Part shown: positions 1-64,000 of the stretch, one piece after another
Position numbering within the stretch: position 1 is the first letter of the stretch
Layout: each line of letters begins with the position of its first letter
Assembly: GCA_001896725.1 (NCBI GenBank)
Contig: MPPA01000010.1
Location: 310,001 to 374,000 of the forward strand
DNA: 64,000 bases
Direction: 5' to 3'
Source: Methanococcoides sp. EBM-47
GTDB lineage: Archaea; Halobacteriota; Methanosarcinia; Methanosarcinales; Methanosarcinaceae
Position numbers and translations under genes: made by a program
The notes under the pieces: model-generated
What the model saw: the letters and a program-made list of their open reading frames with translations, nothing else
Told to the model about the DNA's origin: nothing
The model's database searches: none

Positions 1-1
1 T

Positions 2-673
2 TTAGGTCTGAGTTTTGCCATAGTACCACTAATAGGTCTTGGGCTAAACTACACACCTTGGGGCATAAGGCTCATTCCAATTTTACTCTCTTTATCGGTC
101 TTTACTCTTTTCATGTGTACAGTTGCTATTTACAGAAGATCTCATCTTCCTTCTGAGAAGGCATTTTCAGTATCTTCAGGCGAAGTATATGGATTTTTAA
201 AAGCTCCCTTAAGCGATCAGCCAGAATCCCGGCTGGACCGTATACTTACTATAATTCTTACGGTCTCGGTTCTGGCGTCAGTGGTTGCACTTGCATATGT
301 TGTAATTCCTCCCAAACAGGGTGAAAAATTCACCGAATTCTATATACTTGGTATGGATGGCAAAGCGAACAATTATACAACTGAATATACCATTGGTGAT
401 AATGGCGAAGTGATCATCGGTGTGGTAAATCACGAATATGAGCGTGCTAAATATACAATGGATATCAGGCTAAACAATGATTCTCTTTCGATCCCATCTA
501 CTGTTCGAAGTTTTAGCTTGGGACATAATGATACCTGGGAAAGGCCTGTGGTGTTCGCTCCAAATTCTGTTGGCGATAACATGAAATTAGAGTTTTTGCT
601 ATACAAGAACGATGATCTGACCGTTCCTTATAGAGACCTTCATCTGTGGGTCAATGTAACACGAGGGGTATAA
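2..673 (+). CDS. DUF1616 family membrane protein, 5'-truncated
   Basis: The reading frame is open from base 2, so the N-terminus lies outside the window. The first 35 or so visible residues include a hydrophobic stretch with the motif IGLGLNYTPWGIRLIP, which I associate with archaeal DUF1616 membrane proteins. A second membrane segment (ILTVSVLASVVALAYVVIP) follows, then an extracytoplasmic C-terminal domain beginning with GEKFTEFYILG. Function is unknown; members are often found near surface or export genes. The stop TAA overlaps the start ATG of the next gene (TAATG), so the two are probably co-translated. The family call rests on remembered motifs. Confidence 0.75.
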   Translation, partial: LGLSFAIVPLIGLGLNYTPWGIRLIPILLSLSVFTLFMCTVAIYRRSHLPSEKAFSVSSGEVYGFLKAPLSDQPESRLDRILTIILTVSVLASVVALAYVVIPPKQGEKFTEFYILGMDGKANNYTTEYTIGDNGEVIIGVVNHEYERAKYTMDIRLNNDSLSIPSTVRSFSLGHNDTWERPVVFAPNSVGDNMKLEFLLYKNDDLTVPYRDLHLWVNVTRGV

Positions 674-1503
674 TGCATCCAAACGAGAATAATGTTTATA
701 GAGAACAGCAGGACCATGTTTCCTCACATCTGGCGACCAGGTCTTCACTTTCTGTTCTGATTACTATCTTACTCATAGCATTTGCAGAATTCCTCTTGTT
801 CTCTGGAATGAGACAGGAAGCGATCATACTTCATGCTTTTGTTCTTGTAGTTGTGTCTATAAGCACAGTAGGTCAAAAGGATAAATATGTGGCCTGGACC
901 CTGCAAGCTCTTATGCTCTTACCTTTATTAAGACTTATCAATTTCTCTATGCCCGTATTTTCAGGAATGGTCTTATACAAATATTTTTATATATACATTC
1001 TTTTGTTCATACCCATATTCCTTATTATAAGGCACCAAAGCTTTTCCTTGTTACAACTTGGTTTATCTTTTAAGAATTTTGTTCTTTACATACCCCTTTC
1101 ACTTGTTATAGGCTTGCTGATAGCAGAAGCGGAATTCTTTGTTGCTCCGGTTGTTCCCCTTATACCAAACATGTTGTTCTATAATATGGTGGATATTTTT
1201 CTGATCATGGTCTTTTGCGTAGGGTTGGTGGAGGAACTCATGTTCAGATCTCTTCTTCAAACCAGACTTGAAGGTATATTTGGCACCACGGTGGGGCTTA
1301 TTGTTACCAGCTTGCTTTTCGGTATTATGAGTTCTGGTTATGGTGCTAATGATGTCCTTTTTGCATCGTTGGTAGGCCTTTTACTGGGCTATATGTTCAT
1401 AAAAACCCGAAGTCTACCTTTTATTGCTCTCACACATGGTCTTATTAACGTCTTCCTTTTCAGCATCATACCCCTGTTAGGACCAGGGCTTGGAATACTC
1501 TGA
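673..1503 (+). CDS. CPBP family intramembrane metalloprotease
   Basis: A 276-residue, very hydrophobic protein with about eight membrane segments. The CPBP (CAAX protease and bacteriocin-processing, Abi) motifs are visible: EELMFR (EExxxR) near residue 187, and a later His in HGLINVF near residue 255, both expected to bind the catalytic metal. I chose the ATG at 673, which overlaps the stop of the preceding gene, over an upstream in-frame ATG at 646 that would overlap that gene by 28 bases. The substrate cannot be told. Pairing with a DUF1616 protein suggests an envelope role, which is inference. Confidence 0.85.
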   Translation: MHPNENNVYREQQDHVSSHLATRSSLSVLITILLIAFAEFLLFSGMRQEAIILHAFVLVVVSISTVGQKDKYVAWTLQALMLLPLLRLINFSMPVFSGMVLYKYFYIYILLFIPIFLIIRHQSFSLLQLGLSFKNFVLYIPLSLVIGLLIAEAEFFVAPVVPLIPNMLFYNMVDIFLIMVFCVGLVEELMFRSLLQTRLEGIFGTTVGLIVTSLLFGIMSSGYGANDVLFASLVGLLLGYMFIKTRSLPFIALTHGLINVFLFSIIPLLGPGLGIL

Positions 1504-1821
1504 ACTTTCTTTAAAATTTCCCTTCCATTTTATTTCAAGACAGCAGGAAATGTCATCCGAGAGCTCTTTGAATTACATTCCATCCTTTAAGGACATTCAA
1601 AAGTTTAGTAAAAGATATCTATGGAAAAGTAAAAATGTGAGCATTTCAGAACAAATCCAGCTGCTGTATGATCTCTCATCTCATCAGCCACATTATAGTT
1701 ATCGTCTTATTTGCAAATAAATTATGCCTGTTGCAAATATTTGGACCACGACCAAAATATCTGCTTATTATTAATGTAATATCAAAAAATTTAAATAAGG
1801 CTTATTATACTACATGAATAC
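1504..1821. other. Intergenic region, no convincing gene
   Basis: About 318 bases between the CPBP protease and the metal regulator. A 76-codon frame (1490-1720) starts inside the protease gene and has no recognisable domain, so I do not call it. The final 30 bases hold the TATA-like promoter and palindrome listed separately. Confidence 0.6.
1789..1807 (+). promoter_or_regulatory. TATA box overlapping a 13-bp palindrome (candidate metalloregulator operator)
   Basis: TTTAAATA at 1790-1797 sits about 25-30 bases before the ATG at 1822, the expected spacing for a leaderless or near-leaderless archaeal mRNA. The perfect interrupted palindrome AATAAG-G-CTTATT (1794-1806) overlaps the TATA element. 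Since the gene behind it is a DtxR-family regulator followed by metal importer genes, autoregulation by metal-dependent repression is plausible. Promoter and palindrome are seen; the binding protein is inferred. Confidence 0.55.
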
Positions 1822-2256
1822 ATGGAATCATTTACCGGACTGGAAATATCCCCACGAAAGGTCGATTACTTAAAGTTCCTTCTTAAAAATAACGAAACCA
1901 CACGTACGACCGACATATCATCTGAACTCAATGTGGACCCATCCACGATAACAAAGACCCTTGCAGATCTTGCCTCTCAGGGATATGTGGACCATGTGCC
2001 TTATAGAGGAGTACGGCTGACTGAAAAGGGAAAAGAATATGCACAGTTCCTTATACACAGACATAACATCTTAAGCCTCCTTTTGACACACTATGGTCTC
2101 TCTGCTGAAGAATCCTGCCGTGAAGTGACCAGGTTCGAAGCATATATCTCAAAAGATGCTATCGAAAAGATATGTGCTTCAATGGGCCATCCTACTGTAA
2201 GCGCATGCGGAAAAATATCCCACGGTTCATGTATGATAGGAGATCATCCCCTATGA
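1822..2256 (+). CDS. DtxR/MntR-family metal-dependent transcriptional regulator
   Basis: A 144-residue protein with an N-terminal winged helix-turn-helix (about residues 10-65; DISSELNVDPSTITKTLADLASQG is the recognition region) and a DtxR-type dimerisation/metal domain (about 70-125; EESCREV...RFEAYISKD). The usual C-terminal SH3-like domain is absent, as in short MntR-type members. Metal-binding positions look partly atypical: the His normally following the Glu in the EH pair is replaced (FEA). It directly precedes znuA, znuC and znuB homologues and most likely controls them in response to Zn or Mn. Which metal is not readable from sequence. Confidence 0.85.
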   Translation: MESFTGLEISPRKVDYLKFLLKNNETTRTTDISSELNVDPSTITKTLADLASQGYVDHVPYRGVRLTEKGKEYAQFLIHRHNILSLLLTHYGLSAEESCREVTRFEAYISKDAIEKICASMGHPTVSACGKISHGSCMIGDHPL

Positions 2257-2344
2257 GAGAAGTATTTTTTACCGCAGATTTTTGGCATCTGTCCAAATAT
2301 ATTGGCTTGATAGAAAACTCTGGCATTTCAATGAATGGTGGAAT

Positions 2345-3244
2345 ATGAACAAACTAATAAAACCATTAGTTATCTGTGTAATCTGTGCTACATTGTTCTT
2401 CAGCGGTTGCACGGAGAATATACAGAATAGTGATACAAAAAATTCGGTCGATAAACTGGTAGTTGCTGTAAGTGTTCTTCCACAAGCGGAATTCGTAGAA
2501 CAGGTAGGAGGAGATAAAGTTCGCACTGTGGTAATGATCCCAGCGGGAGCAAGTGTTCATACATATGAACCTACTCCGAGCCAACTGAAGGACCTCAGCA
2601 AAGCAAAGATCTATGTGAAGGTAGGATCAAATCTGGATTTTGAGATCGTATGGATGGATGATCTTCTTTCAGTTAATTCTGATATGTACGTGATCAACTC
2701 ATCAAAAAACATTCGGCTTAGAACTATGTACACCGGAGAGGAAGAACATGGGCACACTGGCCTTGATCCACATGTCTGGACTTCACCTAATAACGCAAAG
2801 ATAATGGTCAAGAACATATATGAGGGACTTGTAGCCATTGATCCGGACAATGAGGAAACATACAAACAGAACTATGATGCTTACCTCATAAAATTGGACG
2901 AAGCTGATGCCAGGCTAAAAGCTGCACTTGCAGGAAAGAAGGGAAGCAGTTTCATCGTGTACCATCCCGCATGGGGTTACTTTGCAGAAGACTACGGGTT
3001 ACATGAGATCTCTATAGAAACAGAAGGCAAGGAGCCAAGTGCACAGGATATGCAAAAGCTGATCGATAAAGCTAAAGAAAAAGGAATAAAGGTCATCTTC
3101 GTGCAGAAGGGATTTAGTACAGCAAGTGCAAATACAATTGCCGGGCAAATAGGTGGTGAGGTCGTAGAGGTCGATCCACTTGCAAAAGATTATATAGATA
3201 ATCTCAATAGGGTTTCTAAGGCATTTGAAAAAGGACTGGCATGA
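2345..3244 (+). CDS. znuA: Metal ABC transporter substrate-binding lipoprotein (ZnuA/TroA family)
   Basis: A 299-residue extracytoplasmic solute receptor for Zn or Mn import. The start at 2345 gives a lipoprotein signal peptide (hydrophobic core ending FFSGC) and follows a GGTGG ribosome-binding site; an upstream in-frame ATG at 2282 would add an unlikely leader. ZnuA features include the HTYEPTPSQ segment (metal His), a short acidic/His-rich loop EEEHGHTG, and GLDPHVWTSP carrying another metal His. The stop is immediately followed by the ATPase gene. Cluster A-I receptors bind Zn or Mn; the His-containing loop slightly favours Zn, which is inference. Confidence 0.9.
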   Translation: MNKLIKPLVICVICATLFFSGCTENIQNSDTKNSVDKLVVAVSVLPQAEFVEQVGGDKVRTVVMIPAGASVHTYEPTPSQLKDLSKAKIYVKVGSNLDFEIVWMDDLLSVNSDMYVINSSKNIRLRTMYTGEEEHGHTGLDPHVWTSPNNAKIMVKNIYEGLVAIDPDNEETYKQNYDAYLIKLDEADARLKAALAGKKGSSFIVYHPAWGYFAEDYGLHEISIETEGKEPSAQDMQKLIDKAKEKGIKVIFVQKGFSTASANTIAGQIGGEVVEVDPLAKDYIDNLNRVSKAFEKGLA

Positions 3245-3994
3245 ATGACAAAGATCATCGAACTTCAAAATGTGTGGGTAAAATATGGTGATGTTACGAT
3301 ACTGGAAGATATTAACCTCACAGTATATGATAAAGATTTTTTGGGTATTATTGGTCCCAACGGAGGGGGGAAAAGCACTCTTCTAAAAGTTATCTTAGGC
3401 CTCATAACCCCTGATAAAGGGATTGTGAAGCTTCTGGGCGATAAACCTGAGAAGACACGCAGATATGTGGGGTATGTACCTCAGTATATCTCCTTCAACT
3501 TTACCTTTCCTATCAGCGTATGGGAAGTTGTCTTAATGGGACGCATGAACAACATGGGACCTTTGAAAAAATATAGTGAGAAGGATAAGCAGGCTGCACA
3601 GGAAGCTTTGACAAAGGTCAAAATGCTGGAGTACAAAGATAGACAGATAAGTGAACTATCTGGCGGACAGCGACAGAGGGTATTAATTGCCAGGTCTCTT
3701 GTCATTGGCCCAAAGCTCCTGATCCTTGATGAGCCTGCAACAGGTGTGGATGCTGTAATGCAAAAAGAGTTCTATGAACTGTTGAGAGAACTAAAACAGC
3801 ATATAGCTATAATCATGGTTTCCCACGACATAAGTGCAGTTTCGATATATGTGGACAAAGTAGCATGCCTTAATAGAAAACTATATTATCATAGCTCAAA
3901 GGAGTTAAGCCCTGAAGATATTGAAGCTGCTTATATGTGCCCTGTGGAAATACTTGCACATGGAACGCCACATAGAGTGCTTAAGACGCATTGA
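3245..3994 (+). CDS. znuC: Metal ABC transporter ATP-binding protein
   Basis: A 249-residue ABC ATPase that would power metal import with the adjacent receptor and permease. It shows Walker A GPNGGGKST (about 36-44), the Q-loop YVPQ, signature ELSGGQRQR, Walker B LLILDEPATGVD and the H-switch MVSHD. The start codon comes directly after the stop of the receptor gene with no gap, so the genes are translationally linked. The TroB/ZnuC assignment follows from its neighbours as much as from its own sequence. Confidence 0.92.
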   Translation: MTKIIELQNVWVKYGDVTILEDINLTVYDKDFLGIIGPNGGGKSTLLKVILGLITPDKGIVKLLGDKPEKTRRYVGYVPQYISFNFTFPISVWEVVLMGRMNNMGPLKKYSEKDKQAAQEALTKVKMLEYKDRQISELSGGQRQRVLIARSLVIGPKLLILDEPATGVDAVMQKEFYELLRELKQHIAIIMVSHDISAVSIYVDKVACLNRKLYYHSSKELSPEDIEAAYMCPVEILAHGTPHRVLKTH

Positions 3995-4006
3995 GGTAAC
4001 AAAAGC

Positions 4007-4822
4007 ATGTTGGAGATACTTCAGTATGATTTTATGAGAAATGCCTTTCTCACTGCGATACTTGCAAGTATAGCCTGCGGGATCATAGGTGTTTATGTAG
4101 TTGTAAAAAAGATAGCCTCCCTTACTGGAGGGATCAGCCATGCTTCCTTTGGCGGCATTGGTCTTGGTTATTTCCTTGGAACGAATCCTTTATACGGCCT
4201 TATACCTTTTAGCCTGCTCTCCGCTGTGATCATGGGACTGGTAAGCAGACGCTCAAAAGTGTCAGAGGACACTGCTACCAGTATACTCTGGTCTCTGGGA
4301 ATGGCCCTTGGTATTATTTTCATCAGTATGACACCCGGATATGCGCCTGATCTGATGACCTACCTTTTCGGAAACATACTCACTGTTTCCACATCCGATC
4401 TGCACATAATGATCGCACTCAATGCCTTGATAGTGATTATAGTATATGCATTATACAAAGAGTTCATGGCAGTGTGCTTCGACGAGGAGTTCGCATTAGT
4501 GATAGGGGTTGCAGTGGAACGCATTTATCTGCTGCTTTTATGTCTCATAGCTCTTACTATAGTGCTACTCATCAAAGTGGTAGGTATAATTCTCATCATA
4601 GCTTTACTTACAATGCCAGCCAGTCTGAGCGCACATTATACACATAACCTGCGCAATATGATGTACCTGTCCATCTGCTTTGGAGCAGTGTTCAGTATAA
4701 TGGGACTCATTCTTTCCTATACCTTGGACATCCCCTCAGGAGCCACGATCATCCTTGTGATGTCAGCAGTGTATAGTATACATTTTATTTACGATGGTAT
4801 TAGAAAGAAAGTACATGCCTAA
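4007..4822 (+). CDS. znuB: Metal ABC transporter permease (ABC-3 family)
   Basis: A 271-residue integral membrane protein with about eight hydrophobic segments. The ABC-3/ZnuB signature region is visible near the N-terminus (GGISHASFGGIGLGYFLG). It lies 12 bases after the ATPase gene and completes a regulator-receptor-ATPase-permease unit. No further co-directional gene follows; the next gene runs in the opposite direction. Confidence 0.92.
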   Translation: MLEILQYDFMRNAFLTAILASIACGIIGVYVVVKKIASLTGGISHASFGGIGLGYFLGTNPLYGLIPFSLLSAVIMGLVSRRSKVSEDTATSILWSLGMALGIIFISMTPGYAPDLMTYLFGNILTVSTSDLHIMIALNALIVIIVYALYKEFMAVCFDEEFALVIGVAVERIYLLLLCLIALTIVLLIKVVGIILIIALLTMPASLSAHYTHNLRNMMYLSICFGAVFSIMGLILSYTLDIPSGATIILVMSAVYSIHFIYDGIRKKVHA

Positions 4823-4846
4823 GCAAATGGGTAATTTCTTAACCGA

Positions 4847-5170
4847 TCAATGGGCATTGGTGCTCAGATGTAATCCAACCACTCCTATTATGATCAGTGC
4901 GATGGACATTAGCTTGACAAGTGTCATTTGTTCATGGAACCCTACGAACCCAATAAATGAGATCATGGCCACACCAAGACCAGCCCATATAGCATACCCA
5001 ACACTAACATCTATTTTTTTCAGGGCGATGGTAAAGAACATGAAACTGATACCATAGAATACAAATATCAATATTGATGGCAATACCCGTGTAAATCCTT
5101 CTGACAGTTTCATGCATGTGGTCCCGCATACCTCGAATAATATTGCAGCAGTAAGGTACAGATAGCTCAT
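4847..5170 (-). CDS. Small multidrug resistance (SMR) family transporter
   Basis: A 107-residue protein with four membrane helices, the usual SMR length. The essential membrane Glu is present early (ILFEVCGTT, residue 13), followed by KLSEGFTRVLPS and the GYAIWAG motif, which resembles EmrE/Qac-type exporters rather than SugE/Gdx guanidinium exporters. It would export cationic compounds in exchange for protons as a dimer. It runs convergently toward the metal-transporter permease, 24 bases away, and is monocistronic. Confidence 0.9.
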   Translation of the reverse strand: MSYLYLTAAILFEVCGTTCMKLSEGFTRVLPSILIFVFYGISFMFFTIALKKIDVSVGYAIWAGLGVAMISFIGFVGFHEQMTLVKLMSIALIIIGVVGLHLSTNAH

Positions 5171-5500
5171 GTTCCTCCCCTATGTTTCGGATTTACGGAG
5201 AACTTGAATGTTGCTGTTATTTAGAGTATTGAAGTTTGTCAACAGCCTCCTGCACACACAAGTTTTTCCAAAATGGAATTTGATAGATCGATAATGAACT
5301 TGTCTGCCAGATTTATAAATTTATCGATAAAGGTATATTTGCAAATCTTTCATATGGCCTGTTAGAAGATTATTTTGTTTATAGTTAAAATGCTGCAGGA
5401 ACACTAATAACCTGGCCCTTGAACAGGGTTCTGGAAATTGGGACCTTACAGAGGTCCGGCACAGATATATTATCTTAAAGGATAAAATATTTCTAAAAGA
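5171..5500. other. Intergenic region with two short hairpins
   Basis: About 330 bases with no protein-like frame. It contains CCCT-TGAAC-AGGG (5416-5428) and GGACCT-TACAG-AGGTCC (5441-5457), 12 bases apart, about 45 bases downstream of the Pcc1-family gene on the minus strand. No T-run follows either hairpin on that strand, so they are not simple terminators. A TTTATAAAT element lies near 5310. The hairpins could belong to a small RNA or an mRNA 3' end; this is unproven. Confidence 0.4.
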
Positions 5501-5734
5501 TCATTTGTCTGTCTTCTCCACCACTTCCTCGGCTATCCTGGCATTCATGAGCAGATCATCTACAGTAGCAATGAGCGTAGTTATCTTCTGAGTAGTAAAA
5601 CTGATCTGCGCTATTCCATCAACAACTTTTGTGTGCATACCTGAAAAGTTATCCGGAGCAAGGGATAAAGCCACCTTCTCTGCAATCATTGAAGCCTGTG
5701 GGCTTTTCATTGTAATGGTTGTTCGTATCCTCAT
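5501..5734 (-). CDS. KEOPS complex Pcc1-family protein (possibly the Pcc2 paralogue)
   Basis: A 77-residue protein matching the Pcc1/CTAG fold pattern: an N-terminal strand RTTITM, a helix ASMIAEKVALSLAPDN, a middle strand pair and a C-terminal helix DDLLMNARIAEEVVE. Pcc1 dimerises the KEOPS complex that makes t6A in tRNA. A second, more canonical Pcc1 gene lies at 45411, so this copy may be the archaeal Pcc2 subunit that pairs with Pcc1. It is the last gene of the glm-recJ operon, 2 bases after the nuclease gene. Confidence 0.7.
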   Translation of the reverse strand: MRIRTTITMKSPQASMIAEKVALSLAPDNFSGMHTKVVDGIAQISFTTQKITTLIATVDDLLMNARIAEEVVEKTDK

Positions 5735-5736
5735 CT

Positions 5737-7092
5737 TTAATCATCTGCATTCTCACCCAGTTGCTGTCCCACTATATCATCGACTATATCAATGAACTTT
5801 TGGACACTGCCCGGCGGAATAGAGGCCCCTGATGCAATATTATGACCTCCTCCCTGTCCCTCCACGGCCAGAGCTCCTTCCCTCATGGCATAAGCGAGGT
5901 CAAGGCCCTTAGCTGTCAGAGCCCGTGTACCCCTGCCTGAGACCTTAACGATACCTTCCACTTCATTGGTTACAATACATGGTTTCTCCGGGTGCATATA
6001 TCTTACCACGGCACTGCTTATCATGCCTGTGTTGTCCATATCCTTAGCGATCAGGTACCAGATATTCTTTCCTTGCTGCAACATGCCCTCAGCCTGCTTT
6101 ATGCTGGCAACTATGGACCTCTGATATTTTACTGCCATCTGACGTGCTTCTTCTACAACCGATCCATCCAGCATGCACATTGACAGAGCCAAGCCAGCTT
6201 TTTCCAGCTTACCACATGTATTGAGTATGGCAACAAAGTCATACACATTCTTCACAAGTTCCTTTTCAAGATAATGAACATCCCCTATAGCTGCATCCAC
6301 CGCTTCAGGGCTTGCATGCTTCGCAAGTTTGAGGGCGATGGATGTCGTCAGTTTCTTGATATCTTCCTGGGCCATTTCACTTAATGTTCCTTTCACCCCA
6401 AGGATCTCAAGAAAATCATGTATCTTCTTCCTGTCACCTGTGATATCGAGATAAGGTTCTGGAGTATACTCCAGCACATTTGCTATGTCACCATCCCCTA
6501 CTCTGAGGCCTTTTTTGACAGAAACCACACCATTGTGTATTGCTTCCTCCAGAATATGAAGATTCGAACTTTCAAAGAGCTGCTTATCACCTACTGCACC
6601 TGCAATCGCAAGCCCTGAAAGATCTGTATTGTCCGGGTCCATCTCCTTTGCCACCAGATAGGTAGTGCCCGATGCTGAGAGATATATAGCTCCATCAATG
6701 CCTGCATAATGCGGATTAACGACCACCTTTGCAGGAGATTCACCCACAGGCATGTGGTGATCAATGACGATCACATCGTTTTTGATCTGTTGGATAAGTT
6801 CTGCATGACTGCTCCCCATATCACAGAATACAACAAGATCTGCATCAGAAACACTGCTCTTAATGGTCTCGATCGTATCCTGTGCCAGCCTGCTTGTGAT
6901 AGTTGTATGGAAATGGATGCCTTTTCTGGCAAGGGCCCTGCACATTATCCCAGCAGATGTAAGGCCATCAGCGTCATTGTGAGATATGATACGCACGTAT
7001 TTATATGCAGATATCACATCTGCAGCTTTTGACGCAAGTTCTTTGAGCCTGCTTATGGCTATGCTTTCAGTGGCCAACTGTACCACCATCAT
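5737..7092 (-). CDS. RecJ-like DHH family single-strand exonuclease (GAN-type)
   Basis: A 451-residue DHH/DHHA1 phosphoesterase. Motifs in order: SHNDADGLTS (motif I), FCDMGSS (motif II), VIDHHMP (DHH, motif III), and the DHHA1 signature SGRGTR...GGGHNIASGAS near the C-terminus. Archaeal RecJ homologues such as GAN bind GINS in the replicative helicase complex and degrade single-stranded DNA or RNA using Mn. The start overlaps the preceding nucleotidyltransferase gene by 4 bases. The next gene is a Pcc1-family protein; S15-recJ-pcc1 neighbourhoods are known from other Euryarchaeota. Confidence 0.88.
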   Translation of the reverse strand: MMVVQLATESIAISRLKELASKAADVISAYKYVRIISHNDADGLTSAGIMCRALARKGIHFHTTITSRLAQDTIETIKSSVSDADLVVFCDMGSSHAELIQQIKNDVIVIDHHMPVGESPAKVVVNPHYAGIDGAIYLSASGTTYLVAKEMDPDNTDLSGLAIAGAVGDKQLFESSNLHILEEAIHNGVVSVKKGLRVGDGDIANVLEYTPEPYLDITGDRKKIHDFLEILGVKGTLSEMAQEDIKKLTTSIALKLAKHASPEAVDAAIGDVHYLEKELVKNVYDFVAILNTCGKLEKAGLALSMCMLDGSVVEEARQMAVKYQRSIVASIKQAEGMLQQGKNIWYLIAKDMDNTGMISSAVVRYMHPEKPCIVTNEVEGIVKVSGRGTRALTAKGLDLAYAMREGALAVEGQGGGHNIASGASIPPGSVQKFIDIVDDIVGQQLGENADD

Positions 7093-8282
7093 TGCATAAG
7101 GACTTCACCTGGCTTGGTGTTTCCGCCGTTCTCAATGACAACACCCACATTGATGCTTGTGTTGATGCCGGTATGCACATCATCTCCCATAATGACACCA
7201 AGTTTTCTGCGGCCGGTATCCACCCGCTTGCCTTTGATAATGGACTTGATGTTCTTGCCATCGTGACGAAGGTTTGCAATCTTTGTGCCTGCACCGAAAT
7301 TACAATTGTATCCGACCACGCTGTCACCAATGTATGTAAGGTGTCCGATCTTGGTGCCATCCATAATGACGCAGTTCTTCACTTCAACGGCATTGCCTAT
7401 ATGCACATTGTTACCAATGGAAGTGGAAGGCCGGATAAAACAATTGGGACCGATATCACAATTCTTACCAATGACCACAGGACCGATTATATATGCACCG
7501 TTACGGATTATGCTCCCTTCTCCTATGACCACATCGCCGTGCAAAGTAACCATGGGCTCTACAGTACCTTCACAGCTAGGTTTGATCTTTTCAAGCAGGG
7601 CCTTATTGGCATCCAGCATATCCCAGGGTCTGCCTACATCCAGCCAGGCATGGGTAAGGGGTTCAAAACCCACATGTATGCCATCGTTCACCATCATCTG
7701 CATGGAATCGGTTATTTCATATTCATGGCGTGGAGATGGCTGTGTCCTATCAATATATTCAAAGATGATATCATTGAAAAGGTAGATCCCCGCATTGACT
7801 GTTCTAGCCGGGGAGTCAAGAGGTTTTTCAATGATACGGACAACCTTGTGGTCCTCAGTAACGACCACACCGAATTCCGATGGATTATCAACATCTTTCA
7901 CGCTGATCACAGCAGCTTCATTGTGCTTCATGAGCTTTTCAAGATGCAGAGGATCTACAAGCATGTCACCGTTTAGCTGGATAAATCTCCCATTCACAAA
8001 TTTTCTGGCACAGCCAATCGCATGAGCAGTACCAAGCTGCTTATCCTGCTTGACATAATCAATGTGCACCCCCCACTTACTCCCACTTCCAAAATGTGCC
8101 TTTACGGTCTCTTCCCTGTATCCTGTGACCATTACGAATTCCCTTATACCTGCCTGTATACAGGCTTGCACCACATGCTCGAGCATGGGCCTGTTGGCCA
8201 GAGGCAACATGACCTTTGGCCTTGAAACGGTCAATGGGCGCATCCTCGTCCCTTCGCCTGCTGCAAGTATCACTGCCTTCAT
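7089..8282 (-). CDS. Bifunctional sugar-1-phosphate nucleotidylyltransferase/acetyltransferase (second GlmU-like copy)
   Basis: A 397-residue two-domain protein. The N-terminal nucleotidyltransferase has LAAGEGTRMRPLT at residues 6-18 and the NGDM metal site. From about residue 245 there are left-handed beta-helix hexapeptide repeats (GNNVHIGNAVEVKNCVI and similar) typical of acetyltransferases. It would convert glucosamine-1-phosphate to UDP-GlcNAc, the last two steps after GlmM, although sugar specificity of archaeal members varies. It overlaps glmM by one base and recJ by four. A paralogue lies at 11440-12654 in the same operon, so the two may differ in substrate. Confidence 0.85.
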   Translation of the reverse strand: MKAVILAAGEGTRMRPLTVSRPKVMLPLANRPMLEHVVQACIQAGIREFVMVTGYREETVKAHFGSGSKWGVHIDYVKQDKQLGTAHAIGCARKFVNGRFIQLNGDMLVDPLHLEKLMKHNEAAVISVKDVDNPSEFGVVVTEDHKVVRIIEKPLDSPARTVNAGIYLFNDIIFEYIDRTQPSPRHEYEITDSMQMMVNDGIHVGFEPLTHAWLDVGRPWDMLDANKALLEKIKPSCEGTVEPMVTLHGDVVIGEGSIIRNGAYIIGPVVIGKNCDIGPNCFIRPSTSIGNNVHIGNAVEVKNCVIMDGTKIGHLTYIGDSVVGYNCNFGAGTKIANLRHDGKNIKSIIKGKRVDTGRRKLGVIMGDDVHTGINTSINVGVVIENGGNTKPGEVLMQ

Positions 8283-9580
8283 CAGAGACTCTCCTGTACT
8301 ATTTTCTCGGCTATTGCATATAGATCATCCACATTTTCCCGGGATTCAGCTGTTATCCTTATTTTAGGTTCCGTACCCGAAGGCCTGATAAGTACCCATC
8401 CATCCTTCATTTCCACACGAACACCATCAATGGTCGTAACTTTGCCCATCTGCTCCATTTTTCCAACGATGGTCTGCATCACTCTCTCTTTTTCTGTATC
8501 ACCACAGGGAAGAGTACCTCTTTTAGTAGGATATCTGGGAAGTATTGCACGCATTTTTGCAAGTGATTTCTCCTGTACCATTTCTACAAGAAGCGCTGCT
8601 GCAAAGATACCATCAGGACAATAGGACACTCTTGGAAAGATCCAGCTTCCTGAAGGTTCACCACCGAACGTTGCACCTGTTCTCTTTAGCTCTTCGGCAA
8701 CGTAAACATCACCTACGCGTGTGTGGATGACCTTTGAAAGAGGCAAGGAATCTTCCACCATCATGGAAGTATCTACAGGTACCACAAGCTTGCCGGAATC
8801 TTTACATTCACGTAATGCAAAGATAGCAAGCATTTCATCCCCTGAAACAAATTCACCGTTCTCATCGACTGCCATCATTCGATCAGCATCACCGTCATGT
8901 GCGATTCCCACAAGTGCACCGAACTCTTTTACAGCCTTTTTGAGCATCCATAGATTTTCCTCAGTTGGTTCCGGATTGCGTGCAGGGAAATGACCATCGA
9001 GCTGTGCATTAAGGGTAATTACCTCACACCCCATCTCCCGCAACAGGAAAGGAGTGATAGTACTGCCAGCGGCGCAGCCGCAATCAACAACAACCCTCAT
9101 ATTGACCGGTTTCACATTGCTTAAGATGAGCTCAGCATGGTCCTTTATAGCTGAACTATCTGATGTGATGTTCCCGATCTCGTTCCAAGGGACAGCTATG
9201 AAATGTTGCTGCTCTATAGTGCGTTCTATCTCTTCCTGCTGTGCAGAGTTGAACGCCATACCGTCAGGATTCCATAGCTTAATGCCCACATACGGGGCAG
9301 GATTATGAGAGGCAGTGATCATTACGCCACAATCATATTTCCTTGCAGCGTAAGCAAGTGTAGGAGTAGTGACAACACCTACCTTAACAACATCACAGCC
9401 AGCTGATACAAGTCCTGATACCAGTGCGCATTCGATCATTTCACTGGATACCCTTGGATCCCTTCCAATGACCGCAGACCCATGGGACCTGCCAAGTGCT
9501 AATCCTACTTTAAGGGCAAGGTCAACTGTAATCTCTTTATTGGCAAGGCCCCTGATACCGGATGAACCAAATAATTTCAT
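8282..9580 (-). CDS. glmM: Phosphoglucosamine mutase (GlmM-type phosphohexomutase)
   Basis: A 432-residue alpha-D-phosphohexomutase converting glucosamine-6-phosphate to glucosamine-1-phosphate. Motifs: N-terminal FGSSGIRG, the active-site phosphoserine loop TASHNPAP, the Mg site DGDADR, the sugar-specificity loop GGEPSGS and the phosphate-binding loop [10 protein letters not shown]. The start at 9580 matches the family N-terminus ([11 protein letters not shown]) and has an AGAGG ribosome-binding site; an in-frame ATG further upstream would add 15 atypical residues and overlap glmS. Position between glmS and a glmU-like gene supports the glucosamine assignment over phosphomannomutase. Confidence 0.88.
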
Positions 9581-9599
9581 AGTACAAAACCTCTTAAGA

Positions 9600-11429
9600 T
9601 CATTCCACTGTAACGCTTTTCGCAAGGTTTCTGGGTTTATCTATGGAGCAACCCCTTGCAAGGGCTGTGTAATATGCAAGCAATTGCAGCACTACCGCTG
9701 AAAGCACCGGTGATAACAATTCATGACAATCGGGGATCCTTAGGACCCTGTCAACATATTTACTGATCTCATTATCACTCTCGTTAGCCACTACTATAAC
9801 TTCGGCACTTCTTGCCTTGATCTCCTTTATATTGCTCAACACCTTGTCATATGTATGTCCTTTTGTTGCAATGGCAACTACAGGGGTCTCGCTGCTGATC
9901 AATGCCAGTGGACCGTGTTTTATCTCACCTGCCGCATATCCTTCGGCATGTATATACGATATCTCTTTAAGCTTCAAGGCACCCTCCAGTGAAACAGGAT
10001 AGTTAAGATGTCTGCCGATGAAGAAATAGTCCTGCACGTTTGCATAGTGTTCAGCACATTTTTTAATTACGTCCTTATTGTTCAGGATCCTTTGTACCTG
10101 GCCTGGCAGCTGCTTGATACCCACTAATATATCCCTGGTAGTTTGAGGGGTTAGCCGCCCCCTGACAGTACCCATATGAATAGCTATAAGATAGAGAACT
10201 ATAAGTTGGGCTGTAAAGCTTTTCGTAGCAGCGACCCCGATCTCAGGACCCGCACGGGTGAAAAACACACTATCGGTCTCACGAGTGATTGTACTTCCGA
10301 CCACGTTGGTTATAGCGGCTGAGCTACACCCATAGGCTTTGGTACTTTTAACGGCTGCAAGCGTATCAGCAGTTTCTCCGGATTGTGTTATAGCAAGAGT
10401 GAATATCTGACCACAAAGTACAGGATCGGCGTATCTGAACTCAGAAGCCGTTTCCACATCTGTATGTATACCGGCAAGGTTCTCAAAAAGGTATTTCCCA
10501 ACGCAGCCAGCATTCCATGATGTTCCGCAGGCAATTATGGTCACCCTTTGCAAATTCCTCAGCTGGTCTTCGTCCATTTTCAGCTCATCGAGTATAACCC
10601 TTCCTTCCAGTTCAGAGATCCTGCCTGCATATGTGTCCTGAATAGAAGTGGGCTGTTCATGTATCTCTTTTAGCATGAAATGTTCATAGCCTGCTTTTTC
10701 TGCAGCTTCTTCGTTCCACTCAATGACCTCAATTTGCTTTTCTATCCGCTGACCATCGTTATTATAGAACTCAACTCCTCCGGGGCTTATCTGGACAAGC
10801 TCCATATCATTGATATATACTGCATTTTTTGTGTATCTGAGAAATGCAGTCACATCGGATGCTGCAAAGTAATTTTTATCCCCAAGTCCAATGATCAGAG
10901 GACTGTCCTTGCGAGCTAGTACTATATGGTCAGGCTCGTCGGTACATAGCACTGCAATGGCATAAGACCCCTCGATCTTCGTCATTATATGCCTTACGGC
11001 ATCTATCAAACTGCATGCTTCATTATCCTTCATTGTCCGGTGAAGCAAATGCGCTATGACCTCAGTATCTGTGTCCGATAAGAACTCATAACCCTGTTCT
11101 ATCAGTTTTTCTTTCAGACGCATATAATTCTCAATTATACCATTATGCACCACTGCAATGTTTGATGAAAGATGAGGATGAGCATTTCTGGTTTCGGGCT
11201 TCCCGTGAGTAGCACCGCGTGTATGTCCTATCCCGATGTGTCCATTAAAACCAGCAGGAATGATCTTTTCCAGCTCAGAGATCTTACCCGCGGTCTTGTA
11301 TGTAACCAGGTCATCATTTAGAATTGTGATCCCTGCTGAGTCATATCCCCTATATTCCATCTTCCTGAGGGAACTAATTATAACGTCTACAGCATTATCG
11401 GTACCTATATATCCTACTATACCGCCCAT
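9600..11429 (-). CDS. glmS: GlmS-type glucosamine-6-phosphate synthase lacking the glutaminase nucleophile
   Basis: A 609-residue protein with an N-terminal class II glutamine amidotransferase domain (about 1-230) and two SIS isomerase domains. The isomerase half looks intact: [23 protein letters not shown] and the C-terminal [11 protein letters not shown], which carries the catalytic Lys. The N-terminus reads M-G-G-I-V-G-Y-I-G, while the family has M-C-G-I-V-G; the Cys that becomes residue 1 and attacks glutamine is Gly (codon GGC, 11424-11426). The HTRWATHG motif reads HTRGATHG (codon GGT, 11214-11216), losing the channel-gating Trp. Other glutamine-binding residues (R and T of HTR, NG, TDT) remain. 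Ammonia-dependent synthesis is the likely mode (inference). Alternative in-frame starts lie at 11438, 11435 and 11432, and none adds a Cys. Confidence 0.88.
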
Positions 11430-11439
11430 CATCATCACC

Positions 11440-12654
11440 TCAAAGTACCAGGGTGTCCCTGTGCAGTGCCTTATCCACTATGTTTCCTGACCCGATTCGA
11501 CAATTAATGGAGATCATAGCCCCTGCTTTTACAAGTACCCTGTGACCCACATCAGTGTCATCACCAATGATAGTGCCCAATTTTTCGGCCTGATGAAGCT
11601 CTTCGTTCATGATGATGTTTAATTTTGTACCCGTTTCTGTGATGAAATGCGGACCCATATGGCAATTACTACCAATGACAGAATCGGATACATGACCATG
11701 AGAACCAATGCGTACATCGTTCATTACTATACAGTTGCGGATATTCGTGAAAGCACCTACCGATACATTATTACCGATGGATGTGGAGGGCAATATAACG
11801 GCATTCGGCCCAATATCGCAATTATCTCCTATCGTGACAGGTCCTACTATATAACATCCCGATCTGATGATAGTATTCCTGCCTACCGATATATTTCCTT
11901 TTATATGGGCACCATCTTCCACTGCAGTGGAAGGGACATTCTTTTGTATTTTCCCAAGGGTCACAGAATTAAGTCTAAGAAGGTCCCATGCATACACTGC
12001 ATCCAGCCACCATGATCTTGTCGTTGCCATGGATACTTTGGTCCCGCTTTCGATCATCTTCTGAAGAGTATCGGTTATCGCATACTCGCCTTTTGAAGAA
12101 AGAGGTGTTTGCCCAATAAAATCAAATATTTTGGAACTAAAATAATATATTCCGGTATTTACCAGGTGACTAACTTCTGAAACAGGATTTTCCAGGATCT
12201 CTAGCACCCTGTTCCCTTCTGCCCTGACAACCCCATATCCGCTCACATGCTCGGTTTTGATGGCGAGTATGGTTGCATCTCCGCGCTTGGACCTGATAAG
12301 GTCGCTGATAACTTGCGGTTCTATGAAGTTATCACCATTCAAAGCAAGAAATTCGTGTTCATCAGCAAGTTCTTTCCTGGCCTGTTCTATAGCATGTGCC
12401 GTACCAAGTTGTGTCTTTTGTTCAACATACTGGATATTTACCCCGAAATCAACGCCATCCTTAAAGTAGTTCATTATGCGCTCTTTCTTATAGCCAACTA
12501 TCAATAGAATGTCCTTGATATCGTTTTGTTCAAGGGAATGAATAACGTGTTCAAGAATTGGCCTGTCAGCAACAGGTAACATTACCTTTGAACGAGTAAG
12601 GGTAAGGGGACGGCATCTAAGGCCTTCCCCCGCTGCAAGGATGACTGCTTTCAT
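11440..12654 (-). CDS. glmU: Bifunctional sugar-1-phosphate nucleotidylyltransferase/acetyltransferase (GlmU-like)
   Basis: A 404-residue enzyme with an N-terminal nucleotidyltransferase (LAAGEGLRCRPLT, NGDNF) and a C-terminal left-handed beta-helix of hexapeptide repeats (PNAVILPSTSIGNNVSVGAF). It is the first gene of the glm operon, directly upstream of glmS and sharing TGAGGTGATGATG across the junction. It is a clear paralogue of the protein at 7089-8282, with the same architecture but diverged sequence. Which copy makes UDP-GlcNAc and which, if either, handles another sugar cannot be decided here; the gene symbol is provisional. Confidence 0.82.
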   Translation of the reverse strand: MKAVILAAGEGLRCRPLTLTRSKVMLPVADRPILEHVIHSLEQNDIKDILLIVGYKKERIMNYFKDGVDFGVNIQYVEQKTQLGTAHAIEQARKELADEHEFLALNGDNFIEPQVISDLIRSKRGDATILAIKTEHVSGYGVVRAEGNRVLEILENPVSEVSHLVNTGIYYFSSKIFDFIGQTPLSSKGEYAITDTLQKMIESGTKVSMATTRSWWLDAVYAWDLLRLNSVTLGKIQKNVPSTAVEDGAHIKGNISVGRNTIIRSGCYIVGPVTIGDNCDIGPNAVILPSTSIGNNVSVGAFTNIRNCIVMNDVRIGSHGHVSDSVIGSNCHMGPHFITETGTKLNIIMNEELHQAEKLGTIIGDDTDVGHRVLVKAGAMISINCRIGSGNIVDKALHRDTLVL

Positions 12655-12676
12655 GCCTCATAGTGGGAATTATTAC

Positions 12677-12691
12677 AATTTATATTTTACC
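12677..12691 (-). promoter_or_regulatory. Promoter (TATA box) of the glm-recJ-pcc operon
   Basis: On the minus strand the sequence AAAATATAAATTG lies about 25-35 bases upstream of the ATG at 12654, the spacing expected for an archaeal TATA box driving a nearly leaderless transcript. The tandem repeat at 12715-12750 lies just upstream and could bind a regulator. Confidence 0.5.
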
Positions 12692-12714
12692 TTTGGCTTT
12701 ATACTAAAAGTATT

Positions 12715-12750
12715 ATATTTAGTAATATTGTCATATTTAGTAATATTGTC
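12715..12750. repeat. Perfect 18-bp tandem direct repeat, two copies
   Basis: ATATTTAGTAATATTGTC occurs twice in a row (12715-12732 and 12733-12750). A partly matching inverted segment (ACTAAAA at 12703-12709 against TTTAGT at 12718-12723) lies at its promoter-proximal edge. It sits 25-60 bases upstream of the operon TATA box on the minus strand, where archaeal activators or repressors bind. Confidence 0.75.
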
Positions 12751-12835
12751 AAGCCACTATTAACTGGCCAGGCAGAGGGAAACCCCTGAATAAGAAATGA
12801 TAGTTGAAGAATGATAAATAGGAAATCTAAATAGT

Positions 12836-12863
12836 ATTCCGACAGGCAAAAGCCCGCAGGAAT
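12836..12863 (-). terminator. Imperfect stem-loop downstream of the S15 gene
   Basis: ATTCC...GGAAT arms enclose a GC-rich segment with a second short pairing (GGC...GCC) around AAAA. It begins about 10 bases past the S15 stop codon on the minus strand. No long T-run follows, so it could be a processing or stability structure rather than a true terminator. Confidence 0.35.
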
Positions 12864-12873
12864 ACATATACAA

Positions 12874-13332
12874 TTATCTTGTGATCAGCATTTCTGCTGT
12901 TTCTGGCTTGTATTTCCAGTCAGCTGGAAGAACTTTGCTTGACTGATAGTACTTCACAAGTCTTCTGATCTTAGATTCAACGTTATGCAGGGAGCGAACG
13001 TTGTGGTTGTCAGAACGATTTACGGCTACGTGTTTTCTCATAGCTATTGCTTTTAGAACGAGATTATACAGGTCTTCTGGAACCGGTGGTCTCTGATCAT
13101 TTTCCTTAAGTATGGTAGTGATCTTCTTTCCAGTAGCAAGTTTTACATCTGGTATTCCATATTTGTCCCTGAGGACCATGCCAATAAGACTTGTGCTCAT
13201 GCCCTGCTTCCACATTTCCAGCACAACTTTTGTAATTTCATTTGTGCTCATAGTACACCATGCGGGTGGTTCAGAGCGCATTGGCCTTTTAGAACCGGAC
13301 TGACCTTTTCTCCGGGTATGCATTTTTGCCAT
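12874..13332 (-). CDS. rps15: 30S ribosomal protein S15
   Basis: A 152-residue archaeal/eukaryotic-type uS15. The N-terminal [17 protein letters not shown] and the central [21 protein letters not shown] rRNA-contact region are typical. The start at 13332 has a strong GGAGG ribosome-binding site 5-9 bases upstream; the longer frame would add seven atypical residues. It lies about 220 bases upstream of the glm operon on the same strand, with its own spacer, so it is probably a separate transcript. Confidence 0.95.
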
Positions 13333-13395
13333 TGATTTCCTCCTAATAATCACAAATGGGGTATTTTATCTGATAGATGTCGTTTATTTCAATAA

Positions 13396-13426
13396 AGGCT
13401 ATGTGAACATTATGGAGAGATAGCCT
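13396..13426 (-). terminator. Stem-loop between the pilin-like operon and S15
   Basis: AGGCTAT (13396-13402) and ATAGCCT (13420-13426) form a perfect 7-bp stem with a 17-base loop. It lies about 65 bases downstream of the last pilin-like gene and upstream of S15 on the same strand. It may end the hisS operon transcript or sit in the S15 leader. Confidence 0.35.
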
Positions 13427-13491
13427 ATAATTGTCCTTGGCGAGGCGAGATAAATGAAACAGCAAAGCATATAAAATTTGTGATAGATGAT

Positions 13492-14685
13492 TTACCATAT
13501 CACGAGTGTTACTTCGGCCGGCAAAGGCCGCACATGCATATAAATGGAATTCAATTGCTTATCCCTGAGCTCGAACAAAGTAATGCTATCATTCGTCTGC
13601 ATCATGGCCTGCACTGTTGCATTGACTTCCTCGGACAGTACACCTGAAAGATAAGAATATATCTCATTTGTGCACTCCTGCCTAAGCTGGTTCCCAACTA
13701 ATGAGACATGATCTTCCCTAAGCATCGTAACATTGCTTGACGGACCTGAACACATATTCGCTGTTGCATTCACAGCGTTCCCAAGAATATCAATAGTTAT
13801 GTTCCTTCCAGTATTCCTATCACAAGAAGGTGGTCCCATTAGGGAATCACCTATTATCATATCATTCGGCTGTTCACTGCATATCTTTCTGAGATTTTCT
13901 TCTGGATAGTATATTTCTACTATAGACCTCGAAGCATTTGAAGCTGCTAAAGACATGCATTGCTCGAACATGTTGCATAATTGATGCTCTTTTTGAGAAG
14001 AGCTGAGCGCACTAATGAAATTAAGGTCGCTCGCAGGGGAAGAAATATCTGATAGACTTACAGTACAAGTATATGGTACAGATAATAATGCGCTCTGCCG
14101 GAAGGCTTTTTCTGGAGGGATAGCACCTACTATTATCTGACCTGAAGGTCCGCACCCAGGGACTGGTTGCCAGCTTGCTTCCAGCCTGTAGTTGTATCTC
14201 CCTCCCATCCTTCTCGTTAAATGTTCTTTAAGTATATTTTCAGTTGCTTCTGAATACCCAGCACCGAACGGGTACAGATAATGGTATATCCCATCCTCTT
14301 CTTCGCGCAATGAGAACAGCATTCCTTCTGCTATCAGGTCGGCAAACGTTCTGGTTGCATGCTCCTTTGTAAATATTTCACTGCCCTGACAGATGAACAT
14401 TGAATTCTCATGAGGATCGAGGACCATGCCAGACATAGCAGATGGCACTGCAGTATATTCAAAACCTTCCACTCTGCTATTCAGAAGAGATTGTAATAGC
14501 TGTTCATCAAACTTGTATGCTGCGACATCCTGGACTGCTGCATTGTGCCCAGAAGAAAGCATGACAGGCATTAGGACTACCGAAGACAGAGATACCATTA
14601 ACAGAAAGAGCATGATGTCAACGGTCGAAGAAAAAGCTTTGGTGTCGCAAAAAATTTCTATAGTGCTTGTGTTTTTTAGCTTCAT
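13492..14685 (-). CDS. Uncharacterised membrane-anchored protein, last gene of hisS-linked set
   Basis: A 397-residue protein I do not recognise. A single N-terminal membrane segment (DIMLFLLMVSLSSVVLMPVML, about residues 23-43) is preceded by a short polar tail, like an archaeal pilin or pseudopilin, and followed by a large extracytoplasmic domain with several Cys residues and N-glycosylation sequons (NVT, NAT, NDS). It is the largest of four consecutive single-pass proteins following hisS. It starts 15 bases after the preceding gene. Haloarchaea carry clusters of pilin-like proteins of similar shape, which suggests a surface structure, but no ATPase or peptidase gene is adjacent. Confidence 0.7.
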   Translation of the reverse strand: MKLKNTSTIEIFCDTKAFSSTVDIMLFLLMVSLSSVVLMPVMLSSGHNAAVQDVAAYKFDEQLLQSLLNSRVEGFEYTAVPSAMSGMVLDPHENSMFICQGSEIFTKEHATRTFADLIAEGMLFSLREEEDGIYHYLYPFGAGYSEATENILKEHLTRRMGGRYNYRLEASWQPVPGCGPSGQIIVGAIPPEKAFRQSALLSVPYTCTVSLSDISSPASDLNFISALSSSQKEHQLCNMFEQCMSLAASNASRSIVEIYYPEENLRKICSEQPNDMIIGDSLMGPPSCDRNTGRNITIDILGNAVNATANMCSGPSSNVTMLREDHVSLVGNQLRQECTNEIYSYLSGVLSEEVNATVQAMMQTNDSITLFELRDKQLNSIYMHVRPLPAEVTLVIW

Positions 14686-14700
14686 TGCTGCACCATCCTT

Positions 14701-15201
14701 TTAAGAGTTCCACATATCTTTGAAGAGCTTCACGGTCAATGTACCGGGAACCTGCTGTACAGGATTAAGTTCCAGTGTTACAGGTACAGAAGCGGCTATC
14801 TGCCCCATGGGAGGAGTTGAAGATGCAGGTTTATGGATATGCCAGATATGTTCACCGTCCTCCGTTGAGACATCTACCTGGAATCTTACGTTCGGAGAGA
14901 AAACATCAAAGAAAAGACTAAGAGCATGAATATCAGCTTGCTGACCGCTCAGAGCATCGAGCTTTTCAGCAGATATGAGGTCCTGCCTGCTGCCCTGAAG
15001 CATCTGCGAGTGGGCAATGCTCTGTGCTATCAGGGAAGCCTGCTCATAACTCTCCAGTGCAAATGCACTATCTTGATGAGCAATATATGCTTTTGATGCA
15101 ACACAAGCAAAAACCACAAAACCTAACACCAGTAATGCCGTAGCGAAAATATCGTTCTGCGGTTCAAGTATGGCCCTGTCATCATTGGTAAACCAGTACA
15201 T
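14701..15201 (-). CDS. Uncharacterised pilin-like membrane protein
   Basis: A 166-residue protein, not recognised. A short N-terminal tail with the motif NDDRA precedes one membrane helix (FATALLVLGFVVFACVASKAY, about 19-39), then an extracytoplasmic domain ending in beta-rich sequence (PVTLELNPVQQVPGTLTVKL). The start overlaps the previous gene by 20 bases, so the pair is translationally coupled. The DRA-tail-helix layout resembles archaeal type IV pilin-like proteins; no canonical class III signal peptidase site is obvious. Confidence 0.7.
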   Translation of the reverse strand: MYWFTNDDRAILEPQNDIFATALLVLGFVVFACVASKAYIAHQDSAFALESYEQASLIAQSIAHSQMLQGSRQDLISAEKLDALSGQQADIHALSLFFDVFSPNVRFQVDVSTEDGEHIWHIHKPASSTPPMGQIAASVPVTLELNPVQQVPGTLTVKLFKDMWNS

Positions 15202-15778
15202 ATCCTATCTTTTCCACATTTAAATCATCAACAAAATATATAAATATTTTTTGGATATGCACTTGATCACTTGTATCAATGCTTACTTCGCCCGTTCTTG
15301 CTGTTAAATACCCGATCACATCCGCATGTTCTGCCCTTATGGGTTCTGTTATATTACCGCTTGAGCCATATTCTGATCTGAGGTCATCACAGAGAACGGA
15401 AGGGGAATACGGGTATACTCTGAAAGCAGGAGCTTTTGCCGAGATGATGCACCTGCCATCAATATCAGCGTTAATGACGATGTACTCTCCGGAAATAAAA
15501 ATAGTTGTCCGCTGTTTTTGATAATTGGAAAAACGCTCTTTATTGAAAGTATAGGTGACATTAACTTCATCAGGGCTGCTTCCAACCTTATCAATATAGG
15601 TTAGCAATTCAGTGGACAACATATCCAGTTCTCTCTGTTGGCTCACTTCGTTCATAGTTACCGCAAAATGATATATTGCAGCAATGACCACCACACTTGC
15701 AAGTATCAGCGCAGTTTTCGAAAGAACGAAATCCACCCACGCCCTCTCATTTTGGAGAAGGTCTGATATCCGCTTCAT
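15182..15778 (-). CDS. Uncharacterised pilin-like membrane protein with NERA motif
   Basis: A 198-residue protein, not recognised. The N-terminus QNERAWVDFVLSKTA leads into one membrane helix (LILASVVVIAAIYHFAV, about 27-43). NERA followed shortly by a hydrophobic helix recalls the Pilin_N pattern of archaeal pilins, though the remainder differs. The C-terminal domain contains two Cys that could pair. It lies 9 bases after the preceding gene and overlaps the next by 20 bases. Confidence 0.7.
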   Translation of the reverse strand: MKRISDLLQNERAWVDFVLSKTALILASVVVIAAIYHFAVTMNEVSQQRELDMLSTELLTYIDKVGSSPDEVNVTYTFNKERFSNYQKQRTTIFISGEYIVINADIDGRCIISAKAPAFRVYPYSPSVLCDDLRSEYGSSGNITEPIRAEHADVIGYLTARTGEVSIDTSDQVHIQKIFIYFVDDLNVEKIGYVLVYQ

Positions 15779-15787
15779 TTTGATCGA

Positions 15788-16294
15788 TTATGGTCCTCTT
15801 CCCTTCAATTCATATACCCTGACGAACAGCATTCCAGTAGATGGGTTAACAGTGGTTTCCATGAACACTTGGTGCGTACCTGGACCAAGAAAGGACACAC
15901 CATCCATTGCTTCATTACTATATGCAGCTGTGGACCCTCTTACTGTGTACTTTCTTTCATATTCTATGTAGTAGTTCTTTGCATCATGTGGCCACAAGTC
16001 TTCGGATCCTGGCATGGACCCCATGGTAACAGCACATCCGCTGGGAATATCTATTCCCATTGTAAGATTGCTGCCCGGGCCACCTGTATATAAGATCGAA
16101 GCAGTGGCATCCATCCTGGACATTTGTGATTCGAGCCCGCTCATTTTCACATGAGCAAGGAAACCCATGGTTGCCGTAGCCAGCAGTGCCATGGTCGCCA
16201 TAACCACGATAGACGCCACTACGAACCGCATGGGCAAGGAAACAGCAGCTGTGGTGTCAGCTGCCAGAACATGCAAATTACCGTGCCTCTTCAA
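15788..16294 (-). CDS. Uncharacterised pilin-like membrane protein, first after hisS
   Basis: A 168-residue protein, not recognised. A polar tail containing [13 protein letters not shown] is followed by one membrane helix ([21 protein letters not shown], about 24-44) and a Gly/Thr-rich extracytoplasmic domain with one N-glycosylation sequon (SNLT). Its start overlaps the hisS stop by 4 bases (ATGA type), which ties the pilin-like set to the synthetase transcript. Its function is unknown; a surface filament or adhesin component is a guess from architecture. Confidence 0.7.
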
Positions 16295-17532
16295 TTACTT
16301 TCACCGGTCAGCCTTAAAATGATCTCGTTAAGGGTAAGGGATTCCTGGGTCCCGCTTTCCATATCTTTGAATGTGAAAAGACCCTGGGCCACTTCCCTGT
16401 CACCCAATATAAGTGCATAGCGAGCACCTATATTGTTAGCATAGGATAGCTGAGCCTTGAAGGTCCTGTTCATGATATCCAGGTACACAGGAACATATTC
16501 CCTTAATTTGGTGGCTACAGGGATAGCAGTGATGCGCGTGCTTTCCGTAGTGATGATGACAATGGTCTTTTGTAATACAGGTTCAATGTCATATATCTCC
16601 ATGATCCTGTCAAATCCCAGTCCAAAACCAGTGGATGGAACATCTCCACCACCAAAAAGCTGTATCAGTTTATATGAGCCACCACCACATACCTGCTTTT
16701 GTGCTCCGAGACCTTTAGCATATATTTCAAAGACCATCCCGGTATAGTAGTCAAGGCCTCTGGCTATGCCAAAATCAATGGTATAACCAACTCCATAGGC
16801 ATCTAAAAGGGTAAGTACTTGCTGAAAAGCATCTATTTCAGGAATTGGACCAAGCAGATCACGTGCCTTGGAAATGGCTTCACCTCCTGTAAGGGAAATA
16901 AGCCTAAGGAGTTTCATACGCATATCTATCGGTGCGTTGACCTCCTCCAAAAAATCATCAAGTCCTTTGTCATCTTTCTTGTCCACCAGGCGCATGATCT
17001 TACCTTGCTGTTCGGACTCGAGTGGTTGCAATACATGACGGATGATCCCCAGATAACCAACATGCAGATCACCCTGAATACCTGCAACCCCAAGCATGGT
17101 ATTTGCCAGAGCTATGACCTCTGCATCTGCATCTGGTCCCTCGGAACCTATAAGTTCCACACCGAACTGCCAGAACTCTCTGAACCTGCCCTTTTGAGGT
17201 CTTTCATATCTGAAACAGTTCTCGAAGTAGAAAAGCTTCAATGGACGTGGCAATGCCTGCATCTCATTCACGAACATCCTCATCACAGGTGCTGTAAGCT
17301 CAGGGCGCAGTGTCATCTCACGGCCCCCTTTGTCCGTGAAGTTATACAGTTCACCTACAACGGCTTCACCTGATTTCATTGTAAAGAGTTCCAGGTCTTC
17401 AAAAGTGGGTGTAACTACCTCTTGATAACCCCATCTGCCAACGACCTTTCTTAGCTGGTCCTCCAGATGTCTTCTTCGAGCCATATCTTGCGGGAGAAAA
17501 TCCCTTGTTCCCCTTGGTCTTTGTATCGTCAT
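16291..17532 (-). CDS. hisS: Histidyl-tRNA synthetase
   Basis: A 413-residue class II synthetase charging tRNA-His. Motifs: N-terminal [11 protein letters not shown], motif 2 region [18 protein letters not shown], the histidine loop [15 protein letters not shown] and motif 3 GFGLGFDRI, then a C-terminal anticodon-binding domain (about 320-413). I chose the ATG at 17532 because it matches the family N-terminus and has an AGGTTGAT site just upstream; a longer frame reaches 17685. The gene is followed by four pilin-like genes with a 4-base overlap. A minus-strand TATA-like TATAAATA lies near 17610. Confidence 0.95.
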
Positions 17533-17682
17533 CGGATCAACCTGATGTATTAGTGAGATAAGCATGTGATGTTTAGACTTGACTGTTCCGGTTTGCAGGT
17601 TACTATTTATACAGTATATTTTATTGTTTCGATTAGTCACACATTTAAGAACGAATTTGAGGATATGGGGTAAAACCAAAAG

Positions 17683-17719
17683 CAATATATATTACAATTT
17701 GCATGTACATCATTGTACA
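17683..17719 (+). promoter_or_regulatory. trpB2 promoter with two TRP-box-like TGTACA motifs
   Basis: A TATA-like CAATATATATTA (17683-17694) is followed by TGTACA at 17704-17709 and again at 17714-17719, centres 10 bp apart, covering the expected transcription start. TGTACA is the binding consensus of the tryptophan repressor TrpY in Methanothermobacter, where trpB2 is a known target. Operator function here is inferred by similarity; no trpY is in this window. Confidence 0.6.
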
Positions 17720-17745
17720 AACTAATACATTTTTTGAGGATCACC

Positions 17746-19050
17746 ATGGAACATACAAAGATACTACTGGACGAAAACGAGATGCCTACCCGCTGGTATA
17801 ATATACTTGCAGATTTTCCCGAACCCCTTGCACCTCCACTTAACCCTGCAACCAGGGAGCCTATCAAGCCATCAGAACTTGAGCCAATATTCGCAAAAGA
17901 GCTGATCAAACAGGAAATGAGCACTGAGAGGTATATCGATGTCCCGCAGGAGGTCCTTGAGATATACAAACTCTGGAGACCATCTCCTCTTCACAGGGCA
18001 CACAGGCTTGAGAAAGTGCTTGGAACACCTGCAAAGATATACTATAAGGATGAAAGTGTAAGCCCTGCAGGCAGCCATAAGCCAAATACAGCCATTGCTC
18101 AGGCATATTACAATATGATGGAAGGCACTGAGAGGATCACGACCGAGACCGGTGCTGGCCAGTGGGGCAGTGCATTAGCCCTTTCATGTAACTATTTTGA
18201 TATAGAATGCAAAGTGTTCATGGTAAGTTCCAGCTTCTACCAGAAGCCATACAGGAAGTCCCTGATAAACCTCTGGGGTGCTAACGTTGTCCCTTCACCA
18301 AGCACGGAGACCGAGTTTGGAAGAATGATACGTGAGAAATACCCTGATACCAGCGGGAGCCTGGGCATAGCCATAAGCGAGGCTATAGAAGTAGCAGCTA
18401 TGAACGACAACACAAAATATGCTCTGGGCAGTGTCCTTAACCACACATGTCTCCATCAGACCATTGTAGGTCTTGAGACACAGGAACAGTTCAAGAAAAC
18501 CGAAGACTACCCTGATATCGTCATTGGATGCTGCGGAGGAGGTAGTAACTTAGCAGGAGTAAGTTTACCATACATCAGAGACAACATCACAGGTAAAACC
18601 GATACAAGGATCATCGCAGTAGAACCTTCGGCATGTCCCAGCCTGACTGGAGGCAGGTTCGACTATGATTTTGGTGATATGGCACAGATGACACCACTGC
18701 TTAAGATGTACACGCTCGGCTCAGAGTTCATACCCCCTGCCATTCACGCTGGTGGTCTTAGATATCATGGTGCATCACCAATAGTTAGCAAGCTGGTCGC
18801 TGATGGTATGATGGAAGCAAGGTCCTATCATCAGATTGAGATATTCGATGCAGCTGTAACCTTTGCACGCAGTGAAGGAATAGCTCCTGCCCCTGAATCT
18901 GCCCATGCCATTAAATGTGCAATAGATGAAGCTCTCAAATGTAAGGGAACCGGTGAAAAGAAAACCATACTGTTCAATCTAAGTGGTCATGGACACTTTG
19001 ATATGGCATCCTATGACATGTATTTCAGCGGCAAGCTGACCAATGAATAA
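17746..19050 (+). CDS. trpB2: Tryptophan synthase beta chain, TrpB2 type
   Basis: A 434-residue PLP enzyme joining indole and serine to make tryptophan. It belongs to the TrpB2 subgroup, which has an extended N-terminus and does not pair with the usual TrpA in the same way. The PLP Lys lies in [10 protein letters not shown], the PLP phosphate loop is CCGGGSN, and the catalytic Glu lies in ETGAGQWG. The start at 17746 follows a GAGGATCACC ribosome-binding site. No trpA or other trp gene is nearby, so it is a stand-alone copy, probably an indole-scavenging or second TrpB. Confidence 0.93.
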
Positions 19051-19065
19051 CTCCGTAACAGAATA

Positions 19066-19098
19066 ATGGCCTGTTTGAAAGACAGGCCATGCTTTTTT
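19066..19098 (+). terminator. Hairpin-plus-T terminator of trpB2
   Basis: ATGGCCTGT (19066-19074) and ACAGGCCAT (19082-19090) form a perfect 9-bp stem with a 7-base loop, followed by a run of six T (19093-19098). This looks like a bacterial intrinsic terminator; the T-run alone would serve archaeal termination. Confidence 0.75.
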
Positions 19099-19189
19099 CA
19101 AATATTTTTATGGAGGGGAGAACTCAGATAGTACAACTGTTGGTCATTTTGGGAAGGTATATCGTTTGCGAAAATAAATATTAGAAGGA

Positions 19190-19879
19190 TCAGTAAAGAG
19201 GACACACCTTCAGACACATACCGCACCTGAGCCCTCCAAGGACATTGAACATATATTCAGCACATTTTTCTCTATGGATCGTTCCCTCTTTTGTTAGAGC
19301 ACCAGCAGGACAGATCTCCACACACTTCATACATGAGCTGCATGCATCATTGACCAGAGGGAGCAATGTCCTTTCATCCTCAGCAAAGGGTGCGTCGGTA
19401 AGTATGGCGGTCATGCGTACCCTTGCCCCGAAATCTTTTGTGATCAGAAGATGGTTCATGCCAAAGTTACCAAGTCCTGCATAGTATGAAGCATACTTAA
19501 AGGAGAAATCGGCTTTTAATGTCTCACGGTCAGCATACCAGTAACCAAATTCACTGCCTTCACTTGGAGCTATTGTTGCCTTGTATCCTTTCCTTTCAAT
19601 GAACTTAGCAATCTGAAATGCAATAATCCTGAGTGTGGCTGTGCCTGCCATGAGGGTATTCGTATATTCTGCTCTTCCCTTAGGTAAGGTGTCAAAAGCC
19701 CCATTAGGCACGGAAACCCCTATTATTACTACAGACTTCAGGTCTGGCATCACATCCTGTGGTTTATTTCCGGCATAATCAGGGTTTTCAAATATAGCTG
19801 GTCCTACTATACCAACAAAATCCGCACCTAAACCCAAAGCCATATCTTTCATATCATGAGTTATATCGCTTTCCACCAT
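19190..19879 (-). CDS. 4Fe-4S ferredoxin-type protein, QueG-like
   Basis: A 229-residue soluble protein. The N-terminal two-thirds resemble the cobalamin-dependent epoxyqueuosine reductase/reductive dehalogenase-like fold family (GADFVGIV, SFKYASYYAGLGNFGMNHLLIT). The C-terminus carries ferredoxin-type Cys sets: CSSCMKCVEICP, a later single Cys (REKCAEY) and CGMCLKVCP, enough for two 4Fe-4S clusters. It is much shorter than true QueG, and archaea generally make archaeosine rather than queuosine, so another redox role is likely. It is monocistronic and ends 92 bases from the trpB2 terminator. Confidence 0.75.
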   Translation of the reverse strand: MVESDITHDMKDMALGLGADFVGIVGPAIFENPDYAGNKPQDVMPDLKSVVIIGVSVPNGAFDTLPKGRAEYTNTLMAGTATLRIIAFQIAKFIERKGYKATIAPSEGSEFGYWYADRETLKADFSFKYASYYAGLGNFGMNHLLITKDFGARVRMTAILTDAPFAEDERTLLPLVNDACSSCMKCVEICPAGALTKEGTIHREKCAEYMFNVLGGLRCGMCLKVCPLY

Positions 19880-20171
19880 AGAAAATCACCTATTATAAAT
19901 ACTTAATATAATAGTGGATTTTGATAAGTCTATTGTTCCTATCGATCTTTTATAAAATAATTATAGCAGGATCGTCAAATACCGGGATTTTTTGGGATCC
20001 TTGATTGGAGTGTGTTTTGGACATTGTATAAACTCCATTTAAGTCCCTGATAGATTTTAATGGTTTTTCTACAGAACCGATAACAGATCAGTATATTTTG
20101 TCCTCCATAAGCGTGTCAGTTTAAAGAAGCAACTTTTATTATACATCAGCCCCTCTTTCAAATGGTTCCTC

Positions 20172-22376
20172 ATGCTGATCAAAGAAATAAGTCTGCCAAA
20201 AAAAGTCATTGACTTTTATCTGGGGTCAGGGATCGAGCAGCTATATCCTCCTCAGGGAGATGCTATTGGAAAAGGCCTTCTTGAAGGAAAGAATATAGTC
20301 GCAGCGATACCCACGGCCTCCGGGAAGACCCTCATAGCTGAGCTTGCAATGCTGAACTCCATAACAAAAGGTGGAAAAGCACTATATATTGTGCCTTTAA
20401 GGGCACTGGCCTCTGAAAAGATGGACCGTTTTTTAAAGTTCCGACAAATTGGTATAAAAACCGGCATATCCACCGGGGATTTTGAGTCAAGGGATGAGTG
20501 GCTTGGCTCTAATGACATTATAGTCGCCACTTCTGAAAAAACAGATTCCCTCCTGCGTAATGAGACTTCCTGGATGCAGGACATCACTGTGATTGTAGTG
20601 GATGAGGTACACTTGCTGGATTCAGCTAACAGGGGCCCTACTCTGGAAGTCACCATGGCCAAATTGAGAAAGCTTAATCCTAAAGCTCAGATCATCGCAT
20701 TATCTGCAACAGTGGGAAATGCGCAGGAGATAGCTGATTGGCTGAAAGGCGGGCTTGTACTGAGCGAATGGAGACCCACTGAGCTGCTTGAAGGTGTATA
20801 CTATGCTGATACAATAAATTTTGAAGGCTCTCAGAAACCTATTAACAATATGTCCTCTGACAGCGGTATCAATATTGTGATGGGAACGCTAGAGGAAGGG
20901 GGACAGTGCCTTGTGTTCGAAAACAGCCGTAAGAACTGCGTGGGTTTTGCAAAAAAACTGAACAGGTACGTTGAAAAAGTTCTCAGCAAGCAGGAGCGCA
21001 GTGCCCTTGGTAAGATAGTGGATGCAATAATGGATGCATCTGAAACAGAAGCTTCCAAGGTGCTTGCACAATGTGTCAGAAATGGAGTGGCATTCCATCA
21101 TGCAGGATTGAGCTCAGCCCACCGAAGACTTGTGGAGGAAGGGTTCAGAGAAAATGCGATCAAAGTCATATGCAGTACACCTACTCTTGCAGCGGGACTT
21201 AATCTGCCAGCGCGAAGAGTTGTCATCCGCAGCTATAAGAGATATGACTCCAATTTTGGAATGCAACCCATACCTGTCCTTGAATATAAACAAATGGCTG
21301 GCAGGGCTGGCAGGCCTCACCTTGACCCATACGGTGAATCAGTGCTCATTGCCCGTTCATATGAAGAGATGGAAGCACTTTTTGAGAATTATGTCAATGC
21401 CAAAGCAGAAGACATCTGGTCCAAACTTGGTACAGAGAATGCACTGCGTACCCATGTCCTTTCCACAGTGGTCAATGGTTTTGCCTCCAGTGAAGAAGGA
21501 CTGATGGAGTTCATGGGTGCAACTTTTTTTGCACACCAACAGGATGAGCGTGATCTGCGGGAACTTGTAGGACAAAGCATATCATTCCTGCTGGAACATT
21601 GTATGCTGCAGGATGAAGGCAGGCTGAAGGCTACAAAACTTGGAAAACTTGTTTCCATGCTGTACGTTGATCCACTTTCTGCTGTCACCATACTGGAAGG
21701 TTTAGAAAGAGCTGACAGGCTCACAGACCTTACTTTAATGCATCTTATATGCAGCACACCTGACATGAAGCAGCTTTATATGCGCAGTTCCGATTACACA
21801 ATGATCAATGAGTTTGCAATGGCCCATAAGGAAGAATTTACCAGGATGCCCAGTCCTTTCAAAGCCATAGAGTATGAATGGTTCCTTGGAGAGATTAAGA
21901 CTGCTTTGATGATGATCAAATGGATAGATGAGATACCGATGGATGAGATCACTACTCAGTTCAATATTGGTGAAGGTGATATTCATGTCTTTGCCGATAT
22001 GGCACAATGGCTTATGCACGCCACTGCCAGACTTGCAGAGACCATGGATTATCGGGGAGCAGAAAAGGCCTATGAGCTGGAGAAGCGCATCCAATATGGA
22101 GCAAATGCCCAGCTGCTTGAACTGGTAAGCATTCGTGATGTGGGAAGGGTGCGTGCCCGTAAGTTGTATGCTGCCGGTATCACTTCAGTGGAAGCACTAA
22201 AGAATGCTGGTGTTGAAAGAATAGCTAAATTGATCGGTCCAAAGATAGCAGAAAAAATAATGAACAATATTGAAGGTTCACGCTCTGCGAGGGAAAAAAT
22301 GGGGACCGGTAATGAGGAAACAGTGTACATGCCCATGGAAAGGCAACAGATGACCTTCAGTGACTTTGAAGAATAG
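20172..22376 (+). CDS. hel308: Hel308-type ATP-dependent DNA helicase (superfamily 2)
   Basis: A 734-residue 3'-5' helicase thought to act at stalled replication forks. Motifs in order: Q motif LYPPQ near 25, Walker [10 protein letters not shown] (about 45-53), PLRALASEK (Ia), DEVHLL (motif II), LSATVGN (motif III), then AFHHAGL, the QMAGRAGR motif VI, a winged helix, a ratchet domain and a C-terminal helix-hairpin-helix ([12 protein letters not shown]). All expected domains are present. A 292-base promoter region precedes it with no other feature I can support; hisD follows 23 bases later. Confidence 0.93.
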
Positions 22377-22399
22377 ATCATGATATAAGGAGATATATT

Positions 22400-23686
22400 A
22401 TGCTTTACGGAAAATTATCAGAACTTTCTGAAAAGGAAATACAGTTCCTCATAGAACGTGGAGGAGAACTCTCAAGTGTGAATGATATAGTTTCTTCTAT
22501 CCTTGGGGATGTGCGTACAGAGGGGGATATGGCCCTGAGGAAATATACACAGCATTTTGACGGTACCAGTATCGATGCCATCGAAGTACCCTTGGAGGAG
22601 ATCGAAAAGGCATACAATACCATTGATAAGGAACTTATAGAGCACCTTGAAATAGCTGCAAGCAACATCCGCAAATTCCATGAGGCTCAGATACCTAAGA
22701 TGATGTGGTCCATGCAGTTAGCTCCGGGGATAGAGCTGGGACAGAAGATCACTGCCCTTGCTAGCGTAGGTGCTTATGTGCCCGGTGGAAGGGCTTCATA
22801 TCCCTCCACTGCACTTATGACAGTAATACCTGCAAAGGTCGCAGGTGTCAGGAACGTTGTAATGTGTACGCCTCCGGGCCCTGATGGCAAGGTCAACCCT
22901 CTCACACTGGCAGCAGCAAAAATAGCAGGTGCAGACCATGTGTACCGCGTGGGAGGTGTTCAGGCAATAGGCGCTATGGCTTTTGGCACTGACAGCGTGA
23001 TGAAGGTAGATAAGATAGTGGGTCCGGGAAACGTGTATGTAACAGTAGCTAAGATGCAAATAAGGGATATGGCAGAGATAGATTTCCCAGCAGGACCCAG
23101 TGAGGTGTTGATAATTGCTGATGAGTCTGCACATCCTGCAATGGTCGCGGCGGACATGATAGCACAGGCAGAGCATGATCCACATGCTATATCCGTTCTG
23201 GTAACAACTTCGGAAAAGCTGGCCTCACGAGTTAAAGAGGAAGTGCTGGAACAGGCAAAAAGCACTACCAGAGGAGAAATTGTGAGCTCATCGCTTAACA
23301 ATGCAGCCATACTGATAGCAGACACCATCGACCAGTGTATAGATATTTCTAACAGCTTTGCTCCTGAACATCTGGAAATAATGACTAAGAACGATGATAT
23401 GGTACTGGGGAAGATAGAGCACGCAGGCTCGATCTTTGTAGGTAGTTACGCTCCTGTTTCTGTTGGCGATTATGCATCAGGTACTAATCACGTATTACCC
23501 ACAGCCGGTTATGCCAGAATACATTCTGGCCTAAATATAATGCATTTTCTGAAGATCTCCAGCATCCAACGCATTAGTAAGGAAGGACTTGCAACGGTTA
23601 GAGATACAGTAATATCACTTGCTGAAAAGGAAGGGTTGCAGGCACATGCTGATGCTATCCGTATACGCTTTTCAGACCCGGGATAA
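22400..23686 (+). CDS. hisD: Histidinol dehydrogenase
   Basis: A 428-residue Zn enzyme oxidising L-histidinol to histidine with NAD, the last step of histidine synthesis. Family motifs: [54 protein letters not shown] and the catalytic AEHDPHA and FAPEHLE segments, ending with [20 protein letters not shown]-type ribosome-binding site precedes the ATG. It follows hel308 by 23 bases, perhaps on the same transcript. No other his biosynthesis gene is in the window. Confidence 0.95.
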
Positions 23687-23780
23687 AATTATATCTGTTT
23701 CAATCGACAATTATTTAATAGGTGAAAAGCATAATTTGTTTATTAAGTTGATTTGGAATTTAACTGGCGGGGGGCCACCT

Positions 23781-24182
23781 ATGAAAATAAGAGTTGTGAG
23801 TTCTAGAGAAGAGATCAGTGAGCTAAATCCGAATGAGAAGATGATACATCTTGCTTTTCGTCCGTCGAACAAGGACATATTTAACCTTGTACAGACCTGT
23901 GCCAAAGTAGAGGTCATCCAGATACCAAGTTCTTACAGAAGAACGGTTTCCAAGTCCATAGAGATGTTCCTGCAAATGCAGAACATCAAACTGGTGGAAG
24001 GGGATGTATGGGGCCACAGAAAGGATATCAACGAGTATTTCAGCATATCACCTGCAATTATGGACAAAATAAAAGAAATGAAAGCTGAAGGGCGATCAGA
24101 TTCCGATATAGCCGACAAGATAGAAAGAGAAGGTAAACTTAACAGGGAAATGATATTCTACATACTCAAAAAGCAGAAGTAG
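23781..24182 (+). CDS. DUF1699 family protein
   Basis: A 133-residue soluble protein of unknown function whose sequence (MKIRVVSSREEISEL...) matches what I remember of DUF1699, a family found mainly in Methanosarcinales. The central part has a pattern of alternating strands and helices (KMIHLAFRPSNKDIFNL, KVEVIQIPSSY). The C-terminal third (SPAIMDKIKEMKAEGRSDSDIADKIEREG) looks like a helix-turn-helix of the resolvase/Hin sort, so DNA or RNA binding is possible. The start at 23781 follows a G-rich ribosome-binding site; a longer frame would overlap hisD. Confidence 0.7.
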   Translation: MKIRVVSSREEISELNPNEKMIHLAFRPSNKDIFNLVQTCAKVEVIQIPSSYRRTVSKSIEMFLQMQNIKLVEGDVWGHRKDINEYFSISPAIMDKIKEMKAEGRSDSDIADKIEREGKLNREMIFYILKKQK

Positions 24183-24205
24183 GTCTGTCAATAAGATCAA
24201 GACCT
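24181..24205 (+). terminator. Stem-loop after the DUF1699 gene
   Basis: AGGTCT (24181-24186) and AGACCT (24200-24205) form a 6-bp stem that begins within the TAG stop codon. No long T-run follows directly, so the terminator role is tentative. Confidence 0.35.
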
Positions 24206-24255
24206 CTAATGTTGTTCCCGGTCCATGGAACAGTTTTCCTGAAAATAATTTTTAT

Positions 24256-24282
24256 GGCATCCCAACGATGCCTATAAATAAC
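24256..24282 (+). promoter_or_regulatory. cobA-hemD promoter with adjacent inverted repeat
   Basis: GGCATC-CCAAC-GATGCC (24256-24272) is a perfect 6-bp inverted repeat directly abutting a TATA box (TATAAATAA, 24273-24281). With a start about 25 bases downstream, the mRNA would begin near 24305 and leave a short leader before the ATG at 24325. The repeat occupies the BRE/activator position and is a candidate operator for tetrapyrrole or metal control. Confidence 0.5.
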
Positions 24283-24324
24283 TTTATCACTTCATCTTTT
24301 GAAAACACAATAGGTTTTGTGATA

Positions 24325-25089
24325 ATGACCGATAATCATGGAAAAGTATATTTGGTAGGTTCAGGACCCGGGGACCCCGAACTGCTCACTCTGAAGGCTC
24401 GAAAGCTCATTGATGATGCAGATGTGGTCATATACGATCAGCTTCCTGGCGAAGCGATACTTTCTTCAATTCCTCAAAAAGCCCAGAAGATAGACGCAGG
24501 AAAATATGCAGGCGATCACACACTATCTCAGGACAGTATTAACAAGCTGATAGTAGAGAAGGCAAAGGAAGGTAAAATGGTGGTGCGCCTCAAAGGTGGG
24601 GACCCTTATGTCTTTGGAAGGGGAGGTGAGGAAGCACAGGAGTTGATAAAGGCAGGAATTTGTTTTGAGGTAGTGCCTGGCATAACATCTGCTATATCCG
24701 CGCCTGCCTATGCAGGTATTCCTATAACACATAGGGACCATGCCTCCATGGTCACTTTTATAACTGGTCATGAAGACCCTACAAAGGAAGAAAGTGGGCT
24801 GGACTGGAGAACACTTGCAAGGTTCCCTGGCACCATTGTGATCCTGATGGGTGTAAAGATGCTGGAGCGCAATGTTGGTGAGCTTATAAGGTATGGTAAA
24901 GATCCATCTACACCAATAGCACTGATAGAGAAGGGAACCCGTCCTGATCAAAGAGTAACAGTGGGCACTCTTGAGAACATTGTTGCCCTTAAGAACGAAC
25001 GGAAGATAAAAGCACCTGCGATCACTGTAATCGGTGACGTGGTCAAATTGCACGATGAACTTGGAGAGCAGGTCCCAAAAAGGAGTTAA
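24325..25089 (+). CDS. cobA: Uroporphyrinogen-III C-methyltransferase
   Basis: A 254-residue SAM-dependent methyltransferase making precorrin-2, the branch point to siroheme, heme, cobalamin and F430. Family motifs: VYLVGSGPGDPELLTLKA, VVIYDQL, VVRLKGGDPYVFGRGGEE, VVPGITSAISAPAYAGIPITHR and the adenine-pocket region near the end. The start at 24325 is the ATG just before the conserved N-terminus; an upstream in-frame ATG at 24268 falls inside the promoter. hemD follows after five bases. Confidence 0.95.
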   Translation: MTDNHGKVYLVGSGPGDPELLTLKARKLIDDADVVIYDQLPGEAILSSIPQKAQKIDAGKYAGDHTLSQDSINKLIVEKAKEGKMVVRLKGGDPYVFGRGGEEAQELIKAGICFEVVPGITSAISAPAYAGIPITHRDHASMVTFITGHEDPTKEESGLDWRTLARFPGTIVILMGVKMLERNVGELIRYGKDPSTPIALIEKGTRPDQRVTVGTLENIVALKNERKIKAPAITVIGDVVKLHDELGEQVPKRS

Positions 25090-25094
25090 AGTAT

Positions 25095-25898
25095 ATGGCT
25101 TATGAAAAAAAACCTGTACTGGCAATTATGCGGCCATCAGTATACAAGGAAGAATCCGTGAAACTTGCAATGTCCATGGGATTTGATGTCATGGCCGTTC
25201 CCATGATAGAGCTTGTGGGGGTACAGGACTCTGCATTCAATCCTTTCTTTGAGCACATAACAAAGAAAGAATCTGACTATGTGATATTCACCAGTGCCAA
25301 TGGGCTTGACTTTACATTACAGAAGATACCTTACGTTATGCGTGATATGTTCATAGAGGCTTTGAACCGCACAAATGTCATAGCTATCGGTCCCACCACA
25401 AAGAGATCCCTGGAAGAGAAAGGTATCAAGGTCATGGGCATGCCCGGTGTGTACAGTTCAGAAGGTCTTATAAAATATCTTTGCAAGGATGTTAAAGGTA
25501 AGAACATAGACATGGCCCGTAGCGTCTTTGGTACGACCGTGCTCACAGAGGGACTTACTCGCTGTGGTGCAAATGTGCTGGAAACAAAAGTGTATAGTCT
25601 CTATAGGCCAGATGGCAAGGAACAAAAGGATCTGATAAGGTCTGCTCTGGAAGGTAAGATCACAGCTTTTGCCTTTACCAGTTCCATGATGGTGCATAAT
25701 TTCTTTGAGGTTGCCAAAGAGCTAGAGGCTGAAGATAGTATCGTGCAGGTGCTCAATGGGTCTATTGTCGCAGCTATTGGCTTACCTACTGCAGAAACAT
25801 TACGCAGCTACAATGTGAATGTTTCTGTGATACCTGAGGAGTATACGTTTGAAAGGATATTGAGGAACATCATGGACATACTTACTGCAGGTTCCTGA
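25095..25898 (+). CDS. hemD: Uroporphyrinogen-III synthase
   Basis: A 267-residue enzyme closing hydroxymethylbilane into uroporphyrinogen III with D-ring inversion. The family is weakly conserved, but typical features are present: two alternating alpha/beta halves, DYVIFTSANGLDF near residue 60, IAIGPTTKRSLEEKG, VYSLYRPDG and AFAFTSSMMVHNFFE followed by VAAIGLPTAETLRSY. Position five bases after cobA makes the assignment firm. Together they supply precorrin-2. Confidence 0.9.
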   Translation: MAYEKKPVLAIMRPSVYKEESVKLAMSMGFDVMAVPMIELVGVQDSAFNPFFEHITKKESDYVIFTSANGLDFTLQKIPYVMRDMFIEALNRTNVIAIGPTTKRSLEEKGIKVMGMPGVYSSEGLIKYLCKDVKGKNIDMARSVFGTTVLTEGLTRCGANVLETKVYSLYRPDGKEQKDLIRSALEGKITAFAFTSSMMVHNFFEVAKELEAEDSIVQVLNGSIVAAIGLPTAETLRSYNVNVSVIPEEYTFERILRNIMDILTAGS

Positions 25899-26009
25899 AA
25901 AACATATTTATATTATTTTTCTTTTCCATGTAAATTTAGGACAAACTGAGATATTCCCGGAAGGCTGAGTTCATATGCCTGGATCTAGATATTAAGCGGA
26001 ACGATTATC

Positions 26010-27212
26010 ATGATAGGTATTTCAAAGTTATATTGCGGAACTGTGGAGCCATCAGATGCTCTAAGATATGGCAGGGATTCTAAAAAACTCCCATCTCATC
26101 TTTTGCAGTTCTCTATCGATAAAAAACCTGTTGTTGTCTGGAATGTTACCAGACGCTGCAATCTCAAATGTGTACACTGTTATGCACATTCCAAAGATAT
26201 TGACTATAAGAACGAGCTGACCACAGAGGAAGGTAAAGCACTTATCGATGACCTTGCTGATTTTGGCTCTCCTGTCATCCTCTTCTCAGGGGGGGAACCT
26301 CTCATGCGTAAAGATCTGCCTGAGCTGGCAGCATACGCCAGGTCCAAAGGTAGAAGAGCAGTAATCTCCACTAACGGGACCCTCATTGACAAAGAAATGG
26401 CAAAGAAATTAAAAGAGATAGGTCTGTCTTATGTGGGTATCTCACTTGATGGTATGAGGGAAACGAACGATAAGTTCAGAGGATGTGCAGGAGCCTTCGA
26501 TGCCGCCATTGAAGGGCTGCGCAACTGCAGGGCCGAAGGCATTAAGGTTGGGCTCAGGTTCACCATCAATAATCACAATGTACATGACATCCCTGCTATA
26601 TTCGACCTGATCGAAGAGGAGAACATTCCTCGTATATGCTTCTATCATCTGGTATATGCAGGCAGGGGCTCGAATATGATAGAAGAAGACCTTAGCCTTG
26701 AAGAGAGCCGGGAAGTAGTGGACCTGATAATGAAAAGGACCCGCTGGTTACATGATAAAGGGTTGCCTGTAGAAGTGCTGACCGTTGACAATCATTGTGA
26801 TGGGCCATACATCTATCTTAAGCTCCTTAAAGAGGATCCACAAAGGGCTGCAGAGGTATATTCACTGCTGCAGATGAACCAAGGGAACTCTACGGGCATA
26901 GGAATAGGTTGCGTCTCATGGGACGGTTCGGTACATCCTGACCAGTTCTGGAGGCATTATACTTTTGGAAATGTCCGGGAAAGGAAGTTCAGTGAGATCT
27001 GGAGGGATACCACTGATGAACTGATGGCAGGTCTTAAGGACCGTAAACCCCTGATAAGACAACATGCTGACAGGTGTGCAAGGTGCAAATGGCTGGAAGT
27101 ATGCAATGCAAATTTCAGGGTAAGGGCTGAAGCTTTGTATGACAATGTATGGGCTGATGATCCGGCCTGCTATCTCACCGATGAGGAAATTGGCTATCCT
27201 GGAAAGGATTGA
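26010..27212 (+). CDS. ahbC: AhbC-type radical SAM/SPASM enzyme (12,18-didecarboxysiroheme deacetylase)
   Basis: A 400-residue radical SAM enzyme. The core CxxxCxxC is RRCNLKCVHC (Cys50, Cys54, Cys57), followed by the SAM-binding FSGGEPL; a SPASM region has Cys residues in IGIGCVSWDG and CARCKWLEVC near the C-terminus for an auxiliary cluster. In the alternative heme pathway AhbC removes two acetate side chains from 12,18-didecarboxysiroheme to give iron-coproporphyrin III. Location after cobA-hemD supports this; ahbA, ahbB and ahbD are not in the window. AhbD and NirJ share the fold, but the N-terminus (SKLYCG...SDALRYG) is as I remember AhbC. Confidence 0.85.
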   Translation: MIGISKLYCGTVEPSDALRYGRDSKKLPSHLLQFSIDKKPVVVWNVTRRCNLKCVHCYAHSKDIDYKNELTTEEGKALIDDLADFGSPVILFSGGEPLMRKDLPELAAYARSKGRRAVISTNGTLIDKEMAKKLKEIGLSYVGISLDGMRETNDKFRGCAGAFDAAIEGLRNCRAEGIKVGLRFTINNHNVHDIPAIFDLIEEENIPRICFYHLVYAGRGSNMIEEDLSLEESREVVDLIMKRTRWLHDKGLPVEVLTVDNHCDGPYIYLKLLKEDPQRAAEVYSLLQMNQGNSTGIGIGCVSWDGSVHPDQFWRHYTFGNVRERKFSEIWRDTTDELMAGLKDRKPLIRQHADRCARCKWLEVCNANFRVRAEALYDNVWADDPACYLTDEEIGYPGKD

Positions 27213-27369
27213 ACTTTCACTTTTGCATGCAGGCAAAGATATATTCCACGAACATACAGAACTATAAACAATTAAGTACTTACCTGCTTACTTTTTAGTA
27301 TAGAGCCATTGTGGAAAAGTATAATAAAATGTAGGGCCCCTGAAAAGGCCATAAGAACAGAAGATCAAC

Positions 27370-27720
27370 TTATATTTCAATGCAGTTCTGCCAGACACCG
27401 TGGATGTTGCAGTATTCAAGAGCACAGAAGGCTTTGAAATTGTCAATATTGTTAACGTGGAAACTGGCCGTTGGCTGTGTATACGCAGGCTCGAAGTTCA
27501 TCCTTCCCAGGTCAATGGTCTTCCCATCCTTTGTGATGCCGTAAAGTTCGACCCATTCAATATGATGTTCCACTGTGTTAGGATGGGGTACTTCCTTTCC
27601 TACAACGACCCGTACAAAGTCAGCACCAGCTGATCCATGACCTCTTATGACCTCAATGACCGGTACATGTTTTTCTTTACCCTCTACTTCTTTTCCTTGT
27701 AGTATTTCTCCGAATTGCAT
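27370..27720 (-). CDS. sor: Superoxide reductase (class II, neelaredoxin type)
   Basis: A 116-residue non-heme iron protein reducing superoxide to hydrogen peroxide without making oxygen. The iron site is fully visible: His18 (with the conserved EKHVP), His46 (PHPN), His52 (EHHIEW), and Cys104 with His107 in CNIHG. The extra desulforedoxin domain of class I enzymes is absent. An AAGGTGAAAA ribosome-binding site precedes the ATG. It lies downstream of a DsrE-family gene on the same strand, and a peroxiredoxin gene elsewhere in the window could remove the peroxide. Confidence 0.93.
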   Translation of the reverse strand: MQFGEILQGKEVEGKEKHVPVIEVIRGHGSAGADFVRVVVGKEVPHPNTVEHHIEWVELYGITKDGKTIDLGRMNFEPAYTQPTASFHVNNIDNFKAFCALEYCNIHGVWQNCIEI

Positions 27721-27830
27721 TATTTTTCACCTTGTTCGATATCACTCTTTATTTTGTTCTGTACTCATCTGCCGATGGCGTGAGCACATGTATAGAAAAG
27801 ACATTGTTAAGTATGAAATATCAGACCAGT

Positions 27831-28181
27831 TCAAACTACGATTATCTCATATCCTTCCTCTACATACCTGGCCATACTGGGATGTCCGAACATCTCATCG
27901 CACAAACGAAGCCCCTGTTCTTTGGCGCTTTCAAGGCTATCCATCTTCTGGGCACAAGCCCTGCAAACACAATCCATGAGACCTGCCTTCTTTACTTTCA
28001 TGTAAAGGCTGGAAAATGGCTTTGCAGGATCCATGAGATCAGATATGTTCTTGGTAGCTGAACCTTCTATGATCAGTTTTATATCATGCCCCTTTTCTTT
28101 CATGTCTATCGCATTCATCAGTGCATGAGCAAAGCACATTGGCTCACCATTGAAAGCAAATATAGCTATTTTTTTACCCAT
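27831..28181 (-). CDS. DsrE/F family sulfur-relay-like protein
   Basis: A 116-residue protein of the DsrE/DsrF/TusD fold: an N-terminal strand KKIAIFAFNGEP, a helix, IKLIIEGSATKNI, and a Cys-containing loop MDCVCRACAQKM with three closely spaced Cys. The C-terminal strand is YEIIVV. Such proteins carry persulfide sulfur or act as small redox proteins. The start at 28181 follows AGAGGAGATC and fits the family N-terminus; a longer frame would add ten residues. It is 110 bases upstream of superoxide reductase on the same strand, suggesting shared stress response. Confidence 0.85.
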   Translation of the reverse strand: MGKKIAIFAFNGEPMCFAHALMNAIDMKEKGHDIKLIIEGSATKNISDLMDPAKPFSSLYMKVKKAGLMDCVCRACAQKMDSLESAKEQGLRLCDEMFGHPSMARYVEEGYEIIVV

Positions 28182-28385
28182 ACGATCTCCTCTGGTGCTG
28201 CGTAATGGCAAACCGTAATGGAATTGAGCAAATTGATATAAAGGATTTACGGTATTCTTGGTCCAAGCACCAAGAATAAAGCATATTTATTTACAAGCTG
28301 CATCAACTAGATATATTTAAATAATGAAAAATCCACTGTTACGGATATTACACAATCACTACATCATATTTATCGGAGAGTTGTA

Positions 28386-30986
28386 ATGACGGTTCCAAAA
28401 GAATATATCCCTCATGAGGTCGAGCCAAAATGGAAAGAAGCATGGGACATGTCCATGTACCATTTCGATTGGGAAGACCACAAAAGACCACAGTTCATCA
28501 TAGACACACCTCCACCTTACCCAACTGGTAATTTCCATATAGGGAACGCTCTGAACTGGTGTTACATCGATTTTGTTGCCCGCTATAAACGTATGCGCGG
28601 TTATAATGTGATGTTCCCACAGGGATGGGACTGCCATGGACTTCCCACGGAAGTAAAGGTGGAAAACCTGCATAATATCACAAAGAACCAGGTCCCTAGG
28701 GAAGAGTTCAGGAGGATGTGCCGTGAACTGACTACCAGCAACATTGAAAAAATGCGTAATACAATGATGAACTTGGGTTTCTCCGTGGACTGGAGCAATG
28801 AGTTCATTACAATGGAACCTGCATATTACTCCAAGACCCAGCGCTCTTTCCGCAGGATGTATGATATGGACAGGATCTATCAGTCCGAGCATCCTGTTAA
28901 CTGGTGTCCAAGATGTGAAACTGCCATTGCTTTTGCTGAAGTAGAGTATGAAGGTAGGAACACGCAGCTTAATTTTCTTAATTTTGACAAACTGAAGATA
29001 GCCACCACCAGGCCCGAGCTGCTGGCAGCATGCGTGGCTGTTGCGGTCAATCCTGAAGATGAACACTACAAAGCTCATATAGGGAGCAAGGTAAAGGTCC
29101 CTCTTTTCGGACATGAGGTGCCTGTAATAGGAGATAGTGTCGTTGATCCTGCATTTGGTACCGGTGTTGTGATGATATGTACTTTCGGTGATAAGCAGGA
29201 TGTACGTTGGTGGGTGGAACATAAACTTCCCCTGCGCAAGGCCATTGATAAGAACGGCCGCATGATGAAGACAGCAGGCAAGTATGCGGGTATGACCATT
29301 CCGGAATGCAAAGAAGCAATCATAGCAGATCTGAAAGCAGAAGGTCATCTATACGATCAAAAGGAACTGGAACAGAATGTGGGTATGTGCTGGAGATGTG
29401 ACACACCCATTGAGATCCTGTCTGAAAAGCAGTGGTTCGTTAAGATAGATATCAATGATATCAAAAAAGCTGCTGATGAGATTAACTGGACACCTGAGCA
29501 CATGAAATCCAGGCTTGAGAACTGGCTGGGTACCATGGAATGGGACTGGTGTATTTCCAGACAGCGTATATTTGCAACACCTATACCAGCATGGTATTGC
29601 AAAGAATGCGGGGAGACAATGGTGGCAAAGGAAGGATGGATGCCCATCGACCCCACTCAGGAACCTCCAAAAGAGCCATGCAGCAAATGTGGTAGCACTC
29701 ATTTTGATCCAGAGGAGGACGTTCTTGACACATGGATGGATTCTTCCATAACAGCCCAGCACGTTACCGGCTGGCTCACTGATCATAAAAGCAGGTTACC
29801 TGCCCAATTGAGACCACAGGGTCATGATATCATCAGAACATGGGCTTTTTATACGATCTTGAGGTCCATGGCACTTGCAGGTAAACGTCCCTGGGACTCC
29901 ATACTCGTGAATGGCATGGTCCTGGGAGAGGATGGGCATAAGATGAGCAAATCCCTGGGTAATATAATCTCTCCAGAAGAGATCATTGAAAAATACAGTG
30001 CTGATTCCTTCAGGCAATGGGCAGCTATAGGAGGATCCCCAGGTTCAGATGTAATGTTCCGCTGGAAAGATGTAGTAGCAGCATCACGCTTTTTTGCCAA
30101 GATGTGGAGTATCTACAGATTCTCTGTTCCCCATTTCAATGATTTGGATACATCCGAGGCGCCAGGGGCAGAAGAACTTCATATTGTCGACAGATGGCTG
30201 TTAGACAAGTTATACGAACTGATATCTACGGCAACTGCGAACATGGATACTTACCAGTTCGATGAGGTTTTCAAAGCCATCAGAGGTTTTGCCTGGGACG
30301 TAGTGGCAGACAATTATATTGAACTTGTTAAATCTCGCCTGTATGGTACTAATGAAAAGGACAGAAAAGCAGCACAATATACACTATACGTAACAATAGA
30401 TGTACTTACGAAACTGCTTGCTCCTTTTGCTCCCTTCTTTGCAGAGGAAATGTATTCAAGGCTTGGGAAAGGTAGCGTACATATGCAATACTGGCCAGAG
30501 ACAGATGCCGCATGGAAGAGCGAAGAGGCCAGAAAAGCCGGGGAACTTGTTAAGGATATCGTGAGCAGGGTACGGAGGTATAAATCCGAGCATGGTATTG
30601 CCCTTAATGCTCCTTTGAAGAAACTTGAGATATATGGGACGCTCACAGACGTCATTGATATAACCGGTGCAACGAACACACCAATAGAGATCATGAAAGG
30701 TAACCCTGATTTTGAGCACGTGCCGGTGAACGTAAAGCCTAATATGGGGGTCATCGGTCCCAAATTCAAAGGTCAGGCAAAGATTATAATAGATGCTTTA
30801 CTGGGATCCAATCCTAAAAAGCTGGTAACTGAAATGGAACAGAATGGGAAGATCAGCCTCCATACCAAGAGTGGTATCATAGAGCTGGGACCTGAAAGCG
30901 TGGAGGTAGAAAAGGAAGTGACCTCTGCTGGCAGGGCTGTAGATGTGCTGGATGTACAAGGCATTCCAGTTGTGATCATCAGATGA
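28386..30986 (+). CDS. valS: Valyl-tRNA synthetase
   Basis: An 866-residue class Ia synthetase. The HIGH motif is PTGNFHIGN (about 41-49), the KMSKS motif is [10 protein letters not shown], and [10 protein letters not shown] is typical of the Val/Ile/Leu group. The CP1 editing domain includes [19 protein letters not shown]. Two Zn-binding knuckles are visible (CxRC pairs such as CPRCET and CWRCDTP, and CKECG...CSKCG). The C-terminal coiled arm is short, as in archaea. Valine over isoleucine is chosen from overall resemblance to archaeal ValRS. A GGAGAG site precedes the ATG; a TATA-like ATATATTTAAATAA lies near 28310. Confidence 0.92.
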
Positions 30987-31074
30987 AAATGAGAACATAT
31001 GCTCTCTTTTCGTAATCTTTAATTGTGCCGATGCACTATGATACAATCACTGGAGAAAGTAATCAGGTGGTCTA

Positions 31075-31560
31075 TTGAAGATTCGAGGAAGGGTACAACT
31101 CAGGAAGTCTGCCAAGAACAAACTGCTTGATGATCTTAGGTCTATATACGGCGACACAGTGGTAGAGGAGATCACATCATGTAAGTTCGAACATGCTGAT
31201 GCTGGTGATATTTCTGTGGTCCTTATAGACGGGAAAGTGCTTTTATTTGCAGTTGACGAGATATTTTTCCCGACAGTGAGAGGTGTCATAGAACTTGGAA
31301 TAGAGAAAAATGTGGTAGTAGTAGATTCCGGTGCCGTACGCTTTGTAGTGAATGGTGCAGACATTATGAGCCCGGGTATTGTTCGTGCAGATGAGAGCAT
31401 TCTTGAAGGTGACCCTGTGATAGTGAAAGAAGAGAAATATGGCAAGCCTCTTGCCATTGGAAAAGCACTTGTTCCCGGGAAGGCCATGGTTTCAGATTCG
31501 GGAAAAGCCGTAAAATCCCTACATCATGTGGGTGATGAGATATGGAACATAGAACTATGA
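31075..31560 (+). CDS. PUA domain RNA-binding protein (archaeal MCTS1/Tma20-like)
   Basis: A 161-residue protein with an N-terminal pre-PUA (DUF1947-like) domain (about 1-75) and a C-terminal PUA domain (about 78-158; VVVDSGAVRFVVNGADIMSPGIV). Eukaryotic relatives MCT-1/Tma20 act in translation re-initiation and ribosome recycling on the 40S subunit; the archaeal role is presumed similar. The start is TTG at 31075, supported by an AGGTGGTC ribosome-binding site and by the conserved KIRGRVQLRKS N-terminus. Confidence 0.85.
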   Translation: MKIRGRVQLRKSAKNKLLDDLRSIYGDTVVEEITSCKFEHADAGDISVVLIDGKVLLFAVDEIFFPTVRGVIELGIEKNVVVVDSGAVRFVVNGADIMSPGIVRADESILEGDPVIVKEEKYGKPLAIGKALVPGKAMVSDSGKAVKSLHHVGDEIWNIEL

Positions 31561-31586
31561 GCTTACAGGCATAATCATTAAAATAT

Positions 31587-31655
31587 ATGGATGTTCTTAT
31601 AAATGATGAAGGTGCTAAAGCAGTAGAAGATATTGTTAAGTGGATAGTCCAATAA
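31587..31655 (+). CDS. Candidate 22-residue small protein
   Basis: ATG to TAA encodes MDVLINDEGAKAVEDIVKWI plus VQ. It is protein-like, predicted amphipathic helix with balanced charge, and lies in the 125-base gap before sepF. TA-rich sequence just upstream (AAAATATAT) could be a promoter for a leaderless mRNA, but there is no clear ribosome-binding site. It may equally be chance or the remnant of a gene. Confidence 0.25.
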   Translation: MDVLINDEGAKAVEDIVKWIVQ

Positions 31656-31685
31656 TGAGATGTAATCTGATAAAGGGTGCATATT

Positions 31686-32066
31686 ATGGCAAAGTTAATG
31701 GATAAATTTTTTGGAGCAACTAAAAGATCGTCTACCGGCGAAGATGAATTCACTGAGCTTGATCTGAGCAAATATGAGGAAGTAACCGGAGAAGAGCCTG
31801 CAGAAACATATGTAAGAGTGGCTGAACTTACAAATCTGAACGATCTGACATTGCTCAAGAAGGAAGTGTATGAGGGCAATATTTTGATGATCGATATATC
31901 TACTATCAAGAACGATAAACTTATGCTGGACAGAGCCCTGAAGGATCTGAAAGATGTTGTCATAGATGTCCATGGGGATATAGCCGGACTTAAAGAGGAC
32001 CAGGTTCTTGTAACCCCAACAGGGATCAAGATCGATCGATCAAAGATAGTTGGTGGAAGATATTGA
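31686..32066 (+). CDS. sepF: Archaeal cell-division protein SepF
   Basis: A 126-residue protein that anchors FtsZ to the membrane in most Euryarchaeota. The N-terminus MAKLMDKFFG is an amphipathic membrane-targeting helix, followed by an acidic linker and the compact SepF core (YVRVAELTNLNDL, GNILMIDIST, ALKDLKDVVIDVHGDIAGL, VLVTPTGIKI). Length and order match archaeal SepF. The stop overlaps the TTG start of the ZPR1-like gene by 4 bases (TTGA). Confidence 0.92.
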   Translation: MAKLMDKFFGATKRSSTGEDEFTELDLSKYEEVTGEEPAETYVRVAELTNLNDLTLLKKEVYEGNILMIDISTIKNDKLMLDRALKDLKDVVIDVHGDIAGLKEDQVLVTPTGIKIDRSKIVGGRY

Positions 32067-32692
32067 CCCTTGATGGTACACAGGCAGTGTTCATTACCCG
32101 TACACAGTGTCCTCTCTGCCATAAAGAGATCATAATGAATTGGGAGAGGGATGAGATTCCCTATTTTGGGGATATCATGTACATCACGGCATGCTGCGAC
32201 TGTAGTTTTCGTTTCACTGACACAATGATCCTGTCCCAGAAAGAACCTGTCCGATATGAGATCTCTATTGAAGGGCCTGAAGACATTTATGCTAAGGTCG
32301 TGCGCTCTACCTCAGGAACTATAAGGGTACCTGAGCTGGGAATAGTTGTGGAGCCTGGTTCTGTCTCCGAGTCATACATAACAAATATCGAAGGTGTGCT
32401 TGATCGGATACTGGACGTTGTGGTCAGTGCAACTAAATGGGTATCAGATGAACCGGAAAAATATGAACATGGCCTACAGTTACAGGAAATGATACATGAG
32501 GCTATAGATGGTAAAAGAAAACTTACCATGATCATAGAGGACCCTCTAGGCAACAGTGCCATAATATCTGAGAAAGCTATATCTTCCAAGCTTACTCAGG
32601 AGCAGGCACGTATGCTTAAAACCGGCATGATAGTTTTCGATGCAGAGAGTGATGAGATCGAAATGGACGCATATGATGATATAGGGAATTGA
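32063..32692 (+). CDS. ZPR1-type zinc-finger protein
   Basis: A 209-residue archaeal ZPR1 homologue with one zinc finger (CPLCHKE and a later CCDC in ITACCDCSFR) and one alpha/beta domain (RVPELGIVVEPGS...SYITNIEGVLDRI). Eukaryotic ZPR1 has two such modules and binds or helps fold eEF1A; the archaeal half-size protein may do the same for aEF1A. The TTG start overlaps the sepF stop. The sepF-zpr1 pair is common in methanogens. The acidic C-terminus (ESDEIEMDAYDD) is notable. Confidence 0.88.
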   Translation: MTLDGTQAVFITRTQCPLCHKEIIMNWERDEIPYFGDIMYITACCDCSFRFTDTMILSQKEPVRYEISIEGPEDIYAKVVRSTSGTIRVPELGIVVEPGSVSESYITNIEGVLDRILDVVVSATKWVSDEPEKYEHGLQLQEMIHEAIDGKRKLTMIIEDPLGNSAIISEKAISSKLTQEQARMLKTGMIVFDAESDEIEMDAYDDIGN

Positions 32693-32767
32693 TGAACTAT
32701 CGTTCCCATCACTATGATCAGGATTATGGGTATCAACATGGAAGGTGAAAGAACTGAGAGGCCTACA

Positions 32768-33493
32768 ATGCCTCTCATTGGTGATATTGCTCCTGGTTTC
32801 CAGGCAAGGACGACAAAAGGAGGGATCAACTTCCCTGAAGACTACAAGGGAAAGTGGGTCATACTGTTCAGTCACCCCGCAGACTTTACTCCTGTGTGTA
32901 CTACTGAATTTATCAAATGTGCAACAATGCAGGAGGAGTTCAGGCAACTTAATGCTGAGCTTATTGGTCTTTCCATTGATAGTCTATATTCTCATATCTC
33001 ATGGCTTGCAGCTATCAAAGAAAAGGTAGAGTATAAAGGGCTTAGAGGGATAGATATCGATTTCCCTATTATTGAAGATCTGGATATGGAAATCGCACGT
33101 AAGTACGGTATGATCCATCCCCGTGCATCCTACACACAGGAAGAGGTCCTTGATAAATTCGAGGCTACCGGTGGCTCCTTCCATTTCATGGAATCCAGTA
33201 CTGAGACCGTAAGGGCGGTATTTATCATTGATCCCAAGGCTAGGATCAGGGCAATATTATATTACCCGTTCACCAATGGCAGGAGCATGGAAGAGATCAA
33301 GCGTCTACTTATAGCGATGCAGGTTTCTGACAAACATAATGTGCAGACTCCCGAGAACTGGCATCCTGGAGACGATGTTATTCTCCCTAATCCATTATCA
33401 TGGGATAAGGCAAAGGAAAGGCTCCGGAAAAAGGAAGGTGTCACTGCATGTGGTGACTGGTTCCTGTGCCTGAAAGAAGATCCTGAAAAATAG
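32768..33493 (+). CDS. Peroxiredoxin (archaeal Prx6-like)
   Basis: A 241-residue thiol peroxidase. The peroxidatic Cys is Cys44 in SHPADFTPVCTTEF. The C-terminal extension contains two further Cys (TACGDWFLC) at the positions where archaeal Prx6 enzymes keep resolving cysteines. Members form decameric rings. I chose the ATG at 32768 because it gives the conserved MPLIGD start with GAGAGG upstream; ATGs at 32714, 32726 and 32738 are in frame and cannot be excluded. It probably detoxifies the peroxide made by superoxide reductase (inference). Confidence 0.92.
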   Translation: MPLIGDIAPGFQARTTKGGINFPEDYKGKWVILFSHPADFTPVCTTEFIKCATMQEEFRQLNAELIGLSIDSLYSHISWLAAIKEKVEYKGLRGIDIDFPIIEDLDMEIARKYGMIHPRASYTQEEVLDKFEATGGSFHFMESSTETVRAVFIIDPKARIRAILYYPFTNGRSMEEIKRLLIAMQVSDKHNVQTPENWHPGDDVILPNPLSWDKAKERLRKKEGVTACGDWFLCLKEDPEK

Positions 33494-33601
33494 ATCTTGG
33501 CTTTTTTGAAGGTTCTCAACAGCTTGATGTGTCCCTAAGAAGGAAATGCCTATAAGCAATGCATCTGTTTATAGCTGAGGACCATGATAGCAGGTGACCT
33601 C

Positions 33602-35038
33602 ATGACAGATAAGAAAAAAGAAGCGACCCTTCCCACGAAGAAGGATTTTAGTGAATGGTACAGTGAACTCTTACAGGCAGCTGAAATAATGGACGTGCGC
33701 TATCCTGTAAAAGGCCTGTATGTATGGCACCCATTTGGTTTTACGATCAGGAAAAATGTGTACAATATAATCAGAGAACTATTGGACAGAGAGCACATAG
33801 AAACAATGTTCCCGCTTCTTATCCCAGAACATGAGTTCATGAAAGAGGCTGAGCATATAAAGGGCTTTGAGGATGAGGTATATTGGGTAACTCATGGAGG
33901 TACCACTCCCTTGGATGTGAAGCTTGCGCTGCGTCCCACTAGCGAGACTGCCATCTATCCTATGTACAAATTATGGGTACGTTCCCATGCTGATCTGCCT
34001 TTGAAATTGTATCAGGTGGTCAATACCTTCAGATATGAAACAAAACATACCCGTCCTCTTATAAGGTTAAGGGAGATTACGTCCTTTAAAGAGGCGCATA
34101 CCGTACATGCTACCTGGGAGGAAGCCTCTGAGCAGGTGGAAGAGGCTATAAGGATATATACAGAGTTCTATCGCAGACTGGCAGTGCCAGTGCTTGCTTC
34201 CAAACGTCCTGACTGGGATAAATTTCCGGGAGCTGATTATACAATAGCCGTAGATGCATTGATGCCTGACGGTAAAACCTTACAAGTGGGTACAGCTCAT
34301 CATCTTGGTAACAACTTTGCCAGGACCTTCGACATAAAGTATGAGGACCCTGCAGGAGAACAGGTATATGCACATCAGACATGTTATGGCATTTCAGAGC
34401 GATCGATAGCTGCACTGATATCCATACATGGTGATGACAAAGGACTTGTATTACCTCCTGAAGTGGCTCCCATAGAGGCAGTGATCATACCTATAGTGTT
34501 CAAGGAGTCATCTGATGTAATCCAGGCATGTGAGAAAGTACAGCAAACTTTACAGAAAACAGGGATCCGTGCTAAAATTGATCTCAGTGATGATCGCCCT
34601 GGAGCCAAATACTATAGATGGGAGATGAAAGGGGTTCCTCTGAGAATTGAAATAGGTCCTCGTGATCTTAAAAATGGTGTTGCTGTGATCGTGCGCAGGG
34701 ATAATGGGGAAAAAATACAAGTACCTCTGGAGAACATAAGCCATGCAGCAGAAGAGGCGCTAAGGTCCATTCAGTCTACCCTCTTTAAGAAAGCGGTAGC
34801 GGATGTCCAAGCACGTATATTCGATTGTTCTTCCCTTGAAGATGTCAAAGAGAAATTACCTGAAGGTATCGCACTCCTTCCCTGGTGTGGTGATAAGGCC
34901 TGTGGACTGCAGATAGAAGAGGAGATCGGTGCAGGTATTCTGGGCATACCTCCCGGACAGGAAGAAGGCTGTAAAGGGCAGTGCCCGGTCTGTGGGAAAG
35001 ATGCAAGTGTAAAAGTTTATGTAGCAAGGAAATATTGA
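33602..35038 (+). CDS. proS: Prolyl-tRNA synthetase (archaeal/eukaryotic type)
   Basis: A 478-residue class II synthetase of the type without the bacterial editing insertion. Motif 2 is [22 protein letters not shown], the proline loop lies in [16 protein letters not shown], and motif 3 is [10 protein letters not shown]. The C-terminal Zn-binding domain has four Cys (WCGDKACG and [12 protein letters not shown]), ending in the conserved Tyr (ARKY). The start at 33602 follows GCAGGTGACC; an earlier in-frame ATG at 33584 would place the ribosome-binding site inside the gene. Confidence 0.95.
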
Positions 35039-35076
35039 TTCCAGAAACATACTTTTTACTGAAAAAGAGGTATATT

Positions 35077-36141
35077 ATGGAAGGACAATCACCGGAAAAC
35101 ATGAAGATCCCTGAAAGACCGTTGTTCCTGTGCGTGTTGGCAAATACTGAAACGGCGTACATAGAAGGTCTTTCTGCTGCCGGTAAGACAGCAAAACTTA
35201 CAGATTACACTCCATCAGGAGATGCCGAAGTTCTTGAGACCGGTATGGTGGTGGACATACCAATTCTTCCTATGACCCCTCCTTATGACACCCCTACCCC
35301 TGCACTTATTACCCGGGTAGCTCTGGATATGACCGGTGTGCCACATATGCTCATTAATGCCGGATTGAAGATCCTGCCAGCCAAAACCATATCTCTGAAG
35401 GATATTGGGGGCTCACCTGGAAAAGATATACGTGAACCAATAGCCGTCCCCGAAGCTCAAGGTATCTTTGAGCGTGGTTTCAGTCTGGGCAGGGACCTAA
35501 GAGAAAAGTATGATCTCTTCGTGATAGGCGAAAGCATACCTGCAGGTACTACTACTGCCAGTGCGGTGCTGGTAGCCCTTGGTTATGATGGAAGTGTCAG
35601 CAGCAGTGCTTTCACTAACCCGCTAGAACTTAAGAAACAGGTTGTAAACGAAGCCTTAAGGTCTTCTTGTATCGAACCGGGAGATCTTCGTAGCAATCCC
35701 ATGGAAGCTATAAGGCTTGTGGGTGATCCCATGATGGCAGCAGTGGTGGGAATAACTGCAGGGCTTGGAGATGTGCCGGTGGTCCTTGCAGGTGGTACCC
35801 AGATGATAACAATTTTTGGTTTGATCAAACACCTTGGATATAAAACGGATAACATCACAATTGTAACAACGTGTTATGTGATGAATGACACTTCTGCTCA
35901 CTTTGCCCGCCTTGCGAAGGAACTGGGCGCAAAAACCTATGCCACTGATCCTGGATTCGGGCAATCGCGCCTGCAGGGTCTTAGGCAATATGAGGCAGGA
36001 TTCGTTAAAGAAGGTGTTGGTGCAGGCGGAGCTATATACCTTGCACAAATGTATGGGATCCCTATGGAAAAGCTGAGAGCTGAGATAGAGCTGCTCAGTG
36101 AAAAACTTTCAAAGTATGGTGATATCAATAGGGTAAAGTAG
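35077..36141 (+). CDS. cobT: CobT-like nicotinate-nucleotide phosphoribosyltransferase (archaeal TIGR00303 type)
   Basis: A 354-residue enzyme that activates the lower-ligand base for cobalamin-type cofactors, needed by methanogens for corrinoid methyltransferases. Conserved stretches include IGESIPAGTTTASAVLVALGY, VGDPMMAAVVGITAG and VVLAGGTQM, with a glycine-rich C-terminal DPGFGQSRLQGLRQYE. The start at 35077 has AGAGG upstream; the longer frame overlaps proS by almost 60 bases. The gene follows proS by 38 bases. Confidence 0.88.
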   Translation: MEGQSPENMKIPERPLFLCVLANTETAYIEGLSAAGKTAKLTDYTPSGDAEVLETGMVVDIPILPMTPPYDTPTPALITRVALDMTGVPHMLINAGLKILPAKTISLKDIGGSPGKDIREPIAVPEAQGIFERGFSLGRDLREKYDLFVIGESIPAGTTTASAVLVALGYDGSVSSSAFTNPLELKKQVVNEALRSSCIEPGDLRSNPMEAIRLVGDPMMAAVVGITAGLGDVPVVLAGGTQMITIFGLIKHLGYKTDNITIVTTCYVMNDTSAHFARLAKELGAKTYATDPGFGQSRLQGLRQYEAGFVKEGVGAGGAIYLAQMYGIPMEKLRAEIELLSEKLSKYGDINRVK

Positions 36142-36370
36142 GTGAATATAGGGAAATATAAAAAAGAAATTTATGTGGATCAGGCACACGTTCCTTGTAA
36201 TAGTGAACAATGCTTGAGTTGATTGATTTATTTTTTTATATTTGGGATTTTCGTTCAAAGAAGCAGGCCTTATCATATGACCCTATTGTAGAAGATGCCC
36301 CGGTCTATCCGAAAGCAATTACCGATAGATATATCAGTGATAAGGTTTATTTTGGGAGATAAGCCTATCA

Positions 36371-36558
36371 GGGGTTGTGGCCTAGCCCGGCATGGCGATG
36401 GGCTCCAGCGGATAGATGATGAACAACGGGTCTACTGAGATATGTCCGACGGGACCTATCAGTGAGGAACCGTTGGAGCACTGATATGTGTTCGGGATGC
36501 TGAGAAGCATTTGTTCGGAGAGACCCGTCGATCGTGAGTTCAAATCTCACCAACCCCA
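36371..36558 (+). tRNA. tRNA-Trp(CCA) with a 114-base intron after position 37
   Basis: Exon 1 is 36371-36408 and exon 2 is 36523-36558, giving a 74-base tRNA. Acceptor GGGGTTG pairs with CAACCCC; the D arm is GCC...GGC; the anticodon stem ATGGG pairs with CCCGT; the loop is CT-CCA-GA; the T arm is GTGAG-TTCAAAT-CTCAC; the discriminator is A, with CCA not encoded. The splice sites form a textbook bulge-helix-bulge: CTCC (36403-36406) pairs with GGAG (36517-36520), flanked by 3-base bulges AG^C and AG^A. A T-run at 36561-36566 ends the gene. Confidence 0.97.
36409..36522 (+). ncRNA. Box C/D guide RNA within the tRNA-Trp intron
   Basis: Box C ATGATGA (36416-36422), D' CTGA (36435-36438), C' GTGAGGA (36462-36468) and D CTGA (36481-36484) are visible. 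The guide before D' (ACGGGTCT) pairs with exon-joined AGACCCGT, and the fifth base from D' falls on position 39. The guide before D (TGGAGC) pairs with GCTCCA, and the fifth base falls on C34. This matches the known intron of Haloferax pre-tRNA-Trp, which directs 2'-O-methylation at positions 34 and 39. Confidence 0.92.
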
Positions 36559-36883
36559 CTTTTTTAAAAACAACAATTTAACATAAATGTCATATTTTCA
36601 GCAAAAGATATTTACTGCTTCAAAACTTTTAGGTAATGCGATACTTATTTACTTATTGGAATATATATGCGCTTTGTGAGGGAATAAGATGTTTGAAGGA
36701 TGGTTAATAGCATGTTTACAAACAGTGTGTCAAGATACATAGATTGTATTCAGGTCTTTGAGAAAAGAGTGTATAAATATATGCATACATATATATATAT
36801 TACAAGAAAAGTTATATTCTATAATGGCATGTCCGAAATAACTATATGTTCTTCACTGAATAGCAGCTTTGTGAGAGGTTACC
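36559..36883. other. Intergenic region before the REC-PAS gene
   Basis: About 325 AT-rich bases. It starts with the tRNA T-run. An alternating TA stretch with TATGCATA (36772-36802) is the most striking element and may be the promoter or an upstream operator of the response-regulator gene. I see no gene. Confidence 0.5.
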
Positions 36884-37891
36884 ATGGTAGGATCTGGTCT
36901 TGACAAGGTGTTAGTAGTTGATGATGAGCCGGCTATTGTAGATCTCATGGAACTTTATCTCAAGGCAGATTATGAAATGATCAGGGCATATAATGGAAAG
37001 GAAGCGCTTGAGAAAGCCAGATCTGAAAAGCCTTCAGTGATTATACTTGATGTGATGATGCCTGATATGAATGGATATGAGGTCTGCAAGGTTTTGAAAA
37101 CATCAGTAGAGACCCAATTCATCCCTATAATAATGGTAACAGCGCTTTCAGGCAAGGATGAAAAGATCAAAGGCTTGGAGTCAGGTGCAGATGAATTCTT
37201 AAGTAAGCCTGTAAACAGGCTCGAACTTGTGACCCGTGTAAAATCCCTTACACGAATAAAACATCTTCAGGACCGGATACTTGCTGAACGCAATTACGCA
37301 TATCAATGTATCGATGTGGCTGGGGTGTTAATGCTTGTAGTGGATCGCGAGCAAAAGATAAATCTGATCAATCGCACAGGAAATGAAGTGCTTGGTTATG
37401 ATGAGTTCGAGCTTATCGGCCAGAATATGTTCAATGTGCTGGTCCCACAGGAAGAAAGGACAAAGGAAATAGAAAAATTTAACGATATCATAGAAAAAAA
37501 GGTAGATCCTCCTCACTTATATGAAAGAAAGATCCTTAAAAAGGATGGAGGAACAATAATTGTTAGCTGGAGCGAGTCTCCTATCTATGATAATGATGGA
37601 GATATAGAGGCATTGATATGCTCTGGAAAGGACATCACTGAGCTCAGGATGAAAGATGATCTTTTGCTGAATTTGAACGAAATGAAAGAAAGGTTTACAG
37701 ACATGCTTGACCAGGGTCTGATGGGTCCAGTTACTGAGATACAGGATCATGTCCGAGTGCTACTTGAAAAAGAAACTGAAGCAGAGAACATAGTATACAT
37801 TGAGAAAATAATGCAAAATATATCTCATATGACGGAAACCCTGAAGAACACCTCAGCTTATCTGGACCAACATCTAGAAGATAAAATATGA
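36884..37891 (+). CDS. Response regulator with PAS domain and degenerate histidine-kinase dimerisation domain
   Basis: A 335-residue cytoplasmic signalling protein. The receiver domain (about 7-120) has the acidic pair Asp13-Asp14, phospho-acceptor Asp56 (ILDVMMPD), Thr86 and Lys108. A PAS domain covers about 135-255 (MLVVDREQKINLINRTGNEVLGY). The last 75 residues align with a HisKA helix pair: MKERFTDMLDQGLMGPV matches the H-box pattern MKxEFxxxxSHELRxPL, but the phospho-accepting His is Gln277 and the following Glu is Gly278. No HATPase domain follows. It therefore cannot be a kinase; it may dimerise with or sequester a true kinase. It is monocistronic. Confidence 0.88.
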   Translation: MVGSGLDKVLVVDDEPAIVDLMELYLKADYEMIRAYNGKEALEKARSEKPSVIILDVMMPDMNGYEVCKVLKTSVETQFIPIIMVTALSGKDEKIKGLESGADEFLSKPVNRLELVTRVKSLTRIKHLQDRILAERNYAYQCIDVAGVLMLVVDREQKINLINRTGNEVLGYDEFELIGQNMFNVLVPQEERTKEIEKFNDIIEKKVDPPHLYERKILKKDGGTIIVSWSESPIYDNDGDIEALICSGKDITELRMKDDLLLNLNEMKERFTDMLDQGLMGPVTEIQDHVRVLLEKETEAENIVYIEKIMQNISHMTETLKNTSAYLDQHLEDKI

Positions 37892-37935
37892 TATATGGAT
37901 TGGAATAAAGGTTAAAAAGGATCTTTTGGCAAAAA

Positions 37936-37948
37936 CATTTAAATCATA
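37936..37948 (+). promoter_or_regulatory. TATA-like promoter of the L15e/exosome superoperon
   Basis: CATTTAAATCATA lies about 25 bases before 37967, exactly where the structured leader begins, so the transcript is likely to start at or next to the leader's first stem. Start position is inferred from the usual archaeal spacing. Confidence 0.45.
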
Positions 37949-37965
37949 TCATGTGTGTAGTAAGT

Positions 37966-38040
37966 TCGTTTCATTCGGGAGCGATCCCGTAGGGATGTGG
38001 TCCATAATGGGCTGAACCGTGAAACTGAAAATGAAACAAG
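37966..38040 (+). promoter_or_regulatory. Structured 5' leader of the L15e mRNA (candidate RNA regulator)
   Basis: GTTTCATT (37968-37975) pairs perfectly with AATGAAAC (38030-38037), closing a domain of about 70 bases. Inside are CGGGA-GCGA-TCCCG (37976-37989), a stem capped by a GNRA tetraloop and stacked on the closing stem, and a second region, GGTCC...GGGCTGAACC, with weaker pairing. The closing stem ends directly at the AAGGTGA ribosome-binding site of L15e. No tRNA, rRNA or riboswitch class I know fits. It may be an autogenous ribosomal-protein site, a riboswitch or a small stable RNA. Confidence 0.55.
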
Positions 38041-38049
38041 GTGAACATA

Positions 38050-38640
38050 TTGTCAAAATCTTTTTATGGATATATAAGAGATGCTTGGAAGAACCCTGAT
38101 GAGACCTATGTCAAAGATCTTAGATGGGAGAGGCTTCAGGAATGGAGAGTACAGGGTTCCATTGTAAAGATCAGAAGGCCCACCCGTATTGACCGTGCAA
38201 GGTCCCTTGGGTACAAGGCAAAACAGGGAATAATTGTGGTACGTGCAAAAGTAAGAAGAGGAGGCCGCAGAAACCAGAGATATGTCCGTGGGAGACGTAC
38301 CCACAATATGGGTAAGAACAAGATCACTGGAGGTAAAAGTATCCAGAGGATCGCTGAAGAACGAGCATCCAGAAAATATCCAAATATGGAGGTACTTAAC
38401 TCCTACTGGGTAGGCGAGGATGGAAAGGTCAAGTGGTACGAAGTGATCCTTGTGGATCCCAGTCACCCTGTGATACAGAGCGACAACAATCTTAATTGGA
38501 TCTGTAACAGCAGCCAGAAGAGGCGTGTCTTCCGTGGAAAGACAAGCGCTGGAGTAAAAGGCAGAGGTATGGGTAAGCGTGGTACTGGAACCGAGAAGAA
38601 CCGGCCAAGTATCAGGTCTAATATGAACAGGGGTAAGTGA
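38050..38640 (+). CDS. rpl15e: 50S ribosomal protein L15e
   Basis: A 196-residue archaeal/eukaryotic large-subunit protein, rich in Arg and Lys, with typical [13 protein letters not shown] near the N-terminus and [18 protein letters not shown] in the centre. I chose the TTG at 38050 since it follows AAGGTGA by a normal spacing and gives MSKSFYGY; a GTG at 38041 is in frame but lies within the ribosome-binding site. First gene of the exosome superoperon. The stop overlaps the GTG start of the next gene. Confidence 0.93.
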
Positions 38641-39092
38641 TCCACCATATACATTTGCGAGTGATATCTCACTCGACAGAAGAAAGGTCCAGGGTAATGG
38701 ATGCCCTGGGTCTGTTTTTAAAGAACTCTTTTAGGCATAAGGACCCAGATTCATTTTCAGAGGTAGTTAATACCATTGAAGCTGAAGGGCATTATGGTAA
38801 TCCGATAACTGTCTTCAGCGCCCAGCTTACCCACAAGCATGATATAGCAGCCTTTGTAGATTTTGTACACAATAATATGACATTGGAAGATATTGAGACC
38901 CTTCGAAGTGAAATGTCCGACAGACTTGATGATGAGCAGATGTTCCACCTGCGTTTTGATAAGCAAGAAGCTTACATGGGTCGTTTGAAGCTTGTGTCAT
39001 CCTCTGATGCCATTACTGCTAAAGTAAAAATAGAAACATACCCTAAGAACAGGGAAATAGCAGGAAAGATAGTGGAGGAGTTGTTTGGTTGA
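38637..39092 (+). CDS. RNA-binding protein, predicted exosome-associated (DUF54-type)
   Basis: A 151-residue protein of a family found in the archaeal exosome superoperon and predicted to bind RNA. It has two similar alpha/beta halves, with [24 protein letters not shown] at the N-terminus and [22 protein letters not shown] at the C-terminus. The GTG start overlaps the L15e stop by four bases and its end overlaps the Rpp30 start. Its exact role is not established. Confidence 0.8.
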
Positions 39093-39810
39093 AGGTTATT
39101 ATGATCTCTGCATTCGTTGCTTGCCAGAAGATGATATAGCAATGGAAAGGTTAGTTTCGCTTGCAAAGCATTTAGGCTTCAATGGAGCAGGAATAATGCA
39201 AGCAACTAATAATAGTAAAGGTCCAACTTTGAAGAGCAGGTCTTTCAATGCTTATTTTGATCTGGCAAATGGAATAGAGATATACGAAGATAATCCCGCT
39301 AAATTACACTCCCATCTTGTACGATACGATCCAAAAGTTAATTTTGTTATGGTCCGAGGGGGTACAGACAAGCTCGATCGAGCAGCAGTTGAAACCACAT
39401 ATACAGATATATTATCTTTGCCATTTGGTATCAAGGGCAGCGGCTTAGATCATGTGATAGCAAGATCTGCTTCTGACAGAGGGATTGCCCTGGAATTTGA
39501 TGTCGGGTCCCTGATACGCTACAGAGGTGGAAAAAGAGTGCATACGATAACAGAACTTGAACAGCGCCTGATGCTTGCGAGAAAGTTCAAAGTCCACATG
39601 GTATTAACAAGCGGTGCGAGGTCCATTTATGATATGAGAGGACCTAGAGAGCTCATAGCACTGGCAGGTTTGTTCGGGATGACAAAGGAAGAAGCAATCA
39701 AAGCTATGACAGTTACACCTGCTGCCATACTAAAGAAAAGAAGGTTGCCTGGTGGCTTTATAATGAAGGGAGTGGAACTTGCGAATGAACGGATCTACTC
39801 TGAAGAATAG
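39085..39810 (+). CDS. rnp3: RNase P protein component 3 (Rpp30)
   Basis: A 241-residue TIM-barrel subunit of archaeal RNase P, which matures tRNA 5' ends. Visible features: YYDLCIRCLPEDD at the N-terminus, HSHLVRYDPKVNFVMVRGG, a central GIALEFDVGSLIRYRGGKR, and the C-terminal KAMTVTPAAILKKRR. The start is TTG at 39085, overlapping the previous gene by 8 bases. It pairs with the Pop5 homologue that follows after 11 bases. Confidence 0.92.
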   Translation: MVEGYYDLCIRCLPEDDIAMERLVSLAKHLGFNGAGIMQATNNSKGPTLKSRSFNAYFDLANGIEIYEDNPAKLHSHLVRYDPKVNFVMVRGGTDKLDRAAVETTYTDILSLPFGIKGSGLDHVIARSASDRGIALEFDVGSLIRYRGGKRVHTITELEQRLMLARKFKVHMVLTSGARSIYDMRGPRELIALAGLFGMTKEEAIKAMTVTPAAILKKRRLPGGFIMKGVELANERIYSEE

Positions 39811-39821
39811 GAGGACCTATC

Positions 39822-40187
39822 TTGAAAACGCTCCCTTCCAGCTTAAGAGAAAGAAAACGGTATCTTGCAATAGAGGTAATATCCAAAAGTGATGTAACAA
39901 GAGAAGAACTTATACGTGAGATATTTGCTGCCACTGGATCGCTATATGGTGACATCGGTTCAAGTGAATGTGGATTAAGATTGCTGGACTTTGAGAAACA
40001 GAAAGGTGTAATTCGTTGTTCTCATATGATGACAGAAAGATCTCGTGCAGCGCTTGCTACTATAAACACTATTGGAGGACAGCGTGCAATAGTACATGTT
40101 CTGGGTATATCGGGAACCGTACAGGGCGCAACACAAAAGTATATACAGTGTGCAACCATATCAAGACCCGAGCACATTAGTATATAA
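39822..40187 (+). CDS. rnp2: RNase P protein component 2 (Pop5/Rpp14)
   Basis: A 121-residue RNA-recognition-fold subunit that forms a heterotetramer with Rpp30 and activates the catalytic domain of RNase P RNA. Conserved segments: LRERKRYLAIEV, LIREIFAATGSLYGDIGSSECGLRLL and RCSHMMTERSRAALATI. The start is TTG with a GGAGGACC ribosome-binding site. The proteasome alpha gene follows 68 bases later. Confidence 0.92.
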   Translation: MKTLPSSLRERKRYLAIEVISKSDVTREELIREIFAATGSLYGDIGSSECGLRLLDFEKQKGVIRCSHMMTERSRAALATINTIGGQRAIVHVLGISGTVQGATQKYIQCATISRPEHISI

Positions 40188-40255
40188 TGTAAGAACAATG
40201 TTCATAGAACAGAGCCGAAGAATTGACAATTTAGTAATATAGGAGATGATTAGAT

Positions 40256-41041
40256 ATGCAAATGACACCACAGATGGGATATGATCGCGCCATCACAGTA
40301 TTCAGTCCGGATGGAAGGCTCTTTCAGGTGGAATATGCTAGAGAGGCAGTGAAAAGAGGAACAACTGCTGCAGGCATCAAGGCAAAGGAAGGCGTTGTAC
40401 TTCTTGTGGATAAAAGAATTACCAGCAGACTGATTGAAGCTGAATCCATAGAGAAGATATTCCAGATAGACAGTCACATAGGTGTTGCCACTTCCGGACT
40501 GGTGGCCGATGCTCGTTCACTGGTTGACAGGGCCAGGGTTGAAGCACAGATCAACAAAGTATCTTATGATGAGAGCATTGGTGTTGAAGTGCTTGCAAAG
40601 AAGATATGCGATCATAAACAGAATTACACGCAGTTCGGAGGAGTAAGGCCTTATGGTACTGCGCTTTTAATTGCAGGAGTGAACGATACCAGGCCAAGGT
40701 TATTTGAAAGTGATCCAAGTGGTGCCTTACTGGAATATAAAGCAACAGCTATTGGTGCAGGGAGGAACACATTTATGGAAGTGTTCGAAGCAGAGTATCG
40801 TGAGGATCTGAACATTGATGAAGCAATTCTGCTTGGAATGACCGCCTTATATAGGTCCACTGAAGGAAAGCTGGATGCTGCAACACTGGAAGTGGGTGTG
40901 GTGACATTACAGGATCGCATGTTCCGCAAACTTGTAGAAGAAGAAGTCCAACAATACGTACTGAAGGTCCTTGAAGAGCAGAAGAAGGATGTAAAAGAGG
41001 ACACTGGCTCGGTTTCAGAAAACAAGGATGCCGATGAGTGA
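40256..41041 (+). CDS. psmA: Proteasome subunit alpha
   Basis: A 261-residue alpha subunit of the archaeal 20S proteasome. The gating N-terminus is [28 protein letters not shown], the RTTAAGIK-type core follows, and the C-terminus has an acidic Lys/Glu-rich tail after the conserved barrel region. It forms the outer rings that admit unfolded proteins from PAN. The beta subunit is not in the window. Its placement inside the exosome superoperon is a conserved archaeal arrangement. Confidence 0.95.
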
Positions 41042-41099
41042 AAGGTTCAAGTGACATAATATACAAAAATATCCTGTGTCTAAAAGTGGGGGATATAAA

Positions 41100-41792
41100 A
41101 TGGTATCTCTTGATGAATGCGTTATTGCAAGATTTAAGAAGGGAAAAAATCACTTTGAGGTCTTTGTTGAGCCAGAAGGAGCATTGGCACTGAAAAAAGG
41201 GGATGAAATAAAGATCGAAGAGATCATTGCAGTAGAATCCATTTTTTCTGATGCTGGGCAGGGGGAACAGGCATCTGAATCTGATCTCCAAAATACCTTT
41301 GGCACACAGGATGCTCTGATCATTGCAAAGGAGATCATTTTACGTGGAGAACTGCAGTTAACCAAGGAGCAGAGAAAGCAGATCCTTGAAGAGAAAACAA
41401 AGCGTATTATCAGTACGATCGCACAGAATGCAATTAATCCACAAACCAAAGCTCCTCACCCTCCTTCTAGAATAGAGAAAGCTATGGAAGAGGCAAAAGT
41501 GCATATAGACCCATTCAAACCTGTAGATGAACAAGTACTGATCGTGATGAAAGCTATTCGCCCGATCATACCTATACGCTTTGAAGAAGTACAAATAGCA
41601 GTCAAAGTACCAGCGACATATGCTCCAAAGTCATACGGAGCTATTGCAAAGTTTGGGACCTTGGTCAAAGAACAATGGCAGCAGGATGGTTCCTGGGTAG
41701 GTGTTGTGAAAATGCCAGCGGGAATGCAGAACGATTTTTATGGTCTTGTGAACCACCTCACCAAGGGTGATGCTGAAACTAAACTTTTATAA
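41100..41792 (+). CDS. Ribosome maturation protein SBDS/Sdo1
   Basis: A 230-residue three-domain protein; with EFL1-like GTPases the family releases the anti-association factor eIF6/aIF6 from the 50S subunit. The N-terminal FYSH domain starts [23 protein letters not shown]; the middle helical domain is [18 protein letters not shown]; the C-terminal ferredoxin-like domain is [22 protein letters not shown]. The ATG at 41100 follows GGGGGATATAAA and matches the family start; an in-frame GTG lies at 41076. Confidence 0.93.
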
Positions 41793-41803
41793 GAGGCTAG
41801 ATA

Positions 41804-42622
41804 ATGGGTAGAGAAATTGTAGTTCCAGGTCAACTTCTTTCCGATAATGCGAATGAATCGGGCTCTGGAACCTATGTAAAGGAGGGAAGAGTATTCTCTC
41901 TTCTTTATGGGGTAGCCAACATAAAGAATAAGATATCTGTTATTCCATTTTCTGGGAAGTATATTCCTTCCAGAAAGGATTTCGTCATAGGTATTGTTTT
42001 TGAGACAACCTCTTCAAACTGGATCTTTGATATTGGTTCTCCCTATGATGGTCTGTTACATGTATCAGAGTATCCCCGGCGTGTGGAATCGTCCAAGATG
42101 AGAGAGGTATTTGACATTGGAGATTGTGCTATCCTGAGGATAAAAGATGTTGATGCTTCCATGAAGATAGAACTTACCCTCCGAGAGAAGGGATTGAGAA
42201 AGATCAAAGGAGGCAGACTGCTTGAAGTGCCTTCAACAAAAGTTCCCCGCGTCATAGGGCAGAACGGTTCTATGGTCTCTATGCTAAAAAAAGAGACAGA
42301 CTGCGAGATATTCGTAGGGCAGAACGGAAGGATATGGATAAATGGTAAAGATGAGAACATGGATAAGCTTTCAGAAGCTATTGATATGATCATCCGTGAA
42401 TCTCATATTTCTGGCCTGACAGATAAGATCAGTAAATTCCTTCAGGCAGAAGGGGAAACCGAAGATATCAATGCATATGAAGAGGTTAAAGACACTGATA
42501 TCGAGCAGGAAGAGATTGTGGAAAATGCAAATTCTGCAGACGAAGAATACAGTGAAGATGCAGAGAAGGTTAATGAGTCCAGTAGTAAGGCAAACCAGCT
42601 GCCGGATACTGAGGAAAGCTGA
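41804..42622 (+). CDS. rrp4: Exosome RNA-binding cap protein Rrp4
   Basis: A 272-residue exosome cap subunit. Domains: N-terminal beta domain (VVPGQLLSD, about 5-60), S1 RNA-binding domain (about 60-130) and KH domain (about 145-205; VPRVIGQNGSMVSMLKKET). The last 65 or so residues form a highly acidic, low-complexity tail (EDINAYEEVKDTDIEQEE...), longer than in many homologues. The gene starts 11 bases after SBDS and is followed by Rrp41. Confidence 0.92.
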   Translation: MGREIVVPGQLLSDNANESGSGTYVKEGRVFSLLYGVANIKNKISVIPFSGKYIPSRKDFVIGIVFETTSSNWIFDIGSPYDGLLHVSEYPRRVESSKMREVFDIGDCAILRIKDVDASMKIELTLREKGLRKIKGGRLLEVPSTKVPRVIGQNGSMVSMLKKETDCEIFVGQNGRIWINGKDENMDKLSEAIDMIIRESHISGLTDKISKFLQAEGETEDINAYEEVKDTDIEQEEIVENANSADEEYSEDAEKVNESSSKANQLPDTEES

Positions 42623-42685
42623 AAGTTTACTGTATGTTCTGTACATGACCAGAAAATAGATTTTGTATATAATGGAGAATGTATT

Positions 42686-43669
42686 ATGGCTAATAAACCT
42701 GAGAAGTTCATTGATGAGAATGGCCTGCGCCTGGATGGACGGGCAGTTGATGAGATCAGGCCCATGACCATCGAGATAGGTGTCTTATCAAGGGCTGACG
42801 GTTCATGTTATCTAGAGTGGGGTAAGAACAAGATACTGGCAGCGGTCTATGGTCCAAGGGAATTGCATCCTCGCAGGATGCAGAAGCCTGATGAGGCGAT
42901 AGTGAGATACAGATATAACATGGCAGCTTTTTCAGTTGAGGACAGGGCAAGACCCGGGCCAAGCCGAAGAAGTATTGAGATCTCAAAAGTCAGCAGGGAT
43001 GCTTTTGCCCCGATCATAATGACAAAATACTATCCCAGTGCAGTAATAGATATTTTTGCAGAGGTCCTGCAGGCGGATGCAGGTACCAGGACAGCAGCTA
43101 TTAATGCTGCATCTATAGCTCTTGCTGATGCCGGTATCCCTATGAAGGGGCTTATATCGGCATGTGCTGTAGGTAAAGTTGATGGACAACTGGTGCTGGA
43201 TCTGAGCAAGGATGAGGACAATTATGGGAATGCAGATCTTCCCATTGCTATGACCCAGGATGGTGAGATATCCCTTCTGCAGATGGATGGGAACCTTACA
43301 AAGGAAGAATTTAAAAAAGCACTGGAAATGGCATCAGAAGGCTGCAGACAGATCCTCGAGATCCAAAAAGAAGCTTTAAAGAGAAAGTTCGCTTCTCACG
43401 AAGAGGTCGTAGAAAGTCTTGCTGAAGTTGCTGATGAAATAATAGAGGATGTGCAGAAGGAGATAGAACTGATAGACGAGGATTTCGAAGTATCTGAGCT
43501 CGAAGATGAAGATGTCATTGAAATAACCATAGCCAAAACGGATACATCCGAGCCTGTTGATAAAGCACAAGAAGAGGATTTCACAGAGTTCACTGAGGAT
43601 GAAAGTTCAAATGTAGATGGACCTGAGGGTTATGAAGCAGATAAGGCAGGTGAAAGGCATGAACAGTGA
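42686..43669 (+). CDS. rrp41: Exosome catalytic subunit Rrp41 with acidic C-terminal extension
   Basis: A 327-residue RNase PH-type subunit, about 80 residues longer than the usual Rrp41. The core (about 1-240) has [30 protein letters not shown], the phosphate-binding and catalytic region [17 protein letters not shown], and [16 protein letters not shown] with the Asp residues. The tail from about 245 is acidic ([27 protein letters not shown]...). The 3' end overlaps the Rrp42 gene by 11 bases. Confidence 0.93.
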
Positions 43670-44441
43670 AGTAATGGCCTCGCTTAAGAAGGATTACATC
43701 TATAACCTGATGCTCAAAGGAAAACGGAATGACGGACGTTCATTCGATGAGTATCGAAATATTACTGTGCAGACGAATGTCATCGATAAGGCAGAAGGTT
43801 CAGCAAAGGTGTGCATTGGAGAAACCCAAGTACTGGTAGGCGTAAAACTACAGATAGGGGCCCCATTTCCTGATTCACCTGGCGAAGGGGTGATCATTAC
43901 AAACCTGGAAATGAACCCGCTTGCTTCGCCAGAATTTGAGGCAGGACCTCCAAAAGAAGGCGCTATTGAGATGGCAAGGGTCACCGACAGAGGGATTAGG
44001 GAATCAGGCGCAATTGATTTAAATAAGCTGTGTATTACGGAAGGAGAAGAAGTCTGGATTGTATTCATCGATGTGCATGTATTGAATGATGATGGCAACC
44101 TTCAGGATGCATCATGTCTTGGTGCTATTGCTGCTCTCATGACCTCAAAGGTCCCTGCTGAAAGGGAAGGAAAGGGAGAAGACATGATGATGCCGATCAG
44201 AGATGTGCCTGTAGGCGTCACACTGGTGGACGTAGGCGGAGAATTGATGATAGACCCGGGACTTGCAGAGGAAACTGTAGCAGATTCAAAATTGACCATA
44301 GTATCCAACCAGAACGGTTCGATCTCTGCGATGCAAAAAACAGGAGAAGGCATGCTGACACAGGAGCAATTGTTAAAAGCAGTGGACATGGCATGTGCTA
44401 AAGCTGAAGAGATCAGAGAAAAGTATTTACTGAACATCTGA
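43659..44441 (+). CDS. rrp42: Exosome subunit Rrp42
   Basis: A 260-residue RNase PH-like subunit that pairs with Rrp41 in the hexameric ring; it lacks catalytic activity but helps bind RNA. Conserved parts: [44 protein letters not shown]-like [16 protein letters not shown] and [14 protein letters not shown]. The ATG at 43659 follows GGCAGGTGAAAGG; a longer in-frame start at 43617 would deepen the overlap with Rrp41. Confidence 0.92.
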
Positions 44442-44504
44442 AAGGCAAATGGTCATTGATATAAAAATCTAATTTCAGTATACTGAAGATCAAGGAGAAT
44501 GCTC

Positions 44505-44792
44505 ATGGCAAAGAAATATTCAAAGAAAGGACGTGTGACAAGATCTGCAGGGAGATTTGGTGTGAGATTTGGTAGGAAAGATCGCAAACTGGTTGCTGAT
44601 CTTGAAGAAAAAATGCATATGCCCCATATCTGTACAAAATGTGCACGCCCGACAGTAAGGAGAATAGGAACAGGCATCTGGCAATGTAAAAAATGTGGCT
44701 ATACTTTTGCCGGTGGCACATTCCTGCCTCAGACACCTGTAGGCTTAACAGTTACTCGTTCTGTAAAGAAGGCAACAGAGATCCTGGAGTGA
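44505..44792 (+). CDS. rpl37ae: 50S ribosomal protein L37Ae (L43e)
   Basis: A 95-residue zinc-ribbon ribosomal protein. The N-terminus [26 protein letters not shown] is basic, and the zinc site is CTKCARPTV...[11 protein letters not shown] (four Cys). AAGGAGAA precedes the ATG at 44505 by a normal distance. It is followed after 12 bases by the RNA polymerase subunit P gene. Confidence 0.95.
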
Positions 44793-44804
44793 GTGATAAC
44801 AATT

Positions 44805-44942
44805 ATGGGATACAAGTGCACACGCTGCAAAAAAGTGGTAGAGATAAATTATACGGCTCTTGGTATACGCTGTGATTATTGTGGGCACCGTATACTTGTC
44901 AAGGAAAGGCCCACCTCTATTAAAAGAATAAAGGCCGAGTAG
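44805..44942 (+). CDS. rpoP: DNA-directed RNA polymerase subunit P (Rpo12)
   Basis: A 45-residue zinc-ribbon subunit of archaeal RNA polymerase, homologous to eukaryotic Rpb12. Sequence [14 protein letters not shown] contains the first CxxC, and CDYCGHRIL the second; the tail [11 protein letters not shown] is typical. It lies between L37Ae and the Brix gene, its conserved location. The gene is short enough to be missed by automatic thresholds. Confidence 0.93.
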
Positions 44943-44946
44943 AAGT

Positions 44947-45402
44947 ATGCTAATTACTTCTTCCCGCAAACCTTCAATAAACACTAGAGTCCTTTGCAAA
45001 GACCTTGCATCTTTTTTTCATTGTGAGAGTATCAACCGTGGCAAGATGGGAATGAAAGAAGTGCTTTCCCTAGTAGAAGGAGATCCTGGACCATTATTGA
45101 TGGTCGGAGAATATCACGGTAACCCGGGAAGTTTGATCTTCTATGCACCTGATGGACAGGAACTGCTTTCTATCCGAATAAGTGTAACTACTATAAAGAA
45201 ACTTCCGAAAAAAGGATTTTCTAAGATACCACCAGTAGCAACTGGCCATGCTGCCATTGCACATATCTTGTCCAAAATACTTGCAATACAATTAGTTGAA
45301 GAAACTTCTTCTCCCCTAGTATTGAAGATATCAGATGATCAGCTAGATTTCTTTTATAATGGCCAGGAACTATTCAGGCTGAATATTAGAACCATCCGGT
45401 AG
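44947..45402 (+). CDS. Brix domain rRNA-biogenesis protein
   Basis: A 151-residue Brix/Imp4-type protein that binds rRNA during ribosome assembly. The N-terminal MLITSSRKPSINTRVLCKDLASFF is diagnostic, followed by NRGKMGMKEVLSL and a beta-rich C-terminal half (GSLIFYAPDGQELLSIRISV). It starts 4 bases after rpoP and precedes a Pcc1 gene. Confidence 0.9.
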   Translation: MLITSSRKPSINTRVLCKDLASFFHCESINRGKMGMKEVLSLVEGDPGPLLMVGEYHGNPGSLIFYAPDGQELLSIRISVTTIKKLPKKGFSKIPPVATGHAAIAHILSKILAIQLVEETSSPLVLKISDDQLDFFYNGQELFRLNIRTIR

Positions 45403-45410
45403 GTGATCCA

Positions 45411-45677
45411 TTGGAATCAACTGCAGAGTCAGTTTTTGAAACAGACAGAGCACTTCTTATTTACAGGTCCCTGTTACCCGAAACAGAAACAACGGTCACT
45501 GAGCGATCGGAAGTTTCTCTCCAGGTGCGGGGAGATAAACTTATATTGAAAGTTACCGCATCTGACCTGATATCTCTGCGTTCCACAATGAATACATGGT
45601 TGCGCCTGGTACAGGTGGCATATGAAGTACTTGAGCACACCAGTATGAAAAATGTAGCACAATTAGAGAAACATTAA
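45411..45677 (+). CDS. pcc1: KEOPS complex subunit Pcc1
   Basis: An 88-residue protein with the canonical Pcc1 pattern: ALLIYRSLLPETE helix start, VSLQVRGDKLILKVTASDLISLRSTMNTWLRLVQVAYEVLE, matching the two-strand/two-helix core. Pcc1 is the dimerisation subunit of KEOPS, which makes the universal t6A37 tRNA modification with Kae1, Bud32 and Cgi121. The start is TTG after AGGTGATCC, a near-perfect ribosome-binding site. A second Pcc1-family gene lies at 5501-5734. Confidence 0.85.
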   Translation: MESTAESVFETDRALLIYRSLLPETETTVTERSEVSLQVRGDKLILKVTASDLISLRSTMNTWLRLVQVAYEVLEHTSMKNVAQLEKH

Positions 45678-45714
45678 AATCATTTAAGGTTAATTCAGAT
45701 TCAGGTGAAACCAC

Positions 45715-46068
45715 ATGAGTACACAAATACCCCCTCAAGTACAGAACCAGATTGCTCAGCTACAGCAGGTTCAACAACAAGCGCAATCCCTCGCTATTCA
45801 GAAGTCCCAGATGGAGACATTGCAGAAAGAATCAGAACTTGCTCTGGAGGAACTTGAAAAGCTCCCCGATGATGCAGTAATATACAGAACGGTGGGTGAT
45901 CTCCAGATAAGATCTGAAAAGCAGGAAACAATTTCCAAGCTTAAAGAGAAAATAGAAACATTGTCCTTAAGGGTCCAATCCATCTCAAAACAGGAAGAAC
46001 GTATTTCAAAACGCTTTAATCAACTTCAGGAACAAATACAACAATCAATGGGCCAGCAGGCACAATAA
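45715..46068 (+). CDS. pfdB: Prefoldin subunit beta
   Basis: A 117-residue coiled-coil chaperone subunit. Two long helices (about 5-45 and 75-112) flank the beta-hairpin DDAVIYRTVGDLQIRSEK. Four beta subunits and two alpha subunits form the jellyfish-shaped complex that hands unfolded proteins to the thermosome. It lies 37 bases after pcc1 in its usual place. Confidence 0.95.
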   Translation: MSTQIPPQVQNQIAQLQQVQQQAQSLAIQKSQMETLQKESELALEELEKLPDDAVIYRTVGDLQIRSEKQETISKLKEKIETLSLRVQSISKQEERISKRFNQLQEQIQQSMGQQAQ

Positions 46069-46143
46069 ATGCCATTTCCCTCTTTCTCTCCCTCTCTGCT
46101 TTAATGCTCATATTACTTTATTAAGTGATGAGTAGAGGTTTCG

Positions 46144-47118
46144 ATGCAGGTTGATGAAATAGAGTTCTATAATCGCCTTCTGGACTTTAATAAGATATTG
46201 TATTTATGCCATCGGAATGCCGATCCGGATGCGGTTAGCAGCGCTTTTGCACTTTCCGAAGCACTTGGCGGAACAGTTGGACTTGTAGATGGCTGTAATA
46301 AGATGGCTGCCTTGCTTATCGATAAGCTGGGAATAGACGTTATTGATAAACCTGATCCTTCTGAATATGATATCACCCTGGTGGTAGATACTTCCACCAG
46401 TTCCCAGCTCAATGATATCAAGCTTGGAAAGTATTGTGTGATAGATCACCATTCTACTACGGCCCTTACAGAGAGCGCTGAGTTCTATCTGCATCGTAAC
46501 ACTACATCCACAGCTGAGATAGTGTTTGATATTCTCAAATGTATGGGTGCTCCGATCATGCGACGCACAGCGCTTGGTCTGCTTACAGGAATAGTAACAG
46601 ACACTGGGCATTTTAAACACGCAACGGCCGAAACTTTTCGTAACATTGCGGAGATAATCAGTATCAGTGGAGTGGAATATGCAGATGTGCTGGAAATGAT
46701 GGCTGCAACTCCCCAGGATATATCCATGAGAATTGCAATGCTTAAGTGTGCCACTCGGGCCAAGATCGATAGAATAGATGACTGGCTGGTGGTATGCTCG
46801 CACGTGAACTCCTTTGGTGGCGCAGCATCCTCCATGTTCCTGAACATCGGTGCAGACGTGGCTTTCGTTGGTACTGAAAGGGATGACACGATCCGGGTAA
46901 GCGGCCGTGCCAAAAGGGAAGCTGTTAATGCCGGGGTCAATCTGGGAAAGATCATGGAAGAGATAAGTTCCTGGTATGAAGGCACGGGTGGAGGACATGC
47001 GGGAGCAGCGGGGATAGATGTAATGGCAGATATGAACGAAGTACTTAATGAATGCAAAAAGCGTGTCAAAATGATACTGGCAAATAAGCCCAACCCATCC
47101 ATCTGTGAATCCTTCTGA
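46144..47118 (+). CDS. DHH family phosphoesterase (NrnA-like)
   Basis: A 324-residue DHH/DHHA1 protein. Motifs: HRNADPDAVSSA, VVDTSTSSQ, VIDHHST (DHH), LLTGIVTDTGHF and C-terminal GTGGGHAGAAG. Such proteins hydrolyse short oligoribonucleotides, pAp or cyclic dinucleotides; NrnA-like members with this length usually act on nano-RNA. A DHH gene commonly closes the archaeal exosome superoperon, which suggests a role finishing RNA decay. Only 75 bases separate it from prefoldin. Confidence 0.87.
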   Translation: MQVDEIEFYNRLLDFNKILYLCHRNADPDAVSSAFALSEALGGTVGLVDGCNKMAALLIDKLGIDVIDKPDPSEYDITLVVDTSTSSQLNDIKLGKYCVIDHHSTTALTESAEFYLHRNTTSTAEIVFDILKCMGAPIMRRTALGLLTGIVTDTGHFKHATAETFRNIAEIISISGVEYADVLEMMAATPQDISMRIAMLKCATRAKIDRIDDWLVVCSHVNSFGGAASSMFLNIGADVAFVGTERDDTIRVSGRAKREAVNAGVNLGKIMEEISSWYEGTGGGHAGAAGIDVMADMNEVLNECKKRVKMILANKPNPSICESF

Positions 47119-47151
47119 TATTATCCATATTCCATGAACAGAGGCGAAGAT

Positions 47152-48456
47152 ATGATAGAATACTGGAATCCTCTTATAGAAAGAATGCCCCTTGAGGAAT
47201 TAAACAAATTACAGGAAGGGAAACTGAAAAGTACAGTAAGATATGTCTACGAACGCTCTGACTTTTACAGAAAGAAGTTCGATGAAGCAGGGATAAAACC
47301 CGAAGATATCAAAACCCTTGCTGATGTCGTTAAATTGCCTTTTACATATAAAAAAGATCTGAGGGACACTTATCCCACCGGGATGTTCTGCGTACCTAAT
47401 GAACAACTTGCCCGTTTCCATGTATCTTCTGGTACGACAGGAAAACCCACTGTGGTCGGATATACAAAAAATGACATCCATGAGTGGACAACATCACTTG
47501 CAAGGGCCATGACCTCCATAGGTGTCGGACGGGGAGATGTTATCCAGGTTAGCTACGGTTATGGCCTGTTCACCGGAGGACTGGGGCTGCACTATGGTGC
47601 TGAAGAAGTAGGTTCCACGGTTTTGCCCACAAGTTCTGGCAACACAGAAAAGCAGATAGAGCTTATGCAGGACCTGGGTACTACGACTATGGCATGCACA
47701 CCATCTTATTTCCTCTTTATGACAGAAATGGCAAAGAGCATGGGAATAAGCCTGAAGGATGACACTAAACTTAAGATCGGCATATTCGGGGCCGAGCCGT
47801 GGTCACAACAAATGCGTGCGAGGATCGAAGAGGTCACAGGTATCAAAGCTTATGATGTTTTTGGGACATCAGAACTGAGCGGTCCCCTTTTCACTGAGTG
47901 TACCTATCAGGATGGTATCCATATCTGGGCAGATCAGTTCCTGATAGAGGTAGTTGATCCTAGGACCGGCATACCTTTACCCGATGGAGAAAGGGGAGAA
48001 CTCGTGATCACCACCCTTGCAAAGGAAGCTTTGCCACTTATAAGGTTTCGCATCGGAGATAACACCGTGCTCAACAGGGAACCCTGCAGATGTGGAAGGA
48101 CACATCCGCGTATCATGCGAATACTTGGCCGTGTAGACGATATGCTTATCATAAGAGGGATCAATGTTTTCCCGGGACAGATAGAGTCCGTGCTCATGAA
48201 CATTCCAGAAGTAGGAGAACATTTCCAGATCATCGTTGACAGGATCAATGAGCTTGATGTGATGACCGTGCAGATAGAAATGACAGACGCTGCCTTTAGC
48301 GATAAGGTGAATGATATAATAAAGCTTGAAGAGAAAGTGGCTTCAGCTTTACATAAAGTATTGAACCTTGCTGTAAAGGTCGAACTTGTGGACCATGGAA
48401 GTCTTCCAAGGTCCATGGGAAAATCCAAGAAGGTCATCGATAAAAGGAAACTATAA
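47152..48456 (+). CDS. paaK: Phenylacetate-CoA ligase family enzyme
   Basis: A 434-residue acyl-adenylate-forming ligase of the PaaK subgroup. Signature: VSSGTTGKPTVVGYTKND (P-loop), YGYGLFTGGLGLHYG, GAEPWSQQMR, FGTSELSGP, and the C-terminal hinge and Lys region RVDDMLIIRGINVFPGQIE. In archaea it probably recycles aryl acids with indolepyruvate oxidoreductase. The start at 47152 follows AGAGGCGA; an in-frame ATG at 47134 precedes that site. An ACT-domain gene follows, a common pairing. Confidence 0.9.
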   Translation: MIEYWNPLIERMPLEELNKLQEGKLKSTVRYVYERSDFYRKKFDEAGIKPEDIKTLADVVKLPFTYKKDLRDTYPTGMFCVPNEQLARFHVSSGTTGKPTVVGYTKNDIHEWTTSLARAMTSIGVGRGDVIQVSYGYGLFTGGLGLHYGAEEVGSTVLPTSSGNTEKQIELMQDLGTTTMACTPSYFLFMTEMAKSMGISLKDDTKLKIGIFGAEPWSQQMRARIEEVTGIKAYDVFGTSELSGPLFTECTYQDGIHIWADQFLIEVVDPRTGIPLPDGERGELVITTLAKEALPLIRFRIGDNTVLNREPCRCGRTHPRIMRILGRVDDMLIIRGINVFPGQIESVLMNIPEVGEHFQIIVDRINELDVMTVQIEMTDAAFSDKVNDIIKLEEKVASALHKVLNLAVKVELVDHGSLPRSMGKSKKVIDKRKL

Positions 48457-48495
48457 TAACTTACCACATTGAATGATTAAGCAGCTGGTGATCAT

Positions 48496-48933
48496 TTGGA
48501 AAACAAGATAATAAAGCAGATATCATTATTCTCAGAGAATAAACCAGGAAGACTTGCAAACATAGCAGATAAGTTCAGGGATGCTGGGGTGAACATCCGG
48601 GCTTTCACCATAGCTGAAGCAGGTGATTTCGGGATCATAAGGATGGTTGTGGATGACCCTGACCTCGCGCATGAAGTATTGCACAATAGTGGTTTTACCG
48701 TTTCGGAAACGAATGTGCTTGGTGTGGAGATGGTAGATGTGCCAGGTGGATTGGCTAAAATAGCTGATGTGCTAGGTAAGGAGAATATCAACATAGATTA
48801 TGCCTATGCTTTTGTAACAAAAATAGAGAAAGCTCTGCTCATCCTGAGGGTCAATGATATAGGAGCTGCGGTCAATGTATTGGAAAGAAATAACATTAAG
48901 CTTGTAGACATGAAGGATATAGAGGATATTTGA
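48496..48933 (+). CDS. Tandem ACT-domain amino-acid-binding protein
   Basis: A 145-residue protein made of two ACT domains: the first at about 1-65 (QISLFSENKPGRLANIADKFRDAGVNI) and the second at about 72-140 (MVDVPGGLAKIADVLGKENINIDYAYAF). ACT domains bind amino acids and regulate partner enzymes. It lies 39 bases after the phenylacetate-CoA ligase gene, so sensing an aromatic amino acid is likely. The start is TTG after AGCTGGTGATC. Confidence 0.88.
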   Translation: MENKIIKQISLFSENKPGRLANIADKFRDAGVNIRAFTIAEAGDFGIIRMVVDDPDLAHEVLHNSGFTVSETNVLGVEMVDVPGGLAKIADVLGKENINIDYAYAFVTKIEKALLILRVNDIGAAVNVLERNNIKLVDMKDIEDI

Positions 48934-49022
48934 TATTCTGTTCCTTTTTAGATCATCTATTTTTGTTATTTGGAATAAAAACCACTACGAATTTATAGGA
49001 CCTGTTGGAATTCCCATGGGAT

Positions 49023-49379
49023 ATGAAAGAGAACATCAGGCAGTGTTCTACAAGCGTGCAGTACCACACTAAGATAGGTGGCTCCCATACGACAATAATT
49101 GGGGGCAGGCATGGCAAAAAACTTGTTCAGCTCATAAGCCTTCATACAGAAGTGAAGAAGATAGTGCCATCAGTTATCACTGTAAGAGGAAAGAGCAATC
49201 CAGGTGGTCTTATCATTGGCAAAGTGTTAAGATCTGATAGCAGAGGTAACCTGAGGCTCTTGCTTTCACACGGTACTTCTTTCCAGGAACTGCGGATAAT
49301 CACGACTGTGGGGGACCTACAAAGCGGGGAGCGTATAATGAATGAACTTAACCAGATGATAGAGGACCATATCAGTTGA
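49023..49379 (+). CDS. DUF2103 family protein
   Basis: A 118-residue protein of an archaeal family of unknown function, described as possibly metal-binding. The motif KIGGSHTTIIGGRHGKKLVQLI is its hallmark; the rest is alpha/beta (ITVRGKSNPGGLIIGKVL). A TATA box AATTTATAGG (48990-48999) places the transcript start within a few bases of the ATG at 49023, so I prefer this leaderless start to an upstream TTG at 49005. It precedes methanogenesis marker 12 by 16 bases. Confidence 0.75.
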   Translation: MKENIRQCSTSVQYHTKIGGSHTTIIGGRHGKKLVQLISLHTEVKKIVPSVITVRGKSNPGGLIIGKVLRSDSRGNLRLLLSHGTSFQELRIITTVGDLQSGERIMNELNQMIEDHIS

Positions 49380-49395
49380 GCGGAGCAATGGTAAG

Positions 49396-50382
49396 ATGAT
49401 CTATATTGGGGTGGACCATGGCACGACAGCAATGAGATTCTCTGCATTGTCCAAAGGACCATGTGAACCTGTGAATCTGGAAATACTGCGCACAGATGCA
49501 GCTTCCATGTCGGAGGAGCAGGTCATAAGTACCCTTGAAAAGAGGTTCGGGACTGGCAGAGAAGATATAGGTCTTATAGCAGTTACATACTCCATGGGTG
49601 ACGCTATCACTGCTATAGAAGACATCCGTACCGTGCAACACAGAGGTGTCCAGAGCATAGAAGGCGCCGGCCAGAGAACAGGGGGTGGATCAAAGGTGTT
49701 TGATGCCATATTGAATTCTGGCATACCTGCAGTAGTGATCCCGGGAATCCACGAAGACAGTAACACTGATCCCAGAATGAATATATTTTCTCACTCCACC
49801 AGCCCTGAAAAGATAGGCATTGCATACCATGCCTTTTGTAAAGGACCTCAGGATTTTGTGCTATCTGATATCAGTTCGAACACTGTGACCCTGGGGGTAG
49901 CAAAGGGAAGGATAATAGGAGCCATAGATGCCTGTATATTCGCACCTGGTCTGCACCATGGACCTTTGGATGTAAAGGCGATCAGGGAAGTGGACCTGGG
50001 TAAGATGAGTGCAAACGAGGCATTCACAAACACCGGTGTGCTCAAAAGGGCCGGTTACTCTAACATAAATGAGTTAACTGATGCTGCAAACAAGAAAGAT
50101 CCAAAGGCTTTGCTGGCACTTGATACTCTTGCGCTCTTTGCTGCTATGGAAATAGCCAGCATACAGGTGCTATTGCAGGATTATGGAGTCCATGGAGAGA
50201 TATTCATAGAGGGCTCGGTAGCTGAGGTACCATATATTGTTGAAAAGATAGAACAACATCTTGGTGTGCAGGTCCATGTACTTGACAGATGGAGTGCTGC
50301 TATCGGTTGTGCTGAAATGGCAAGGGATATTGACATGGGTGCAAGGGAAATACTCGGCCTTGAAGTGAAGTACGGACCTTGA
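49396..50382 (+). CDS. Methanogenesis marker 12 protein (ASKHA-type)
   Basis: A 328-residue protein of a family restricted to methanogens and close relatives. The start MIYIGVDHGTTAMRF is an actin/hexokinase-type phosphate-1 motif, and GEIFIEGSVAEVPYI with the later DRWSAAIGCAEMARD form the adenosine region, so it should bind ATP. Its precise function is unknown. It shares an operon with a DUF2103 gene. This gene is strong evidence for the methanogenic nature of the host. Confidence 0.9.
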   Translation: MIYIGVDHGTTAMRFSALSKGPCEPVNLEILRTDAASMSEEQVISTLEKRFGTGREDIGLIAVTYSMGDAITAIEDIRTVQHRGVQSIEGAGQRTGGGSKVFDAILNSGIPAVVIPGIHEDSNTDPRMNIFSHSTSPEKIGIAYHAFCKGPQDFVLSDISSNTVTLGVAKGRIIGAIDACIFAPGLHHGPLDVKAIREVDLGKMSANEAFTNTGVLKRAGYSNINELTDAANKKDPKALLALDTLALFAAMEIASIQVLLQDYGVHGEIFIEGSVAEVPYIVEKIEQHLGVQVHVLDRWSAAIGCAEMARDIDMGAREILGLEVKYGP

Positions 50383-50830
50383 AAACAGTGAGCTTCCTTA
50401 CATATCAAAAAGACAATGGTAATAATGTTCCAAAATGCCCCTGATATATCTCATTTGTGTGAAACCATCAGGAAACGAAGAATGATAAAATAGCCAGGAT
50501 TTAAAAGAGGGTCTGTTACTTTTATTATTTTTAAGCAGAAAATGATATTAAAATATATGAAACACTAAAATTAATATTCATCAAACCTTTATAGAAGGAA
50601 GTTGTTACTTAATAATAGATTTCTATAAGATTTATCTTTGAAAGAATGGTTAAAATGCTAAGAGTGGGGAATAGGTCATAGGATGTTCACGCACAGCACT
50701 AAAACGTCTTGGCAGAGATTATTCTGATATCTCATGCCTTATATAGTGATAACATAAATATGCCTAAAAACAGACCCTGAGCAGAAATGAGATTCTGCAA
50801 TAAAGGGAAAATATGAGCAAGAGGTATAAT
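50383..50830. other. Intergenic region, mostly promoter sequence
   Basis: About 450 AT-rich bases. TTATATAG near 50742-50750 could be the TATA box of the glycosyltransferase gene, leaving a leader of roughly 55 bases. AATTAATATT and similar AT stretches occur farther upstream. I see no gene or RNA structure that I can support. Confidence 0.45.
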
Positions 50831-53209
50831 ATGAAAATTGCGATCGTTGCACCAAGTCCTGTGCCTTTCACTATCGGGGGAGCTGAACTGCTGCTCAGTG
50901 GCATGCAGGATGCCATAAATAATTATACTTCACATCAATGCGAGCTCATAAAACTTACAACTAAAGAGGATACTTTCTGGGACCTGATCGGATCTTATTA
51001 TAAATTCTATCAATTAGACCTATCACATTTTGACATGGTCATTTCTACAAAGTATCCTTCATGGATGACCAGACATAGTAACCATATAGTATATATGCTG
51101 CATCCGTTAAGGGGATTATACGATACGTACCATTTATGTAATAGTTGTACTGAACTGCCTGATCAACTTAAGACCGGGCTTGTTAAAGAGATCCTTGATA
51201 TCACCGAAGTCCGGATCGGAAAGGTCAAAGATGTAGATGATCTGTTCCAGAAGCTATTTCAGTTGAGGTCCGAACAGGACAATTACTCAAAAGAAATATT
51301 CACATTTCCTGGACCATTCATAAGAAAGATCATCTATTTTCTTGATCGTTGGGCATTGTCGTATGAGAACATCAGAGAATATTTTTCTATATCAGAAAAT
51401 GTAAAAGGACGGCAAGATTATTTTCCACCTTCAGCAAGGGTCAAGGTCATATATCCGCCTTCAAAGATAGAAGATTTTGAATGTCGAGGCTTTGAATACC
51501 TATTCACTGTAAGCAGGCTGGACAGCCCAAAGCGCATAGATATGCTGATTGAGGCGATGAGATTTGTTCCGCATGATATCAGATTAAAGATAGCAGGTGA
51601 GGGATCTGAGAAGACCAGGCTCATGGAACTGGCACAAGATGACGCAAGAATAGAATTCCTTGGATTTGTTACAGAAAACGAGCTGATCGACCTATATGCA
51701 AATGCTCTTGTCATCCTGTTTGTCCCTTTGGATGAAGATTATGGATACGTCACCGTTGAAGGAATGGCGAGTGCCAAACCTGTTATAACGACATTTGATA
51801 GTGGAGGACCCCTAGAATTTGTATCTGATCTTAAAACCGGGTTTATAGTTGATCCTGACCCAAAACATATCGCAGATAAAATCAATTTTTTTGTTGAACA
51901 TGTAGAAGAAGCCCGAAAAATGGGACTTCTTGCAAACGAGAAAGTAAAAAACATCTCCTGGAAGAATTTTGCAGCTAAACTGATAGGAAAAAGAGATACC
52001 CATTACCAGAGAAAAAAGAATGTCCTTGTATTGGCTACCTACTCATGTTATCCGCCAAGAGGAGGGGGACAGCAAAGATTATACAATATATATTCCAGGC
52101 TTGCAAAGAAATTTGATGTGACCATTTGCTCCATAGTTGAAAACGATAAGGAGGAACAGAAATTCATCTTGGGGAACGGACTGATCCAAATATGTGTTCC
52201 ACAAAGTATTGAGCATGCAAGATGCCAGAAGGAAATAGAAGGAAAAACTGGTTTGAACCTTTATGATATTCTTATGATAGATCTTGTTGAAAGATCAAAT
52301 GCCTACATTGAGAAAGTAAAAAAATTAGCTGATGATGCTGATATAATTATATTTTCGCATCCATACCTTTTTATGCTAAAAGAATGGCTTAATCTTAATG
52401 AAAAGATCATCATCTATGAATCACACAACGTAGAATACCTACTTAAGAAAGACTATGTGGGCGTTCCATATTCTCAAAAGGTGTTCGACATTGAAAAAGA
52501 GGCAGTTGAAAGATCAGATATTGTTTTTACAACCTCTGATGAGGATAAGGAATATCTGAGACTGTTATATGGCATCGAACAAAACAAGATCCTTGTGACC
52601 CCTAATGGAGTGGATGCATCAAAAATTGAACTTATAGACCAGGAAGAAAGGAAGTGGCTGAAAAAAGAAGTTGGACTTTCTGACCGCAACACCATTCTAT
52701 TTATTGGAAGCTGGCATCCTCCGAATTTGGAAGCTTTGAAGTTCATTATAGATGGGATCGCCACTAAATTACCGGAATGTATTTTTTTAGTTATTGGAAG
52801 CATAAAACAGTATTATGTTCATGAATATGGCAAATTCCCGAAAAACGTCCTGACTTTCGGTGTTGTCGATGAAGATGAAAAATATGAACTTTATAAATTA
52901 GCAGACCTGGCCATAAATCCTATGTTCAGCGGCTCTGGAACAAATCTAAAGATGCTGGACTATATGAGCTCAGGTATCCCTGTCATCAGCACTCCTACAG
53001 GCGCAAGAGGCCTGGATATTGAAAATGGTAAACATGCCTTGATATGTACTGAAGACCAGATGCATGAAAAGATCATCGAACTACTGAACACGGAATTATT
53101 AAGAGATAAGTTAAGAGTGAACGCAAGGGACATTGTTGAATCCAAGTATTCTTGGGATAGGATTACAAGGTCCATCATCATAAAATTAAAGGAGATCGCT
53201 TACACTTGA
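50831..53209 (+). CDS. Fused double glycosyltransferase (GT4-GT4)
   Basis: A 792-residue protein built of two GT-B glycosyltransferases. Module 1 (about 1-390) begins APSPVPFTIGGAELLLSG and has FTVSRLDSPKRIDMLIEAM and the donor-binding DEDYGYVTVEGMASAKPVI. Module 2 (about 400-792) begins VLVLATYSCYPPRGGGQQR and has LFIGSWHPPNLEALKFI and FSGSGTNLKMLDYMSSGIPVI. Such fusions add two sugars in sequence to surface polysaccharide or S-layer glycans. The ATG at 50831 has AAGAGGT upstream; another is at 50813. The next glycosyltransferase overlaps its stop. Confidence 0.88.
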   Translation: MKIAIVAPSPVPFTIGGAELLLSGMQDAINNYTSHQCELIKLTTKEDTFWDLIGSYYKFYQLDLSHFDMVISTKYPSWMTRHSNHIVYMLHPLRGLYDTYHLCNSCTELPDQLKTGLVKEILDITEVRIGKVKDVDDLFQKLFQLRSEQDNYSKEIFTFPGPFIRKIIYFLDRWALSYENIREYFSISENVKGRQDYFPPSARVKVIYPPSKIEDFECRGFEYLFTVSRLDSPKRIDMLIEAMRFVPHDIRLKIAGEGSEKTRLMELAQDDARIEFLGFVTENELIDLYANALVILFVPLDEDYGYVTVEGMASAKPVITTFDSGGPLEFVSDLKTGFIVDPDPKHIADKINFFVEHVEEARKMGLLANEKVKNISWKNFAAKLIGKRDTHYQRKKNVLVLATYSCYPPRGGGQQRLYNIYSRLAKKFDVTICSIVENDKEEQKFILGNGLIQICVPQSIEHARCQKEIEGKTGLNLYDILMIDLVERSNAYIEKVKKLADDADIIIFSHPYLFMLKEWLNLNEKIIIYESHNVEYLLKKDYVGVPYSQKVFDIEKEAVERSDIVFTTSDEDKEYLRLLYGIEQNKILVTPNGVDASKIELIDQEERKWLKKEVGLSDRNTILFIGSWHPPNLEALKFIIDGIATKLPECIFLVIGSIKQYYVHEYGKFPKNVLTFGVVDEDEKYELYKLADLAINPMFSGSGTNLKMLDYMSSGIPVISTPTGARGLDIENGKHALICTEDQMHEKIIELLNTELLRDKLRVNARDIVESKYSWDRITRSIIIKLKEIAYT

Positions 53210-54387
53210 AGATCGCTTTTGTTGTCCAAAGGTATGGGAAAGATATTGTCGGAGGTGCTGAATATTTCACAAGGCAGGTAGCTGAGAGGATGAGACAATA
53301 CCATGAGATAGAGATCCTTACTACCTGTGCGGCAGAATATCATTTCTGGAAAAACGAATATCCTGAAGGTCTAGATATACTTAATGGGGTCCGTATACGT
53401 AGGTTCATGAACGCAGCAAAAAGAAATCCAAATAAGCATATGAAGATCCAGGAAGCTGTCTATTACTCTGCACATACTGCAAACGATGAGATCCTATGGA
53501 TAAACGAACAGGGACCAAATTGTCCTGAACTGGTGCAATACATTTCTCATAACAGAGAAAATTACGATTGTTTTGTTTTTTTTACATTCCGATACTATCC
53601 TACATACTACGGGATAAAGGAGGCTGGAAGCAGATCGTTGATAGTTCCCTTTGCTGAAAATGATCCTGCTCTTGATCTTGGCACAACTAAAGAGATATTT
53701 GAGAATGCAAATGGGATCGTTTATTGCACACCCGAAGAGAAAAAACTGATAGAGCGAAAAGTAGGTATCGGAAAAGAAAAAGCATCTGATATCATTGGGT
53801 GCGGGATAGAAGTTCCAAATGATATACGGCACACTGAAATGCTGAAAAATATGGATTATGTACTATACATTGGCAGGATAGAAGGATCAAAAGGCTGTTA
53901 CCAATTATTCGAATACTATCAAAGATTGCTGAACGAGTCCCAAGATATCCCCACCCTTGTGCTCGCGGGCCTGGATGCGATAGAGATACCAAAACACGAT
54001 AAGATCAAATATCTTGGCTTCATCTCTGAAGATGAAAAATATTCTTTGCTAAGAGATGCACAATTTTTGATCATGCCCTCACCTTATGAAAGCTTATCTC
54101 TGGTGACCCTGGAAGCAATGGGCTGTGGAACAGCAGTATTGGTCAATGGTGAATGTGATGTATTAAAGGGACATTGCCTGCGAAGTAATGCAGGGCTGTG
54201 GTACCAGAACTATGAGGAGTTCAGAGAATGTTTCAGATTTTTGTGTTCAAATGATATGATAAAAACTAAGATCGGAGAAAACGGAAAGAGATATGTGAAA
54301 AATAATTATTCATGGAATGTAATTGAAAGAAAATATTTAGAACTGTTCAGTACATTTGATCATGACCAAAAACAGACTTCATGCTGA
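53206..54387 (+). CDS. Glycosyltransferase family 4 protein
   Basis: A 393-residue GT-B enzyme. The N-terminal half carries VVQRYGKDIVGGAEYFTRQVAERM; the C-terminal half carries YIGRIEGSKGCYQLFEYY, LGFISEDEKYSLLRDAQF and the nucleotide-sugar site SPYESLSLVTLEAMGCGTAV with the ExxxxxxxE pair. The TTG start overlaps the stop of the fused glycosyltransferase (TTGA), so the two are co-translated. Its probable role is in a cell-surface glycan. Confidence 0.88.
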   Translation: MKIAFVVQRYGKDIVGGAEYFTRQVAERMRQYHEIEILTTCAAEYHFWKNEYPEGLDILNGVRIRRFMNAAKRNPNKHMKIQEAVYYSAHTANDEILWINEQGPNCPELVQYISHNRENYDCFVFFTFRYYPTYYGIKEAGSRSLIVPFAENDPALDLGTTKEIFENANGIVYCTPEEKKLIERKVGIGKEKASDIIGCGIEVPNDIRHTEMLKNMDYVLYIGRIEGSKGCYQLFEYYQRLLNESQDIPTLVLAGLDAIEIPKHDKIKYLGFISEDEKYSLLRDAQFLIMPSPYESLSLVTLEAMGCGTAVLVNGECDVLKGHCLRSNAGLWYQNYEEFRECFRFLCSNDMIKTKIGENGKRYVKNNYSWNVIERKYLELFSTFDHDQKQTSC

Positions 54388-54443
54388 TCTACACTGGATA
54401 TATTATTTGAAACAGTAATTTGTGATGCATAAAAAATATTAAA

Positions 54444-54511
54444 TAGAAGTTTATTTTACCATAAACTTCTATACATGCTCAAGGAACACAGTTTTATAAT
54501 GTTCTTTTTTT
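54444..54511 (+). terminator. Terminator region of the glycosyltransferase operon
   Basis: A 10-bp stem TAGAAGTTTA...TAAACTTCTA (54444-54471) is followed by GAACA (54484-54488) pairing with TGTTC (54500-54504), directly before seven T (54505-54511). The second hairpin plus T-run is the more convincing terminator. Confidence 0.6.
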
Positions 54512-54523
54512 GCTAACCTTTTT

Positions 54524-54554
54524 AAAAAAAAAGATAGTTGCAGTGTCTGCAACT
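54524..54554 (-). terminator. Terminator of the LVIVD-repeat protein gene
   Basis: Read on the minus strand, AGTTGCAG-ACA-CTGCAACT (54554 to 54536) is a perfect 8-bp hairpin, followed after three bases by nine T (54532 to 54524). It begins about 40 bases past the stop codon at 54593 and looks like a strong intrinsic-type terminator. Confidence 0.75.
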
Positions 54555-54592
54555 GGGGCAACACATATCGAACAATATGTATGACATCAAGA

Positions 54593-57253
54593 TCAGTAGA
54601 CATATGGATAAGTCCATTTGCCCGCAACCGGAACTACGCCTGACCAGCCAAGACCTATCACCTCATGACCCGAGTCTGTACTGATCACAAAATTATTCCC
54701 GTCCTTGTTGTATACACCTATATCGGTAATTCCATCACCGTTCCAGTCGCCTACGATCGGCTCAGTACCTTCCCAGCCAAATCCAACAATATCTGCCGAA
54801 CCTGTACTAGTGTTCCACAGTGCCCAGGTACCGTTGTCATAAACACCTACCTCGTACTTACCATCGCCATCCCAGTCTCCGACCACAGGTGTCACACCTT
54901 CCCAGCCAAGACCTATTACCTCATGTCCTGAGTCTGTCCAGAGCACAAAATTATTCCCGTCCCTGTTATATAGACCCAGATCGGTAATTCCATCACCGTT
55001 CCAGTCACCTACGACCGGTTCAGTGTTAGCCCAGCCGAACCCAACAATAACAGCATCTTCTGCATTATTGGTAGTTGTGTTCCATAGAGCCCATGTACCT
55101 GCATTGTCATATACACCGACCTCTTCGGTACCGTCCCCGTCCCAGTCTCCGACCACAGGTGTCACACCTGACCAGCCAAGCCCAAGGATGTCAAAGCCGT
55201 TGTCATCAGATTCGTTCTGGATCACAAAATTGTTCCCGTTCCTGTTGTATACACCTATATCGGTAATTCCATCACCGTTCCAGTCACCTACGACCGGTTC
55301 AGTGTTAGCCCAGCCGAACCCAACGATCTCTGCATAGTCAAATGTCTCGCTCCACTGAGCCCAGACCCCTGTATCAGCAGAATAGACACCAACGGTTTCA
55401 TTTACCGCATCTGGCACCAATCTAAGGATCACAAGACCATTACCATGATCAGCTACAAAGAGATCATTACCTGAGACCGCAACGCCATATGAGTTACCTA
55501 CTGTGTCAAAATCATCTACTTCTGTCACTGACGAAGGATCTGCTACGTTCAGAGCAACAACTCCACGGGTATCAGTTGCCACATAGGCATATTTGCCTGA
55601 AACAGCAACATCAAAAGCATGACCATTGGTATTATAGCTGCCTGCATGCATTAGGTTTGAAGGGTCTGTGATATCCACGATCTCAAGTCCACTGCCACCA
55701 TTTGCCACATAGGCATAATTGCCTGAAAGGGCTATACCATATGCATGACCCGAAGTACTAAAGTTGCATATAAGCTCTGGTGCTGATGGGTTCGTGACAT
55801 TCACAACCACAAGACCGCTATCACCATTTGCCACATAGGCATAATTGCCTGAAACAGCAACGTCCCTTGCACGTCCGGATGTATCAGTGGTGCTTTTGTG
55901 TTGTATGTTATCCTTGTTAGTGATATCATAGATCACAAGGCCAGTAGCATTGCCTGCCACGTAGGCATGATCTCCTGAAACGGCAACATCATATGCATAA
56001 TCTCCGAAAGTTTTACTGGCCTTTTCAAGAAGTTTGTGACCCGAAGCATCCAGTACTAGAAGGCCGCTTTCGCCGGTAGCTGCATAGACATAATTACCTG
56101 ATGCTGTTACACCTGATGAAAAGCCGCCCGCCTTGAAAATATCCTCTACGACCGCTGAAGAAGGATGTGCAACATTCACTTTCCAGATACCTCCACGACC
56201 GTGAGCTATATAGACATAGTCGTTTGCAAAAGCAACATCACGAGCATAACCTGCATCGGAATAATCGCTTACGATAGAATGATCGATGATGTCCACATTG
56301 GTAAGACCACTGTAACCAGAAGCTACGTAGGCAATGTTGCCTGATACAGCAACACAATAGGAATGCCCGTTAATGGGTACAACAGACGTGTTTGAAAGGT
56401 CTGTAAGATCCATAATTATAAGACCTTCGTCCCCATCTGCCACGTAGGCATAGGTCCCATTGATAGCAATGTTCTCTGCTTTGCCAGCAGTGTTATAGAT
56501 TTCTTCAAGGACTATGCCGGAAGGATCAGTAATATTATTAAAGACCGCAACACCAACTTCCCCGCATGCCACATATGCATGAGCGCCTGATATAGTGATA
56601 TCTATGGCACCAGCCGTATTTGTTGCACCTGCAATAGGGAGATTATGTTCAAATGTTGGAGATGCCTTATTAGTTACATTTACAACAGTAAGGTTCGCAC
56701 CATCTGCTACATAAGCATAGTTGCCAAAAACCGCAACATCCTGTGCATTTCCGGTAGTATCATAATGGCCTTTGTGTGTCATAGATAAAGAGGGGGTTGT
56801 AATATCTACAATGTAAAGACCTTCGCTGGCACAGCTTAGATAGGCATGATCGCCTGCAATATCAACACCCACGATATTACCAGGCCTTTTGAATCTGCCG
56901 ATCAGGTTCGGAGAAGAAGGAGTGGTAATATCAAATATCAAAAAGCCACCTGTATTGTCTGCGACATAGGCAGTGGTTCCTGATATCACAATATCTTTGA
57001 CAAGACCATCGGTAGTATAAGTTGCCACTCTTATCGGATTCTCATCATCTGTGATATCTAGCACAACAATATCCTGCCCTTGTCCTAGGTAGGCATGATC
57101 GCCTGATACCGCAACTCCGGTAATGCCTCCGCCGTGTTTGCTAATAAAGTCCATTTTGAATTCAGACCCTGCAGCAATACCAACTCCTGAGATCAATACT
57201 AAAAGTAATAATATGATTCCACAATTGATTCGTCTACTTAACTTGGTTTGCAT
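54593..57253 (-). CDS. Secreted LVIVD-repeat/FG-GAP-like surface protein
   Basis: An 886-residue exported protein. A Sec signal peptide (about 1-32; GIILLLLVLISGVGIAAGS) is followed by roughly fourteen LVIVD-type repeats of about 42 residues (pattern VAVSGNYAYVANGDSGLVVVNVTNPS), which should fold into beta-propellers. From about residue 640 there are alternating Ca-binding-type repeats (VVGDWNGDGITDIGVYN and VVGDWDGDGTEEVGVYD). No transmembrane segment or PGF-CTERM signal is seen at the C-terminus, so it may be released or held by other surface proteins. The start at 57253 has AGGTGAT upstream. Confidence 0.85.
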   Translation of the reverse strand: MQTKLSRRINCGIILLLLVLISGVGIAAGSEFKMDFISKHGGGITGVAVSGDHAYLGQGQDIVVLDITDDENPIRVATYTTDGLVKDIVISGTTAYVADNTGGFLIFDITTPSSPNLIGRFKRPGNIVGVDIAGDHAYLSCASEGLYIVDITTPSLSMTHKGHYDTTGNAQDVAVFGNYAYVADGANLTVVNVTNKASPTFEHNLPIAGATNTAGAIDITISGAHAYVACGEVGVAVFNNITDPSGIVLEEIYNTAGKAENIAINGTYAYVADGDEGLIIMDLTDLSNTSVVPINGHSYCVAVSGNIAYVASGYSGLTNVDIIDHSIVSDYSDAGYARDVAFANDYVYIAHGRGGIWKVNVAHPSSAVVEDIFKAGGFSSGVTASGNYVYAATGESGLLVLDASGHKLLEKASKTFGDYAYDVAVSGDHAYVAGNATGLVIYDITNKDNIQHKSTTDTSGRARDVAVSGNYAYVANGDSGLVVVNVTNPSAPELICNFSTSGHAYGIALSGNYAYVANGGSGLEIVDITDPSNLMHAGSYNTNGHAFDVAVSGKYAYVATDTRGVVALNVADPSSVTEVDDFDTVGNSYGVAVSGNDLFVADHGNGLVILRLVPDAVNETVGVYSADTGVWAQWSETFDYAEIVGFGWANTEPVVGDWNGDGITDIGVYNRNGNNFVIQNESDDNGFDILGLGWSGVTPVVGDWDGDGTEEVGVYDNAGTWALWNTTTNNAEDAVIVGFGWANTEPVVGDWNGDGITDLGLYNRDGNNFVLWTDSGHEVIGLGWEGVTPVVGDWDGDGKYEVGVYDNGTWALWNTSTGSADIVGFGWEGTEPIVGDWNGDGITDIGVYNKDGNNFVISTDSGHEVIGLGWSGVVPVAGKWTYPYVY
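54660..55330. repeat. In-gene tandem repeats of about 258-279 bp
   Basis: A near-identical stretch starting TCGGTAATTCCATCACCGTT occurs at about 54723, 54981 and 55260, so the coding region for the Ca-binding-type repeats is a tandem array of dimeric units. High nucleotide identity suggests recent duplication or gene conversion. Confidence 0.8.
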
Positions 57254-57697
57254 TTTTATCACCTGCCCTATCAGAGAGGAAATAAAATTTGTTTTTAAAA
57301 ATATATTTCATTTAATATACTGATTTATCCATATTTAGACCTTTTGATGATCAACTTTTGCATACCTGCTATAGATCAATTGAAACATATACACACTTAT
57401 CAACATGACAAGTGGAACATTAAGTAAAAACCACCTTTTGTTCAAACATGGGCCAATGATAAAAATAAATCATCAAAAAGCAGTAATGATACACTTCTTC
57501 AATGGCCCTTTCCCTTTTTTTATCAAACCGTTCTGGTCCTGTTCATCTGTAATCCATATCAATGAACATCTTTTGTTCTTTTAAAGAACCTGCAGATCAT
57601 TAAAAGTCCTGTAAACATTGCTTAAATGGATAATTTTTTAACTCACTATCGCGTATGCTTCCAAAACGCTACATTCATAATAAGAAGAGGTAGGAAC
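57254..57697. other. Divergent promoter region with GTTC/GAAC palindromes
   Basis: About 444 bases between divergent genes. The half nearest the LVIVD gene is AT-rich (ATATATTTCATTTAATATA) and probably holds its promoter. Near the other side are two inverted repeats (57540-57568 and 57575-57589), listed separately. No gene or RNA is supported. Confidence 0.5.
57540..57589 (+). promoter_or_regulatory. Two inverted repeats with GTTC/GAAC half-sites (candidate operator)
   Basis: TGTTCAT (57540-57546) pairs with ATGAACA (57562-57568), and GTTCTTT-T-AAAGAAC (57575-57589) is a perfect palindrome. Both lie upstream of a TATA-like CTTAAATG near 57620 and of the XRE-cupin regulator gene, which may bind them. 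Confidence 0.4.
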
Positions 57698-58276
57698 ATG
57701 TCTGAGAAGAACCTAGTCGGTAACAAGATCCGCCAGTTGCGCGAAGCACGGGAAATGTCTGTCGGAGAACTGGCAGAAGCAAGTCACAGCAGTGTGGAAC
57801 TTATACAGCAGCTTGAGAATGGTGCACTCATACCTTCATTGACACCCCTTTTACAGATAGCCCGTGCACTTGGAGTACGCCTGGGTACTTTCCTTGATGA
57901 TGCAACACAGGACATACCTGTAGTTGCAAGGGCTGGAAGGTCTGAACAGATCGTAAGGTTCTCTGGCAATTGTAAAACCCCTCAGAAGAGCGTACTGGAA
58001 TTTTCATCCCTGGCATCTAACAAATTAGACAGGCATATGGAACCCTTTCTCATAGATGTGCATCCTCTCGGATGTACAGAGATCAATCCCTCAGCCCATG
58101 AAGGAGAAGAGTTCATCTATGTGCTTAAAGGCCAGATAGAGATCATGTACGGGAAAGAAAAGTACAGTCTTAGTGCAGGAGATAGTATCTATTATGATTC
58201 TGTGGTCCCCCATCATGTGCATGCTTCCGGGGATCAGGATGCGCAGATCCTTGCAGTGGTTTATACTCCCCTTTAA
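57698..58276 (+). CDS. XRE-family regulator with cupin sensor domain
   Basis: A 192-residue regulator. An N-terminal helix-turn-helix (about 8-65; [23 protein letters not shown]) is joined to a C-terminal cupin (about 110-190; [43 protein letters not shown]) that should bind a small ligand or metal. The ATG at 57698 has AAGAGGTAGG upstream. It directly precedes a thioesterase and an acyl-CoA ligase, so it probably senses an acyl compound and controls them. Confidence 0.88.
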
Positions 58277-58290
58277 AGAAGGTGGTCCAG

Positions 58291-58701
58291 ATGTTCACAA
58301 CAACAGTCACCCCTAGGTTCGGAGATGCTGATGGTCTGAGGCATATAAACAACATCGCTATCTCTGAATGGTTTGAGCAAGCTCGTAATCCCGTATTCCG
58401 TTTCTTTACTCCCGACCTTGATCTAAGCTATGAGAAATGGAAACTTATCCTTGCAAGGACAGAGTTCGACTATCTCGCTGAAATGTATTATGGTGTGGAT
58501 GTGGAGATCCGTACATATATTGTAAGGATCGGCAATTCTTCTTTTACCATAGGCCATGAAGCCTGGCAAAGAGGTGGACTAAAAGCAAAAGGACAGGCTG
58601 TGACCGTTCACTATGATTTTTTGAACAAGAGGTCCGTTCCAATACCTGAAGACATCAGGAAAAAGCTTCAGGAACACCTTATCCCTGAAGATAAGGAGTA
58701 A
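58291..58701 (+). CDS. Acyl-CoA thioesterase, hotdog fold (4HBT)
   Basis: A 136-residue single-hotdog protein. The family pattern is visible: TPRFGDADGLRHINNIAISEWFEQAR (Asp and the start of the central helix), then EFDYLAEMYYGVDVEIRTYIVRIGNSSFTI. It would cleave an acyl-CoA. The ATG at 58291 follows AAGGTGGTCC closely; an in-frame GTG at 58282 is inside that site. It lies 14 bases after the XRE-cupin gene and 30 before the ligase. Confidence 0.87.
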   Translation: MFTTTVTPRFGDADGLRHINNIAISEWFEQARNPVFRFFTPDLDLSYEKWKLILARTEFDYLAEMYYGVDVEIRTYIVRIGNSSFTIGHEAWQRGGLKAKGQAVTVHYDFLNKRSVPIPEDIRKKLQEHLIPEDKE

Positions 58702-58731
58702 TGCAAATTCTAAGAGTGAAAGGGATATGAT

Positions 58732-60384
58732 ATGCCATTTATAGAAGATACCTTAGGCACAGTTCTAGAAAACATGGTGGCCAATGATCCAGACAGGGAA
58801 TTTATGGTGTATCCTGACAGGGATCTGAGATTCACTTACAAGGAGTTCAATGAACGTGTGGATAGTTTTGCCAAAGGATTGCTGGCCATAGGCATTGAAA
58901 AAGGTGATCATGTAGGGATATGGGCTAAAAATGTCCCAGACTGGCTGACATTTATGTTCGCAACTGCCAAGATCGGAGCTGTGCTCGTTACGGTAAATAC
59001 CGCATACAAGAGCCATGAAGTGGAATATGTTATAAGACAGTCCGACATGAAAGCTTTGGCGATCATCGATGGTTTCAGGGATATAAGCTATGTAGATGTA
59101 ATGTATGAACTCGTACCTGAGCTTAAAACACATCAGCGTGGCAAACTGAACAGCGAGAGGTTCCCATTCCTTAAGAGTGTTATATTCATTGGTCAGGAGA
59201 AACATCGTGGTATGTATAACAGTTCTGAGATCCTACTACTCGGAAAGCATGGAGATGAGGAGAGATTTCAAAAGATCAAGGGATCAATTGACCGTAACGA
59301 TGTAGTGAACATGCAGTACACATCAGGTACAACAGGTTTCCCAAAAGGTGTTATGCTAACACACAGAAACATCCTGAACAATGGTCTTTCTATTGGAGAC
59401 CGGCAGAAATTTACTTCTGATGATCGCGTATGCCTTCCAGTACCACTCTTTCATTGTTTTGGTATCGTACTGGGAGTAATGGCCGTTCTTACACATGGAG
59501 CGACCCATGTGATGCTTGAAGTATTTGATCCTCTTCTGGTACTGGCGGCCGTTCAGAAAGAAAGATGCACAGCTCTGTATGGGGTTCCCACAATGTTCAT
59601 CGCCGAATACACACACCCTATGTTCAATATGTTCGACCTTTCTTCCCTGCGGACCGGAATAATGGCTGGCTCGACCTGTCCCATTGATTCCATGAAAAGG
59701 GTCATGAACGATATGCATTGTAAAGAAATTACTATTGTATATGGTCTGACCGAAACATCTCCCGGGATCACTCAGACTACAACAGATGACCCCATTGAGC
59801 TTAGGGTAGCTACAGTAGGGAAAGTATTCCCTTATGTAGAAGCTGCAGTGCTGGACCCGGAAACGCATGAGCCTCTTCCTCCGAACACCATAGGGGAAAT
59901 ATGCTGCCGCGGATATAATGTGATGAAAGGGTACTACAAGATGCCTGAGGAAACAAAAAAGGCGATCGATGAAAATGGCTGGTTACATAGCGGGGATCTG
60001 GGGACATGTGATGAGAATGGTTACTATCGTATTACAGGTCGTATAAAGGATATGATCATCCGTGGTGGTGAGAATATCTATCCAAGAGAGATAGAGGAGT
60101 TCCTCTATACCCTGGATGGTGTAAAAGATGCGCAGGTTGTGGGGATCCCTGACCCAAAATATGGTGAGATCGTTGGTGCGTTCGTCATGTTGAACGACGG
60201 GGCACAACTTACAGAAGAGGACATACAGGACTATGCACGCACCAAGATCGCTAGGTACAAAGTTCCAAAGCACATATTCTTTGTCAATGAATATCCACTG
60301 ACAGCAAGTGGTAAGGTACAGAAGTTCAAGTTAAGGGAACTTGCAATGCAGCTAATGGAGAACAAAAAAGGAGAAGAGGCTTAA
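58732..60384 (+). CDS. AMP-forming acyl-CoA ligase
   Basis: A 550-residue adenylate-forming ligase of the fatty-acid/medium-chain group. Motifs: P-loop [45 protein letters not shown] and the C-terminal catalytic Lys in [14 protein letters not shown]. It activates a carboxylic acid to its CoA ester; the chain length is not readable. A regulator-thioesterase-ligase set is seen in other Methanosarcinales; its physiological substrate is not known to me. Its gene ends 16 bases from a convergent gene. Confidence 0.9.
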
Positions 60385-60420
60385 GCCTCTTTTTCTACTT
60401 TTACCTTTTTCCCTTTTTAA
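60384..60420 (+). terminator. T-rich terminator between convergent genes
   Basis: Four T-runs (CTTTTTC, CTTTTAC, CTTTTTCC, CTTTTTAA) cover the end of the ligase gene and the start of the opposing 3' end. On the plus strand they form an archaeal poly-T terminator; on the minus strand the same bases encode the Lys-rich tail KKGKR of the PGF-CTERM protein. Confidence 0.55.
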
Positions 60421-62359
60421 TGTGGGACACCAAAACAAATCCTATGATCACAGGCACGATCCCAAACCCTGGGATACCCTTATTTTGAGTTCCTTCCTTT
60501 GTATCTTCTTCGGAAATGGGGACCATCTGAGAGTAATCGCTCTCTAGTGTCATGACGATACCTGTAAAGGCTGGATCATTGCTATAATAATCGTAGACGC
60601 TTCTTACAAGTTCAGATGTTGTTGCATCTTCGGCAGGCAGATGGGAGACCATCAGATCTATCATTGATTTACTATTGACCCCCCTTGCCTCTCCCATCTT
60701 TGGAGCCAGAGCATCTGCAATGGCATTGATCGTATTAAGCTGTTTTTCAGCGTCATAGGCAAGGAACACAAAAAGGTCTATATTATTTGAAACTGTAGAC
60801 AGTTCGCCCATATCATATGATATCGGTACATCCGCTACCAGAGGTATCCTATCGGTTGTCGTTTTTCTTACCTCTTCGAGGAGCAACATATTATCCTGAC
60901 ATGCCTGTTCAGTGTCCTCTGTGCAGGGGTCAAGAGTGATATCTACTCCATCGAACTTGGCCAATGACTTAGTATTATAGTCCAGTATAGCGTTCACTGT
61001 AGATAACAACTGTTCTTTTCCCAATGTTTCATTTGTCCCTTCAGGAACGAACAGCATAGCATACACCTTTATGTCATTTTCATGTGCGTTCTTGATGAAC
61101 CTTTCAGCTCTCCAGATGGAATCTTCTGTGATCCTCAGGAAAACCATATTCACGCCAGTTGCATTGAACCGATTGAGGATAGTTTCATCATAGTCCTCCA
61201 CACCAAAATATCTTATAGCCAACACTTTTCCCTCGGGAAGGACCAGTTCAGGTACCTTGATATCTTCAATGACCTGTGCAGGCTGCTCTTCTGCTTGTGT
61301 CGCTGAGAAACTTATAGTTGGTTCCTGTGCAATATACTTACGTACGAAAAGATAGTCTATAGACATATAACCGGTATTTGGTGTACCTTCGACATAAGTA
61401 TTGGACTTTAGGAATACCTTCATATTGGTTGCGGGAACGTAAGGCTTTTCCTCTGTGGAAACCACATCCATTCTTGGATCTCTGACCCCATTCTTGAACC
61501 ATGCCACTTTATTGAGTTCCTCACCTTCCTGATACCAGGCTGTTTCAGATATATACCAGACATTATTCTGGATATTTACATCGGACAGGTCCCAAGGATT
61601 ATATCTAAGGTTGGCTTTTTGGTTCTTTATGGTCCATGTGGCAATAGCTTCATTATTCTGTTCTGTCTGCATGAGTATCCAGTTCTTTGTCTCACTTTGA
61701 GGGTCCACAAAACCCTGCTGCAGGATAGGCCCTCTTGTATCTGCACCATTAGAAACTTTTTTCCTTTTTACCACCAGACTTGAATTTATTGGAAAGTCTT
61801 TCTTTGACTTTATCACAGAAAAACCGTTTGGATGCTTTACAGGTACTACAAGATTGCATGCACCTAAGCTGAACTCAAGTTTCCCTCCTCCATTGGTCTG
61901 AGATTCCCATTTGGCGTATTCAAGGCGGGAATCACTAAAATCATCAAAAAGTTCAAAAGTTAGATCTCCGTTACTCACATCCTCTGCCAAAGGATTTCCA
62001 TAGTACATCTTTATTTCTGATCCGCTTTTGGCTTTGATCAATGGGACTTTCAACCAGACCGATGCTGTTGTAACAGTCTGGTCCCAGTTCTCTATCCAGT
62101 GATCAAGCTGCTTTCCAGCAGATTCGAACCTTATATCTTTTCCATGCGGATCAGCTTTGGTAAAATCGAAGTTCGAACTGTTAAGCAAAATATTTATCTG
62201 ATATCCGGAAAGGTCCACGCCAGAATTATCTTGGACATACAAAGTGGAACTGTAGTTCCACTCGCCTCCCCCGGCTCCACTTAATGCCTGAGAAGGTCCT
62301 GCCACAAGCAGGAGGACAGTAAACAAATACAATAATTTTACGAGCGATCTTGCCACCAT
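60401..62359 (-). CDS. PGF-CTERM surface protein with DUF2341 and GH18-like barrel domains
   Basis: A 652-residue exported protein. After a signal peptide (about 1-26) comes a DUF2341 domain (about 33-130; SGYQINILLNSSNFDF, GSEIKMYYGNP), a beta-sandwich region, then from about 380 a TIM-barrel-like domain. Its FDGVDITLDP segment sits where GH18 chitinases have DGxDxDxE, but the catalytic Glu is Asp and the middle Asp is Thr. The C-terminus GIPGFGIVPVIIGFVLV-basic tail is a PGF-CTERM signal for archaeosortase processing and lipid anchoring. The start at 62359 has AAGGTGATAAAA upstream. Confidence 0.8.
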   Translation of the reverse strand: MVARSLVKLLYLFTVLLLVAGPSQALSGAGGGEWNYSSTLYVQDNSGVDLSGYQINILLNSSNFDFTKADPHGKDIRFESAGKQLDHWIENWDQTVTTASVWLKVPLIKAKSGSEIKMYYGNPLAEDVSNGDLTFELFDDFSDSRLEYAKWESQTNGGGKLEFSLGACNLVVPVKHPNGFSVIKSKKDFPINSSLVVKRKKVSNGADTRGPILQQGFVDPQSETKNWILMQTEQNNEAIATWTIKNQKANLRYNPWDLSDVNIQNNVWYISETAWYQEGEELNKVAWFKNGVRDPRMDVVSTEEKPYVPATNMKVFLKSNTYVEGTPNTGYMSIDYLFVRKYIAQEPTISFSATQAEEQPAQVIEDIKVPELVLPEGKVLAIRYFGVEDYDETILNRFNATGVNMVFLRITEDSIWRAERFIKNAHENDIKVYAMLFVPEGTNETLGKEQLLSTVNAILDYNTKSLAKFDGVDITLDPCTEDTEQACQDNMLLLEEVRKTTTDRIPLVADVPISYDMGELSTVSNNIDLFVFLAYDAEKQLNTINAIADALAPKMGEARGVNSKSMIDLMVSHLPAEDATTSELVRSVYDYYSNDPAFTGIVMTLESDYSQMVPISEEDTKEGTQNKGIPGFGIVPVIIGFVLVSHIKKGKR

Positions 62360-62583
62360 TTTATCACCTTTTGAACACTGGCTTTCTTTTGAACAAGAAA
62401 ATATATGCATAGGACTAAGAGCTATTTATAGCCTCTATAATAAAATAAGTTCATCACTTAATAAATAGGTTACTTTTGGCCCGGACCTTTGACATGCATG
62501 TTCTTTAGAAAGGAGAAAGGATGTGGGTGGAAAGTGAGCCTGATGATGGTAATATATAGTATGTTATGCTTTTTTTATTATTT

Positions 62584-63354
62584 TTATGAACTTATATTTA
62601 ACGTCAAATTGAAAGTATCCTCATCTCCCCTGATGTCCTCCCAGGGTCTTTTGTAAATTCCGGATATATTATATTTACCTGCATCATTAGCCTTGAAAGT
62701 CCATTCATGGATCCCTCCGGCTCCAACAAGTTCTGTTTCTGTGGATGAAAAGAAATCATCCTTTATTAGTTCCAGACCCTGTGCAAAACTCATGTTCCAT
62801 GAATAACCTGTGGTTGGGTTCTCTTCAAGCCTTATTGCAGCAGCCTCTCCTGCCTCCAGGTTCACCGAAGAACCACTTTGTTCCTTAGTAAATATTTTAA
62901 CCACTGTTCCACCTTCTGCAACTTTCTGCACAATTACATCCAAGACCTTTGAATTTGATATCAGTGGGTAGCGCTGTATCGTAACATAATCTGACTGTGA
63001 GATATTTCCGTTGCCGTCTACATCAATGTGCACTGACAGTAAGTATTCTTTGTCTTGTTCCAGTTCGTCCGTTGGAACTGCGTAGTGGATTATGCCGTTT
63101 GTTCGCTGATTGATGTAAATGCCTTGTATGGTCTGTTCAGCTACCACCCTGGGCGAATTATCTGCACTATTTACATCCTCAATGATTATGTAGGCTGTTG
63201 CATTGGAAAACGAAATGTTCTGCCCTTCAAAGGATATATTACCTGTAAGCATGTTCTGTGCCTGTGGGTTCACGCATCCGGATAAAGCCATGATGAGGAC
63301 CAGAACCGACATTAACAAAACGTGATTTATTATCGATCGAGCACTTGTTCTCAT
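62584..63354 (-). CDS. Lipoprotein with YbaY-like and chagasin-type (I42) protease-inhibitor domains
   Basis: A 256-residue lipoprotein: signal peptide with lipobox LSGC (Cys27), then a YbaY-like beta domain (about 38-130; GNISFEGQNISFSNATAYIIIEDV, YLLSVHIDVDGNG), then a C-terminal chagasin-like domain (about 155-256) with the three inhibitory loops NPTTGYSW, GAGGIHEW and RPWE. Inhibitor I42 proteins block cysteine peptidases. It is monocistronic. The domain pairing suggests a surface protein protecting against secreted peptidases. Confidence 0.85.
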   Translation of the reverse strand: MRTSARSIINHVLLMSVLVLIMALSGCVNPQAQNMLTGNISFEGQNISFSNATAYIIIEDVNSADNSPRVVAEQTIQGIYINQRTNGIIHYAVPTDELEQDKEYLLSVHIDVDGNGNISQSDYVTIQRYPLISNSKVLDVIVQKVAEGGTVVKIFTKEQSGSSVNLEAGEAAAIRLEENPTTGYSWNMSFAQGLELIKDDFFSSTETELVGAGGIHEWTFKANDAGKYNISGIYKRPWEDIRGDEDTFNLTLNISS

Positions 63355-63518
63355 ATTCTCACTTCCTGACCCATAGAGATTAGCCCGGATATATAAATCA
63401 TTTGTTTAAGATGCGAATGGTCCAGAACTTATGCTCATTTATCCTGTGAACTTAATTTTCGCAATCGTATGAACATGTTTAAATCAGAAGGCCATCAATG
63501 GATTATAGGTGAAATGTG

Positions 63519-64000
63519 ATGAGTATTCTTGTGCTTGTAAGACATGGGGAATCACGTTGGAACCTGGAGAACAGATTTGCTGGCTGGGTAGATGTTCCTC
63601 TGAGTGAAAAAGGGATCGTGGAAGCATTGGATTGTGCAAAATATCTTAAATCGGTCGAATTTGATGTTGCTTTCACATCAAAGCTTACACGAGCTCAGAC
63701 CACATTGATGCTGATATTATCATGCCAGAAAAAGACAGGTATTTTCCTGCATGACGATGGAAAAGAGAATGAATGGTCCCTTCATCCCATGCGTGTGGAT
63801 GAAAATGAAATGCCCATATATTCCAGTGAAGCATTGAATGAACGGTACTATGGAATACTGCAAGGACAGAATAAACAACATGCTCGTGAAATTTATGGAG
63901 AGGATCAGGTCTTTATCTGGAGGCGAAGTTTTGATATTGCACCACCGAATGGCGAAAGCCTGAAAGATACATATGAACGGACAATACCATATTTTAAGGA
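63519..64000 (+). CDS. gpmA: Phosphoglycerate mutase (dPGM/GpmA type), 3'-truncated
   Basis: The first 160 codons are in the window; the frame is open to the edge. The active-site RHGESRWNLENRFAGWVDVPLSEKG is diagnostic of the histidine-phosphatase mutases (catalytic His in RHGE), followed by FDVAFTSKLTRAQTTL and ERYYGILQGQNK. GpmA interconverts 3- and 2-phosphoglycerate. Between 67 and 110 the sequence is longer than the Escherichia coli type. The ATG at 63519 has AGGTGAAATG upstream. Confidence 0.9.
   Translation, partial: MSILVLVRHGESRWNLENRFAGWVDVPLSEKGIVEALDCAKYLKSVEFDVAFTSKLTRAQTTLMLILSCQKKTGIFLHDDGKENEWSLHPMRVDENEMPIYSSEALNERYYGILQGQNKQHAREIYGEDQVFIWRRSFDIAPPNGESLKDTYERTIPYFK

Follow-up and report, generated by a model that had tools for sequence, protein, structure and literature searches.

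The region directly before rpl15e in Methanococcoides sp. EBM-47 carries an eL15-Euryarchaeota ribosomal-protein leader, a member of the already known Rfam family RF03144, and the strand at the 5' end of this leader can pair with two different partners downstream of the conserved core. The element examined comprises positions 37966-38049 of the window, by which we mean the whole stretch of 64,000 nt that was analyzed (assembly GCA_001896725.1, contig MPPA01000010.1, 310,001-374,000, forward strand). It agrees with RF03144 in core sequence and structure (P1, P2, GAUGU/GAA loop, and P3), downstream gene, and lineage. In contrast, the Rfam model ends where the core ends and shows the tail as unpaired, and it contains neither the outer helix nor the competing proximal helix (Table 1). 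These two helices and their distribution are additions to the 48-nt model and to the accessible text of PMC7247131; the outer helix may already appear in the figures or supplements of that paper. From the comparison of sequences we consider it quite probable that excess eL15, bound by the core, lowers rpl15e translation and that the outer helix covers the ribosome-binding site in the bound state; the eL15 level may in addition shift the balance between the two pairings. An earlier sequence-only reading of this DNA had missed both the leader family and the competing GUGAAAC partner.

Table 1. Features of the rpl15e leader region (window coordinates)
Feature	Position	Strand	Basis or remark
TATA-like element TTTAAATC	37938-37945	+	Sequence
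Outer-helix 5' strand GUUUCAUU	37968-37975	+	First 7 bases pair with 38019-38025 or 38031-38037
RF03144 eL15-Euryarchaeota leader core	37976-38023	+	cmscan, 46.9 bits, E = 1e-5
Hairpin P1, CGGGA-GCGA-UCCCG	37976-37989	+	Rfam model; GNRA loop unconserved in relatives
P2 5' side GG, pairs with CC 38017-38018	37992-37993	+	Rfam model, alignment
Internal-loop strand GAUGU, facing GAA 38014-38016	37994-37998	+	Conserved in Methanosarcinaceae alignment and Rfam model
Hairpin P3, GGUCCA-UAA-UGGGCU	37999-38013	+	Strongest covariation
Proximal partner GUGAAAC of 5' strand	38019-38025	+	Directly after core; helix 98.8% paired
Distal partner AAUGAAAC of 5' strand	38030-38037	+	Closing stem of the sequence-only reading; helix 91.8% paired
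Shine-Dalgarno AAGGTGA	38038-38044	+	GGTG invariant in Methanosarcinaceae alignment
eL15 (rpl15e), TTG start	38050-38640	+	PF00827, E = 1.4e-83; heads exosome-proteasome-RNase P gene run

The match to RF03144 spans the full model (positions 1-48; gathering cut-off 33.7 bits). This leader family was predicted by Eckert and Weinberg (2020; PMC7247131), whose text, in the part available, names eL15 as the likely ligand; in Rfam 15 its structure was revised and three covarying pairs were gained (PMC11701678). The leader is present in 96 of 101 Methanosarcinaceae genomes, in 132/200 genomes of the class and in 163/296 of the phylum, mostly as one copy per genome. No RF03144 match was obtained in the twelve listed class-level genomes of one family (f6), each of which is at least 96% complete, and the leader is therefore absent or diverged in this family.

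An eL15 gene follows on the same strand in 171 of the 172 extracted loci, and the single locus without it (L111) scores below the cut-off. This constant neighborhood supports a cis-acting leader and disfavors the independent small RNA which the sequence-only reading had left open as an alternative. The compact fold and the promoter-like TATA sequence would fit such an RNA placed by chance before rpl15e, but in all lineages the core is also close to the start codon, and no terminator-like site was detected in 37880-38140, so that we give this explanation hardly any credence. The main proposal of that reading, translational control most likely by eL15, matches both RF03144 and the suggestion made in the accessible text of Eckert and Weinberg (2020; PMC7247131). 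Binding of some other ligand, for example a different ribosomal protein or the exosome proteins of the downstream genes, appears improbable: the leader does stand at the head of a long gene series here that includes RNase P, proteasome, and exosome, but eL15 is the constant gene across the extracted loci, and rpl15e is the sole regulated ribosomal gene listed for the motif in the part of PMC7247131 that was available. The literature searched contained no experiment on eL15 binding or repression via the leader.

The leader lies in the 5' UTR of rpl15e, a PF00827 gene starting at 38050. According to homology, its start codon is the TTG at this position and not the in-frame GTG at 38041. It is followed by genes for an RNA_binding protein (PF01877), RNase P p30, Rpp14/Pop5, proteasome alpha, SBDS, Rrp4, and an exosome subunit of the RNase PH type. 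The sequence-only reading had predicted that the transcript starts with the first base of the closing stem. This fits the spacing of a TTTAAA-type TATA-like box: where a box was found (78 leaders), it precedes GUUUC by 26-29 nt in 72, which is consistent with a start at or near 37968. For the close relative Methanolobus psychrophilus, the main text of the transcription-start paper gives no start site for rpl15e; the part of that paper available reports internal starts within the exosome operon.

We judged the structure to be real because of the Rfam match, the covariation in the inner helix, and the retention of the outer strands in 14/14 Methanosarcinaceae genera. Thermodynamic folding was rejected as proof: the leader folds with -22.4 kcal/mol (z = -1.22), and 18 of 200 shuffled sequences were equally stable. 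In the predicted fold of the Methanococcoides leader alone, the Shine-Dalgarno sequence is unpaired. Covariation was strongest in P3, the arms of which (37999-38004 with 38008-38013) correspond to the second pairing region of the sequence-only reading. In an alignment of 74 Methanosarcinaceae leaders, four of the five counted P3 pairs show both-sided changes, and the whole structure contains 78 both-sided cells compared to a shuffled mean of 15; sliding the helix partners against each other destroys pairing. Hence the compensating base changes in related genomes on which that reading had made its structure depend do exist, and it is not refuted. P1 is nearly invariant within Methanosarcinaceae and has compatible variants in haloarchaea (CCCG/CGGG, CCUG/CAGG). 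The GNRA-capped hairpin that had been described at 37976-37989 is present in the Methanococcoides sequence. Its loop is species-specific, with UACG, UAAG, UUAG, and others in most relatives, and the minimum-energy fold has an alternative hairpin in its place, the GNRA version costing 1.2-2 kcal/mol when forced. Since the P1 loop is not conserved, we regard the tetraloop as incidental and rejected it as a functional feature.

The closing stem of 8 bp (37968-37975 with 38030-38037) is exact, and the Shine-Dalgarno sequence directly follows its last base, both as previously read. This outer helix lies outside the 48-nt Rfam model. Among the 98 leaders with GUUUC, a distal 7-mer complement was found in 84, and the distal helix occurs in all 14 sampled Methanosarcinaceae genera, while the surrounding linker varies. 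The full 7-mer complement near the Shine-Dalgarno sequence is found in all sampled leaders of 13 of these genera and in 4/5 leaders of the remaining one; in genera such as g11, the distal strand and the Shine-Dalgarno sequence share nucleotides (GGUGAAAC). The 5' strand, GUUUCAU, hardly varies among Methanosarcinaceae, and most outer pairs therefore provide no covariation test. Those changes that preserve pairing mostly involve G-U, and few are compensatory, with one both-sided change within Methanosarcinaceae (GUUUCGU with ACGAAGC in L091). For the median leader, an equally good match arises in a shuffled 3' flank with a chance of about 0.08. Because significance in a single genome is thus weak, the case for the outer helix rests on its conservation across genera.

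The 5' strand has a second, proximal complement. All seven pairs can be formed with this copy in 89/98 of the GUUUC leaders, and proximal and distal pairing are mutually exclusive. Of the 14 Methanosarcinaceae genera, 13 retain the proximal as well as the distal partner; genus g9 has the distal one only, and a two-state switch would therefore not be universal. In a leader from another family of the phylum (L149), the 5' strand reads GUUUCGU and both partners read ACGAAAC, so the partners have changed in step. The two states differ by a median predicted energy of 0.8 kcal/mol. We rejected this balance as evidence for a switch, since any duplicated strand would give it and it is therefore non-specific. 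Tentatively, and with somewhat less than even confidence, we propose a two-state RNA switch in which GUUUCAU would pick either GUGAAAC, leaving the ribosome site free, or AUGAAAC at the Shine-Dalgarno sequence, blocking it; haloarchaea would have evolved the mirrored arrangement, in which the 5' copy is duplicated and the 3' copy is single. If true, this would represent a protein-controlled translational switch in archaea that goes beyond the published Rfam model. In leaders of another family of the same order (f2; loci L031-L036, L040, L092, and L097), inspection by eye showed that a possible pairing of the 5' strand GCCA-GUUUC with GAAAC-AUGGC spans the start codon itself and that CCAG lengthens the proximal helix with CUGG.

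In haloarchaeal leaders whose 3' flank contains GCCCG, RCGGGC is placed in the loop of a hairpin of the CGCUGG/CCAGCG type, and GCCCGY is located just before the Shine-Dalgarno sequence. The variable positions of these two motifs covary: A occurs with a final U in 9 cases and G with a final C in 12. The exceptions are one leader combining G with U and one combining GUGGGC with GCCCGC; no A-C mismatch was observed. Therefore, a helix between the 5' part and the ribosome-binding site recurs with a different sequence across lineages. A second GCGGGC-like copy adjoins the core in haloarchaea and overlaps the 5' hairpin. The RCGGGC loop and GCCCGY tail of L119, L122, L125, L126, and the haloarchaeal loci among L145-L182 constitute a candidate loop-to-tail pseudoknot. 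In relatives with short 3' flanks (e.g., L154, L155, and L158), the core runs directly into the Shine-Dalgarno sequence, and no outer helix was found in these leaders.

These observations suggest the following mechanism. Transcription would begin at or near GUUUCAUU (37968), and the core, consisting of P1, P2, the asymmetric GAUGU/GAA loop, and P3, may serve as the receptor for eL15. Excess eL15 on the core would then reduce translation of rpl15e and perhaps also of later genes. In Methanosarcinaceae, the 5' end of the leader is predicted to pair right before the Shine-Dalgarno sequence, in some genera inside it, and a bound leader would for this reason cover the ribosome-binding site. The alternative pairing of the 5' strand with GUGAAAC would free the Shine-Dalgarno sequence, and the eL15 level presumably tips the leader towards one or the other pairing.

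A simpler explanation would be that the core acts alone: bound eL15 sterically blocks the ribosome, the outer helix merely stabilizes the fold, and the conservation of the 5' strand and linker has a different cause, such as promoter function or initiation context. The leaders with short 3' flanks, where the core leads straight into the Shine-Dalgarno sequence, are in agreement with this explanation, as is the position of the 5' strand at the predicted transcription start with a fixed distance to the TATA box. Against it stand the distal AUGAAAC that is kept in 14/14 genera despite a variable linker, the both-sided changes in L091 and L149, and the haloarchaeal leaders, in which another helix covaries at this position; we regard it as rather unlikely.

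Occlusion by the outer helix would explain in concrete terms how binding of eL15 could block the ribosome site, and the contributions of the two partners could be separated by simple compensatory mutations. The presumed logic is the same as in bacterial ribosomal-protein leaders which mask the ribosome-binding site, where excess protein binds the leader of its own mRNA and translation is blocked. RNA, protein, and domain of life are different, however, and protein binding is presumed in the case described here. Since the leader heads a run that includes exosome, proteasome, and RNase P subunits, such control could extend past one ribosomal protein. Only a small number of cis-regulatory RNAs have been described in archaea.

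We also compared the leader to 23S rRNA. No 23S rRNA match was obtained in the whole Methanococcoides assembly despite a listed completeness of 99.97%, and this draft probably lacks the rRNA operon. A 9-mer scan allowing one mismatch against the 23S rRNA of four relatives gave a match in three of them (GAGAUGUGG, GGAAUUUGG, or GCAAUGUGG), which is about chance level, and some matches were on the antisense strand or within tRNA-like sequence. Chance-level matches of this kind do not establish that the leader mimics rRNA. In the accessible part of their paper, Eckert and Weinberg (2020; PMC7247131) likewise call the resemblance of the leader to the eL15 site on rRNA unclear.

Elsewhere in the window, Rfam identified a tRNA at 36371-36558 (plus strand) that is split by a long intron holding an sR3 C/D-box RNA (36412-36486) and was missed by ARAGORN. 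This arrangement of intron and C/D-box RNA is known from archaeal tRNA-Trp.
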